This document shows, piece after piece, positions 1-64,000 of a stretch of DNA of 64,000 nt (position 1 is its first letter; every line of letters starts with the position of its first letter). This DNA is from Myxococcota bacterium. GTDB lineage: Bacteria; Myxococcota_A; UBA796; CAJQPC01. The translations under genes were made by a program, and so were the position numbers. The stretch spans positions 25,530-89,529 of the forward strand of contig JAKLKD010000002.1 in assembly GCA_023150845.1 (NCBI GenBank), given 5' to 3'. The notes under the pieces were generated by a model. It was given only the letters and a program-made list of their open reading frames with translations, was not told the DNA's origin and did no database searches.

Positions 1-1607
1 GCCTCTGCGACGTAGGGGGCGTCGGGATGGGTGATGAAGTCGTACTCCGGGATGATGTAGCCCAGCTCATCGTTTCCGAGGCCCACGATCCACCGATACT
101 TCCCGGCCATCTCGTCGCGCAGATAGGGCGCGGCGGGGGCGGCGGTGAGGTCCGGGGGGTTGGGGTTGTCGGCCTTGATGAGGCTGTACTCATCGGTCCC
201 GATCATGGAACCATCGTAACCACCGATCGCGATCTCGGGGAAGAGCTCCCCGGGCACGGTGAGGAGCTGCAGCTCACCCAGGGTCAGGACGTTGACCTCG
301 GTCAGCACCTCGGGGGTGTTGTCCTCGTCGATGTCCTCCTCGGGGTCGTAGTTGTAGAGCTGGCGGTCGAACACTCCGAGGTTGAACGCGGCCTGGAAGC
401 CGAAGTTGTCCACGGGGAAGAAGAAGATGGACTGGGCGACGGAGAGCTTGGGGGCGCTGAGCGTCTCCGCGCTGGTGAGCGCGCCAAGCGCGATCTCGCC
501 AATCTGCACGCCGAGGGCCTCGGCCTTCTCAAAGGTCGAGGCGCTGAACTCGCCGCCGTCCGGGGTCTGCACCCGCACGCCGAGCGGGGTCATCAGGCCA
601 CCCACGGGGCCCTGCACAAACACGCAGGTGCCGCCGATGCCCTCGACCCCTGCGCCGTTCGACCAGCTCGACCCGCCCTCCACCGTCTCGCGGATGTAGT
701 GGACAAAGTCCGAGGTCATCTGGAAGTTCTCGTCGGAGAGCGCCTCGGGGTGGTTGCCCCAGTTCACCATCGAGCCCATCACCGCGCCGCTCGTGTCGTA
801 AAACGCGGCGATGTTCACGTCGTCGGGGAAGATCACCGGGTCGCGGCTGTCCCGGCTGAAGTTCGCCTGGCCGCGGGGGTGGGACTCCTCGACGAGCGCC
901 GAGCCGACCTTCACCTCACCCACCTCCGCGAGCGCGCCGACGGCGTCGGCGATCGCCTTCACGGTCTGGGACCGCACATACGCGACGTAGTCCTCCTGGT
1001 AGCCGGTCTTCCCGAAGGACGGGCCCCAGAGGCCCATGGTGTCGGGGCCCTCGTGCTGGTGCGTCGAGGTGATGAGCACATGATCGACGCCGAGGTCGGC
1101 CTCCTCAACCAAGGCCCGGACCTTGACGACGTCCTCGTTGAAGAAGCCCACGAGGTCCAACGAGACGACGGCGACCCGGGTGCTCCCCTGATCAAAGAGC
1201 GCCACCCGCGCCCAGAGCTCGTCATGGGATCCCATGGCCGGGTGGTTCTCAGAGAAGCCGCCCATCCACATGGCCTTAAACTCGCCGTCCCCTTCGCCCT
1301 CGTCCGCGCCGGGGTAACCCTCGTCGTCGGGGCAGAGCCGGTCGCAGCCGCAGTCCAAGACGGTGTCGGTGTTCTTGTCGTACTCGGCGTTCTCGTTCAC
1401 ATCGACCCAGCTCTCGTAGCAGATCGGCGTGATGCTCTGTTTGCCGAAGCCCACCCGCAGCGCGCCGTCGTTGTTCTCGCAGCCCGCGTCTCCGGGGCAG
1501 GCGAGATCGGGGCGCCAGGCGGCGGCGGAGTCGGCGCCCGAGTCACCTTTGTCGCAGGACAGAAGCGCCAAGAGGAGCGTCACGGCGGGGTGGGGGAGCT
1601 TGGTCAT
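1..1607 (-). CDS. Neutral/alkaline ceramidase-like lipoprotein (partial, runs off left edge)
   Basis: Minus-strand frame open from ATG (complement 1605-1607) to the window edge, so absent from the ORF track. N-term MTKLPHPAVTLLLALLSCDKGDSG has a lipobox; VLITSTHQHEGPDTMGLWGP and VVSLDLVGF resemble neutral ceramidase N-domain motifs. Confidence 0.72.
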   Translation of the reverse strand, partial: MTKLPHPAVTLLLALLSCDKGDSGADSAAAWRPDLACPGDAGCENNDGALRVGFGKQSITPICYESWVDVNENAEYDKNTDTVLDCGCDRLCPDDEGYPGADEGEGDGEFKAMWMGGFSENHPAMGSHDELWARVALFDQGSTRVAVVSLDLVGFFNEDVVKVRALVEEADLGVDHVLITSTHQHEGPDTMGLWGPSFGKTGYQEDYVAYVRSQTVKAIADAVGALAEVGEVKVGSALVEESHPRGQANFSRDSRDPVIFPDDVNIAAFYDTSGAVMGSMVNWGNHPEALSDENFQMTSDFVHYIRETVEGGSSWSNGAGVEGIGGTCVFVQGPVGGLMTPLGVRVQTPDGGEFSASTFEKAEALGVQIGEIALGALTSAETLSAPKLSVAQSIFFFPVDNFGFQAAFNLGVFDRQLYNYDPEEDIDEDNTPEVLTEVNVLTLGELQLLTVPGELFPEIAIGGYDGSMIGTDEYSLIKADNPNPPDLTAAPAAPYLRDEMAGKYRWIVGLGNDELGYIIPEYDFITHPDAPYVAE

Positions 1608-1749
1608 AGAGCCTCCTTGGAGCCGGGAATCCTGCGCCAGAGCGCAGCAGATGTCAAGGGAGCGGCCGCCCCGCGCCAAACCTGACCATCGGAGCGCCCC
1701 CAACCGCCCCGCCGCGGTGTATGATGATCGTTGGACGGGCAAACGCAAG

Positions 1750-4428
1750 ATGTCGAAGGCCACCCACATGAAGTACCTCGCCCCCTCGGTCCTCCTCCTC
1801 CTCGCGCTCGGCGTCGGCTGCCGTGGAGGGGATGACTTCGCGCCCGCCAAGGACGCCTGGAGCAATGACTCCGGCGAGCCCAACACCGACAGCGACTCGG
1901 GCCCGGACGACTCGCGCCCCGACGACTCGGGCCCGGACGACTCCGGCACCGACGACTCGGGCACCGGCCCCACGGGCGAGCTCGACGAGGAGGGCGACTA
2001 CATCACCATTGATCCAGGCGAGGAGGAGCTCAACCTCGCCGACGCCTCTGGCGACACCAACCGCGATCAGCAGTTCTTCATGATCGCGATCAACAGCGGC
2101 GACTCCGACGCGGGCTACCGCCTGCAGTACGACGAGGGCACCGCGAGCGGCGGCACCGACGGCCCCCCCGCGGCCCGGCTCGGCCAGTCGCGCCAGCCCA
2201 AGGTTCGCCGCCCCCTGGCCCATCCGATGCCCGCCCCCGCCTTGAGCGAGGACGACATCGGCACGAAGACCACCGAGTTCCGTGTGCGCGACGACTACAG
2301 CTCCGCGAAGAGCGTGTCGTCGATCACCGCGACCCTGTGGGCGCTCGGCAGCAAGATCGCCATCTACGTCGATGACGAGGTCCCGATCGACTGGGACTAC
2401 GAGTGCGACGGCATCGTGGACAGCTACGCGGTCTACGACAGCTACGGCTTCACCAACTGCGACCTCCAGACCGTCGCGGACATCGTCGACAACAACATCA
2501 TCGTCAACGTCGACCACCTCTTCGGCGAGCCCTCGGACATCAACGAGGACGGCAAGATCACCGTGCTCGTGAGCCCGGTGCTCAACACCTTGCCCCTGAC
2601 CTCCGACGACGAGGACGACTGGTCCAAGGTCTTCTCCTACGCCGACCCTGAGTCCGACCTCTCGGCCTTCGACGACAAGTCGAACCCCTCCTCGGACGAG
2701 CAAGAGATCATCTACGTCTTCGCGCCCGACCCCTACGGCTTCTACAACCCCTACAAGACGACGACGGTCGATGAGTACACGACGATGGAGCTGACCGCGG
2801 AGATCGCGCGGTCCTACCTCCGCCTCGTGCTCTACAACACCCACGTCATCGCCAGCGAAGGGGAAGAAGAGGAGTCCTGGCTCACCGAGGCGCTCGGCGC
2901 GCTGGCGACGGACATCTGCGGCTTCGGCGCGGTCTACTACGAGGACGCCTGGAACTACATGGACGCCCCCTATCTGGAGGGCCTCACCGACTACGACAGC
3001 TCCTCGCTCTTCGCGACGGGCTCCCGCGGCGCCCAGTACCTCTTCGCCCGCTGGCTCATCGACACCTACGGCACCGACCTCCTCACCTCGCTGACGAACA
3101 CCACTGAAGTCGGCACGGCGAACATCGAGGCCGCCACGGGCGAAGACTTCGACGCCCTCGTGCTCCAGTGGCAGGTCGCGCTCCTCACGACCGGCGTGAC
3201 CAACAGCGCCGGGGATCCCCTCGTCGATCCGACGGAGTGGCCGCCCTACGCCGAGGCCACGGCGATCTCCGCGCCCACCGTCGCCCCCGACGAGCCGACC
3301 ATCGGCATCTACTACGGCGCCAACGGCTACCAGACCGGCTTCAACGTCCGCGGCACGAACCGCTGGATGGAGGGCGGCACCACCGACGCCCCCGAAGAGA
3401 ACACCGACCAGCGCATCGTCGCCGACGGCCTCGACCACCACACCTACGTCACCGGCTCGGAGTACTACGGCTACGCGGCCGGGGGCTACGGCTCACACAT
3501 CAGCCGCCTGACCAAGATCCAGTACAGCGCGACGATCGTTGAGCTGGAGGACACCAGCGCGAGCTTCTATGGCGCGGTGATCCGCTGGAAGGATCCCTCC
3601 TTCGACGACACCTCCGTGGACCGGATCTACTCGCCGCTGGACTCGAACCTCGTCTACCTGCCGTCGTTGCCCGCGGACGGCACGCCCATCTACGCCATCG
3701 GCGACATCTCCATCCCGGCGACGACCCGTGTGCTCGCCGACGCTGGCGAAGAGTCCGCCGAGACCGTCGAGGACCTCGACCGCTTCCAGCTCGACCTCAC
3801 CGACCGCACCAAGGGGGAGGTCATCCAGATCGCCGTGTGGCTCGACCGCCGCTTCTCCAACACCTCGGGCGACTCCACGCCGGAGGACCCCTGGATGGCC
3901 ATCGTCGAGAGCGACGACCTGCCCCAGCCGACCGTCACCGACACCGTCTCGACGGCTTGTGAGGGCGGCGAGGAGGAGTGGGAGTACCCGAACCTCGTCC
4001 TCGACTACCTCTACTACCAGCTCTTCTTGAGCTCGACGGCCCTGGCCACCTCCTCGGACTTCGACCCCTGCGGCGGCTACGGCACGGCGGGCGCCTGCGA
4101 GGACGACTGGGACCAGGACGGCGTCGTAGACAACAGCGAGCCCAAGCCGACCTCCTTCCAGGAGCAGGTCTGGGTGCAGCAGTGCACCAACAACGGCGGC
4201 ACCTTAGGCAGCGGCTTCTTGACCTCTGACGGCTTCGACCTCGACGAGATCGACGAAGACGAGGACCCCACCACCTCGGTCATCTACAACTTCGGCGGCC
4301 GCAGCGGCAAGACCGGCGAGGAGGCCGTGTTGACGGCGACGGTGCTTGGCGGTAGCAAGTACACCATCGTGGTCTCCGGTGGCGGTGACACAGGCGAGTA
4401 CGAGCTGACCTTCAAGCAGCTCAACTGA
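1750..4428 (+). CDS. Lipoprotein with M30 (hyicolysin)-like peptidase domain, possibly catalytically degenerate
   Basis: ATG 1750 (alt 1768) MKYLAPSVLLLLALGVGC lipobox, DDSG-rich linker, M30-like ITVLVSPVLN, SWLTEALGALATD and AQYLFARWLIDTYG blocks. Confidence 0.65.
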   Translation: MSKATHMKYLAPSVLLLLALGVGCRGGDDFAPAKDAWSNDSGEPNTDSDSGPDDSRPDDSGPDDSGTDDSGTGPTGELDEEGDYITIDPGEEELNLADASGDTNRDQQFFMIAINSGDSDAGYRLQYDEGTASGGTDGPPAARLGQSRQPKVRRPLAHPMPAPALSEDDIGTKTTEFRVRDDYSSAKSVSSITATLWALGSKIAIYVDDEVPIDWDYECDGIVDSYAVYDSYGFTNCDLQTVADIVDNNIIVNVDHLFGEPSDINEDGKITVLVSPVLNTLPLTSDDEDDWSKVFSYADPESDLSAFDDKSNPSSDEQEIIYVFAPDPYGFYNPYKTTTVDEYTTMELTAEIARSYLRLVLYNTHVIASEGEEEESWLTEALGALATDICGFGAVYYEDAWNYMDAPYLEGLTDYDSSSLFATGSRGAQYLFARWLIDTYGTDLLTSLTNTTEVGTANIEAATGEDFDALVLQWQVALLTTGVTNSAGDPLVDPTEWPPYAEATAISAPTVAPDEPTIGIYYGANGYQTGFNVRGTNRWMEGGTTDAPEENTDQRIVADGLDHHTYVTGSEYYGYAAGGYGSHISRLTKIQYSATIVELEDTSASFYGAVIRWKDPSFDDTSVDRIYSPLDSNLVYLPSLPADGTPIYAIGDISIPATTRVLADAGEESAETVEDLDRFQLDLTDRTKGEVIQIAVWLDRRFSNTSGDSTPEDPWMAIVESDDLPQPTVTDTVSTACEGGEEEWEYPNLVLDYLYYQLFLSSTALATSSDFDPCGGYGTAGACEDDWDQDGVVDNSEPKPTSFQEQVWVQQCTNNGGTLGSGFLTSDGFDLDEIDEDEDPTTSVIYNFGGRSGKTGEEAVLTATVLGGSKYTIVVSGGGDTGEYELTFKQLN

Positions 4429-4471
4429 GCGGCGCGCGGAGCCTCCGACCGCCTGAGACGGAGGAGGATCC

Positions 4472-5491
4472 TTGGCAGAGGTCGGCGAATCGGCGGCGAC
4501 GACGAGGCTTGATGGCCTAGCCTCCTCCGAGCGCCGTTGGAGCGTCGGCCTCTTCATCGCGACGACCCTCTCGGTCTTTCTGACCTACGGGGGCTTCTGG
4601 GGCGGTGAGGGCCTCGACGACGGCGAGGCCGTGCGCGGCGCCGCGGCCTTCGCCTTTACCTTGATGGGCATCCTCCTCGCCCATGAGCTCGGCCACTACG
4701 TCGTCGCCCGACGCCACGGCTTCGCGCTGAGCCTGCCGCGGTTCATCCCGTTCCCCGCAGCGTTTGGCACCTTCGGCGCCATCATCGAGCTGCGCTCCGA
4801 GCCCCGGGACCGCGACGGGCTCCTGGAGATGGGCGCGGCGGGGCCCCTCGCCGGGGCGCTCTGCTCCTTCCTGGCCCTCGCCTTGGGCCTGCCCTTCACC
4901 CGGCCCCCGGAGGCGCTGCAGCTCACCCCGCCCGAGCCCGCCCTCTGGGAGCCCTGGCTCGCGCCCCTCTTGGCGGCGTCCCCTCGGCTCCAGGCCTTCA
5001 GCGACTGGCTGAGCCCCCCGGTCCCCGACGGCGAGCTGCCCGTGCTCATCTTCGCGAACCCCCTCGTCATGGATCTCCTCGGCGAGCTGATCCTCGGCGC
5101 GGCCCCCGACCGCCTCGCCGTGCTGAGCCCCGTGGCGATGGCGGGCTGGGTCGGCTGCCTGCTCACCGGAATCAACCTCGTGCCCATCGGTCAGCTCGAC
5201 GGCGGCCACATCCTCAACGCGCTGTGGCCCGTCGGTGAGCGCCGCCGCTCCAGCCTGCTCCTCGGGGTCGCGCTGCTCGGCGGAATCATGTGGTCCGGCT
5301 GGCTGTTCTGGGGGCTGCTCCTCGCCCTGACGGGCGCCTGGCGCGGCATCTCTCCGCCGCTCACGCCGCCCCTCTCGGGTCGGGCCAAGGCCGTCGCGGC
5401 CGTCACCGCCCTCGTCTTCTTCTTGACCTTTATGCCGCGCCCGGTTGAGATGGATAGCCTTCCGGCGCCCCCACCCGCGGAGTCTCGATGA
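4472..5491 (+). CDS. Site-2 protease family membrane metalloprotease (M50, EGY-like)
   Basis: AHELGHYVVARRHG zinc motif, GTFGAIIELRSEPRDRDGLLEMGAAGPLAG, NLVPIGQLDGGHI; TTG start. Confidence 0.88.
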   Translation: MAEVGESAATTRLDGLASSERRWSVGLFIATTLSVFLTYGGFWGGEGLDDGEAVRGAAAFAFTLMGILLAHELGHYVVARRHGFALSLPRFIPFPAAFGTFGAIIELRSEPRDRDGLLEMGAAGPLAGALCSFLALALGLPFTRPPEALQLTPPEPALWEPWLAPLLAASPRLQAFSDWLSPPVPDGELPVLIFANPLVMDLLGELILGAAPDRLAVLSPVAMAGWVGCLLTGINLVPIGQLDGGHILNALWPVGERRRSSLLLGVALLGGIMWSGWLFWGLLLALTGAWRGISPPLTPPLSGRAKAVAAVTALVFFLTFMPRPVEMDSLPAPPPAESR

Positions 5492-6588
5492 TCAGCCCTC
5501 TGCTGCTGCTGCTTCGCCTCAGCCTCGGCGCCCTCGCCGCCGAGGAGGACGTCTCGTTCTACCTCGAGTCCGCGCCCACCAAGCAGAAGGCCGAGCTGAC
5601 CGAGGCCGACGCCTTGGCCCGCTCCTCCGAGCTCAACACCCGCGTCGTGCGCCGCTTCGTGACCGGCCAGGGCTGGTGTTACCTGCTCATCGCCGAGGGC
5701 TACGAGTCTGAGGTCACCGCCGGGGTCGACGCGGCCAAGCTCGCGAACCTCAGCCACCTCGACGTCACCCTCTACCGCCAGCAGGGCAAGGCCGCGGTGC
5801 CCGTGCGCACGGCCCCCGGCAGCCCGAGGATCCTTGAGCCGAGCCCCGGCGCCGCCGCCGCGACCGGTGACGATCCGGTGAAAAAGATCCTCGACGACGT
5901 CAGCAAGGCCTTGGGCGGCGCTGATGGCGGCGTGATCGCGCTGCACAAGGCCACCAGCGTGCGCTTTGAGTACCTCCGTGAGGTGCCGCACCAGGGCCAG
6001 CCCATCGTGGCGGAGCACGTCTACCTGCGCGACGGCGCCCGGCTGCGCCTCGACGTCGTGGTGAAGGGCGGCCCGGCCTCGTCCTCGACGACGGTGATCG
6101 ACGGCGCCTCGGCCTCGGTGCTCATCGACGGCAAGGTGAGCCCCCGGGACGTCGAGCGCACCCGGGAGGTCGTCGCCGAGTACGCCCCCGAGGGCCTCCT
6201 GAGCTACCCGCTGCGCTTCGTGAGCCTCGTCGACAGCGACCCCTCCCACGTCGCCCTGCGCGTCGTCGGTGAGGAGCGCGTAGACGGCGAGCCCTGCGTG
6301 ATCCTTGAGTCCAGCGGCGAAGGGGCGGAGAGCGCCATCCCCGGCCTGCGCCTCGCCGTGTCCAGCAAGGACTGGCGGCCTCGGCAGGTGATCTTCACGA
6401 CGAGCGCCGGGGTGCTCCTCTACCGTTACTCCGATTGGTCCGAGGTCAGCCCGGGCGTCGTCGTGCCGATGCGTGTGGAGGTCACCCGCGAAGGCGCCCT
6501 CGTAGAGCGCCTGGAGGTGCGGTCGATGACCCTCCCGGCGACGATCGCCGCCGACAGCTTCACCTTGCCCACCCCCCCCGCAAAGTGA
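5488..6588 (+). CDS. LolA-like / outer-membrane lipoprotein-sorting-like periplasmic protein
   Basis: N-terminal signal sequence; LolA-like central and C-terminal part (VVPMRVEVTREGALVERLEVRSMTLPATIAADSFTLP); overlaps upstream ORF by 4 nt. Confidence 0.5.
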   Translation: MISPLLLLLRLSLGALAAEEDVSFYLESAPTKQKAELTEADALARSSELNTRVVRRFVTGQGWCYLLIAEGYESEVTAGVDAAKLANLSHLDVTLYRQQGKAAVPVRTAPGSPRILEPSPGAAAATGDDPVKKILDDVSKALGGADGGVIALHKATSVRFEYLREVPHQGQPIVAEHVYLRDGARLRLDVVVKGGPASSSTTVIDGASASVLIDGKVSPRDVERTREVVAEYAPEGLLSYPLRFVSLVDSDPSHVALRVVGEERVDGEPCVILESSGEGAESAIPGLRLAVSSKDWRPRQVIFTTSAGVLLYRYSDWSEVSPGVVVPMRVEVTREGALVERLEVRSMTLPATIAADSFTLPTPPAK

Positions 6589-6607
6589 TCCCGACCGCGT
6601 GACCGCC

Positions 6608-6636
6608 TTGACACCCTGAGCGGGCAAGACTATGTT
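6608..6636 (+). promoter_or_regulatory. Candidate sigma70-type promoter of the tRNA-tuf operon
   Basis: TTGACA (6608-6613), 17-nt spacer, TATGTT (6631-6636), GC-rich discriminator, ~60 nt upstream of the first tRNA. Confidence 0.7.
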
Positions 6637-6694
6637 CGCGGCCACTTCGCCAGACGGTTGCGCTCGTCGGTGCACCCGCTGACGCGGTGGCAAC

Positions 6695-6770
6695 GCTGGT
6701 GTAGCTCAGTCGGTAGAGCAGCGGTCTTGTAAACCGCAGGTCGCGGGTTCGATTCCCACCACCAGCTCCA
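6695..6770 (+). tRNA. tRNA-Thr(TGT)
   Basis: Cloverleaf GCTGGTG...CACCAGC, anticodon loop CTTGTAA, GGTTCGATTCC T arm, encoded CCA. Confidence 0.95.
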
Positions 6771-6802
6771 CCGATCTCGTTCTTTCAATCCTGTCAAAGT
6801 TT

Positions 6803-6889
6803 GGGGAGTTGCCCGAGTGGCCAAAGGGAGCAGGCTGTAAACCTGCCGGCTTCACGCCTACGTTGGTTCGAATCCAGCACTCCCCACCA
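6803..6889 (+). tRNA. tRNA-Tyr(GTA)
   Basis: GGGGAGT...ACTCCCC acceptor, long variable arm, anticodon loop CTGTAAA, encoded CCA. Confidence 0.95.
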
Positions 6890-6950
6890 TCTACCCATCC
6901 ATTCTTCCCTGCCGTGCGCCCTCGGGCTCGCGGCAGGGAAGAAGCGATGC

Positions 6951-7023
6951 GCGGGAATAGCTCAGTTGGTAGAGCATCAGCCTTCCAAGCTGAGGGTCGC
7001 GGGTTCGAACCCCGTTTCCCGCT
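6951..7023 (+). tRNA. tRNA-Gly(TCC)
   Basis: GCGGGAA...TTCCCGC acceptor, anticodon loop CTTCCAA; no encoded CCA (followed by CTC). Confidence 0.94.
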
Positions 7024-7035
7024 CTCTTCATCAAC

Positions 7036-7110
7036 GCCGATGTAGCTCAGGGGCAGAGCACCTCCTTGGTAAGGAGGAGGTCATGGGTTCAAATCCCATC
7101 ATCGGCTCCA
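7036..7110 (+). tRNA. tRNA-Thr(GGT)
   Basis: GCCGATG...CATCGGC acceptor, anticodon loop TTGGTAA, encoded CCA. Confidence 0.95.
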
Positions 7111-7179
7111 TTTCAATCTCGTCCCACATGATTCGCGCGATCTGGCTCTGGCCAGGTCACTGTCAGGAGGTCTCCTCAA

Positions 7180-8406
<1,227 letters not shown>

Positions 8407-8434
8407 TACGCCTCTTTAGGGCTCAAGATCGTAG

Positions 8435-8462
8435 AGTCCCCGGATGGCAGCATCCGGGGACT
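8435..8462 (+). terminator. Perfect 12-bp hairpin after tuf, terminator-like
   Basis: AGTCCCCGGATG-GCAG-CATCCGGGGACT followed by TTGCGCTTT (weak T tract). Confidence 0.6.
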
Positions 8463-8578
8463 TTGCGCTTTGGGGCTTGCGTGGTCGCCCAACCCGTGCT
8501 ATGGGCCGACGGTTACTCTGCTCACTGTTGACCAGACGATCGTCCCCCCGTCAACAGCGCGCCCTTCCTGGTTCAAAC

Positions 8579-8962
8579 GTGCCCAACCAACGCTTCATCG
8601 TCCTCGCGTTCGTGGTCTGCGCCATCATGGTCGGTCTGGTGCTTCGCAGCGCCTCCGTCGCCGTGATGTTGGGTCTCGGCCAGGCGGACACCCTCGTGGG
8701 TGGAGCGATCCCGCTCTCGGCGCTCATCGCGCTGGCTGGTGGGGTGGTCTGTTTCTTCATCCTTCTCAAGAACACTGTCGCCGTGCGCTTCTCCGACGAG
8801 GCCATCGGTGAGCTCGCCAAGGTCACCTGGCCCAGCCGTGAAGAGACGATCAACTCCTCGCTCGTCGTCGTGGCGACGAGCGTGATCTTCTCGGGCTCGC
8901 TGGCCCTGTTCGACTTTGTCTGGGCACGCGCGACAAACTTCTTCCTCTTCACCGCAGGGTAG
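8579..8962 (+). CDS. secE: Preprotein translocase subunit SecE
   Basis: GTG start VPNQRFIV; C-term ELAKVTWPSREETINSSLVVVATSVIFSG; located between tuf and nusG. Confidence 0.93.
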   Translation: MPNQRFIVLAFVVCAIMVGLVLRSASVAVMLGLGQADTLVGGAIPLSALIALAGGVVCFFILLKNTVAVRFSDEAIGELAKVTWPSREETINSSLVVVATSVIFSGSLALFDFVWARATNFFLFTAG

Positions 8963-9015
8963 CCGCTCGGCTTCCTGCGTCACTGTCGGCCGGAGCGGTC
9001 GGAGGGACACCCTTC

Positions 9016-9552
9016 ATGTCCAAGGCCTGGTATGTGGTCCACACCTACTCGGGGTTCGAGAACAAGGCCAAAGCGGCCTTGGAAGAGCGCATCAAGCAGC
9101 TCGGTGTGAGCCAGCGGTTCGGCGATATCCTCATCCCGACTGAGCAAGTCATCGAGGTCAAGGGCGGCCAAAAGCGCTCTGTGACCCGCAAGTTCTTTCC
9201 CGGTTACATCCTGGTGCAGATGGAGCTCGACAACCTGACCTGGCATGTCGTCAAAGACACGCCGAAGATCACGGGCTTCGTCGGTGGCACCCGGACCCCT
9301 CCTCCGATCTCCGAGCCCGAGGTGCGGCGCATCACGCGGCAGATGGATCAGGGTGAGGCCGACAAGCCCAAGCCCAAGCTCAACTTCGAGCGCAACGAGG
9401 ACGTCCGCGTCGTGGACGGCCCCTTCGCGACGATGAAGGGCACTGTGGAGGAGGTGAACGCTGCCCGTGGCAAGCTCCGGGTGATGGTCACCATCTTCGG
9501 CCGCCCCACGAGCGTCGAGCTCGACTTCACGCAGGTCGAGAAGCTCGGCTGA
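9016..9552 (+). CDS. nusG: Transcription termination/antitermination protein NusG
   Basis: KAWYVVHTYSGFENKAKAALEERI; KOW domain with VDGPFATMKGTVEEVNAARGKLRVMVTIFGRPTSVELDF. Confidence 0.98.
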   Translation: MSKAWYVVHTYSGFENKAKAALEERIKQLGVSQRFGDILIPTEQVIEVKGGQKRSVTRKFFPGYILVQMELDNLTWHVVKDTPKITGFVGGTRTPPPISEPEVRRITRQMDQGEADKPKPKLNFERNEDVRVVDGPFATMKGTVEEVNAARGKLRVMVTIFGRPTSVELDFTQVEKLG

Positions 9553-9611
9553 GCGTCCACCCTCTTTAGACTTAGCTGGCGCCCCCTTCCTGGCGGCGCA
9601 GGAGAATCGAC

Positions 9612-10043
9612 ATGGCGAAGAAGGTCACCAACCGCATCAAGCTGCAGATCATCGGCGGCGACGCCAAGCCGGCCCCCCCGGTTGGTCCTGCGCTCGGCCA
9701 GGCGGGCGTGAACATCCCCCTGTTCTGCAAAGACTTCAACGCTCGCACCGCGCACATGGCCGCTGACAAGATGCCTGTGCCGGTGTTCATCACCGTCTAC
9801 AGCGACCGTACGTTCGAGTTCAAGGTGGGCACCCCGCCCGCCTCGGCGCTCCTCCGTAAGGCCGCTGGCGCTGACAAGGGCTCGGGTGAGCCGAACAAGA
9901 AGAAGGTCGGCACGATCACCCAGGCCCAACTCAACGACATCGCTACCACCAAGCTCCCCGACCTCAACACCAGCGATCATGCGGCCGCCGTACGGACGAT
10001 CGCGGGCACGGCGAAGTCGATGGGAATCAACATCAACAACTGA
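9612..10043 (+). CDS. rplK: 50S ribosomal protein L11
   Basis: [32 protein letters not shown]. Confidence 0.98.
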
Positions 10044-10137
10044 CTCTCATCCTTGGGTGGGGGAGGGTTGGCCGCAGCCCGTTATGACCCCCCCAAGGAG
10101 CCTTGTTCGTCTCTGACGGGCTTGGCGAGGAGGACTA

Positions 10138-10860
10138 GTGTCCAAGCGTAGCAAGCGCTGGGGATCAAACCGTCAGAAGGTTGATCCCCTGGCCAAGTTC
10201 ACCGTCGATCAGGCGGTGGAGTTGGTCCGTGAGGGCGCGACCGCGAAGTTCGACGAGACCGTCGACGTCGCGGTCAGGCTTGGGGTGAACCCCAAGCACG
10301 CGGATCAGATGGTCCGTGGCGCCTGCAGCCTGCCCCATGGCACCGGCAAGACCGTTCGTGTTGTCGTCTTCGCTCAAGGCGAAGCCGCTCGACTCGCGAC
10401 GGAGGCCGGCGCGGATGTGGTTGGCGGCGATGAGCTGATCAACAAGATTCAGAACGAGAACTGGCTAGACTTCGACAAGGCCATCGCTACCCGCGACATG
10501 ATGGGTAAGGTGGGTCGTTTGGGTCGTGTGCTCGGTCCCCGCGGCTTGATGCCCAACCCCAAGGTTGGCACGGTCGTCGGTCCGGAGCACATCGCCGAGA
10601 CGGTCGTCGCGCTCAAGGGGGGTCGTATTGACTTCCGCGTTGAGAAGGCGGGTATCGTTCACGCTCCGGTCGGGAAGGCCTCGATGAGCGCCACGGCGCT
10701 CAAAGAGAACCTGCTCGCGCTCATCAACGAACTCTTCCGTCTCAAGCCGTCCACGGCCAAGGGCACCTATCTCCGCGGCGCCGCGCTCAGCAGCACCATG
10801 GGGGTCGGCGTTCGCCTTGACGTGAACGACGTGGCTCGTGAGACGGGCAAGGCGGGTTGA
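10138..10860 (+). CDS. rplA: 50S ribosomal protein L1
   Basis: GTG start; [39 protein letters not shown]. Confidence 0.98.
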
Positions 10861-10863
10861 TCC

Positions 10864-11397
10864 ATGAACAAGGCTGAGAAGATCGAGTTCGTGGAGCGCT
10901 TCACGGGTGAAATCGGGAGCGCCCCCCTGGTCGTTGTGACCGAGTACCGCGCCGTCAAGGTGGCTGACTCGAACAGCCTCCGCCGCCGTCTTGAGGCCAA
11001 GGGCCTGAAGCTGGAGGTGGTGAAGAACACGCTGGTTCGTCGGTGTGTTGCCGGGACCCCCAAGGAGGTGATCGCTGATCAGCTCACTGGGATGAACGGT
11101 GTGATCATCTCGGGCGAGGATCCTATCGCTTCGGCGAAGGCCATCCGGGAGATCATCGACCCGAAGGGGCCCATTCAGATCAAGTTTGGGTACTTCGACG
11201 GCGTCGTCCTGCAGGCCCCCGAGGTTCTGGCGGTCGCTGACCTGCCCAGCCGCGAGGATCTGCTGGCCACCCTGCTCTCCACGCTGCAGGAGGGTCCGCG
11301 TCAGATCCTGGGTGTTATCCAGGGTCCCCCGCGCGACCTGCTGTACCTGCTCAAGAACTACGAAGCCAAGCTTGCTGAGCAGCAGGCTGGCGAATAA
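10864..11397 (+). CDS. rplJ: 50S ribosomal protein L10
   Basis: L10 family sequence (VVVTEYRAVKVADSNSLRRRLEAKGLKLEVVKNTLVRRC), 3 nt after rplA. Confidence 0.96.
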   Translation: MNKAEKIEFVERFTGEIGSAPLVVVTEYRAVKVADSNSLRRRLEAKGLKLEVVKNTLVRRCVAGTPKEVIADQLTGMNGVIISGEDPIASAKAIREIIDPKGPIQIKFGYFDGVVLQAPEVLAVADLPSREDLLATLLSTLQEGPRQILGVIQGPPRDLLYLLKNYEAKLAEQQAGE

Positions 11398-11442
11398 CCT
11401 ACGCGATTCCCATTCCCCATCAAGTTCGCAGGAGATCAAGCC

Positions 11443-11829
11443 ATGGCGACTCAGGCTGAAGTTGTCGACTACATCAAGAACCTCAAGCTCTCCGAGGTCA
11501 AGGCCCTCATCTCGATCCTCGAGGACGAGCTGGGCGTGAAGGCCTCCGCTCCCGTCGTCGCCGTCGCTGGCGGCGGTGGTGGCGCGGCCCCCGCGGCGGC
11601 TGAGCCCGTCGAGGAGAAGACCGAGTTCACCGTCGTGCTCAAGGCCGCCGGTGCCAACAAGATCGGCGTCATCAAGGTCATCCGTGAGCTCACGGGCCTC
11701 GGTCTCAAGGAGGCCAAGGACCTGGTCGAGGGCGCTCCTCAGGTCGTCAAGGAGAACATCGACAAGGATGCCTCCGAGGCCGCCAAGAAGAAGCTCGTCG
11801 AGGCTGGCGCCGAGGTCGAGATCAAGTAG
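11443..11829 (+). CDS. rplL: 50S ribosomal protein L7/L12
   Basis: [47 protein letters not shown]. Confidence 0.98.
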
Positions 11830-12237
11830 TTGACGGAAGGTGTCGCGCTGGCGGCGCGCGTAAGCTCGCCCCAGCGCGATCCTCTTCTCTTGACAAACAC
11901 GCCCAGGCATGTTCTGGGCGATGTTGTCACTCTGTTGTCTCTGTCTCCAAGCGCCTTCGGCGCCTATGAGACCGCTGGCGTTCGCCAGCCCCCCTACGAC
12001 ACATCCCGCGAGACCGCACCCCTTTGATGGTCTACCCGGCTTCTGACGCGTCCTGCGCAGCAGAGAATGCTGCTGTCTCGTTGACATGCAGCGCGGTGAG
12101 CTGTGCCTGGGCTGGCCAGCTGGTGTTGCGCAAGGCGCCGTGGTCGAGACGTCCGGGGTTCCTGATGGTTTTCACTCCCGCGGCCGCGATGAGCCTACGC
12201 CCTCGGCTCCGCGCGCTGCATGATCGCTGAGGTCCTG

Positions 12238-16428
<4,191 letters not shown>

Positions 16429-16539
16429 CCGCGCGGGGTCATCCCCCCTTCGTTTCTTAAAAAGATCTCGCGCAGGGGCGACTCGCGGCCCAAGAGGCTG
16501 TCGCATGTCGCCCTCCAATGACCCTTCCAGGAGTCAGCC

Positions 16540-21351
<4,812 letters not shown>

Positions 21352-21498
21352 CGATCGCCTCATTTCGCTCCTGTTCTTGACTGGGGAGCGTCGTCCGAAT
21401 AGATCGCCACGGTTCATGGGACGATCAGGCGGCGCGCCCCTCTCTCCAACGAGAGCTGCCCCCCTTCTCCTGTCGTCATTTCCTCAAGAGGTTCCCGG

Positions 21499-21873
21499 AT
21501 GCCCACCATCAACCAGCTCGTCCGTAAGGGACGGCAGAAGGTTGCGACCAAGTCCAAGTCGCCCGCCCTCATGGGCTGCCCGCAGAAGCGCGGCGTCTGC
21601 ACTCGCGTGTACACGACCACCCCCAAGAAGCCCAACTCGGCGCTCCGTAAGGTCGCCCGTGTTCGTCTCACCAACGACATGGAGGTCACCGCCTACATCG
21701 GTGGTGAGGGTCACAACCTCCAGGAGCACTCCTCGGTGCTCATCCGTGGTGGTCGCGTCAAGGACCTGCCTGGCGTTCGGTACCACATCATTCGCGGCAC
21801 CCTCGACTCCCAGGGCGTCAACGCCCGGCGCCAGGGCCGCTCCAAGTACGGCGCCAAGCGGCCCAAGAAGTAA
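21499..21873 (+). CDS. rpsL: 30S ribosomal protein S12
   Basis: [31 protein letters not shown]. Confidence 0.99.
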
Positions 21874-21884
21874 GGTTCTGATCC

Positions 21885-22355
21885 ATGCCTCGTCGTCACG
21901 AAGTCCCCAAGCGTATTGTGCTGCCTGACCCCAAGTTTGGGGACAAGGCAGTGACCAAGTTCATGAACGCCGTGATGGAAGATGGGAAGAAGGCCGTCGC
22001 CGAGTCCATCGTCTATGGTGCGTTCGATGTCATCGAGGATCGCACCCGCGAGGAGCCCATCAAGGTCTTCCGTCGGGCGCTTGAGAACGTCTCTCCCTTG
22101 GTGGAGGTCAAGTCTCGCCGCGTGGGTGGCTCTACCTACCAGGTGCCGATCGAGGTCCGCAACGATCGTCGGATGGCGCTCGCGATGCGGTGGATCATCA
22201 TCTTCGCCCGCAAGCGCAGCGGCCGCTCTATGCAAGAGAAGCTCGCCAACGAGCTGATCGAGGCCTCCCACAACCGCGGCAACGCGGTCAAGCGGAAGGA
22301 CGAGACCCACCGTATGGCTGAGGCCAACAAGGCGTTCGCGCACTACCGCTGGTAG
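21885..22355 (+). CDS. rpsG: 30S ribosomal protein S7
   Basis: [31 protein letters not shown]. Confidence 0.98.
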
Positions 22356-22374
22356 TCGCGCTCTCTCCTCCTCG

Positions 22375-22418
22375 CGGCCCGTTGAGCGCTCTGGTGCTCA
22401 GCGGGCCGTGTCTTTTTT
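22375..22418 (+). terminator. Intrinsic terminator-like hairpin + T-run between rpsG and the EF-G gene
   Basis: CGGCCCGTTGAGC-GCTCTGGT-GCTCAGCGGGCCG (13-bp stem, one G.T) then TGTCTTTTTT, ending 4 nt before ATG 22422. Confidence 0.8.
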
Positions 22419-22421
22419 CTG

Positions 22422-24515
22422 ATGGACCCGATGATCCGCCGCATCCGAAACATCGGCATCCTCGCGCACATCGACGCCGGGAAGACCACGCTCACCGAGC
22501 GGATCCTCACGGCGACGGGCCGTATCCGCATCCCCGGCGAGGTCGATGACGGCACGGCGACGATGGACTTCATGGTCCAGGAGCGTGAGCGCGGCATCAC
22601 CATCGGGGCCGCGGCGACCCGGGTGGGCTGGCGTGACCACATCATCCACCTCATCGACACCCCGGGGCACGTCGACTTCACCATCGAGGTCGAGCGCTCT
22701 TTGCGTGTGCTCGACGGGGCGATCGTCGTGCTCTCCGCGAGCGAAGGGGTCCAGCCCCAGACCGAGCACGTCTGGGCCCAGGCTGATGCCCGCCGGGTGC
22801 CCCGCCTCGTGTTCATCAACAAGCTCGATCGGGTCGGCGCGGACTTTGAGCGCTGCCTCGCGGATCTCCAGACCCGCCTGAACGCCCCGGCGGTGCCGTT
22901 CCAGCTCCCGGTCATCGAGGACGGGCGCCTGCGGGGCGTGATCGACCTGGTGCGCTCCCGCCTCTTGACCTTCACCCCGAAGGATCGTGGGGTGATCGTG
23001 CAGGCGGCGCCCGTGCCCCCGAGTCTGGAGGTCGAGCTAGCGTTTGGGCGAGAGGCCCTCCTCAACGCCGCCTTACACAGCGACGCGGTGATGGAGCGGT
23101 ACCTCAGCGCCGGAGAGGTGACCCCCGCCGAGCTCTACGCCGACGCCCGCCTGCGGGTGCTCGACGGGTCGCTGGTGCCGGTGTTCTGCGGCGCGGCGAA
23201 GCACCACCAGGGCGTGCACCCGCTCCTCGACGCCGTCGTCGAGCTGCTCCCGTCCCCGGCGGATCTGGGCCCCTGCTACGGCCTGAGCGCCGTCGGCCGG
23301 GGCACCTCCGAGCGTCGCGCCCCTGACGTCTCCGAGCGCGCCTGCGCCTTGGTCTTTAAGCTCGGGCACGACCGCGACGAGGGCCTGATCGCCTTCACCC
23401 GGGTGTACTCCGGGGCGCTGCGTGTCGGCGACGTCGTGCTCAACCCGCGCACGGGCGGGCAAGACACGATCACCCAGCTCTTCGCCGCCCACGCCGAGGA
23501 GCTCGAGCCCGTGAGCGTCGCCGAGGCGGGCACGATCACCGTGGTCGCCGGGCTCACCGCGCCGACGACCGGGGACACCCTCTGCGACCCCGCCGCCCCC
23601 CTGCTCCTGGAGCCGCTCACGCCGCCCTCCCCGGTGCTCGGCGTGGTGATCGAGGCCGAGACCGTAGAGAGCGAGGAGCGCCTCAACGCCGCCCTGCAGC
23701 GCCCGCTGCTAGAGGACCCGACCCTGCGCCTCACCGTTGACCCCCAGACCGGCCAGCGGGTCCTGGAGGGCATGGGTGAGCTCCACCTGGAGATCGCCGT
23801 CGAGCGCCTGCGTCGGGAGCACGAGCTCGCCCTGCGCGTCGGCAAGCCCCGGGTCACCTACCTCCTCGCGCCGGGCCTCGCCGCGGAAGGGGAGGGGACG
23901 CACCGCCTCGTGACGGGCGCCGGGGAGCAGCGGGCGACGCTCCAGGTCCGCGTCACCCCCCAGGCCGACCAGGCCGCGGTGACCATCGAGCCCGGCTGGG
24001 CGGCGATCGCCCTGCCTGAAGATTACGCCGAGGCGATCGTCAGCGCGCTGCGCGCTGGGGTCGAGCGCGCGCTCGGCGGCGGGGCGCCTTTGGCCTTCGC
24101 GCGGGTCTCCGTGAGCGGCGGATCGTGTGAGCCAGGGCCTGGGGCGCTGATCGCCGCCCGGGTCGCCGCGGGCCTCGCCTTGGACGACGCGCTGAAAAGA
24201 TCGTCGATCATGGTGATGGAGCCGATCATGCGCCTTGAGGTTCGCACGCCGGGCGACTATATGGGCGGGGTCCTGGGTGACCTCCAGGCGCGACGCGGGA
24301 TCGTCACCTCGACGACGCCGAGACCGCCGCTCCAGGTCATCGAGGCCGACGTGCCCCTCGCGGAGCTGGTTGGTTACACAACCGCCCTGCGATCGGCCAC
24401 CCAAGGCCGCTCGTCGGCCAGCATCCACTTCTCTCGTCATTCCCCAGCGCCCCCTAAGCTCTCTCGCCTCATCTTCGAGCCCCTCGTGGGTGATCGTGTA
24501 AAGAGCGAACCGTGA
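22422..24515 (+). CDS. fusA: Elongation factor G, divergent family member
   Basis: NIGILAHIDAGKTTLTERIL, DTPGHVDFTIEVERSLRVLDGA, NKLDR, domain V MEPIMRLEVRTPGDYMGGVLGDLQARRG; str-operon position. Confidence 0.93.
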   Translation: MDPMIRRIRNIGILAHIDAGKTTLTERILTATGRIRIPGEVDDGTATMDFMVQERERGITIGAAATRVGWRDHIIHLIDTPGHVDFTIEVERSLRVLDGAIVVLSASEGVQPQTEHVWAQADARRVPRLVFINKLDRVGADFERCLADLQTRLNAPAVPFQLPVIEDGRLRGVIDLVRSRLLTFTPKDRGVIVQAAPVPPSLEVELAFGREALLNAALHSDAVMERYLSAGEVTPAELYADARLRVLDGSLVPVFCGAAKHHQGVHPLLDAVVELLPSPADLGPCYGLSAVGRGTSERRAPDVSERACALVFKLGHDRDEGLIAFTRVYSGALRVGDVVLNPRTGGQDTITQLFAAHAEELEPVSVAEAGTITVVAGLTAPTTGDTLCDPAAPLLLEPLTPPSPVLGVVIEAETVESEERLNAALQRPLLEDPTLRLTVDPQTGQRVLEGMGELHLEIAVERLRREHELALRVGKPRVTYLLAPGLAAEGEGTHRLVTGAGEQRATLQVRVTPQADQAAVTIEPGWAAIALPEDYAEAIVSALRAGVERALGGGAPLAFARVSVSGGSCEPGPGALIAARVAAGLALDDALKRSSIMVMEPIMRLEVRTPGDYMGGVLGDLQARRGIVTSTTPRPPLQVIEADVPLAELVGYTTALRSATQGRSSASIHFSRHSPAPPKLSRLIFEPLVGDRVKSEP

Positions 24516-24762
24516 TCCTCCTGCGCAAGAGCCCCTCTGAACCTGCCCCCGAACGCGCCGCTGATGCGGCAGAGAGGGGAAAGGTGATCTTCAGGGTGGC
24601 CAACTCCGCAACGACCGGCTAAGCGCGGTTGTTGCGTCTTCTCGGAGTCGCTGTCCACCCCCCCCGGACAACCACCCCGAACAGCCCGAATCCATCGAGC
24701 CCGCCGCGCCGGCCATCCACCGAGCAGGCTGGTACGTCAGAAACGAACAGGACCGTCATCTC

Positions 24763-25077
24763 ATGGCCAGCACCAACAAGATTCGTATTCGTCTCAAGGC
24801 CTACGACCACAAGCTGCTGGATCGGAGCGCCGGGGAGATCGTTGAGACCGCTCGCCGCACTGGCGTGCGTATTCGGGGCCCCTTCCCCCTTCCCACCACG
24901 GTCTCCCGCTGGACGGTTCTTCGTGGCCCTCACGTCGACAAGAAGTCCCGTGAGCAGTTCGAGCGCCGCACGCACCACCGCCTCCTCGACATCCTTGAGC
25001 CCACTCAGCAGACCGTGGACGCGCTCATGAAGCTCGACCTCTCCGCTGGTGTTCACGTCGAGATCAAGCTGTCCTGA
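24763..25077 (+). CDS. rpsJ: 30S ribosomal protein S10
   Basis: [30 protein letters not shown]. Confidence 0.98.
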
Positions 25078-25161
25078 GCGGACACCCTTCCCACTGATTC
25101 AGTCGGGCGCCTCCTCCTTGAGTCCAAGGAGCGATAGCTGGCGTCACGATGGAGCTCAAAG

Positions 25162-25785
25162 ATGCCTACGATTGACGTAGTCAACACTGCCAAGGAGACG
25201 GTCGGCTCGGTCGAGCTGCCCGACGACATCTTTGGCGTCGAAGTGAAAGAGCACCTCTTCTACACCGTGGTGCGGTACCAGCTCGCGAACCGTCGCGCTG
25301 GCACCCACAAGGTGAAGTCCCGGTGCGAGGTGTCCGGCGGTGGTCGTAAGCCCTTCAAGCAGAAGGGTACCGGCCGCGCTCGTCAGGGCACGATCCGCGC
25401 TCCCCAGATGCGGGGCGGCGGCATCGTCCACGGGCCGACCCCCCGGGACCACGGCTTCAAGGTCTCCAAGAAGGTCCGCCGCGCGGCCCTCTGCAGCGCC
25501 CTCTCCCGGCGCGTGCAGGAGTCCAAGCTGACGGTCTTCAACGCCTTCGAGCTCTCCGCGGTCAAGACCAAGGAGTTCCGCAAGGTGATGGACAGCTTCG
25601 GCTTCGACGATCTGCTGCTCATCCTCCCCGAGAAGGACAACGCCGTCTACCTGTCGGCGCGGAACCTTCCCGACGTGCAGGTGCTGCCGGTCGCCGGGCT
25701 CAACGTCTACGACGTGCTCAAGCACAAGAACATCGCGGTCACCAGCGCTGCGGTCGACTCCATCGTGTCGCGGCTGGGGAGGTGA
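25162..25785 (+). CDS. rplD: 50S ribosomal protein L4
   Basis: KGTGRARQGTIRAPQMRGGGIVHGPTPRDHGFKVSKKVRR. Confidence 0.97.
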   Translation: MPTIDVVNTAKETVGSVELPDDIFGVEVKEHLFYTVVRYQLANRRAGTHKVKSRCEVSGGGRKPFKQKGTGRARQGTIRAPQMRGGGIVHGPTPRDHGFKVSKKVRRAALCSALSRRVQESKLTVFNAFELSAVKTKEFRKVMDSFGFDDLLLILPEKDNAVYLSARNLPDVQVLPVAGLNVYDVLKHKNIAVTSAAVDSIVSRLGR

Positions 25786-25788
25786 GAG

Positions 25789-26088
25789 ATGGCGCAGATT
25801 CATGATGTCCTCCTCCGTCCGCTGACCACCGAGAAGGGCGCCGTCCTGGAGTCCTCCGAGAACACCTACGTCTTCGCCGTTGGCCTCAAGGCCAACAAGA
25901 TCCAGATCAAGGCCGCTGTTGAGGCCTTCTTCGGGGTGAGCGTCGAGGCGGTGCGGACTTCGGTGGTCCGTGGCAAAAACAAGCGTTTCGGTCGCCACTC
26001 CGGGCGTCGTTCTGACTGGAAGAAGGCGTACGTCAAGCTCGCGAGCGGCGACGTGCTGAACTTCTTCAGCGACGAAGCTCAGGTCTGA
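25789..26088 (+). CDS. rplW: 50S ribosomal protein L23
   Basis: [47 protein letters not shown]. Confidence 0.96.
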
Positions 26089-26104
26089 GGTCATTGAGGT
26101 AGAC

Positions 26105-26929
26105 ATGGGAACCAAGAGCTTCAAGCCTACGAGCAACGGCCTCCGCTTCAAGACGGTGTCGGACTTCGCTGAGATCACCACGAGCTCCCCGGAGCGTTCG
26201 CTGGTCCTCCCGATGCGTGGCACTGGCGGTCGTAACAACTTCGGCCGCGTCACCAGCCGCTTCCGCGGCGGTGGTCACAAGCGCCGTTACCGTCTCATCG
26301 ACTTCCGTCGTGACAAGCAGGGCGTGCCCGGCCGCGTCGCGTCCGTGGAGTACGATCCCAACCGCACCGCGAACATCGCCCTCATCCAGTACATGGACGG
26401 CGAGAAGCGGTACATCCTGCACCCCGTCAACCTGAACGTCGGCGACACCATCGTCACCAGCGACCAGGCTGACATCAAGCCCGGGAACGCGATGCGCCTC
26501 GCCTCCGTCCCGCTGGGCACCTGGGTGCACAACGTGGAGCTCTACCCCGCTCGCGGTGGTCAGCTCTGCCGGTCCGCCGGGAGCTACGCTCAGGTGATGG
26601 CGAAGGAGAACAGCTATGTCCTCCTCCGTCTGCCCTCCGGCGAGCTCCGTCGTGTCCACGAGAACTGCCTAGCCACCATCGGCCAGGTCGGTAACCTCGA
26701 GCACGAGAACATCTCTCTGGGTAAGGCGGGTCGCGCTCGGTGGCTGGGGCGTCGTCCTCACAACCGCGGCGTCACCATGAACCCCATCGACCACCCGCAC
26801 GGTGGTGGTGAGGGCAAGACCTCCGGCGGTCGTCACCCCGTGACGCCCTGGGGTCAGCCCACTCGTGGATACAAGACTCGCTCGCGCAAGAAGCCGAGCA
26901 CCGCCTTCATCGTCAAGCGCCGTAAGTAG
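26105..26929 (+). CDS. rplB: 50S ribosomal protein L2
   Basis: [56 protein letters not shown]. Confidence 0.99.
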
Positions 26930-26943
26930 GTTCAGGAGTTCTC

Positions 26944-27225
26944 GTGGCACGCTCAATCAAGAAGGGCCCCTTCGTGGATGCCCACCTGGAGAAGAAGGCG
27001 GTGCTCGCCCGGAGCTCCGGCCAAGGCGCCCCTGTCGTCAAGACCTGGAGTCGGCGCTCTACCATCCTCCCCGACTTCATCGGGTTGACGTTCGCGGTTC
27101 ACAACGGTAAAAAGTTCGTGACCGTGTATGTGACGGAGAACATGGTCGGGCACAAGCTCGGCGAGTTCGCCCCTACCCGTACCTTCTTCGGCCACGCCGC
27201 GGATCGGAAAACAAAGGTGCGCTGA
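26944..27225 (+). CDS. rpsS: 30S ribosomal protein S19
   Basis: [63 protein letters not shown]. Confidence 0.98.
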
Positions 27226-27310
27226 GCGCGCGAGGGGTCGCGCGACAGTCGCGGCCTACGCGCTCCACAGCGTGCCCATCACTTCGCTCACGGAGCGATA
27301 GGGTCATCAA

Positions 27311-27664
27311 ATGGAGTCTACAGCCATTCTCCGATTCGCGCGGGTGTCGGCCCAGAAGGCCCGCCTCGTGGCCGATCTGATTCGCGGTCGGGACGTTGGG
27401 CAGGCGCTTGAGGTGCTGACGTTCACCAACAAGAAGTCCGCCCCGCTCATCAAGAAGCTCATCGAGTCTGCGGTCGCCAACGCCGAGCACAGCTCCAAGG
27501 TCAAGTCCAGCGAGGTCGACATCGACGCTCTGTACGTCAAGTCGATCATGGTTGACCAGGGGACCACGCTTCGTCGTTTCCGGCCTCGCGCGCAGGGTCG
27601 GGCCACCCCGATCCGCAAGCAGACCGCCCACATCACCGTGGTCCTTGGGACGCGGGAGGAGTAA
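27311..27664 (+). CDS. rplV: 50S ribosomal protein L22
   Basis: [61 protein letters not shown]. Confidence 0.97.
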
Positions 27665-27670
27665 GTCGTC

Positions 27671-28312
27671 ATGGGTCAAAAAGTTCACCCTGTCGGCTTC
27701 CGAGTCGGCATCGTTCGTGGTTGGGATGCCCAGTGGTATGCCGACAAGAACTACCAGCGCTTCCTCCATGAGGACGTCGCGATCCGGAAGTACGTCAAAG
27801 AGAAGTACGCGCAGGCGAGCATCTCTCGCGTGACCATTGAGCGCGCCGCCAACAAGGCGAAGGTGTTCATCCACGCGGCGAAGCCTGGCATCATCCTCGG
27901 CAAGCGCGCGACCGGCCTGGAGAGCCTGCGGAGCGATCTGCAGAAGCTCACGTCCACCGAGATCTACCCGAACGTCATCGAGGTTCGGAAGGTTGAGACG
28001 GACGCCCAGCTCGTGGCGGAGAACATCGCCGCTCAGCTCGTGAAGCGTGTGTCCTTCCGTCGCGCCCTCAAGAAGGCGATGACCCAGGCGACGCGCTCCG
28101 GCGCCAAGGGCGTCAAGGTTATGTGCAGCGGGCGTCTCGGCGGGGCTGAGATGTCTCGTCGTGAGTGGTACCACGAGGGACGAGTTCCCCTTCACACCCT
28201 CCGTGCCGACATCGACTACGGCTTCGCTGAGGCGAAGACCACCTACGGTGTCATCGGCGTCAAGGTCTGGGTGTTCAAGGGTGAGATTCTGCCCGGTGAC
28301 GATGAGCGTTGA
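27671..28312 (+). CDS. rpsC: 30S ribosomal protein S3
   Basis: [45 protein letters not shown]. Confidence 0.98.
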
Positions 28313-28342
28313 GGCCGTCCTGGCCCAGGAGTGTTCAGTACC

Positions 28343-28759
28343 ATGCTGTCTCCCAAGCGTGTCAAGTACCGCAAGCAGCAGAAGGGCAGGATGAATGGGC
28401 TGTCGTACCGCGGCAGCGACGTCTCCTTCGGCGAGTTTGCTCTTCAGGCCACAGGTTGTGGCCGCATCACCGCGCGTCAGCTCGAGGCGGCGCGTATCGC
28501 GTTGACCCGTCACGTGAAGCGCGGTGGTAAAGTCTGGATCCGGATCTTCCCGGACAAGCCCATCTCCAAGAAGCCGGCCGAGACCCGAATGGGTAAAGGT
28601 AAGGGCGCTCCTGAGCTGTGGGTCGCGGTGATTCAGCCTGGTCGCGTCTTGTACGAGATCGAGGGTGTCGCCGAGGACGTGGCCATGGAAGCTCTTCGTC
28701 GCGCTGGCCACAAGCTTCCGCTTGAGTGGCGTGTCGTCAAGCGGGAAGGGGTCATCTGA
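28343..28759 (+). CDS. rplP: 50S ribosomal protein L16
   Basis: [30 protein letters not shown]-like [26 protein letters not shown]. Confidence 0.98.
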
Positions 28760-29076
28760 TGAAGTACTCTGAGCTCACAAGCCTCTCTGACGAGCAGCTT
28801 GTTCACAAGGAGCTGGCGCTTGAGCGCGAGCTCACGGCTTTCCGCTTCCGGCTCTTCACCAACCAGCTGGACGACAACTCCAAGCTGAAGAAGATCCGCA
28901 AGGACATCGCCCGCGTTCAGACCGCGGCTCGCGCTCGCGAGCTGGCCCAGGGGCTCGCCCCGAACGGTCTGCGGGACCGCTTTAAGGCTACGTTCCAGGC
29001 CCAGGCCCTCAGCGGCCGTCAGGAGGGATCGTCCTTCCTCAAGGGTGTGGTTGACAAGGCTGGCGGTAACGAGTAA
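28759..29076 (+). CDS. rpmC: 50S ribosomal protein L29 with long C-terminal extension
   Basis: [60 protein letters not shown] overlap with rplP. Confidence 0.9.
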   Translation: MKYSELTSLSDEQLVHKELALERELTAFRFRLFTNQLDDNSKLKKIRKDIARVQTAARARELAQGLAPNGLRDRFKATFQAQALSGRQEGSSFLKGVVDKAGGNE

Positions 29077-29275
29077 GTAGCAGTGCCCGACGCCGAGCGT
29101 GTCGGGCAAGCGCTCTCGTCCTTCGATGTTCATGGTACCGGGTCGGGTGGTTCCTCCGGTACGTAGTACGATACTCTCCTGGTCTGAGTCCTGCTTCGGT
29201 GGGAGACCCGCCAGGGCACCAGTAACCCGCGTTGGCGTTCATCGTCGGCGTATTCTGCACATGTGAGCAGATCTA

Positions 29276-29545
29276 ATGTCCGCAGAGAACAGCGATAGTT
29301 CGGGCCGTCGCCTGCTGACCGGTCGTGTCGTCTCCAACAAGATGGACAAGACCGTCGCGGTTGAGGTTGTCCGGCGTGTCAAGCATCCCAAGTACGAGAA
29401 GTACGTCAACCGCCGTAACGTGTTCAAGGCGCACGATGAGGCCAACGAGTGCCAGCTTGACGACGTCGTCGTCATCCAGGAGTCTCGTCCTCTCTCTCGC
29501 ACCAAGCGCTGGCTTGTCGTCGAGCGGCGTCCCCACCACGGTTGA
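29276..29545 (+). CDS. rpsQ: 30S ribosomal protein S17
   Basis: [31 protein letters not shown]. Confidence 0.96.
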
Positions 29546-29590
29546 TGTTCGAGTCGCTCGCCTGGCTCGCTGGGTGAGGTCGGAGGACTT

Positions 29591-29959
29591 ATGATCCAGA
29601 ATCTTACGGTCTTGGAGGTCGCGGACAACAGCGGCGCCAAGAAGCTCCGTACCATCAAGGTGATCGGCGGCTCTCGTCGTCGGTATGCGTCGATTGGTGA
29701 CGTTGTGGTCGTCTCGATTCGTGAGGCGCTCCCCAACGGCAAGGTGAAGAAGGGCGATGTGGCGCGCGCCGTCATCGTGCGGACCAGCAAAGAGGTCCGC
29801 CGCCCCGATGGCACCTACATCCGTTTCGACAACAACTCTGCCGTCCTCATCAACAAGGATGGAGAGCCCATCGGCACTCGTATCTTCGGGCCTGTGGCGC
29901 GTGAGCTTCGCGCCAAGAAGTACATGAAGATCGTGTCTTTGGCTCCCGAAGTCCTCTAG
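29591..29959 (+). CDS. rplN: 50S ribosomal protein L14
   Basis: [46 protein letters not shown]. Confidence 0.99.
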
Positions 29960-29976
29960 CAGCTCAGGAGCGTGCC

Positions 29977-30300
29977 ATGTCGGCGCCCAAGTTTAAGATC
30001 AAGCGTGGCGACACCGTAGTGGTTGTCGCGGGCCGTCACAAGGGGAGCCGGGGCAAGGTCCTGTCGGTCATCCCTGAGGACTCTCGGGTTGTGGTCGAGG
30101 GGGTCAACCTCGTCAAGCGTCACCAGAAGGGCGCTGGCGAGCAGCCTGGCCAGATCATTCAGAAAGAGGCCGCGGTTCACATCTCGAACGTCGCCCTCTG
30201 GAGCGAGTCCTTGCAGAGCCGCGTCAAGGTGGGCCTCAAGGTCGCCGAGGACGGTTCTAAGGTCCGGGTCGATCGTAAGACTGGCGCGCTGCTCGATTGA
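29977..30300 (+). CDS. rplX: 50S ribosomal protein L24
   Basis: KIKRGDTVVVVAGRHKGSRGKVLSV. Confidence 0.97.
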   Translation: MSAPKFKIKRGDTVVVVAGRHKGSRGKVLSVIPEDSRVVVEGVNLVKRHQKGAGEQPGQIIQKEAAVHISNVALWSESLQSRVKVGLKVAEDGSKVRVDRKTGALLD

Positions 30301-30326
30301 GCATCGGTCGATAGGAGATTCCCCTC

Positions 30327-30869
30327 ATGGTTCCCCGTCTCAAAGAACGGTACATGACCGAGCTGGTGCCGAAGCTCAAGCAAGAGCTTGGCAGCACCAA
30401 CATCATGTGTGTTCCTCGCCTTGAGAAGATCGTGGTCAACACCTCCATCAAGGAGGCCATCCAGAACCAGAAGCTGCTCGATACGGCGGCTGAGGAGCTG
30501 GCGGTGATCACCGGTCAGAAGGCCATCATCCGGCGCGCGCGCAAGTCCATCGCGAACTTCAAGCTTCGTGAGGGCATGGCCATCGGCGCCAAGGTCACGC
30601 TTCGCGGCGACCGTATGTGGCACTTCTTCGACCGTCTCCTCTCGGTCGCCATTCCCCGTATTCGTGACTTCCGTGGGCTCAGCCCCAAGGGTTTCGACGG
30701 TCGTGGCAACTACTCGCTCGGTCTCACCGAGCAGATCCTCTTCCCTGAGATCAACTACGACAAGGTCGTGAAGATCCACGGGATGAACATCACCTTCGTC
30801 ACCACCGCGAAGACGGACGCTGAGGCCCGGGCTCTCCTGGTCAGCCTCGGCTTCCCGTTCCGCTCCTAG
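30327..30869 (+). CDS. rplE: 50S ribosomal protein L5
   Basis: [58 protein letters not shown]. Confidence 0.98.
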
Positions 30870-30878
30870 GAGTAGCTC

Positions 30879-31064
30879 ATGGCCAAAAAGTCCATGATCG
30901 CGAAGTCTCAGCGGAAGGCCAAGTTCTCGACCCGCCAGCACAACCGCTGCAAGGTGTGTGGTCGGCCCCGGGCCTACTACCGTGACTTTGACCTGTGTCG
31001 CATCTGCTTGCGGAACATGGCGCTTCGGGGCGAGCTCCCTGGCGTCACCAAGGCAAGCTGGTAG
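30879..31064 (+). CDS. rpsN: 30S ribosomal protein S14, zinc-binding (type Z)
   Basis: [38 protein letters not shown] with CxxC...CxxC. Confidence 0.97.
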
Positions 31065-31159
31065 TTCGCTGAGATCGTTAGCCGAGCTTCATTGGCCCGG
31101 TCGGTGGTAGGTCTCGATGCAAAACGCACGAGAAACCAGCACCGTATAGGAGAGTTCTG

Positions 31160-31558
31160 ATGTCGATGACCGATCCGATCGCAGACCTGCTGACCAGGAT
31201 TCGGAACGCCAGCCAGGCGCGTCATCCCACGGTCGTGGTGCCCCGGTCAAAGATCAAGTTGGAGCTGGTGAAGATCCTCAAGCAGGAGGGCTTCATCGAG
31301 GGCTTCATTGATGTTCCCGAGGGTCCCCAGGGGCAGATCAAGATCTTCCTGCGTTACGACGCGGCCAACCGTGGAGTGATCCGCGGCCTTGACCGTGTCT
31401 CCAAGCCCGGATGTCGGAAGTACGTGGGTCGCGATGAGATCCCGCGTGTCCGCAACGGCCTTGGCCTCGCCATCCTCACTACGCCGAAGGGCGTGCTCAC
31501 CGGCCAGCAGGCGCTCCACGCGGGCGTCGGTGGTGAGCTGCTCTGCTACGTCTGGTAG
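31160..31558 (+). CDS. rpsH: 30S ribosomal protein S8
   Basis: [30 protein letters not shown]. Confidence 0.97.
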
Positions 31559-31576
31559 CAGGGATAGGAGTCTGTC

Positions 31577-32116
31577 ATGTCGCGCGTAGGTAAGGTGCCT
31601 GTTCAGATCCCTGCCGGGGTAAAGCTCACGGTTGGGGACAAGGTGGTGGTCAGCGGGCCCAAGGGTTCGCTTGAGCGTGTCCTCGTTGAGGGGATCACGA
31701 TCGAGCAGACCGGTGGCGCCGCTCACCTTCACCGGAGCTCCGAGGAGCGCAACATTCGGGCCAACCATGGCCTGATGCGCGCGCTGCTCAACAACATGGT
31801 GGTTGGCGTCACGAAGGGTTTTGAGCGTCGGCTCGAGATCATCGGCGTCGGCTACAAGGCCGAGATGAAGGGCGCCAAGCTCGTCCTGAGCCTCGGCTAC
31901 TCCCATCCCATTGAGTTCTCGCCCCCTGCCGGGATCTCCATCGCTGTCGACACGAAGGCGAACAAGATCGTCGTGTCGGGGGCGGACAAGGAGGCCGTCG
32001 GCCAGGTCGCCTCGGACATCCGTGGCTTCCGCTCTCCTGACTCCTACAAGGGGAAGGGTGTGCGGTATGAGGGTGAGCGTGTCCGGCTCAAGGCCGGCAA
32101 GTCCGCGAAGAAGTAG
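31577..32116 (+). CDS. rplF: 50S ribosomal protein L6
   Basis: SRVGKVPVQIPAGVKLTVGDKVVVSGPKGSL; DIRGFRSPDSYKGKGVRYEGE. Confidence 0.97.
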   Translation: MSRVGKVPVQIPAGVKLTVGDKVVVSGPKGSLERVLVEGITIEQTGGAAHLHRSSEERNIRANHGLMRALLNNMVVGVTKGFERRLEIIGVGYKAEMKGAKLVLSLGYSHPIEFSPPAGISIAVDTKANKIVVSGADKEAVGQVASDIRGFRSPDSYKGKGVRYEGERVRLKAGKSAKK

Positions 32117-32125
32117 GAGTGCGCC

Positions 32126-32494
32126 ATGGGTAAGACCAATCCCTCTCAGGTCGCGCGTGAGCGCCGCAAGGTCTCGATTCGTAAGCGCGTCAGCGGCACG
32201 GTGGAGCGTCCTCGCCTCACCATCTTCCGCAGCGCGTCCCACATCTACGCCCAGGTGGTCAACGACGAGAGTGGTCATACCCTCGTCGCGGCTTCCACCC
32301 GGTCTCCCGAGCTCAAGGGGCTCGAGGGGCATCGTGGAAACATCAACGCGGCCGTGGCGGTCGGCAAGCTCCTCGCGGAGAAGGCCATCGCCGCGAACGT
32401 CACCAAGGTCGTCTTCGACCGCAACGGCTATCTCTATCACGGTCGCGTTAAGGCGCTCGCCGACGCTGCTCGTGAGGGTGGTCTCGACTTCTAA
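32126..32494 (+). CDS. rplR: 50S ribosomal protein L18
   Basis: [57 protein letters not shown]. Confidence 0.97.
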
Positions 32495-32527
32495 GCGACT
32501 GGCGATGGCCCGCAGCGGAGGATTCAA

Positions 32528-33079
32528 GTGAACAAGGTATCCCGCAGTCGTCGTCAGGATGCTGATGACGGTCTGATTGAGAAAGTGATCCACGTCAACC
32601 GCGTCGCGAAGGTCGTCAAGGGCGGCCGTCGCTTCAGCTTCTCCGCCATCGTCGTTGTCGGCGACGGTGAGGGGCAGGTCGGCGTCGGCATGGGCAAGGC
32701 CAACGAGGTGCCCGAGGCGATCCGCAAGGCCACCAACAAGGCCAAGGCGAGCTTGCTCAAGGTCGCGATGGTGGACGGCACCGTGCCGCACATCACCCGC
32801 GGCGAGTACGGCTCCGGCACTGTGGTGCTGCGCCCCGCCGCGCCTGGTACGGGCGTCATCGCGGGTCCGGCCGTGCGCGCCATCATGGACGCTGTCGGTT
32901 ACCGCAACGTCCTCTCCAAGAGCCTGGGCTCCAGCAACCCCTACAACGTGGTGCGCGCGACCTTCGCTGCTCTTGAGCAGCTGGAGTCGCCGGAGCAGTT
33001 CGCGGTTCGGACCAACCAGGACCTCGACAAGGTGCTCTCCAACTACAACGTCGGCGCGCGGGTTTGGCGCTCCGCTTAG
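32528..33079 (+). CDS. rpsE: 30S ribosomal protein S5
   Basis: [37 protein letters not shown]. Confidence 0.97.
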
Positions 33080-33122
33080 GCGGGCGTCGAGCTGAGCGCG
33101 TGAGAACGCACGAGGTATCGCC

Positions 33123-33308
33123 GTGAAAATGCTCAAGGTCACGTTGACCCGCTCAACGATTGGCACCACGGATGATCAGACCGCGACCGTGATCGGGCTC
33201 GGGCTCCGGAAGATTCACTCTTCCCGGGTGCTCGAGAACACCCCCTCGGTTCGTGGCATGGTCAAGAAGGTCATTCATCTCGTTCATGTCGAGGAAGTCG
33301 AGGCCTGA
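33123..33308 (+). CDS. rpmD: 50S ribosomal protein L30
   Basis: [51 protein letters not shown]. Confidence 0.96.
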
Positions 33309-33392
33309 TTTGGCCCGCAGATGAGGATGGGCGGCGCTTGCAGGGACCAGTCCTGCGCCTCGCCTGTCCTCTCTTCGACTCTGGAGTTTCAG

Positions 33393-33845
33393 ATGGCGAA
33401 CGAACTCTCCAACCTCAAGCCGGTCCCCGGCTCCACCAAGAAGCGCATGCGCGTCGGCCGTGGAGAGGGCTCTGGTAAGGGCAAGACCTCGGGCCGTGGC
33501 CAGAAGGGCCAGGGCTCCCGCGCCGGTGAGGGCGTGCGTCCGGGCTTCGAGGGCGGTCAGATGCCCTTGCAGCGGCGCATCCCGAAGCGCGGCTTCACGA
33601 ACATCTTCGCGAAGGACTACACCGTCATGAACATCGGTGACCTCAACGGCCGTTACGCGGCTGGTGACGTTGTTGATCTTGACGGTCTCAAGGCCCGTGG
33701 CCACGTTTCGTATGTTGGTCGCGATGGTCTCAAGATCCTCGGGGCTGGTGAGCTCGAAGTCGCTCTCACCATCAAGGCTGCGAAGTTCAGCGAGACGGCT
33801 CGCGCGAAGATCGTAGCGGCTGGTGGTGTGGCTGAGGAGATCTGA
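33393..33845 (+). CDS. rplO: 50S ribosomal protein L15
   Basis: MANELSNLKPVPGSTKKRMRVGRGEGSGKGKTSGRGQKGQGSR. Confidence 0.97.
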   Translation: MANELSNLKPVPGSTKKRMRVGRGEGSGKGKTSGRGQKGQGSRAGEGVRPGFEGGQMPLQRRIPKRGFTNIFAKDYTVMNIGDLNGRYAAGDVVDLDGLKARGHVSYVGRDGLKILGAGELEVALTIKAAKFSETARAKIVAAGGVAEEI

Positions 33846-33846
33846 C

Positions 33847-35190
33847 GTGTTCTCATCCCTGGCCGATGTCTGGAAGATGCCGGATCTTCGGAGCCGCATC
33901 TTCTTCACGCTGGCGTTGCTGGCGGTTTATCGGCTCGGGATCTTCATCCCGGCTCCCGGGGTGGATCGCGCCGCGCTCTCCGAGTTCTTCCAGTCGGGGT
34001 CCAACACGCTGTTTGGGCTCTACGACATGTTCTCGGGCGGCGCCCTTGAGCAGTTCAGCGTCTTCGTGCTCGGCATCATGCCGTACATCAGCGCCTCGAT
34101 CATCATCCAGGTGCTGAGCTCCACGGTGCCGCAGCTCGAGCGCCTCTCGAAAGAGGGGCAGACCGGGCGCAACAAGCTCAACCAGTACACCCGCTACCTC
34201 ACCATCGTCATCGCGCTCGTGCAGTCCGGCAGCATCGCCGTCGGGCTTGAGCAGATGAAGGTGGGCAACGGGGAGTCGGTGGTGATCGCCGTCGGGTGGG
34301 GCTTCCGCCTCATGACGATGATCACGATGACCGCGGGGAGCTGCTTCGTGATGTGGCTCGGTGAGCAGATCACCGAGCGCGGCATCGGAAGCGGCTCGTC
34401 GTTGATCATCACCGCGGGCATCGTGGCGGGGCTGCCGACAGGCGCCTACCAGCTCGCGCAGAAGGTCGGCAACGGGGACATGAACCTCCTCGGCGTCACC
34501 TTGCTGGTGCTGTTCATGTTCGCGGTGCTCGTGGGCATCGTGTTCATCGAGCGCGGCCAGCGCCGTGTGCCCATCCAGTACGCCAAGCGGGTCGTCGGAC
34601 GACGTGTGTATGGCGGACAGGAGACACACCTCCCGCTCAAGGTGAACGTGGCCGGCGTGATCCCGCCCATCTTCGCCAGCGCGGTGCTGATGTTCCCGGC
34701 GACGCTCTCGACGCTCCTGAACAGCGACAACGTCGTGCTCGGTCGCATCGTCGGCGCCTTCACCCCCGGCGCGTGGCTGTACAACACGGTCTATGTCGGG
34801 CTGATCGTCTTCTTCGCCTACTTCTACACGGCCGTGACGTTCAACCCCGTTGACGTGGCGGACAACCTCAAGAAGCAGGGCGGGTTCATCCCCGGCGTGC
34901 GCCCCGGTCGCCAGACCGCGGAGTACATCGACCGCATCCTCAGCCGCCTCACCTTGGGTGGCGCGCTGTACCTCGCCGCGGTCTGTGTGCTCCCGACCCT
35001 GCTCATCACGCAGTACGGGATCCCCTTCTACTTCGGCGGAACCGGGCTGCTCATCGTCGTCAGTGTGTCCTTGGACACCGTGGCGCAGATCGAGGGCCAC
35101 ATGCTCACGAAGCATTACGACGGCCTGATTCAATCCAGCAACGTTCGAGGTCGGCAGCGCCGCCTCTTGGAGAAGTCCAAGAGCGAGTGA
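33847..35190 (+). CDS. secY: Preprotein translocase subunit SecY
   Basis: GTG start VFSSLADVWKMPDLRSRIFFTLALLAVYRLGIFIPAPGVD; GIMPYISASIIIQVL. Confidence 0.98.
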   Translation: MFSSLADVWKMPDLRSRIFFTLALLAVYRLGIFIPAPGVDRAALSEFFQSGSNTLFGLYDMFSGGALEQFSVFVLGIMPYISASIIIQVLSSTVPQLERLSKEGQTGRNKLNQYTRYLTIVIALVQSGSIAVGLEQMKVGNGESVVIAVGWGFRLMTMITMTAGSCFVMWLGEQITERGIGSGSSLIITAGIVAGLPTGAYQLAQKVGNGDMNLLGVTLLVLFMFAVLVGIVFIERGQRRVPIQYAKRVVGRRVYGGQETHLPLKVNVAGVIPPIFASAVLMFPATLSTLLNSDNVVLGRIVGAFTPGAWLYNTVYVGLIVFFAYFYTAVTFNPVDVADNLKKQGGFIPGVRPGRQTAEYIDRILSRLTLGGALYLAAVCVLPTLLITQYGIPFYFGGTGLLIVVSVSLDTVAQIEGHMLTKHYDGLIQSSNVRGRQRRLLEKSKSE

Positions 35191-35218
35191 GCCGGGGCGC
35201 TGGTGGCCTCGCAGAGAG

Positions 35219-35250
35219 CGGCTGACCCTTCGGGCGTCAGCCGTGTGTTT
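35219..35250 (+). terminator. Hairpin + T-rich tract between secY and adk (attenuator-like)
   Basis: CGGCTGAC...GTCAGCCG then TGTGTTTT, ~15 nt upstream of adk. Confidence 0.5.
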
Positions 35251-35264
35251 TCGGAGGCGAGCGC

Positions 35265-35912
35265 ATGATCATCATCCTCTTCGGGCCCCCGGGCGCTGGC
35301 AAAGGAACTCAGGCCAGCGCGCTGTGTGAGGCCTACGGCGTGCCCCAGGTCGCCACGGGCGACATCTTCCGGGCGCACCTCAAGAACAACACGCCGCTTG
35401 GGCAGCTCGCCCGCAGCTTCATGAACAACGGCCAGCTCGTCCCGGACGAGGTCGTGTGGAAGCTCGTCGAGAGCCGCCTCTCCGAGCCCGACTGCGCCGG
35501 TGGGGTGCTGCTCGACGGGTTCCCGCGGACCGTAGTCCAGGCGGAGCTCATGCTCAGCTGGGTCAAAGAGAGCGGTCTGGCCCTGAGCCAGGTGCTCGCG
35601 CTGGTGGTCCCCGACGAGGAGCTCGTCGAGCGCCTCGCCGGTCGGCGCACCTGCCTCGACTGCCAGGCGAGCTACCACGTGCAGTACAACCCCCCCACCG
35701 TCGAGGGGGTCTGTGATCGTTGTGGTTCGCACCGCGTCGTGCAGCGTGAGGATGACTCCGAGGAGACGGTCCGCAAGCGGATCGCCACCTACCACCGCGA
35801 GACCGCGCCGGTGCTGGACTTCTTCAAGGCCCGGGGCCTCGCGACCGAGGTCGATGGCCTCGGCGAGATCGGCGACGTCGCCGCGCGCCTCCGTCAGGCG
35901 CTGCAGGGATGA
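35265..35912 (+). CDS. adk: Adenylate kinase (zinc-lid type)
   Basis: IILFGPPGAGKGTQASALCEAYG; LLDGFPRTVVQAE; lid CLDCQASYH...CDRCG. Confidence 0.97.
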   Translation: MIIILFGPPGAGKGTQASALCEAYGVPQVATGDIFRAHLKNNTPLGQLARSFMNNGQLVPDEVVWKLVESRLSEPDCAGGVLLDGFPRTVVQAELMLSWVKESGLALSQVLALVVPDEELVERLAGRRTCLDCQASYHVQYNPPTVEGVCDRCGSHRVVQREDDSEETVRKRIATYHRETAPVLDFFKARGLATEVDGLGEIGDVAARLRQALQG

Positions 35913-36673
35913 TCCCCGTCAAGGCGCACTGGGAGGTGCCGCTGATGCGCACGGCGGGGCGCCTCTTGGCCGAGGCGATCGCCGAGGTCCGCGCGCACGT
36001 CGCCGTCGGCGTCACGCCCCGAGAGCTCGACCGGATCTTCGAGCAGGCGATCGCCGCTCGCGGCGCGCGCTCGGCGTTCAAGGGCTACGACACCGGCGCG
36101 GGCCCCTTCCCTGCGACGATCTGCGCCAGCCGAAACGAGCAGGTGGTCCATGGGATCCCCGACGATCGGCCCCTGAACGATGGCGATCTCATCTCCCTGG
36201 ACTTCGGCCTCGAGTACGGCGGGTATTTCGCCGACTCGGCCTTCTCGATGGGGGTTGGCACCGTCACCCCCAAGGTCCAGCGCCTCCTTGACATCACGGA
36301 GAAGAGCCTATACAAGGCCATCTCCCTCGCTGTGCCCGGCGCTCGGATCGGAGATCTGGGTCACAGCGTGCAAAGCCTCTGTGAGAGTGAAGGATTTGGT
36401 GTCGTCCGTGACCTCGTCGGTCACGGGATCGGTCGTCGGATGCACGAACCCCCCTCGGTCCCCAACTTCGGGAAGCGCGGGACGGGGGTGCCCCTCAAGC
36501 CAGGCGTCTGTCTGGCCATTGAGCCGATGATCACGATGGGCGACTACCGGACGCGCACGCTCAAGGACGGCTGGACCGTCGTCACTACCGATGGGTCGTT
36601 CGCGGCCCACTTCGAGCACACTGTGCTCATCACCGAGAACGGGCCTGAGATCCTCACGGCCCCGCTTCGTTGA
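35909..36673 (+). CDS. map: Methionine aminopeptidase type I
   Basis: [43 protein letters not shown]. Confidence 0.97.
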
Positions 36674-36722
36674 CCATGAATCCACCGATGAACCGGAGCG
36701 AGGGCTCCGGCGAGGAGAGGAA

Positions 36723-36836
36723 ATGAAGGTCAAGGCGTCAGTCAAGCGCATCTGCGACAAGTGCCGGATCATCCGGCGTCGCGGCATCGTGCGTGTGATC
36801 TGCGAGACTCCCAAACACAAGCAGCGTCAGGGCTAG
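36723..36836 (+). CDS. rpmJ: 50S ribosomal protein L36
   Basis: [37 protein letters not shown]. Confidence 0.97.
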
Positions 36837-36845
36837 GAGGAACAC

Positions 36846-37211
36846 ATGGCTCGTATTGAGGGTGTTGACCTCCCGCGCCAGAAGCGCATCGAGATCGCGC
36901 TCACCTACATCTTCGGGATCGGCCGGGCGACCGCGCTCAAGATCCTTGAGGACGCTCAGGTGGACCGCGCGATCCGCACCCAGGACCTCTCCGAGGTCGA
37001 GGTGGCGCGTATCCGTGAGGTCATTCAGCGTCGTGTGAAGGTCGAGGGCGAGCTCCGCAAAGAGATCGCCATGAACATCAAGCGCTTGATCGACCTCGGC
37101 GCTTATCGCGGCCTTCGCCACAAGCGGGGTCTCCCGGTTCGCGGCCAGCGGACCCACACCAATGCGCGCACCCGCAAGGGCCCGCGTCGCGTCGTCGCGA
37201 AGAAGCGGTAA
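36846..37211 (+). CDS. rpsM: 30S ribosomal protein S13
   Basis: [60 protein letters not shown]. Confidence 0.98.
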
Positions 37212-37223
37212 GCGGAGCTGACC

Positions 37224-37616
37224 ATGGCTGCTACTCCCAAGAAGAAAGTCGTCAAGCGCGTAAAGAAGAACATCCCTTCTGGCGTGGTCCACATTCAGGC
37301 CACGTTCAACAACACCATCGTCACCATCACGGATCCCGCTGGGAACACCGTGGCCTGGTCGAGCGCTGGTGTGAAGGGCTTCAAAGGCTCCCGCAAGTCC
37401 ACCCCCTTCGCCGCTCAGCTTGTCGCTGAGGACGCCGCCCGCAAGGCGATGGAGCACGGCATGAAGGTGGCGGGCGTGTTCGTGAAGGGGCCCGGCGCTG
37501 GGCGTGAGTCCGCGCTGCGCGCCATCCAGAACGCGGGCCTCAAGGTGACGATGATCAAAGACGTCACCCCGATCCCGCACAACGGATGCCGCCCCCCCAA
37601 GCGTCGTCGCGTCTAA
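37224..37616 (+). CDS. rpsK: 30S ribosomal protein S11
   Basis: [61 protein letters not shown]. Confidence 0.98.
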
Positions 37617-37752
37617 TCCATTCCGCTCATGCGCCGGGGGGCGGGAGCACTTTCCCGCCCTGGCCTGACCAGCCCTCGCCGCGCCGAGTGTCCTCTGTTC
37701 GGGGTGAAGAGCCTCCTGCCTGGTTCAGCGGAGGCAGAAACCCCAGGAGAGA

Positions 37753-38769
<1,017 letters not shown>

Positions 38770-38830
38770 TTCGCCCTGAGCCCCGCCCTGGCGCTTAGCG
38801 TCAGGGGGGTGGCCGGGCAGGAGTCATCCC

Positions 38831-39322
38831 ATGCGTCACAAGAAGTCAGGCCGGATCCTCGGCCGTAAGAGCCCGCATCGCACGGCGATGTACCGCAACA
38901 TGGTCACCGCGCTCATGCGTTATGGCCAGATCCGCACCACGGACGCCAAGGCGCGTGAGCTGCGTCGGTTCGCCGACCGCCTCATCTCCTTGGGCAAGAA
39001 GGTCCCGCCCTCGGCGCTGCTCAACCTCACCGGCGCTGAGCTGGAGAAGGCCAAGGCCGCTCGGGTGCACGCGATCCGCGTCGCGCGGAAGTACTCCACG
39101 GACCTCGAGGTCCTGGAGCGCGTGTTCAACGAGTACGCCGAGCGTTACCAAGGCCGGAACGGCGGTTACACCCGCGTTCTCAAGCTCACCGTGCGCCCCG
39201 GCGACAACGCGCCGATGGCGCTCGTTGAGCTCGTCTCTTCGATCGATGAGATCGTGGAGGAGGGCGGCGGTGAGTCCGCTGCTCAGGACGCGGCCGCTCA
39301 GGAGCCCGCTGCGGCGGAGTGA
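38831..39322 (+). CDS. rplQ: 50S ribosomal protein L17
   Basis: [49 protein letters not shown]. Confidence 0.97.
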
Positions 39323-39375
39323 GGGTCGATGGGCCGGCCGAGGGTGATCCTTCGGCCGCCTCGTCCAAGACAAGG

Positions 39376-39409
39376 CGCGGAGCTGGCGATACGCCGCTCC
39401 GCGTTTTTT
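39376..39409 (+). terminator. Intrinsic terminator after rplQ
   Basis: CGCGGAGC...GCTCCGCG followed by TTTTTT. Confidence 0.88.
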
Positions 39410-39475
39410 GTTATGATCTGGAGCGGCGTTGGGCGACCTAGCGTCGGCACAGCCCCTTCGAGTGAGTCCTCCACC

Positions 39476-39994
39476 ATGTCTGATGAGTCTCTGGGCCATG
39501 GCGGCAGCTTGATGCGTGACGAGCGAGTGCGTCGCGCCCGCCGCGTGCTGTCGGAGTACATGAACACGGGCGGCAAACGAAACACCCGCCAGCGGGACGT
39601 GATCGTCGACGTGTTCTTTGAGGTGGGCTCGGAGCGCCATCTCTCGCTGCAGGAGCTCCAAGAGCAGGTGCAGCGTGTCGAGCCTGGCGTCGGCTTCGCG
39701 ACGGTTTACCGCACGATGAAGATGCTCACGGACGCCGGCGTGGCCCACGAGCGCCGCTTCGACGAGGGCACCACGCGCTACGAGCTCGCCGAGGTGGGTG
39801 AACACCACGACCACCTCATCTGCATCGACTGCGGCCACATCTTCGAGTTTGAGGACGACCTCATCGAGGCCCGGCAGCGAGAGGTCGCCACACGCTTCGG
39901 CCTGGAGATCACCACACACCGCCACGAGATCTACGCGACCTGCGCCCGCGGCAGCGCGTGTGAGCGGCGCCTGGACGCGGCGAAGAGCGCCTGA
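39476..39994 (+). CDS. fur: Fur family transcriptional regulator
   Basis: NTRQRDVIVDVFFEVGSERHLSLQELQEQVQ...GFATVYRTMKMLTDAGVAHE; EHHDHLICIDCGHIFEF. Confidence 0.93.
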   Translation: MSDESLGHGGSLMRDERVRRARRVLSEYMNTGGKRNTRQRDVIVDVFFEVGSERHLSLQELQEQVQRVEPGVGFATVYRTMKMLTDAGVAHERRFDEGTTRYELAEVGEHHDHLICIDCGHIFEFEDDLIEARQREVATRFGLEITTHRHEIYATCARGSACERRLDAAKSA

Positions 39995-40440
39995 GGCGGC
40001 GCTGGGCGGGCGGTGAGTTAGGGCGCGAGTCCGGCGGCCTGGTTGCTCGGCGCCTGGAGTGGCGGCTGGATGTGTCCAAGGGCGCCTGAGGCGGCGCTGG
40101 GCGGGCGGTGAGTTAGGCGCGAGCCCTGCGGCCTGGTTGCACGGCGCCTGGAGTGGCGCCTGGAGTGGCGCCTGGATGCGGCGCAGAGCGCCTGAGGCGG
40201 CGCAGGTCGGGCGGTGAGTGAGGGCGCGAGCCCTGCGGCTTGGTTGCCTGGCTCCTGGAGTGGCGCCTGGACGCGGCGCAGAGCGCCTGAGGCGGCGCAG
40301 GTCGGGCGGTGAGCTAGGGCGAGCCCTGCGGCTTGGTTGCTCGGCGCCTGGAGTGGCGCCTATACGTGTCCCAGGGCGCCTGAGGCGGCGCTGGTCGGGC
40401 GGTGAGCTAGGACGAGCCCGGCGGCCTGGTTGCTTGCCTG
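39955..40440. repeat. ~95-bp imperfect tandem repeat, ~5 copies, starting inside the fur 3' end
   Basis: Core GCGCCTGAGGCGGCG starts at 39987, 40082, 40188, 40283, 40376 (spacings 95,106,95,93); flanking segments CTGGAGTGGCGCCTGGA, GGGCGGTGAG, GCGGCTTGGTTGC recur. Confidence 0.88.
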
Positions 40441-40514
40441 AACGCGCCTCGCGCCTCGCGCCCTCGGTCGGGCCAGCGCCGACTGGGACGTGTGGGCGTC
40501 ATCGTGGAGCCCAA

Positions 40515-40550
40515 AACGAAAAGAGGACCACCCGAAGGATGGTCCTCTTT
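40515..40550 (-). terminator. Intrinsic terminator downstream of the minus-strand tRNA-Leu/secG block
   Basis: AAGAGGACCA...TGGTCCTCTT 10-bp stem; minus-strand downstream reads TTTTCGTTTT. Confidence 0.8.
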
Positions 40551-40556
40551 AGAGGA

Positions 40557-40644
40557 TGGTGCGCGAGGAGGGACTCGAACCCTCACAGCCTCTCGGCCAC
40601 AAGCACCTCAAACTTGCGCGTCTACCAAGTTCCGCCACCCGCGC
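40557..40644 (-). tRNA. tRNA-Leu(GAG)
   Basis: Minus strand GCGCGGG...CTCGCGC acceptor, anticodon stem-loop CAAGT-TTGAGGT-GCTTG, long variable arm, GGTTCGAGTCC, CCA encoded. Confidence 0.93.
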
Positions 40645-40688
40645 ACATTCAGGAAGCCCACCTCATTTAGCTTGGCGCCCCTACGCTG

Positions 40689-41195
40689 TCAAGGCGAGGG
40701 CGGCGCAGAAGATCCCGGGGCCGGGGCCGCCGGATCCGTCGGCGCTGCGGGCGCCGCGGGGGGCGTAGCGCCCTCGACGGGAGTGCCCTCGGCCGGAGGC
40801 GGCGTGGTCAGCTCAACCGGGGCGGCGTCGGTCGGGGCCGCGGGATCCGCGGCGGGCGCGGCGGGATCGGTCGCGGGGGCCGCGGGGCCGACGCCGAAGC
40901 CTTCGCCCTCAGCGTCGAGGTCGAGCTCAGGGGTCTCCTCGATCTCACCGCCGGTGCCGCGGTTCATGCGGTTGGTCGTCACGGCGAGGGTGATCGACGT
41001 GACCATGAACAGCACGGCGACGACCTGGGTGATGCGGCTCAGCGGAGCCGCGGCGCCGCGAGGGCCGAACATGCTGCTGCTCGCGCCTCCGCCGAAGGCC
41101 GAGGAGACGTCGCCGCCTTTGCCAGGCTGCAGGAGGATGACCACCACCAAGATGAGGCAGAGGATCACATGAAGGACGGTGATGAACAGGAGCAT
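40689..41195 (-). CDS. secG: Preprotein translocase subunit SecG
   Basis: VLHVILCLILVVVILLQPGKGGDVSSAFGGGASSSMFGPRGAAAPLSRIT; Ala/Pro/Asp-rich tail. Confidence 0.92.
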   Translation of the reverse strand: MLLFITVLHVILCLILVVVILLQPGKGGDVSSAFGGGASSSMFGPRGAAAPLSRITQVVAVLFMVTSITLAVTTNRMNRGTGGEIEETPELDLDAEGEGFGVGPAAPATDPAAPAADPAAPTDAAPVELTTPPPAEGTPVEGATPPAAPAAPTDPAAPAPGSSAPPSP

Positions 41196-41243
41196 GGGGT
41201 CATCCGAAGGGCAGGCGCAACTTGCTCACCTGCCTGGGGGCTG

Positions 41244-42026
41244 TCAAGACCGGGAGGCGCGACGAGCCGCGAGGCCCGCCTCGATGATGCCCAAGAAGTC
41301 AGCGGCCTTGAGCGACGCGCCGCCGACCAGGGCGCCGTCTACGTCGGGCTGGGTCAACAGGGCGCCTGCGTTGGAGGCCTTCACGCTGCCGCCGTACTGG
41401 ATGCGGAGCTGATCGGCCACGAAGGCCGGGAAGTGGCCACGGAGCCAGCCGCGGATGTAGGCGTGGGCCTCTTGCGCCTGCTCCGGCGTGGCGTTGTGGC
41501 CCGTGCCGATGGCCCAGACGGGCTCATACGCGAGGGTCACCGCCGCGGCCTGATCCGCGGCGAGGCCGCCCATCGCCACGCTGAGCTGCTGATCGAGGAC
41601 GGCCTCGAGCTGCCCCGCCTGGCGCTGGCTCAAGGTCTCGCCGACGCAGAGGATCGGGAGCAGGCCCGCACGAAACGCCGCCTTCACCTTCTTGGCGACG
41701 AGGGCGTCGTCGTCTCCGAAGAGCTGGCGGCGCTCGGAGTGGCCGACGATGACGTAGGTGCAGCCCGCCTCGCGGAGGTGCTCGCCGGGCACGGCGCCGG
41801 TGAAGGCCCCGGACGCCTCGGCGTGGAGATCCTGCCCCGCGACGTGCAGACCGGAGTGCTTGAGCTTCGCCACCACCGCGGGGATCGAGACCGCGACGGG
41901 CGCGACGGCCACGTCCAGCGCGGTGTTGGAGGCCAAGGCGGCCTTGAGCTCCAGCGCCAGCCCGGCGGCCTGGGCCGGGCCGAGGTTCATCTTCCAGTTC
42001 CCCGCGATGAAGAGGCGCCGCGCCAT
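41244..42026 (-). CDS. tpiA: Triosephosphate isomerase
   Basis: FIAGNWKMNL, VIVGHSERRQLFGDDD, LAYEPVWAIGTG. Confidence 0.98.
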   Translation of the reverse strand: MARRLFIAGNWKMNLGPAQAAGLALELKAALASNTALDVAVAPVAVSIPAVVAKLKHSGLHVAGQDLHAEASGAFTGAVPGEHLREAGCTYVIVGHSERRQLFGDDDALVAKKVKAAFRAGLLPILCVGETLSQRQAGQLEAVLDQQLSVAMGGLAADQAAAVTLAYEPVWAIGTGHNATPEQAQEAHAYIRGWLRGHFPAFVADQLRIQYGGSVKASNAGALLTQPDVDGALVGGASLKAADFLGIIEAGLAARRASRS

Positions 42027-43219
42027 CAGGTGCTCCGCAGCTTGAGGGCCTTGAGGCCGGGGAGGTCTTTGCCCTCGATGAACTCCAAGGAGGCGCCGCC
42101 GCCCGTGGACAGGTGGGAGACCTTGTCCTGGAGGCCAAACTTGCGGATCGCCGCCGCGGAGTCACCGCCGCCGACGACGGTGTAGGCGTCCGCCGCGGCC
42201 ACGGCCTCGGCGATGCCTTTGGTGCCGTCGCTGAACGCCGCCACCTCAAACAGCCCCATCGGGCCGTTCCAGAACACCGTCGAGGAGTTGTTGATGACGT
42301 CGCGGAACAGGGCCACGCTCTCCGGGCCGATGTCGAAGCCCTTCTGACCGGCCTCGATGCGGTGGGAGACGTGGCGATCCGCCGAGTCCGGCGCGCTGGC
42401 GACGACGTGGTCCGTCGGCAAGAACACCTTGAGGCTGCGCTCGGCGCAGCGCTCCAAGAGGCGCGCGGCGAGCTTCACCCGGTCCTCCTCGACCAAGGAG
42501 TCGCCGACGGGCACACCCTGGGCCTTGAGGAAGGTGTAGGCCATGGCGCCGCCGATGATCAAGGAGTCGACGCGGTGGAGCAGCGACTCCAGCACGCCGA
42601 TCTTGTCGCTGACCTTGGCGCCGCCGAGGATGCCCACGAAGGGGCGCTTGGGGCCCTTGAGCAGGGTGCGCAGGGCCTCGACCTCGTGGAGGATCAGCGG
42701 GCCAGCGGCGAACTCGGAGAAGTGATCGAGCACGCCGACGACGGAGGCGTGGGCGCGGTGCACGGCGCCGAAGGCGTCGTTGACGTACACGTCGCCGAGC
42801 CGCGCGAGCTTCGCCGAGAAGTCGGCGTCGTTCGCCGTCTCGCCGGGGTGGAAGCGCAGGTTCTCGATGACCATGACGCCGCCCTTGGGCACGTCCCGGC
42901 TCAAGAACTCGACGTCATCGCCCACGATGTCGTGGGAGAAGATGACCTCGTCCTCCAGGAGCTCGCTCAGGCGGAAGGCGACGGGGTCGAGGCTGAGGTT
43001 CGGCACCCGCTGGCCCTTGGGGCGGCCGAGGTGGCTGCAGATGATGACCTTGGCCCCGCGCTGGCGCAGGCCGCGGATCGTCGGCAGCGCCGCCTCGATG
43101 CGGTTGTCGTCGGTGATGACGCCCTGGTTGAGCGGCACGTTGAGGTCGAGGCGCAAGAGCACCCGACGACCCTCGACGTTCAGCTCCTCCAGCGGGCGAG
43201 CGACGTTGGCGAGGGTCAT
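42026..43219 (-). CDS. pgk: Phosphoglycerate kinase
   Basis: RRVLLRLDLNVPLNQG, ICSHLGRPKG, ILGGAKVSDKIGVLESLL, VVGGGDSAAAIRKFG; start overlaps gap stop (ATGA). Confidence 0.98.
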   Translation of the reverse strand: MTLANVARPLEELNVEGRRVLLRLDLNVPLNQGVITDDNRIEAALPTIRGLRQRGAKVIICSHLGRPKGQRVPNLSLDPVAFRLSELLEDEVIFSHDIVGDDVEFLSRDVPKGGVMVIENLRFHPGETANDADFSAKLARLGDVYVNDAFGAVHRAHASVVGVLDHFSEFAAGPLILHEVEALRTLLKGPKRPFVGILGGAKVSDKIGVLESLLHRVDSLIIGGAMAYTFLKAQGVPVGDSLVEEDRVKLAARLLERCAERSLKVFLPTDHVVASAPDSADRHVSHRIEAGQKGFDIGPESVALFRDVINNSSTVFWNGPMGLFEVAAFSDGTKGIAEAVAAADAYTVVGGGDSAAAIRKFGLQDKVSHLSTGGGASLEFIEGKDLPGLKALKLRST

Positions 43220-44226
43220 TTGCCACCCGGGAAGAGGCGCAGCGCCAGGTCGAGCATGCGGCAGGAGAAGCCCCACTCGTTGTCGTACCAGGCGATGACC
43301 TTGGCCATGCGGGTGCCCATCATCATCGTGAGCTCAAGGTCCACGATGGAGGAGTGGGAGTTGCCGATGAGGTCGCTGGAGACGAGCGGCGCGTTGGAGG
43401 CCTCGAGGATGCCCTTGAGGGGGCCCGCGGCGGCCTCGCTGATCGCGGCGTTGATCTGCTCGGCGGTGGTGTCCTGGGCGAGCTCGACGACGAGGTCCAC
43501 CAAAGAGACGTTCGGCGTCGGCACCCGCACGGAGAAGCCGCTGAGCTTGCCCTTGAGCTCGGGGAGGACGAGGCCCACGGCCTGGGCCGCGCCCGTCGAG
43601 GTGGGGACCATGTTCAGCGCCGCGGCCCGGGCCCGGCGGAAGTCCTTCTTGTGGGGCGAGTCGAGGAGGTTCTGGTCCATCGTGTAGGAGTGGACCGTCG
43701 TCATGAGGCCCTGCACGATGCCGAAGCGCTCGTGGAGCACCTTGGCGACGGGGGCGAGGCAGTTCGTGGTGCACGAGGCGTTGGAGACGACGACGGCCGC
43801 GCCGAGGTCGAGCTGGGCGTCGTTCACGCCGACGACGATCGTGGCGTCCACACCCTTCGCCGGGGCGCTGATGATCACCTTCTTGGCGCCCGCGGCGAGG
43901 TGGGGCAGCGCGCCCTCCTTGGTGACGAAGCGGCCGGTGCACTCCAGCACGACGTCGACCTGCTTCTCACCCCAAGGGATCTTCGCCGGGTCGGCGGAGG
44001 CGCTCGTCGAGACAAAACGCTCGCCGATCTTGAGGCCGCCATCGACGGCCGCGCAGTCCTCAGCGAACCGGCCATGCACGGAGTCGTTCTTGAGCAAGAA
44101 CGCGAGCATGTCGTCGTTGGTGAGGTCGTTGATGTGCACGAACTCGATGTTGGGGTTGTTCCAACCGGCGCGGAGCACGTTGCGACCGATGCGGCCGAAG
44201 CCGTTGATGCCGATCCGAAGAGCCAT
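43216..44226 (-). CDS. gap: Glyceraldehyde-3-phosphate dehydrogenase
   Basis: RIGINGFGRIGRNVLRA, VSNASCTTNCLAPVAKVL, AWYDNEWGFSCRMLDL. Confidence 0.98.
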   Translation of the reverse strand: MALRIGINGFGRIGRNVLRAGWNNPNIEFVHINDLTNDDMLAFLLKNDSVHGRFAEDCAAVDGGLKIGERFVSTSASADPAKIPWGEKQVDVVLECTGRFVTKEGALPHLAAGAKKVIISAPAKGVDATIVVGVNDAQLDLGAAVVVSNASCTTNCLAPVAKVLHERFGIVQGLMTTVHSYTMDQNLLDSPHKKDFRRARAAALNMVPTSTGAAQAVGLVLPELKGKLSGFSVRVPTPNVSLVDLVVELAQDTTAEQINAAISEAAAGPLKGILEASNAPLVSSDLIGNSHSSIVDLELTMMMGTRMAKVIAWYDNEWGFSCRMLDLALRLFPGGK

Positions 44227-44283
44227 GTCATCTCCGAGAGCGAGAGGGGAGAAGTCAGGTAGAGGAGGGGAGCTGCGGGAGGT

Positions 44284-44742
44284 CTAGCGGAACTCGACCT
44301 TGAACGAGCCGTCCTTGAGCAAGGTCATCCGCACGCGCTGCACGGTGCCGACCTCGCGCCCGGCGCAGTTGGTCTTGTTGATGGTCCAGGTCATCGAGGC
44401 GGTGTCCTCGTCCTCCGCCGGGTCCATCGTCCAGTCGCCGGTCTCGACGCACTCCATCTTCTCGTCGGCCGCGGTGACCGAGCCCGTGGCGGTCCAGGTG
44501 CCGTCGGTGGAGAAGGTGAGGCGGTCGTAGATGAGGGACGCGCCGCCGCCGTCGATGGGGCGGAAGTTGGTGATCTCGAGCTTGAAGAGCTTCTCACCGA
44601 ACTTCTGGGAGGCAGAGTCACCGGGGACCTTGTCGCTCTTGGTGGGGGCGGCCTCCGCGGGGGCGGCGGTCGAGGTGGGCTCCTTCTCCCCGCAGGCGAC
44701 GAGGGCGAAGGCGAGCACGAGAGGCAGGGTACGGCTGAGCAT
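44284..44742 (-). CDS. Small hypothetical lipoprotein
   Basis: MLSRTLPLVLAFALVACGEKEPTS lipobox; no recognised family. Confidence 0.65.
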   Translation of the reverse strand: MLSRTLPLVLAFALVACGEKEPTSTAAPAEAAPTKSDKVPGDSASQKFGEKLFKLEITNFRPIDGGGASLIYDRLTFSTDGTWTATGSVTAADEKMECVETGDWTMDPAEDEDTASMTWTINKTNCAGREVGTVQRVRMTLLKDGSFKVEFR

Positions 44743-44954
44743 TGGACGATCCTCCGAGGGTGGACAGCTCTATCCCGGGGCGGCGCCCGCGGCACTTCCT
44801 AGGCGCGTGGCTTGAGACCTCGGGCGCATGTGACCCGAGTTCGCGCGAACCAGCACACGCGCGGCTTTCTTCGCTCGGTCCGGCGCGCTACCCTTAACGT
44901 CTCGCCCCGGTGTCCTCCCGGAGTCCTCCTTTGGGTACGCCCTCCCCTCGCGCG

Positions 44955-46601
44955 ATGACCCCGGCCCTCGTCTACCTGGGCGTCGCGATCCTCTCGACCT
45001 GGCCCACCGCGGCCCGTCTCGGCGACGCGGTGCCCGGCGGCGCGCGCACCGACGTCTGGGACTCGTTGTGGTCCTTGTGGTTCGTGCAGCGGGCCCTGGG
45101 CCGGGGTGAGCTGCCCTGGCGTGTGGACCTCTTGGGCTGGCCCGACGGCGGCGTGCTCTTCGTCGCGGATCCCGTAAACGCGCTCATCGCCGCGCCGCTC
45201 ATCGCCGCGTTCGGGCTCAGCGTCGGCTACTCCGCGCTGATCCTCGGGCACGGCGTCTTCGCGGGCCTCGCCGCCCACGCCTTGGGGCGGCGGATCTTCG
45301 GCGCGGAGGCCGCGGCGTATGTGACCGGGGTCGCCTGGGCCTTGGCGCCGGTGCAGCGCGCCGCCGTCGAGAACGGGGCGTCGGAGGCCATCGCTGGGGG
45401 CTGGCTGCCCCTGGCCGCGCTCACGGCGCTCGTCGCGGCGGAGGAGGGCGGCGCGCGTCGGGTGGGCCTCGCGGGGCTCGCCTTGTTCTTCGCCGCGGCG
45501 GCGAGCTGGTACTCGGGCCTCGCGGCCTGGATGGTCTGGGCGGGGCTCCTGCTCTTGGGGCGGCCGGGCGTGTCTTGGCGGACGACGGCGGGGCGCCTCG
45601 TCGGGGTGGCGGCGGTGGCGGCGGCGCTTACGGCGCCTCTGGCCTACGTCACGCGCCTCGGGGTGAGCCACAAGGACAACCTCGTCGGCATCAAGGACGT
45701 GCGGGAGCTGCTCACCGTGCGGCGCACCGTCGGCCCGGCGGATCCGCGGGGCTGGTTCATCCCTGGCGACTTCCGCTCGCCGGACTTCCGCGAGCTGAGC
45801 CGCTACGCCGAGGGCTTCATCCACTGCCATTATCTGGGCTGGAGCCTGCTCATCGCCTCGGCGATCGGGCTCCACGAGGCCCGGCGGCGGGGGGAGCGTG
45901 GGCTCGGCCTCTGGGCCCTCGTCGGCCTGGGCGGCGCGATCTTGGCGATGGGCCCCGTGGTCGTGATGGACGGGCAGCCCTGGATCCTCGATCGGCGGCT
46001 CGCTGTGCCGCTGCCGTACTTCTTGTTGGAGGGCGCCCCGGGCTTCTCTGGGCTCTCGCTGCTCTACCGCCTGGGAATGCTCCCGGCCTTGGCCTTGGCG
46101 GTGCTCGCGGGCGCCGCCGTCGTGGGCCGCCCCCGCCTCGCGCCGGGCCTCGCCGCCCTCGTCGCCGTGGAGCTGCTCTGGCTCTCGCCGATGCGGGGCC
46201 TGCCGACGATGACCTCCACCGCCGTCGAGGCGCCGGTGCATTGGCTCGCCGAGGCCCCGGACGGCGCGGTGATGAACTTCCCCGTCGTCGGCGGGCGGGG
46301 CTACCTCTTTGAGCAGACCGTGCACGGCAAGCCCGTGGCCGCGAGCCTCAACTTCCCGAACAACGAGGCGTCGCGCCGGGTGTGGTCGGCGGCGATCAAG
46401 GCCGCGGCGGAGCAGCAGACGCCGGAGCAGGTGCGCCGACGGGTGGCCGAGGCCGCCCGGCGTCAGAAGATCCGTTACCTCGTCGTGCACAAGGACGCCG
46501 ACGCCCGGCCTGACATGCACGACGACGCCGTGCGCGCCATCTCGGAGTCCTTCCCCGCGGCAGCGGAGGGCCCCACGGTCCAGGTCTACGCTTTATGGTG
46601 A
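44955..46601 (+). CDS. Multi-spanning membrane protein, GT-C/mannosyltransferase-like
   Basis: ATG 44955; many predicted TM stretches and early loop TWPTAARLGDAVPGGARTDVWDSLWSLWFVQRAL typical of GT-C membrane glycosyltransferases. Confidence 0.6.
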   Translation: MTPALVYLGVAILSTWPTAARLGDAVPGGARTDVWDSLWSLWFVQRALGRGELPWRVDLLGWPDGGVLFVADPVNALIAAPLIAAFGLSVGYSALILGHGVFAGLAAHALGRRIFGAEAAAYVTGVAWALAPVQRAAVENGASEAIAGGWLPLAALTALVAAEEGGARRVGLAGLALFFAAAASWYSGLAAWMVWAGLLLLGRPGVSWRTTAGRLVGVAAVAAALTAPLAYVTRLGVSHKDNLVGIKDVRELLTVRRTVGPADPRGWFIPGDFRSPDFRELSRYAEGFIHCHYLGWSLLIASAIGLHEARRRGERGLGLWALVGLGGAILAMGPVVVMDGQPWILDRRLAVPLPYFLLEGAPGFSGLSLLYRLGMLPALALAVLAGAAVVGRPRLAPGLAALVAVELLWLSPMRGLPTMTSTAVEAPVHWLAEAPDGAVMNFPVVGGRGYLFEQTVHGKPVAASLNFPNNEASRRVWSAAIKAAAEQQTPEQVRRRVAEAARRQKIRYLVVHKDADARPDMHDDAVRAISESFPAAAEGPTVQVYALW

Positions 46602-47770
46602 AGGTGCTGATCACGCCTTGGTCGGGGGAGGTCGAGGGCCTCGGCGACGCCCGGGAGATGCCGCTCTGGGGCGGGCGTCTCGGCGAGGCCACGTCGGCGG
46701 CGGTCGCCGAGGCGGGCATGACGGCCGTCGAGGCGCTGGCGCCTGGCGACGAGGCGCTGGTGATCCCCGACGGCACGGCCCTCGGGCCTTCAGCGCTGCG
46801 GGCGGCCCTCGACGCGGGGCGTAAGTCCGGCCAAGACGCCCGGATCCGGCTCGGCGGGCGGATCGGGGCGCTGCTCGGCGCGCTGGACTGGGGCGTGGAG
46901 GGGCTCCTCTACCTGCGGCCTGGGGGCGGGGCCCTGGACGCGGCGCGGCGCGCGGCGGCGTCGGAGCTCGTCTTGGACCCGGCGGAGCGCCTCTTGCCCG
47001 GCGGCCTCGACGGCGCCGAGGGCCTGCCCGTGAGCGACCGGCTGGTCCTCCCCGTGCGGCACTGGCTGCAGCTCCTCTGGGCGAACCTGCTCGGCCTCGG
47101 CCCGGCGCTCTGGGGCGCCCTCGTCGGGCGCTCGGCCCCGCTCATCCTCTGGCGGCTGGCCCGGGCCCTGCTCCGGGCGCGCTCCTTGTCCGCGCCGCGC
47201 CTCGCCTGGGGCTTCACCCGCCTGGATCGTGGGGCCTGGGTCCACCCCAGCGCCGTCGTCGAGGGCTGCTGGCTCGGGGAGGGCGCCCGGGTCGGCGCCG
47301 GGGCGGTGTTGCGGGGCTGTGTGCTCGGCGCTGGGGTCCGGGTGGAGGAGCAGGCGCTCATCGAGGGCGTGATCGCCGCCCCTGGGGCCGTGGTGCAGCG
47401 CCAGGCGATGCTCAAGTTCGGCGTGCTCGGGCCTGGGGCGGCGCTCGGCGGCGTCACCCAGCTCTCGGTCTTCGGGGCGGGCGCGGCGCTGAAGCTCGGC
47501 TCCTACGGCATGGACCAGGGCCTCGCGCGCCCGGTGCGGGTGCGGGTCGGCGACGGCCTGCGCGACGCGCCGATGGGCCTCGCCGGGATCTGCCTCGGCC
47601 CCGGCGCCCTCGTCGGCAGCGGCGTACACGTCGCGCCGGGCCGGGTGATCCCCGCGAACCTCAAGGTCATCGCCGATCACGCCTTGACCCACCCGTTCCC
47701 CCCTAACGACGCGCCAGGCGTCGCCGCGGCGGCCCTTGTCGTGCGCGGCGGGAGGTTGGTCTCACCATGA
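46595..47770 (+). CDS. Left-handed beta-helix (hexapeptide-repeat) protein, nucleotidyl/acyltransferase-like
   Basis: GAWVHPSAVVEGCWLGEGARVGAGAVLRGCVLGAGVRVEEQALIEGVIAAPGAVV hexapeptide repeats; GlmU-like architecture. Confidence 0.65.
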   Translation: MVKVLITPWSGEVEGLGDAREMPLWGGRLGEATSAAVAEAGMTAVEALAPGDEALVIPDGTALGPSALRAALDAGRKSGQDARIRLGGRIGALLGALDWGVEGLLYLRPGGGALDAARRAAASELVLDPAERLLPGGLDGAEGLPVSDRLVLPVRHWLQLLWANLLGLGPALWGALVGRSAPLILWRLARALLRARSLSAPRLAWGFTRLDRGAWVHPSAVVEGCWLGEGARVGAGAVLRGCVLGAGVRVEEQALIEGVIAAPGAVVQRQAMLKFGVLGPGAALGGVTQLSVFGAGAALKLGSYGMDQGLARPVRVRVGDGLRDAPMGLAGICLGPGALVGSGVHVAPGRVIPANLKVIADHALTHPFPPNDAPGVAAAALVVRGGRLVSP

Positions 47771-48954
47771 TCCGTTGGGGTGACCCTGTGCTGAGTGAGC
47801 TTCTGGCGGGCGCGTTCTTGGCGCTCTTGACCCTCGTGTGGGCGACCCTCTGCCTCACCGCGGGCAAGTACGGCGAGCGGTTTCGCCTCACCCCGACGGA
47901 GCCGCCGCCGCCGCGCTGGCCGAGCCTGTCGGTGTGTATCCCCGCCCGAGACGAGGAGGGCCGGGTCGGCGAGGCCGTGCGTCTGGCCTTGGCCTCGGAC
48001 TACCCCGACCTTGAGGTCGTCGTCGTGGACGATCGTTCCCGGGACAAGACCGGCGAGGAGGCCCGCGCCGCCGCCAACGGGGACCCACGCTTCCGCCTGG
48101 TGATGGGCACCGAGCCCCCGGCGGGCTGGGCGGGGAAGCCTTGGGCCTGCCTACGCGCCGCCGGAGAGAGCCGCGGGGAGCTCCTGCTCTTCTTGGACGC
48201 CGACGTCGAGATCGCGCCTTGGACCGCCCGGGCGGCGGTGGCGCGGCTGCTCAACGGGCAGCACCAGCTCCTCTCGGTGTTCGGGGACTGGCGCCTGGAG
48301 ACCTTCTGGGAGCGCGCGGTGATCCCCGTCGTCGGCTGGTTTATCCGGGGCGCAGTGAACCTCGACGCGGTGAACGAGGCCGGCCGCCCCGAGGCCTTCG
48401 CCAACGGCCAGCTCATCCTCACGACCCGGGCGGCCTATGACGCCGTCGGCGGCCACGAGGCCGTGCGCGCCGAGGTGCTCGACGACGTGCGCCTCGCCCG
48501 GGCCTACAAGCGCCGGGTGCTCTCGACGGTGATGCTCTACGCGCCGGGCTCGTTCAGCGTGCGTCTGTACCGGAACCTCAGCGAGATCGTCCGCGGCTAC
48601 GGCAAGAACCTCTACGAGGGCATGGATCGGCGGCCGCTCCTGGGCGTCGGCGCGATGCTGTTCATCTTGGTGAGCACGCTCGGCCCCTACGCGCTCTTGT
48701 TGACCCTGGCGATCACGCCGATCTGGCCTGGCTGGCGGCTCGCGGGGCCCGGCTGGACGGCGTGGGCGGCGGTGATCGTCGGGCTCATCCACCTGTTCCG
48801 TTACCGCGTCGAGCGCGCCGACGGCCGATCGGGCTGGCACAGCCTCACGCACCCCGTGGGCAACCTCGTCTTCTTGTTCATCCTCGCCCGGTCGATCTTC
48901 GGGGTCGAGGCGGACTGGAAGGGGCGCCGCTTCGTGGACGGCCGCGCCGCGTAG
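47767..48954 (+). CDS. Glycosyltransferase family 2 with C-terminal TM segments
   Basis: LSVCIPARDEEGRVGEAVRLALASDYPDLEVVVVDDRSRDKTGEE; LLFLDADVEI; C-terminal hydrophobic helices. Confidence 0.85.
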   Translation: MIRWGDPVLSELLAGAFLALLTLVWATLCLTAGKYGERFRLTPTEPPPPRWPSLSVCIPARDEEGRVGEAVRLALASDYPDLEVVVVDDRSRDKTGEEARAAANGDPRFRLVMGTEPPAGWAGKPWACLRAAGESRGELLLFLDADVEIAPWTARAAVARLLNGQHQLLSVFGDWRLETFWERAVIPVVGWFIRGAVNLDAVNEAGRPEAFANGQLILTTRAAYDAVGGHEAVRAEVLDDVRLARAYKRRVLSTVMLYAPGSFSVRLYRNLSEIVRGYGKNLYEGMDRRPLLGVGAMLFILVSTLGPYALLLTLAITPIWPGWRLAGPGWTAWAAVIVGLIHLFRYRVERADGRSGWHSLTHPVGNLVFLFILARSIFGVEADWKGRRFVDGRAA

Positions 48955-48984
48955 GCGAAGGCGCGTGGTGGCGGGCCAAAAAGA

Positions 48985-49017
48985 AAGAAGCCCACGGTGG
49001 TGTACCGTGGGCTTCTT
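48985..49017. terminator. Bidirectional terminator between the GT2 gene and tRNA-Gly
   Basis: AAGAAGCCCACGGT-GGTGT-ACCGTGGGCTTCTT perfect 14-bp stem. Confidence 0.78.
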
Positions 49018-49019
49018 GA

Positions 49020-49095
<76 letters not shown>

Positions 49096-49361
49096 GAGTC
49101 GCTCTTTAGAGCTTGTCGGCGCCGAGCATGGTGCTCGCCAGCGACACCCCTCTATTAACCGATGCTGCGAAGCCGTCAAGGGCGAGAAGCGCCGGAGGAT
49201 CATGTCAAAGAATCGTCGGGGTGTCACGCACGAATAGTTGCAAAACTGGGCCACTTTCGGCTAACATCACGGTTGCGACAAAATCCCGGTCGGCCCCACA
49301 CCCTCGTCTCAAAAAACGCCTAGCCCGCTTGGCGCCAACGAAGATCGGAGGCATCTCCGTC

Positions 49362-51260
49362 ATGAAGCTTCACACCCTCGCGCTCCTCACTTTGTCCGCC
49401 CTCACGCTGAGCGCCTGTAAGGACGACGCGCCCGTTGGCGAGTCCGAGGACAGCACGCCGACGGGCGGCGACTCCTCCGTCTCGGTCACTGACGCGGACG
49501 GCGACGGGATCTCCCCGACCGACGGCGACTGCGACGACGCGAACTCGTCGGTCTTCCCCGGCCGCACCGAGGACTGCAACGGCATCGATGACAACTGCAA
49601 CACGATCATCGATGAGGGCTTCGGCGACGCCGACAACGACAAGACCGCGGACTGCGTGGATGCCGAGGACTGCGACGGCATCGACAACGACGGCGACGGC
49701 GTGGCGGATGAGGGCTTCGGCGACGCGGACGGCGACGGCGTCGCGGACTGCGTCGGCACCGAGGTCTGCGACGGCGTAGACAACAACGGCGACGGCCAGA
49801 TCGACGAGGGCTACGACGCCGACGGCGACGGCTTCACCCAGTGCAACGAGGACTGCAACGACGCCGACGCCTCGGCGTACCCCGGCTCCTCCGAGGTCGC
49901 GGGTGACGGCTCGGACAACGACTGCGACGGCTCCATCGACGAGGAGGGCATCGCCGAGGGCTCCATCTGGATCACCGAGGTGATGGTCAACCCCTCGAAG
50001 GTCACCGACCCCAAGGGCGAGTGGATCGAGCTGCACAACCCGGGCACCGCGCCGGTCTACCTCAACGGCCTCACCCTCACCTCGGCCTCCGGCGAGTCCC
50101 ACATCATCACCTCGGCCTCTCCGCTGGAGATCGCCGCGGGTGACTTCTACGTCCTCGGCCTCAACAAGGACAAGGGCACGAACGGCGGCGTGACGGTGGA
50201 CTACGTCTACACCGGCATCGCGCTCTCCAACGAGTCCGACGAGATCGCCCTGACCTTCGACGGCACGACGATCTCCCACCTCGCCTGGGACGACGGCGCC
50301 ACGATGCCCGACCCCGACGGCGCCACGGTCATGGTGGACCCCACGGCCTATGGCTCGGACGAGACGAACTTCACGGCCTGGTGCGCGGCCACGAAGGTCT
50401 GGGCGTCCAGCATGGACAAGGGCTCGCCCGGCAGCGAGAACGAGCCCTGCTCGACCTTCGACCACGACGGTGACGGCTTCACCGGCGACCAGGGCGACTG
50501 TGAGGACTACGACGCGGACATCTACCCCGGCGCGCCGGAGAAGGACGCCGCGAAGGACAACGACTGCGACGGCGTGGTCGAGCTGATGCCCACGGCCACG
50601 GCGGCGATCCTCTCGACCTCTTCGCTCAAGCACTGCGACTACCTCTACCTCGACGGCAGCGGCTCCTACGACCCCGACGGGTCCGCGGTGACCTACGCCT
50701 GGGAGCTCGTCTCCGCGCCGAGCGGCTCGAAGACCACCACGTCGGACATCGCGACCACCACGAGCCAGAAGCCCAGCTTCACGCCTGACCTGCCGGGCAC
50801 CTACATCTTCTCGCTCACGGTGAACGACGGCGGCACGAACTCGCTGCCCACGACGCTCTCCGTGACGGTCGGCTCGCAGACGGCGAACACCTTGCCCGTC
50901 GCCAACGCGGGCTCGGACCAGAGCGGCTCGGAGTCGGTGACCTGCCAGTCCAAGAGCTACGGCGCCTACTACGAGTGTGATGACTGCAGCGACTATGACT
51001 TCGAGCTGAGCGCCTCGGCCTCCGCCGACGCCAACAGCAGCGATCACATGACCTACGCCTGGAGCTTCGTGTCGGGCTCGACCTACGCCACCATCGACGA
51101 CGCCACCAGCGCCACGCCGACGGTGACCCTCTCCGGTGTGCCCGCCACCTACGGCACGACGGACAGCCAGGCCGTCCAGCTCTTGCTCACCGTCACCGAC
51201 TGCTACGGCGGCACGGCGACGGACACCGTGACGGTCACCTTCTCCTGCACCGGCACCTGA
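49362..51260 (+). CDS. MopE-like lipoprotein with DxDGDG repeats, lamin-tail domain and PKD-like domains
   Basis: MKLHTLALLTLSALTLSACKDD lipobox; repeated DADGDG...CDD...PG..E.CNGIDDNCN..IDEG; GEWIELHNPGTAPVYLNGLTL (LTD); PKD-like DGSGSYDPDGSAVTYAWEL. Confidence 0.85.
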   Translation: MKLHTLALLTLSALTLSACKDDAPVGESEDSTPTGGDSSVSVTDADGDGISPTDGDCDDANSSVFPGRTEDCNGIDDNCNTIIDEGFGDADNDKTADCVDAEDCDGIDNDGDGVADEGFGDADGDGVADCVGTEVCDGVDNNGDGQIDEGYDADGDGFTQCNEDCNDADASAYPGSSEVAGDGSDNDCDGSIDEEGIAEGSIWITEVMVNPSKVTDPKGEWIELHNPGTAPVYLNGLTLTSASGESHIITSASPLEIAAGDFYVLGLNKDKGTNGGVTVDYVYTGIALSNESDEIALTFDGTTISHLAWDDGATMPDPDGATVMVDPTAYGSDETNFTAWCAATKVWASSMDKGSPGSENEPCSTFDHDGDGFTGDQGDCEDYDADIYPGAPEKDAAKDNDCDGVVELMPTATAAILSTSSLKHCDYLYLDGSGSYDPDGSAVTYAWELVSAPSGSKTTTSDIATTTSQKPSFTPDLPGTYIFSLTVNDGGTNSLPTTLSVTVGSQTANTLPVANAGSDQSGSESVTCQSKSYGAYYECDDCSDYDFELSASASADANSSDHMTYAWSFVSGSTYATIDDATSATPTVTLSGVPATYGTTDSQAVQLLLTVTDCYGGTATDTVTVTFSCTGT

Positions 51261-51278
51261 TCGACGTCGGCCCTGCGC

Positions 51279-51962
51279 TCAGGGCTGCTCTTCGGGGGAG
51301 GGGGTCGCTCTGGCGGCTCCCTCCCTCAAGCGCTTCAGGCTCTCCTCCAGCTCGATCGGCAAGGCGCACTCAAACCGCGCGCCGCTGGGCAGCTCGACGG
51401 ACTGGGCGTGCAGCCAGAGGCGGTGGGGGAAGCCCGGCACCTTCACCTTTCGTGGCGGCGGATACCGGGTGTCGCCGACGATGGGCAGGCCGACGCCTTG
51501 AAGGTGGCGTCGGAGCTGGTGTTTGCGGCCGGTCTCGGGGCGCAGGGACAGCAGGCTGAAGCCGCCTAAGGCCTCGACGAGCTGGTAACGGGTGACGGCG
51601 TCGAGGGCGTGCCCCCGCCGGGCGTCTTGGAGCGGCTGGCGGATGACGGCCTGGGCCTGGGCCTGGCCGATGACCACGGCGAGGTAGGTCTTGTGGATGA
51701 GTCCGTCCTCGAAGGCCCGGCCCAAGGCCGCGCGGGCGTCGGGGTCCGGGGCGCACAGCACGACGCCGGAGGTCTCCAGGTCGAGGCGGTGGGCGGGCAG
51801 GGCCTTCCGTAAGGCGCCGCCTTGGGAGCGCAGCCAAGAGATGAGGTCCGGCGCCTGGCCCTCGGCGGAGGGGTGGGCGAGCACCCCGGCGGGCTTGTAC
51901 ACCGCGAGGATGCCCTCTTTGGCGCCGATGAGGCGAGGGACCGCGCCGTTCGGGACGCTCAT
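51279..51962 (-). CDS. RluA-family pseudouridine synthase
   Basis: AVYKPAGVLAHPSA, PAHRLDLETSGVVLCA, RPETGRKHQLRRHLQGVGLPIVGDTRY. Confidence 0.93.
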   Translation of the reverse strand: MSVPNGAVPRLIGAKEGILAVYKPAGVLAHPSAEGQAPDLISWLRSQGGALRKALPAHRLDLETSGVVLCAPDPDARAALGRAFEDGLIHKTYLAVVIGQAQAQAVIRQPLQDARRGHALDAVTRYQLVEALGGFSLLSLRPETGRKHQLRRHLQGVGLPIVGDTRYPPPRKVKVPGFPHRLWLHAQSVELPSGARFECALPIELEESLKRLREGAARATPSPEEQP

Positions 51963-53221
51963 TGTGCCCGCCGATCGGCGGCGCGGGCGTGGGCCTCCAG
52001 GCCCTCCAGGCGCGCCACGATGGAGGCGTCTTGGGCGAGGACCCGGGCGCCGACGGGATCATCGACGGCGATCCAGGTGCGCGCCCTCAAGAAGGTGAGC
52101 ACGGAGAGACCCCCTACGGAGCGCGCGGTGCCGCCCGTGGGCAAGACGTGGTTGGGACCGGCGCTGTAGTCCCCAAGCACCTCCGCCGCCCCAGCGCCGA
52201 CGAACAGCCCGCCGTAGTGCTGGAGCCGCTCGGCGGCGGCCTGGGCGTCCCGCAGGTGCAGGCTCAGGTGCTCCGGGGCGAGGCGGTCACAGGCGTCGAG
52301 GGCGGCGTCGAGGCTGTCACAGGCCACGACGAAGCCGTTCTGGAGGGCGCGGGCGGCGATGGCCGCCGTAGGGAGGGTCTGGAGCTGGTTGAGCAGCTCG
52401 GCCTGCACGGCCTCGGTGAGCGCCGGGGAGAGGCTCACGAGGATCGGCAAGGCGTCGTCGTCGTGCTCGGCCTGGGCGAGCAGGTCGGCGGCGACGAGGC
52501 CGGGGTCGGCGTGGTCATCGGCGAGCACGACGAGCTCCGAGGGCCCAGCGAGCATGTCGATGCGCACCTCCCCGGCGACGAGCTGCTTGGCGGCGGTCAC
52601 CCAGCGGTTGCCGGGCCCGACCACGGCGTCGCAGGCGGGCACGGGCCCGGCGCCATAAGCCAAGGCGGCGATGGCCTGGGCCCCGCCCACGGTGAGGAGG
52701 GCGTCGGCCCCGGCGATGGCGGCGGCGGCCTGGGTCTCGACGCTGGGGCGCGGCGAGGCCACCCAGACCTCCTTCACCCCGGCGGCGCGGGCGGTCACCG
52801 CGGTCATCAAGACGGAGGAGGGCAAGGGGAACCGCCCGCCTGGGGCGTAACACCCGGCGCGCTCGACGGCGGCGTACTGCACCCCGGCGCGGCCGCCGGG
52901 GATCGGCGAGACGAGGTCACGCAGGGCGGCGCGGTGGGCGCTGGCGAAGCGGTGGATACGCTCGGCGCAGCGCTCCAAGGCGGCGCGGGCGTCCTTGGGC
53001 AAGGAGTCCAGGGCCGCCCGGAGGGCCTCGGGGCCGAGCACGAGGGGCGCGCCGGGCTGGAGGTCACCCAGGGCCTCGGCGTGGTGGCGCAGGGCGGGCG
53101 CTCCCCCGGCGCGGACCGACTCGACGATACGCGCCGCGGCGGTGAGGGTGTCGGCCTCGACGGCCCGGCGACGGAGGGTCGGGAGCTCGTTGGGCGAGAG
53201 GGCACGAAGCGGCGGGCTCAT
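51959..53221 (-). CDS. hisD: Histidinol dehydrogenase
   Basis: CYAPGGRFPLPSSVLMTAVTARAAGVKEVWVASP, GGAQAIAALAYG, GPGNRWVTAAKQLVAGEVRIDMLAGPSELVVLAD. Confidence 0.97.
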   Translation of the reverse strand: MSPPLRALSPNELPTLRRRAVEADTLTAAARIVESVRAGGAPALRHHAEALGDLQPGAPLVLGPEALRAALDSLPKDARAALERCAERIHRFASAHRAALRDLVSPIPGGRAGVQYAAVERAGCYAPGGRFPLPSSVLMTAVTARAAGVKEVWVASPRPSVETQAAAAIAGADALLTVGGAQAIAALAYGAGPVPACDAVVGPGNRWVTAAKQLVAGEVRIDMLAGPSELVVLADDHADPGLVAADLLAQAEHDDDALPILVSLSPALTEAVQAELLNQLQTLPTAAIAARALQNGFVVACDSLDAALDACDRLAPEHLSLHLRDAQAAAERLQHYGGLFVGAGAAEVLGDYSAGPNHVLPTGGTARSVGGLSVLTFLRARTWIAVDDPVGARVLAQDASIVARLEGLEAHARAADRRAQ

Positions 53222-54492
53222 GTCGGCTCCACAGGGGGCGGCTTGGCGTGGCCGGGGCGGCGGCTGACGGCGCGGGCGCGGCGGTCGAGCACGGCGTCGA
53301 CCTCACCGAGGCTCACCCCGGCCCGGGCGAGGGCCACGGCGGCGAAGTAGAGGAGATCCCCGGCCTCCTGCGCGACGTGGGCGGGGTCTTGGGCCTCGGC
53401 GAGCTCGGCGGCCTCCTCGATGAGCTTGGCGCGGAGCAGGGCCGGGTCATCCAAGAGGCGGCGGGTGTAGCTCCCGGCGGGGGCGTCAAGCGCGCGTTGG
53501 CGCAGGGTGCTCTCTAAGGCCCCGAGGCCCCGGGCGGGGCCGAAGCAGGTCCAGGTCTCCTCGTGGCAGAAGCCCGGCGGGGCCTGGCGCACGGTGAAGC
53601 GCAGGGCGTCGCGGTCGCAGTCCACCTCGACCCGCAGGAGCGCCTGGGTGGCCCCGCTCGTCTCCCCTTTCACCCACAGGCCCCGGCGGCGGGAGTGATA
53701 GGCGCCCACCCCCCGGTCGAGGGCGACGGTGAGGCTCTCCAGATCCGACCAGCACAGCCCCAAGGCCAGGCCGCGCTCGTCACAGACGACGGTGGGCCAC
53801 AGGCCGTCGGGGCGGTCGCTCGTGAGCGGCGCGGCGAAGCCTTGGGCCAAGGACAGCCGCCCGGTGTAGAGCGCCATGCCCACCTGGGCGTCGGCGCCGA
53901 GCTTGTCCAGGGCCGCGACGTCCTCCGCCGTGGTGACGCCCCCGGCGATGGTGACCTTGGCGTCCCCGGCGGCCTCCACCAAGGCGGCGACCTGATCGAG
54001 GTTGGTGCCCCCGAGGCGGCCCTCCCGCTCGACGAAGGTGACCAAGAACCCGCCGACGTAGGGGCGGAGCTCGGCCATACGCTCGATGATCCCGCGCCCG
54101 GTGCCCTCGGTCCAGCCCTTGACGACGACCTCGCCGTCCCGGGCGTCCAAGGCGGCGATCACGCGCTCTTTGGGGAGCTTCGAGAGCAGCTCCGGCCTCG
54201 CCGCGGTGCCCAAGATCACCTTCGCGGCGCCTGCGTCGAGCCAGCGCCGGGCGGCCTCGACGCTGCGGATCCCGCCGCCGACCCGGGCGTCACACAGCCC
54301 GCAGACCTCCTCGATGAGCTGGGCGTGGTCACCTTTGCCCATGGCGGCGTCGAGGTCGATGACCGCGACCTCACCGACCCGGCCAAACCGGGCGGCGATG
54401 GGGCGCGGATCCCCGGCGTCCAGCGCCTTCTCCGCGCCGCCGATGAGCTGCACGGTCTGACCGCCTTGGAGGTCGATGGAGGGGATGATCAT
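53218..54492 (-). CDS. hisA: HisA-HisI-HisE fusion (ProFAR isomerase / PRA-CH / PRA-PH)
   Basis: His[20 protein letters not shown]...[18 protein letters not shown]; His[20 protein letters not shown]...VDCDRDAL...CHEETWTCF; His[28 protein letters not shown]...[17 protein letters not shown]. Confidence 0.93.
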
Positions 54493-55247
54493 CGCCGCAG
54501 CTCCAGGCCCAGGGCCGCCAGCGCGTCCTTGACGGCGCCGACGGTGGTGTGGCCGTCATGAAAGATGGTCGCCGCGAGCACGGCGTCGGCCCCGGCGTAG
54601 AGCGCCGCGGCGAGGTGCTCGGCGCTGGCCGCCCCGCCGGAGGCGATGACCGGCACGGAGACGGCCCCGGAGATGGCGCGAGTGAGGGGCAGGTCGTAGC
54701 CGAGGCCCGTGCCGTCCCGATCCCAAGAGGTGAGCAGGATCTCCCCGGCGCCCAGCGTGGTGGCCTCGACGGCCCAGGCCACGGCGTCTTGGCCGGTGCG
54801 CTCCTTGCCCGCGCGCACGACGACCTCCCAGCCGCCGCCCTCCGCTCGCGCGGCGGCGTCGAGGGCGAGCACCACACACTGGCGGCCAAAACGCTCGGCG
54901 AGCTCGGCGAGGAGCGCCGGGCGTCGTACGGCGGCGGTGTTGGTCGAGACCTTGTCGGCCCCGGCCTCCAGGAGCCTGCGGGCGTCTTCGACCTCCCGCA
55001 CCCCGCCGCCGACGGTGAGCGGGATGCCCAGCACCGCGCGCACGGCCTCGACGGTGCGCAGGGCCGTCGCCCGGCCCTCGTCCGTGGCGGAGACGTCGAG
55101 GATCACGAGCTCATCGGCGCCTTGGGCCTCGTAGCGCGCGGCCTGCTCCACTGGGTCTCCGGCGTCGCGGAGGCCCTGAAAACGTACACCCTTCACCACG
55201 CGGCCGTCGCGCACGTCCAGGCAGGGGATGACTCTGCGGGTGAGCAT
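54489..55247 (-). CDS. hisF: Imidazole glycerol phosphate synthase subunit HisF
   Basis: [61 protein letters not shown]. Confidence 0.98.
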
Positions 55248-55840
55248 CAGCGCGCCCCTAGCCAGCGGGTGAGGAGCGCCTGGCCCCAAGGCCCGGAGAG
55301 CTCGGGGTGGAACTGGCAGGCGAGCTGCGGGCCACGCTCGACGGCGGCGATGAAGGGCTCGCCGTGGGTGGTCCAGGCCGCGGCCCAGCCCTCGGGGGAC
55401 TCACGCAGGGCGTAGGAGTTGGCGTAGGAGGCGTAACCCGGCTGGAGAAGTTGGCAGTTTCTGCCAGGCTCCACCCAGTTCCAGCCGAGCTGGGGCACCC
55501 GCACGCCGTCGGGCAGGCGCCGGGCGAGGCCCGGGAGCAGGCCGAGGCCCAAGACCCCTGGGCTCTCTTCGCTGCCTTCGGCCCAGAGCTGGAGCCCGAG
55601 GCAGATCCCGAGGGTGGGCCGCCCGGCGTCCAGACGCTCACGCAGCGCCGACCACAGCCCGGCGGCTTGGAGTGAGGTGGCGGCGGCGCCAAAGGCCCCG
55701 ACCCCGGGGAGCACGAGGCGCTCGGCGCTGAGCAGGGTGTCCGCGCTGTCCACGAGGCCCGGCTCCGCGCCCGCCCGGCGCAGGCCCGCGAGCACGCTCG
55801 CGAGGTTCGCCGCCCCGGTGGAGACGACGAGCACCCTCAC
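55247..55840 (-). CDS. hisH: Imidazole glycerol phosphate synthase subunit HisH
   Basis: [56 protein letters not shown]. Confidence 0.94.
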
Positions 55841-56424
55841 AACACCCCCTTCTCGGACGGGATCTCCGCGCCCTCCACCGCCACGGCCTCCCGCAAGGCC
55901 AAGGCCAGGGCCTTAAACGCGGACTCGGCGCGGTGGTGGTCGTTCTCACCCTTGAGCACGTCGACATGCAGCGACATACGCCCGGCGATGGCGAAGGAGT
56001 TGAAGAAGTGGGTGAGGTTCTCGGTGGCGACGGCGCCGATCTGCTCCCGGCGCAGGCCCAGGCTCACCTCGGGCCAGGGGCGGCCGCTGAGGTCCACCAC
56101 CGCCCGGGCGAGGGCCTCGTCCAGAGGCGCGTAGGCCGAGCCGAAGCGTCGCAGACCCCGGCGATCCCCCAGCGCCTCGTTCAGGCACTCACCCAGGGCC
56201 AAGGCGCAGTCCTCCGCGGTGTGGTGGTCATCGACGTGCAGGTCACCCACACAACGTAAGGTGAGGTTGAAGCGGCTGAAGCGGGCGAGGGTGCTCAGCA
56301 TGTGGTCGTAGAAGCCGAGCCCCGTGTTGACCTCGCTCTGGCCCGAACCGTCAAGCGTTAAGTGACACTCGACGCGCGTCTCTTTGGTCTCACGCTGGCG
56401 GCTGGCGGCGCGGGGGGTCGTCAT
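55837..56424 (-). CDS. hisB: Imidazoleglycerol-phosphate dehydratase (no N-terminal phosphatase domain)
   Basis: TKETRVECHLTLDGSGQSEVNTGLGFYDHMLSTLARFSRFNL; DDHHTAEDCALALGE; HVDVLKGENDHHRAESAFKALALALREAV. Confidence 0.97.
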   Translation of the reverse strand: MTTPRAASRQRETKETRVECHLTLDGSGQSEVNTGLGFYDHMLSTLARFSRFNLTLRCVGDLHVDDHHTAEDCALALGECLNEALGDRRGLRRFGSAYAPLDEALARAVVDLSGRPWPEVSLGLRREQIGAVATENLTHFFNSFAIAGRMSLHVDVLKGENDHHRAESAFKALALALREAVAVEGAEIPSEKGVL

Positions 56425-58124
56425 GGCAGCAGCTCCACGAAGGCGAGGGGGGCGCGGAACACCCGGGCGGCCCCGGCGGCGGTCAGCGCGCGCTGGGCGC
56501 GGTCGAGCATGTCTTGGGGCGCGCAGACGCCGATGGGCAAGACCCCGGCGGCCCGGGCGGCCCGGGCGTCGTCGGGGGTGTCGCCGAACATCCACGCGGC
56601 CTTCACGCCGAGGCGGGCCAAGGCGAGGCGCACCGGCGCCGGGTCGGGCTTGAGCGGGGCGTCCTCCATACAGACGAGGGTCTGGAAGAGGTGGAGCACA
56701 CCCTGCTCCGCCAAAAAACGTTCGGCGTCGCGGCGGGGGCGGCCGGTGACGATGGCCAGGGGCAGGCGCGCGGCGAGGGCCTCAAGCTCGGCGACCTCAC
56801 AGCGGAGCGTCTCCGTCATCCGCAGGCCGGGGTGGGTCTCGTCGCCTTGGTAGAGGGCCTCAAAACGGGCCGTGACCTCGTCCAGAGGCGCCTCGACGCC
56901 GTTTTGCGCGAGGAGCCGCTGGGTGAGCACCCAGTCGTTGTTGGCGTCCCCGGCCTCTTTGGCGGCGGCGAGGGCCTCGGGGCTCAGGGTGACGCCATAC
57001 GACGCCGCCGTGGCGAAGATGGCCGCCCGGTAGGAGCCGGAGACATCGGCGAGCACCCCGTCGAGGTCAAACAGCAGGGCCTCGGGCCGAAACACGGCGT
57101 TGAACGCAGAGACCACGCGGTCGGTCACCGCGGCGTCTCCGGGGGTGGTCACCCGCAGGTAGCCCCCGCCGCCGGGCTTGGGCAAGGCGCGGGCGGCGAC
57201 GCCGAGGCCCGCCAAGGCGTCCCGGGCCCAGATCGGATCCGCCAGCTCGGCGCAGACGAAGTTCGCCTGAGAGCTGGGGGCCGTCACCCCGGCGGCGCGC
57301 AGGGCGGCGGTCATCCGGGCGCGGTCCTCGCGGACCTGGGCGACGAAGCGGTGAAGCTGGGGCTCCCCCTCGTCGAGCCAGCGCTCGGCCAAGGCGAGGC
57401 TCGGCCCGCTCACGGGGTAGACGAGGCCCGTCGCCCGCAGCACACGGATGAGCTCGACGGGCCCGGCGGCGTAGCCCACCCGCGCCCCGGCGAGGCCCCA
57501 GGCCTTCGACAGCGTGCGCAGCACGACGGCGTTCGGCAGGCTGAGCGCGACCTCGGTGAGATCCTCGTCGGCGAACTCGGCGTAGGCGAGGTCCACGACG
57601 ATGAGGGCGTCCGGCGCGGCGGCGGCGATGGCGCGCAGCTCGTCGGCGGAGATCACCCCGCCCGTGGGGTTGTTGGGGCTCGTGATGGCGATGAGCCCGG
57701 TGTTCGGCGTGATCGCCGCGAGCACGGCCGCGGTGGGGAAGGCCTCACCCTCCCAAGGCGGCTCGATGAGGGTGGCCCCGGCGAGGGCCGAGAAGTGCCG
57801 GGTCATCACGAAGATGGGCCGGGGGAGGATCGCCTCACGCCCGGGGCAGAGCGCCGCGCGGCAGCAGCGGTCGAGGGCCTCATCCGCCCCGCAGCACACG
57901 ACGACCTGCTCAGCGCTCAGGCCGTGGCGGGCGGCGAGCTTGGCCTCCAGGGGCTTGGCGTTGGGGTAACGCCGGAGGGCCTCGACGTCGGCGAGGGCGC
58001 CGTACAGCGAGGCGTCGGGCCGGGCGCCCTCGTTGCCGTCTAAGGCGAGATCCGTCGGCGCCGGGGCCTTAGGCACGGCGTAGGCCGTGATCAATCCGAC
58101 GACAGGGGCGGGCACGAAGGGCAT
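56421..58124 (-). CDS. hisC: Fusion: histidinol-phosphate aminotransferase (HisC) + HAD-superfamily phosphatase
   Basis: HisC: LALDGNEGARPD, SPNNPTGGVIS, LRTLSKAWGLAGARVGY; HAD: ALLFDLDGVLADVSGSY, LAIVTGRPRRDAERFL, KPDPAPVRLALARLGVKAAWMFGDTPDDARAARAAG. Confidence 0.92.
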   Translation of the reverse strand: MPFVPAPVVGLITAYAVPKAPAPTDLALDGNEGARPDASLYGALADVEALRRYPNAKPLEAKLAARHGLSAEQVVVCCGADEALDRCCRAALCPGREAILPRPIFVMTRHFSALAGATLIEPPWEGEAFPTAAVLAAITPNTGLIAITSPNNPTGGVISADELRAIAAAAPDALIVVDLAYAEFADEDLTEVALSLPNAVVLRTLSKAWGLAGARVGYAAGPVELIRVLRATGLVYPVSGPSLALAERWLDEGEPQLHRFVAQVREDRARMTAALRAAGVTAPSSQANFVCAELADPIWARDALAGLGVAARALPKPGGGGYLRVTTPGDAAVTDRVVSAFNAVFRPEALLFDLDGVLADVSGSYRAAIFATAASYGVTLSPEALAAAKEAGDANNDWVLTQRLLAQNGVEAPLDEVTARFEALYQGDETHPGLRMTETLRCEVAELEALAARLPLAIVTGRPRRDAERFLAEQGVLHLFQTLVCMEDAPLKPDPAPVRLALARLGVKAAWMFGDTPDDARAARAAGVLPIGVCAPQDMLDRAQRALTAAGAARVFRAPLAFVELLP

Positions 58125-58131
58125 CTTGGCC

Positions 58132-59001
58132 TCAGGGGACGATCTGCGCCGGGGACGACACGACGATGTCGGTGCCGCCGCGGGCGCGGATCTGCGGGAT
58201 GAGCGCGGGGAGCTGGTCGCGGCGCACGGCGACCTTCACCGCGTAGCCGGAGTTGCCGTGGAGGAGCGAGATCGTCGGCTCCCGCATACAGGGCAGCACC
58301 TCGACGAGGCCAGGGAGCCCGGCCACGTCGATGTTGATCTCGACGAGCACCCGGCCCCGGGCCTCCAGGACCGAGCGCAGGAGCAGGGCGAGGTCCTCGA
58401 TTCGGGCGCGGCGCTCGGGGTCGGCCCAGGCGCGCTGGCTCGCGTAGAGCCGCGTGGACGAGCGCATCAGCTCGCCCAAGATCCGGAGCTGGTTCGCCCG
58501 AAGGGTGTCCCCGGTGGCGGTGTTGTCGACGATGCAGTCGGCGTCTTCAGGCGGGAAGGCCTCGGTGGCGCCGTAGGAGCGCACGAACCGTGAGCCCGGC
58601 GGGCAATTCGCCTGGATCCAGCGGGTGGTGAGCCGCTCGTACTCGCTGGCGACGACGACGGGGCGGTCGGGCAAGATCCCGCCCGGCACGAGCGCCTCGG
58701 GGGCGGCCGCGACGAGGCGCACGACGTCGAGGCCCGTGTCCATCACCTCAACGAGCTCAACGCCCAGCTCCGCCACCCAGTCGGCCCCGGCGAAGCCCAG
58801 ATCCCGGGTGCCCGCGGCCAACATCTCGATGATGTTCTGGGGCTTCAAGAGCTTGGCCTCGACGTTCGGCAGGCTGACCGTCGGCCGATACCCCCGGGCG
58901 CCGAGGCGCACCGAGACCCCGGCGTCGCCGAGGAGCTTGAGCACCCCCTCCTGCATGCGGCCCTTGGGGAGCGCGAGGTGAAGGGTCGCGGGAGCGGTCA
59001 T
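58132..59001 (-). CDS. hisG: ATP phosphoribosyltransferase, long form
   Basis: LHLALPKGRMQEGVLKLLGDAGV; GFAGADWVAELG; DCIVDNTATGDTLRANQL; C-terminal regulatory domain. Confidence 0.96.
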   Translation of the reverse strand: MTAPATLHLALPKGRMQEGVLKLLGDAGVSVRLGARGYRPTVSLPNVEAKLLKPQNIIEMLAAGTRDLGFAGADWVAELGVELVEVMDTGLDVVRLVAAAPEALVPGGILPDRPVVVASEYERLTTRWIQANCPPGSRFVRSYGATEAFPPEDADCIVDNTATGDTLRANQLRILGELMRSSTRLYASQRAWADPERRARIEDLALLLRSVLEARGRVLVEINIDVAGLPGLVEVLPCMREPTISLLHGNSGYAVKVAVRRDQLPALIPQIRARGGTDIVVSSPAQIVP

Positions 59002-59140
59002 GGGGTCCTCGATGGCGGCACGCCCAAGGCGGCGACGATGGTTAGGCCCCGGCGCGGCGGGGATCGCGGGGGAGATCCGCCGCCCCGCGTAGCGTGACGC
59101 GCCGGGGGTGTCAATCGCCGCGTTGGGCCCAGCGCCGCGC

Positions 59141-61756
59141 TCACCACTCGCTGCGGTAGGGGTTCGGGCGCACGAAGCCGGGCCGGGTGAACCACATCAT
59201 CACGCGCACCTCGGGGTTCTGCTGGTGGCCGGGCTGGCTGGGGCTCCCGTCGAGGCCCCGGCTCAGGGGGTGCCACTCGCCGCTCACGCTGATCACGTTC
59301 ATGAGGTGCAGCCGGGCCTCAAAGGCGATGGTGCCGCCCAGGGCGGGCTGGTTGGGGAGGATCCAGCGCGGCTGAATCACGAGGTTGTCGGGGATCCCGC
59401 CGCGCACCCAGGCGCCCTGGAGGATGGCCCCGGTCTCTAAGGTGAAGGGGAACATCGGGCCGACGACCGGGGCGATGGGGGCGTCAAAGAGCCAGACCCG
59501 CTGGGCGCCGGGGCGCACCTGGAGCAGCACCACCCCCGCCCGGGCGGAGAGCACGACGTTCGGGTGCCCCGTCGGCCACCACGGCGTGGCGTTGCCATAC
59601 GCGCGAACCCCGGCGTACACCCAGGGCAATCGGGCGTGGCGCCCGAAGGCGCTCCAGGGCTTCACCCGGGTCGCGTCCCAGCCCACCCCCCAGGCGCCGG
59701 GCATGTTTGTGACCGTGGGAGTGCCCGTGCCGACCGACCACAGGCGGTTGGAGCCGGTCACCATCATCCGGCCCACCCGCAGGACCTCACGGCGGATCGG
59801 CGAGGTGCCCAGCATCGGGTGGCGGTGCAGGGCGGCGAGCTGCCAGTTCACCCGCCGCCGGAACAGCACCGAGAAGGCCCCGTCTTGGCGCAGGGTGAAG
59901 GTGTCGGCGAGCTTCGCCGGGCTCTTCTTGGCGAGGCGGGCGAGGCGGCGCACGAGGCGGCCTGAGGCGGGGCGGTCCCCCTCAAAAGGTAAGGATCCAC
60001 CGAGATCATAGGCCACGAACCAGAACGGCGGGCAGTCGCCCCGGCTGGGGCAAGGCATCACTGAAGAGAGGCGGTTGGCGAACCAGGCGAAGCTGTAGCC
60101 GTCGGCCTGGGCCTCCAGATCGAGGAGCCGCGTGGCGTGGAGCAGGGTGAGCGTGCGCAGGTTCCGCAGCATCACGAGGCGGTCGTAGTCTTTTACGGCG
60201 CCGCCGAGCTCGGTCACCGTCGACGCGGCCCGCAGGGCCTGGGGGCCGATGAGCCCGAAGCCGAGGTCCACCCGGCGGGCGACCTCGATCCAGTCCATCG
60301 AGCCCGGCGCGGCGCGCTCGAAGGTGGTGAGCAGCTCGTGCACGACGAAGAAGGCCGGGGCGGCGTCGCGGTGCAGGCTCGGCAGGAGCGCCTCACAGCG
60401 CGCATCTTGGGCGGCGCCGGGCTCCCAGCGGCCGAGGTCATAAGCCCGGCAGTCGATGCCCTCCCGGCGCAAGAGGAGCGCCTGGAGGTTCCGGTAGCCG
60501 TCGTGCATCCCCGCGTAGAAGTCCCAGACCCGGAAGCTCTGGTCGTAGAACGCCAAGAAGCCGCCGAGGTAGCTGCCGATAGGCGTCGTCGAGGCCCGCA
60601 AGAAGTCCACCCGGCCCAAGAGGTGCGGGTGATCCTGGAAGAACTGGGTGACGGACTGGGCCCGGGCCGTCGGCACGACCTCACCGAAGAAGCGCAGCGC
60701 GCGGTCTTCAGGGTCGGGCACGTCCACGGCGCGGGGGCCCTCGGCGCCGAGGTCGGGGTCGAGGTAATAGACGCGGCCGAGGCCGTCGTAGTGGCCGTCG
60801 CCGGACACGCGGTCGGCGACGCGGAAGGGGTGGCCGTCGAACACGCCGCCGTCGAGCATCCACACCGGGGCCTCGTCGCCGACGGAGTGGCAGCTCTGCT
60901 TGGGCCAGAGTGACCAGCTCAGGTATCGCTCGCAGGGCATCTCCCGGGGCTCAAAGGCCACGGGCACGGCGGCGGACACGCCGATGAGGCGGCCGATCTC
61001 CGACCAGTCGGCCTCAAGGGCCTCGCCGGAGCTGTTGGCGAGGGGCAACGCGACGGCGAGGTCGGCCTCGCAGGGGAGGTTCGGCTGGGCGCCAGCGGCG
61101 GGCGCGGCGTCGCCGGGGCAGCGCATCCGGAGCGGCGTGGCGAGGAGCGCGCCGTCCGCGGCCCGGGTGAGCTCAAAGGCGAAGGACTCGTTCACGTCGC
61201 GCTGGAGCCCCGTGGGCCCCTGGTCGGGGAGCAGCCGGGCCGTGGTCATCGCGAGGCGCACGGGGCTCGTCCAGGCGGGCCGGGCGGCGGGATCGGCGAT
61301 CAAGGCGGCGACGCCGTCCACGGACTCGTCCAAGAAGCCCGTGCGGATCAGGGCGTAACGTTCCGCCTCTTCAGGCCAGCGGTCCAGGGACTCGGGGCTG
61401 CGGTGAAAGCCCTCGGGCACCCAGGCGCGAAAGTAGAGGGAGTCCTCCGGGGCCCGGGCCGGGTCCCACAGGGGCTCGACGAGCACGTCCACCGTAGAGA
61501 TGAGGCCGTTGATGCTGCCCGCGCTGGCGCCGACGGCGACGAGGCGCGTCGGGGGCTCCCCGGCGTCCACCCGGGCGACGTGCTCCCGCTTGAGGTGGTC
61601 CATGAGCATGAAGAGCTGCCCGGCCTGGTACGAGCCGCGGGAGATGGCGCCGCTGACGACGACGACCCGGGCCTCTTCAGGGGGCGGCGCGTCGGCGGGG
61701 GGCGCGCCGTACGCGAGGCTCAGAGAGAGCGCGGTGAAGAGCGGCGTCGGCGGCAT
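59141..61756 (-). CDS. Secreted patatin-like phospholipase with possible C-terminal beta-barrel
   Basis: Signal peptide; VVVSGAISRGSYQAGQL, VGASAGSINGL nucleophile elbow (GASAG), MLDGGVFDGHPF Asp motif; aromatic C-terminus (SEW). Confidence 0.8.
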   Translation of the reverse strand: MPPTPLFTALSLSLAYGAPPADAPPPEEARVVVVSGAISRGSYQAGQLFMLMDHLKREHVARVDAGEPPTRLVAVGASAGSINGLISTVDVLVEPLWDPARAPEDSLYFRAWVPEGFHRSPESLDRWPEEAERYALIRTGFLDESVDGVAALIADPAARPAWTSPVRLAMTTARLLPDQGPTGLQRDVNESFAFELTRAADGALLATPLRMRCPGDAAPAAGAQPNLPCEADLAVALPLANSSGEALEADWSEIGRLIGVSAAVPVAFEPREMPCERYLSWSLWPKQSCHSVGDEAPVWMLDGGVFDGHPFRVADRVSGDGHYDGLGRVYYLDPDLGAEGPRAVDVPDPEDRALRFFGEVVPTARAQSVTQFFQDHPHLLGRVDFLRASTTPIGSYLGGFLAFYDQSFRVWDFYAGMHDGYRNLQALLLRREGIDCRAYDLGRWEPGAAQDARCEALLPSLHRDAAPAFFVVHELLTTFERAAPGSMDWIEVARRVDLGFGLIGPQALRAASTVTELGGAVKDYDRLVMLRNLRTLTLLHATRLLDLEAQADGYSFAWFANRLSSVMPCPSRGDCPPFWFVAYDLGGSLPFEGDRPASGRLVRRLARLAKKSPAKLADTFTLRQDGAFSVLFRRRVNWQLAALHRHPMLGTSPIRREVLRVGRMMVTGSNRLWSVGTGTPTVTNMPGAWGVGWDATRVKPWSAFGRHARLPWVYAGVRAYGNATPWWPTGHPNVVLSARAGVVLLQVRPGAQRVWLFDAPIAPVVGPMFPFTLETGAILQGAWVRGGIPDNLVIQPRWILPNQPALGGTIAFEARLHLMNVISVSGEWHPLSRGLDGSPSQPGHQQNPEVRVMMWFTRPGFVRPNPYRSEW

Positions 61757-61849
61757 CGGCGGCGGCCTCCTTGGACGCCCCTCACCCTACACCAGCGCCG
61801 GAGGTGGGTCCAACCCCGCCCGCAGGATCCTGATCGAAAAAATTGATCG

Positions 61850-61880
61850 CGATTAGTTTGCGCACGATTGAATCGTGGTT
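61850..61880 (+). promoter_or_regulatory. Candidate operator upstream of ohr
   Basis: Perfect palindromes ATCGCGAT and CACGATT-G-AATCGTG (61863-61877) in an AT-rich stretch. Confidence 0.5.
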
Positions 61881-61936
61881 AATCTATCATCGTGAGGCCG
61901 AGGTGACTCTCCACCGGCGCCTCATCGGAGCACGAC

Positions 61937-62377
<441 letters not shown>

Positions 62378-62413
62378 GGGCAGGGCGTCACCTCAACGGC
62401 TGGAGGCCCGGTC

Positions 62414-62842
62414 ATGGCGAAGGGTCAAGGAATCGACGACCAGCTCTGCTTCGCCTTGTACACGGCGTCGCGGGCGATGACCCGGGCCTACCAGCCGATC
62501 CTGGAGCCCTTGGGGCTCACTTACCCGCAGTACCTCACCCTGCTGGTCTTGTGGGAGGACGACGGCCAACGTGTCTCGGCCTTGGGGGACCGCCTGCACC
62601 TCGACTCGGCGACGCTCACGCCGCTGCTCAAGCGCCTGGAGGCCCAGGGCCTCGTCCGCCGCAGCCGCAGCGCGCAAGACGAGCGGGTGGTGGAGGTCTC
62701 CCTCACCGAGGCGGGCTGGGCGCTGCGGGAGCGCGCCGCCCATGTCCCCTTGGCGATGCTCTGCCAGACGGGGCTCGACCTGGGGGAGCTCGTGGCCCTG
62801 CGTGAGCAGCTCAAGGCGCTCACGGCGCGGCTCCGGGGCTGA
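62414..62842 (+). CDS. ohrR: MarR-family organic peroxide sensor (OhrR-like)
   Basis: DDQLCFALYTASRAMTRAYQPILEPLGLTYPQYLTLLVLWEDD, N-terminal sensing Cys, LDSATLTPLLKRLEAQGLVRR wHTH. Confidence 0.92.
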   Translation: MAKGQGIDDQLCFALYTASRAMTRAYQPILEPLGLTYPQYLTLLVLWEDDGQRVSALGDRLHLDSATLTPLLKRLEAQGLVRRSRSAQDERVVEVSLTEAGWALRERAAHVPLAMLCQTGLDLGELVALREQLKALTARLRG

Positions 62843-62859
62843 AGCACCGCCGCTGAGGC

Positions 62860-64000
62860 TCAGGGGCTTGGCGCCCGGGAGGTGAGGAGCTTGGCGATGG
62901 CCTCCATCGGGGCCCCCGCCCGGGCGGCGCGGTCGAGGGCCACGGGCACCTGATCGGCGCGGCCGAGGACCTTGAGGCACTCCGCGGCGAGGAGCAGGGC
63001 CGGCCAAGGCGCCTCGTGGCGTCGGGCGGCGTCGGCGAGGCTGGCCAAGGCGTCGGCGTGGCGGCCCACGAGCATCCGCGCCCGCATGCGCCAGGGCAAG
63101 ACGATCGGCGCGGGCATCCCGGCGGCGATCAGGGCGTCGAGGAGGGGGTCCACCTCGGCCTCGGCGGCGGAGGCCGCGCGGGTCTGGGTGATGAGCACGC
63201 CCAGAGTGAGGTTCCACAGGCGGGCGCTGCGCGGCGCGGCGCGGAGGCGGGCCTCCAGCTCGTCCAAGGCGGCGTCGGGGCCTTCGCGGTGCAAGAGCGT
63301 GAGGGGCACCCGCTCGTCCTCGGCGGACCGCTCGGGGGCGGCGGCGCCGTCTTGGCCCTCCTCCTCGGCCCAGCCGGGCACCCGGAGCTTCACCCCGGCG
63401 CCCAAGACACGACGGGCCCAGCCCACGGGGTCTGTTCGGGGCGGGTTGATCGGCGGCTCGGCGGCGGCGAGGCTCGGCTTGAGCTCGGCCAAGGCCGCGG
63501 CGTCCTCTTGGAGCGCGGCGGCGACGACCCGGAGGATCAGCCCCGCGCGCTCCCCCTCGGGGTCACGGGCGTGGGCAACCTCGGCGGCCTCGCGTAGAGC
63601 GTCGAGGGTCCAGGGCGTCGTGGCCTTGGCCTCGGCGGTCCAGAGGGCGAGCTCGGCGACGATGAGCGCCAGCTCCCGGGCGGTGCTGCCGACGGCGATG
63701 GACCCGAGGCGCCCGGCCCGATCCCCGCGGCGCTCCAGGCGGCGGGCCAAGGACTCGGCAGAGGCGAGCTGGTCCCGTGCGGCGACGATCGCCGCGCGCA
63801 CGGCGGGGCCCCGGTGGGCCGGGGGGAGGAGCGGGATGAGCGCGGTGAGGTCGGAGACGCTGCCCGCGGCGCGCAGCGCGATGACGAGGGACCGCCAGAC
63901 CACGTCGCTGTGCTCGGCGTTCTCCCCGAAGGCGCGCAGGCAGGCGGCGATGGCGTTGGCGCTCTCGGCGGTGCGGCCGAGGCGGCCCTCGATCCCGGCG
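62860..64000 (-). CDS. Hypothetical TPR/helical-repeat-like protein (partial, runs off right edge)
   Basis: ORF track starts at 63903 GTG but the frame stays open to 64000 (AGIEGRLGRTAESANAIAACLRAFGENAEHSDVVWRSL). Confidence 0.6.
   Translation of the reverse strand, partial: AGIEGRLGRTAESANAIAACLRAFGENAEHSDVVWRSLVIALRAAGSVSDLTALIPLLPPAHRGPAVRAAIVAARDQLASAESLARRLERRGDRAGRLGSIAVGSTARELALIVAELALWTAEAKATTPWTLDALREAAEVAHARDPEGERAGLILRVVAAALQEDAAALAELKPSLAAAEPPINPPRTDPVGWARRVLGAGVKLRVPGWAEEEGQDGAAAPERSAEDERVPLTLLHREGPDAALDELEARLRAAPRSARLWNLTLGVLITQTRAASAAEAEVDPLLDALIAAGMPAPIVLPWRMRARMLVGRHADALASLADAARRHEAPWPALLLAAECLKVLGRADQVPVALDRAARAGAPMEAIAKLLTSRAPSP

Follow-up and report, generated by a model that had tools for sequence, protein, structure and literature searches.

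S10 operon in the window

Few bacterial gene orders are as conserved as that of the S10 cluster, whose canonical arrangement begins rpsJ-rplC-rplD-rplW; L3, the product of rplC, is an essential initiator of ribosome assembly. In the window, i.e. the whole 64-kb stretch of DNA that was analysed, rpsJ, rplD, rplW, rplB, rpsS, rplV and rpsC were found in the canonical order, while the position between rpsJ and rplD, usually occupied by rplC, is vacant (Table 1). This agrees with the earlier note on this DNA, which had placed 84 nt between the end of rpsJ and the start of rplD; the gap is exactly of this length.

Table 1. Features at the S10 operon junction and at the relocated rplC locus.
Feature	Location	Strand	Remarks
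rpoC	16540..21351		RpoC insertion
fusA	22422..24515		str operon position
fusA-rpsJ interval	24516..24762		tuf absent
rpsJ (S10)	24763..25077	+	NCBIfam NF001861/TIGR01049 equivalog; last gene ahead of the vacant rplC position
rpsJ-rplD spacer, 84 nt	25078..25161	+	usual rplC site; without terminator or promoter pattern
7-bp hairpin CTCCTTG-AGTC-CAAGGAG	25114..25131	+	in the rpsJ-rplD spacer
rplD (L4)	25162..25785	+	NCBIfam TIGR03953 equivalog; immediately after rpsJ
remaining S10 operon	25789..29076	+	canonical order: rplW, rplB, rpsS, rplV, rpsC, further r-protein genes
rplC (L3)	G000:C54, about 18884-19528	-	TIGR03625, 214 aa; outside the window
rplC leader	G000:C54, 19525-19582	-	outside the window

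The spacer contains the short hairpin previously described there, which folds as proposed; folding of the whole 84-nt spacer gave a z-score of -1.96. In the congener G001 the corresponding hairpin is ACCCTTG-AGTT-CAAGGGT, with two pairs altered on both sides relative to the hairpin of the window, while in the other genomes of the order the rpsJ-rplD gaps are 0-76 nt long and the hairpin is absent. Because it is kept in the congener and absent from the other order genomes, the hairpin is, on this sequence comparison, a genus-level element and no scar of rplC. A terminator role is ruled out as well, since neither an intrinsic-terminator nor a promoter pattern was found in the region 24500-25300 and the hairpin is confined to the genus.

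Some other features were observed upstream of the junction. The RpoC protein carries an insertion of ~230 aa (residues about 557-783), which interrupts the alignment with the RpoC profile and has no match among Pfam families or PDB sequences. The fusA gene encodes a divergent EF-G, scoring 615.9 bits, below the equivalog cut-off of 659.4 bits. The tuf gene is absent between fusA and rpsJ in the window and likewise in G001 and G002; in many relatives from the order, the C-terminus of EF-Tu is encoded directly before rpsJ, and many relatives have contigs that end 90-190 nt ahead of rpsJ, as would fit a duplicated tuf.

Relocation of rplC

A profile search of the genome found no L3 in the window and a single L3 gene on another contig, C54. 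Its product scores 264.2 bits against the TIGR03625 cut-off of 142.9, residues 6-208 matching positions 1-202 of the 202-position profile, and aligns over its full length with the L3 chains of solved ribosomes. Being full-length and above the cut-off of this equivalog family, it is by sequence a bacterial L3 (uL3), which bears out the statement of the earlier note that the gene must have moved. Since the end of the window is also the end of contig C179, the rpsJ and rplC loci are not linkable in this assembly. In relatives carrying both loci on one contig (G002, G007, G021, G026, G029, G032 and G036), about 14-47 kb separate rplC from rpsJ, and the two are for the most part convergently oriented.

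The breadth of the relocation was assessed in a sample of 113 genomes of the phylum, of which 105 contain both rpsJ and L3. In 104 of these, L3 is encoded away from rpsJ, where for genomes with an unread S10 locus 'not adjacent' means different contigs or distance. The only exception, G047, belongs to a separate class and has rplC beside rpsJ within a complete canonical S10 order; its L3 groups with those of Desulfuromonadales, and the second of the two sampled genomes of this class has no L3 in its assembly. In three records named as Myxococcota (L065, L066 and L071), the other S10 genes are also absent beside rplC. In this locus set, the canonical order was observed at almost every locus from other phyla. 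In Bradymonas sediminis FA350 (PMC7188933; taken as G046, 5,045,683 bp), rpsJ is followed by rplD as in the window and rplC lies 1.67 Mb away, but this organism differs from the order in the neighbours of rplC and in the absence of the leader described below. The best reading of these gene orders is that the relocation of rplC is ancient, dating from early in the history of the phylum, and nearly phylum-wide in the sample. None of the open-access papers found describes an S10 operon without rplC for this phylum.

The new surroundings of rplC vary from group to group. In the order and its class-mate G042, a common gene string is present in whole or in part, comprising a cluster of genes for FHA-domain and TPR proteins followed by rplC, scoA/scoB, guaB and the genes of a TRAP transporter. 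Many other families of the phylum have a gene for an FtsJ/RlmE-like 2'-O-methyltransferase after rplC, as seen in 13 loci (L173, L177, L179-L183, L186, L187, L208, L209, L215 and L217); the member tested scores below the RlmE equivalog cut-off. Possibly, the two genes form a functional pair acting around the ribosomal A-site region.

Two other explanations of the vacant site have to be considered. The earlier note had allowed for a deletion or misassembly, and this metagenome-assembled genome does consist of 444 contigs, with rplC and rpsJ on different ones. However, the separately assembled congener has the same 84-nt rpsJ-rplD junction, and in the single-contig genomes G046 and G111 rplC is megabases away from rpsJ, which already refutes such an artefact. 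The comparison of gene order in sister genomes, suggested in the same note, gave a consistent result, since rpsJ adjoins rplD, without rplC, in all 35 order genomes having both genes; adjacency was likewise seen in each of the 50 directly read S10 loci (30 from the order and 20 from other families), none of which has rplC at the site. Together with the conserved new neighbourhood of rplC, these data leave the probability of an assembly error or local deletion practically nil. Thus, of the earlier interpretation the move of rplC stands, while its alternative of a deletion or misassembly and its treatment of the vacancy as a feature of one genome do not. It could also be supposed that the native rplC was lost and a foreign L3 was acquired by horizontal transfer, given that Actinomycetota are among the best named matches of L3 beyond the phylum and that two family groups (f15 and f16/f34) have L3s placed, with weak support, apart from the main L3 clade. 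Against this, a tree of 76 L3 proteins, based on this single gene and weak in its deep branches, unites the L3s of the order and class in one supported clade (97/87), which joins most other L3s of the phylum at 94/90. Acquisition of a foreign gene is therefore rather improbable, and the tree favours relocation of the native gene.

A conserved leader hairpin upstream of rplC

In all 37 order genomes containing the gene, rplC starts with a hairpin of ~45-65 nt that overlaps the Shine-Dalgarno site. The element is composed of CGUA, one base (A, C or U), a variable stem-loop, C(A/U/G)A, UGCG, AGG or GAG, and 4-8 nt preceding the start codon, so that CGUA...AUGCG is found ahead of the start in 37/37 genes. 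The lower stem CGUA/UGCG is invariant in the order, and thus by itself uninformative on pairing; the internal loop, N on one side and C-N-A on the other, is asymmetric. The upper stem occurs in compensated variants, namely GACG/CGUC, GAAG/CUUC, GGCG/CGCC, GUCG/CGAC and GAGG/CCUC. In an alignment of 26 leader sequences, 93% of the cells are paired, compared with 26-46% in slid control alignments, six pairs are altered on both sides, and a covariation of 0.250 was obtained, versus 0.092 +/- 0.017 after shuffling. Folding of single sequences returned the structure in four of five examples.

A covariance model of the leader (R1) matches 37 of the 39 order genomes, the remaining two having no L3 in their assemblies. 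In 35 of the 37, the R1 site is unique and directly upstream of rplC; two weak extra matches were found among the 39 genomes. None of the weak extra matches recorded overall (G020:C511, G034:C466, G050, G073, G128 and G019:C47) is at rplC, and inspection of that on G020:C511 did not find an r-protein gene there. The best R1 score in the window is 9.6 bits, which is at chance level. Elsewhere in the phylum sample, R1 was not found before rplC; most families with a relocated rplC have no recognisable leader, indicating that relocation does not require it. The rplC gene and leader of the order were also seen in a record titled Bifidobacterium breve (L094), whose title is almost certainly wrong.

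A related element is present before rplC in 7 of the 10 genomes examined from f17, a family distant from the order. Its pattern, CG(c)GA - N - GA.. stem .. UC - CAA - UCCG, has the same internal loop as the leader of the order, with a bulged C added and a lower U-G pair replaced by G-C; the lower stem, which shows no variation among the order genomes, therefore differs on both sides between the groups. The pairs of the two groups were counted by script, the joint alignment (A4) being unused, as MAFFT was unable to place the bulged C of f17. A model built from the seven f17 sequences (R2) gave no clear match before rplC in other families examined. Covariation supports a conserved RNA structure in both the order and f17, and the structure of the leader hairpin may be regarded as well supported by these alignments.

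Putative function of the leader

The relocation, its breadth, the conserved neighbourhood, the structure of the leader and its single rplC-specific position were computed directly. The preferred reading, with a probability of about 0.7, is an early departure of rplC from the S10 operon, after which it became an independent gene with a leader RNA of its own that probably acts autogenously. Outside the S10 operon, rplC would lose the operon promoter and feedback control, which may be the reason why it carries a 5' leader RNA of its own. The leader, which is supposed to act in the mRNA, is a hairpin of two parts, the lower stem (CGUA/UGCG) extending into the Shine-Dalgarno sequence. Free L3 present in excess would bind at the asymmetric internal loop and stabilise the hairpin, which would then block ribosome entry and repress translation of rplC, so that the output of L3 could be matched to ribosome assembly.

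L3 is proposed as the ligand because the motif precedes only one r-protein gene; Eckert and Weinberg (PMC7247131) assigned ligands by this criterion. As expected for an r-leader, the element is consistently positioned in the 5' region of rplC among the order genomes with this gene (37/37), and its covariation supports a conserved RNA structure. On balance, it appears somewhat favoured that the element represents a new class of ribosomal leaders with L3 as the ligand, which arose or was kept after the exit of rplC and diverged in two distant groups of the phylum. No family of Rfam 15 matches it. None of the 20 leaders described in PMC7247131 is assigned to L3, and the only occurrence of rplC in its table of the 20 motifs is as part of an Archaeoglobi motif for an L4 operon. 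A review from 2024 on the extraribosomal functions of r-proteins (PMC10931766) mentions uL3 in assembly only. An autogenous leader for L3 was thus not encountered in the literature found.

Alternatively, the element might be an RNA answering to another r-protein or to temperature, or a constitutive initiator of translation. L3 is a candidate ligand, and mimicry of the L3 site of 23S rRNA is unsupported, since the sequence-and-secondary-structure models R1 and R2 have no significant match in the order's own 23S rRNA, located by pattern search. Yet the element occurs essentially only before rplC, an r-protein gene standing by itself. The published ligand calls were made on this kind of basis, and these alternatives are considered unlikely. 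The partly palindromic character of the element and its proximity to the gene could also suggest a DNA operator or part of a promoter. This is very improbable, since the element extends over the Shine-Dalgarno site, 4-8 nt ahead of the start codon, its loop varies by 25 nt, and its upper stem covaries next to an asymmetric internal loop.

The near phylum-wide exit of rplC offers a natural test of the purpose of the S10 operon, and the leader suggests how stoichiometry may be maintained after this exit. If L3 does bind the leader, one more r-protein would be added to the known leader ligands. The displacement of rplC is also a simple gene-order marker for the phylum, including the cultured predator Bradymonas.

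Comparison with known regulatory systems

The r-leaders of L20, S15, S4 and L31 (PMC7247131) are likewise small structured elements directly before an r-protein gene, and share with the rplC leader a covarying stem, conserved unpaired residues and overlap with the ribosome-binding site. The rplC leader differs from known r-leaders in the lack of an Rfam family, in the identity of the downstream gene, rplC, and in its putative ligand, L3. In Escherichia coli, the S10 operon is under feedback control by L4, exerted via a leader before rpsJ; an Rfam search did not recognise an L4-type leader before rpsJ of the window. The other S10 genes are arranged here in the usual order but, unlike in the canonical operon, rplC stands alone elsewhere in the genome with its own leader.
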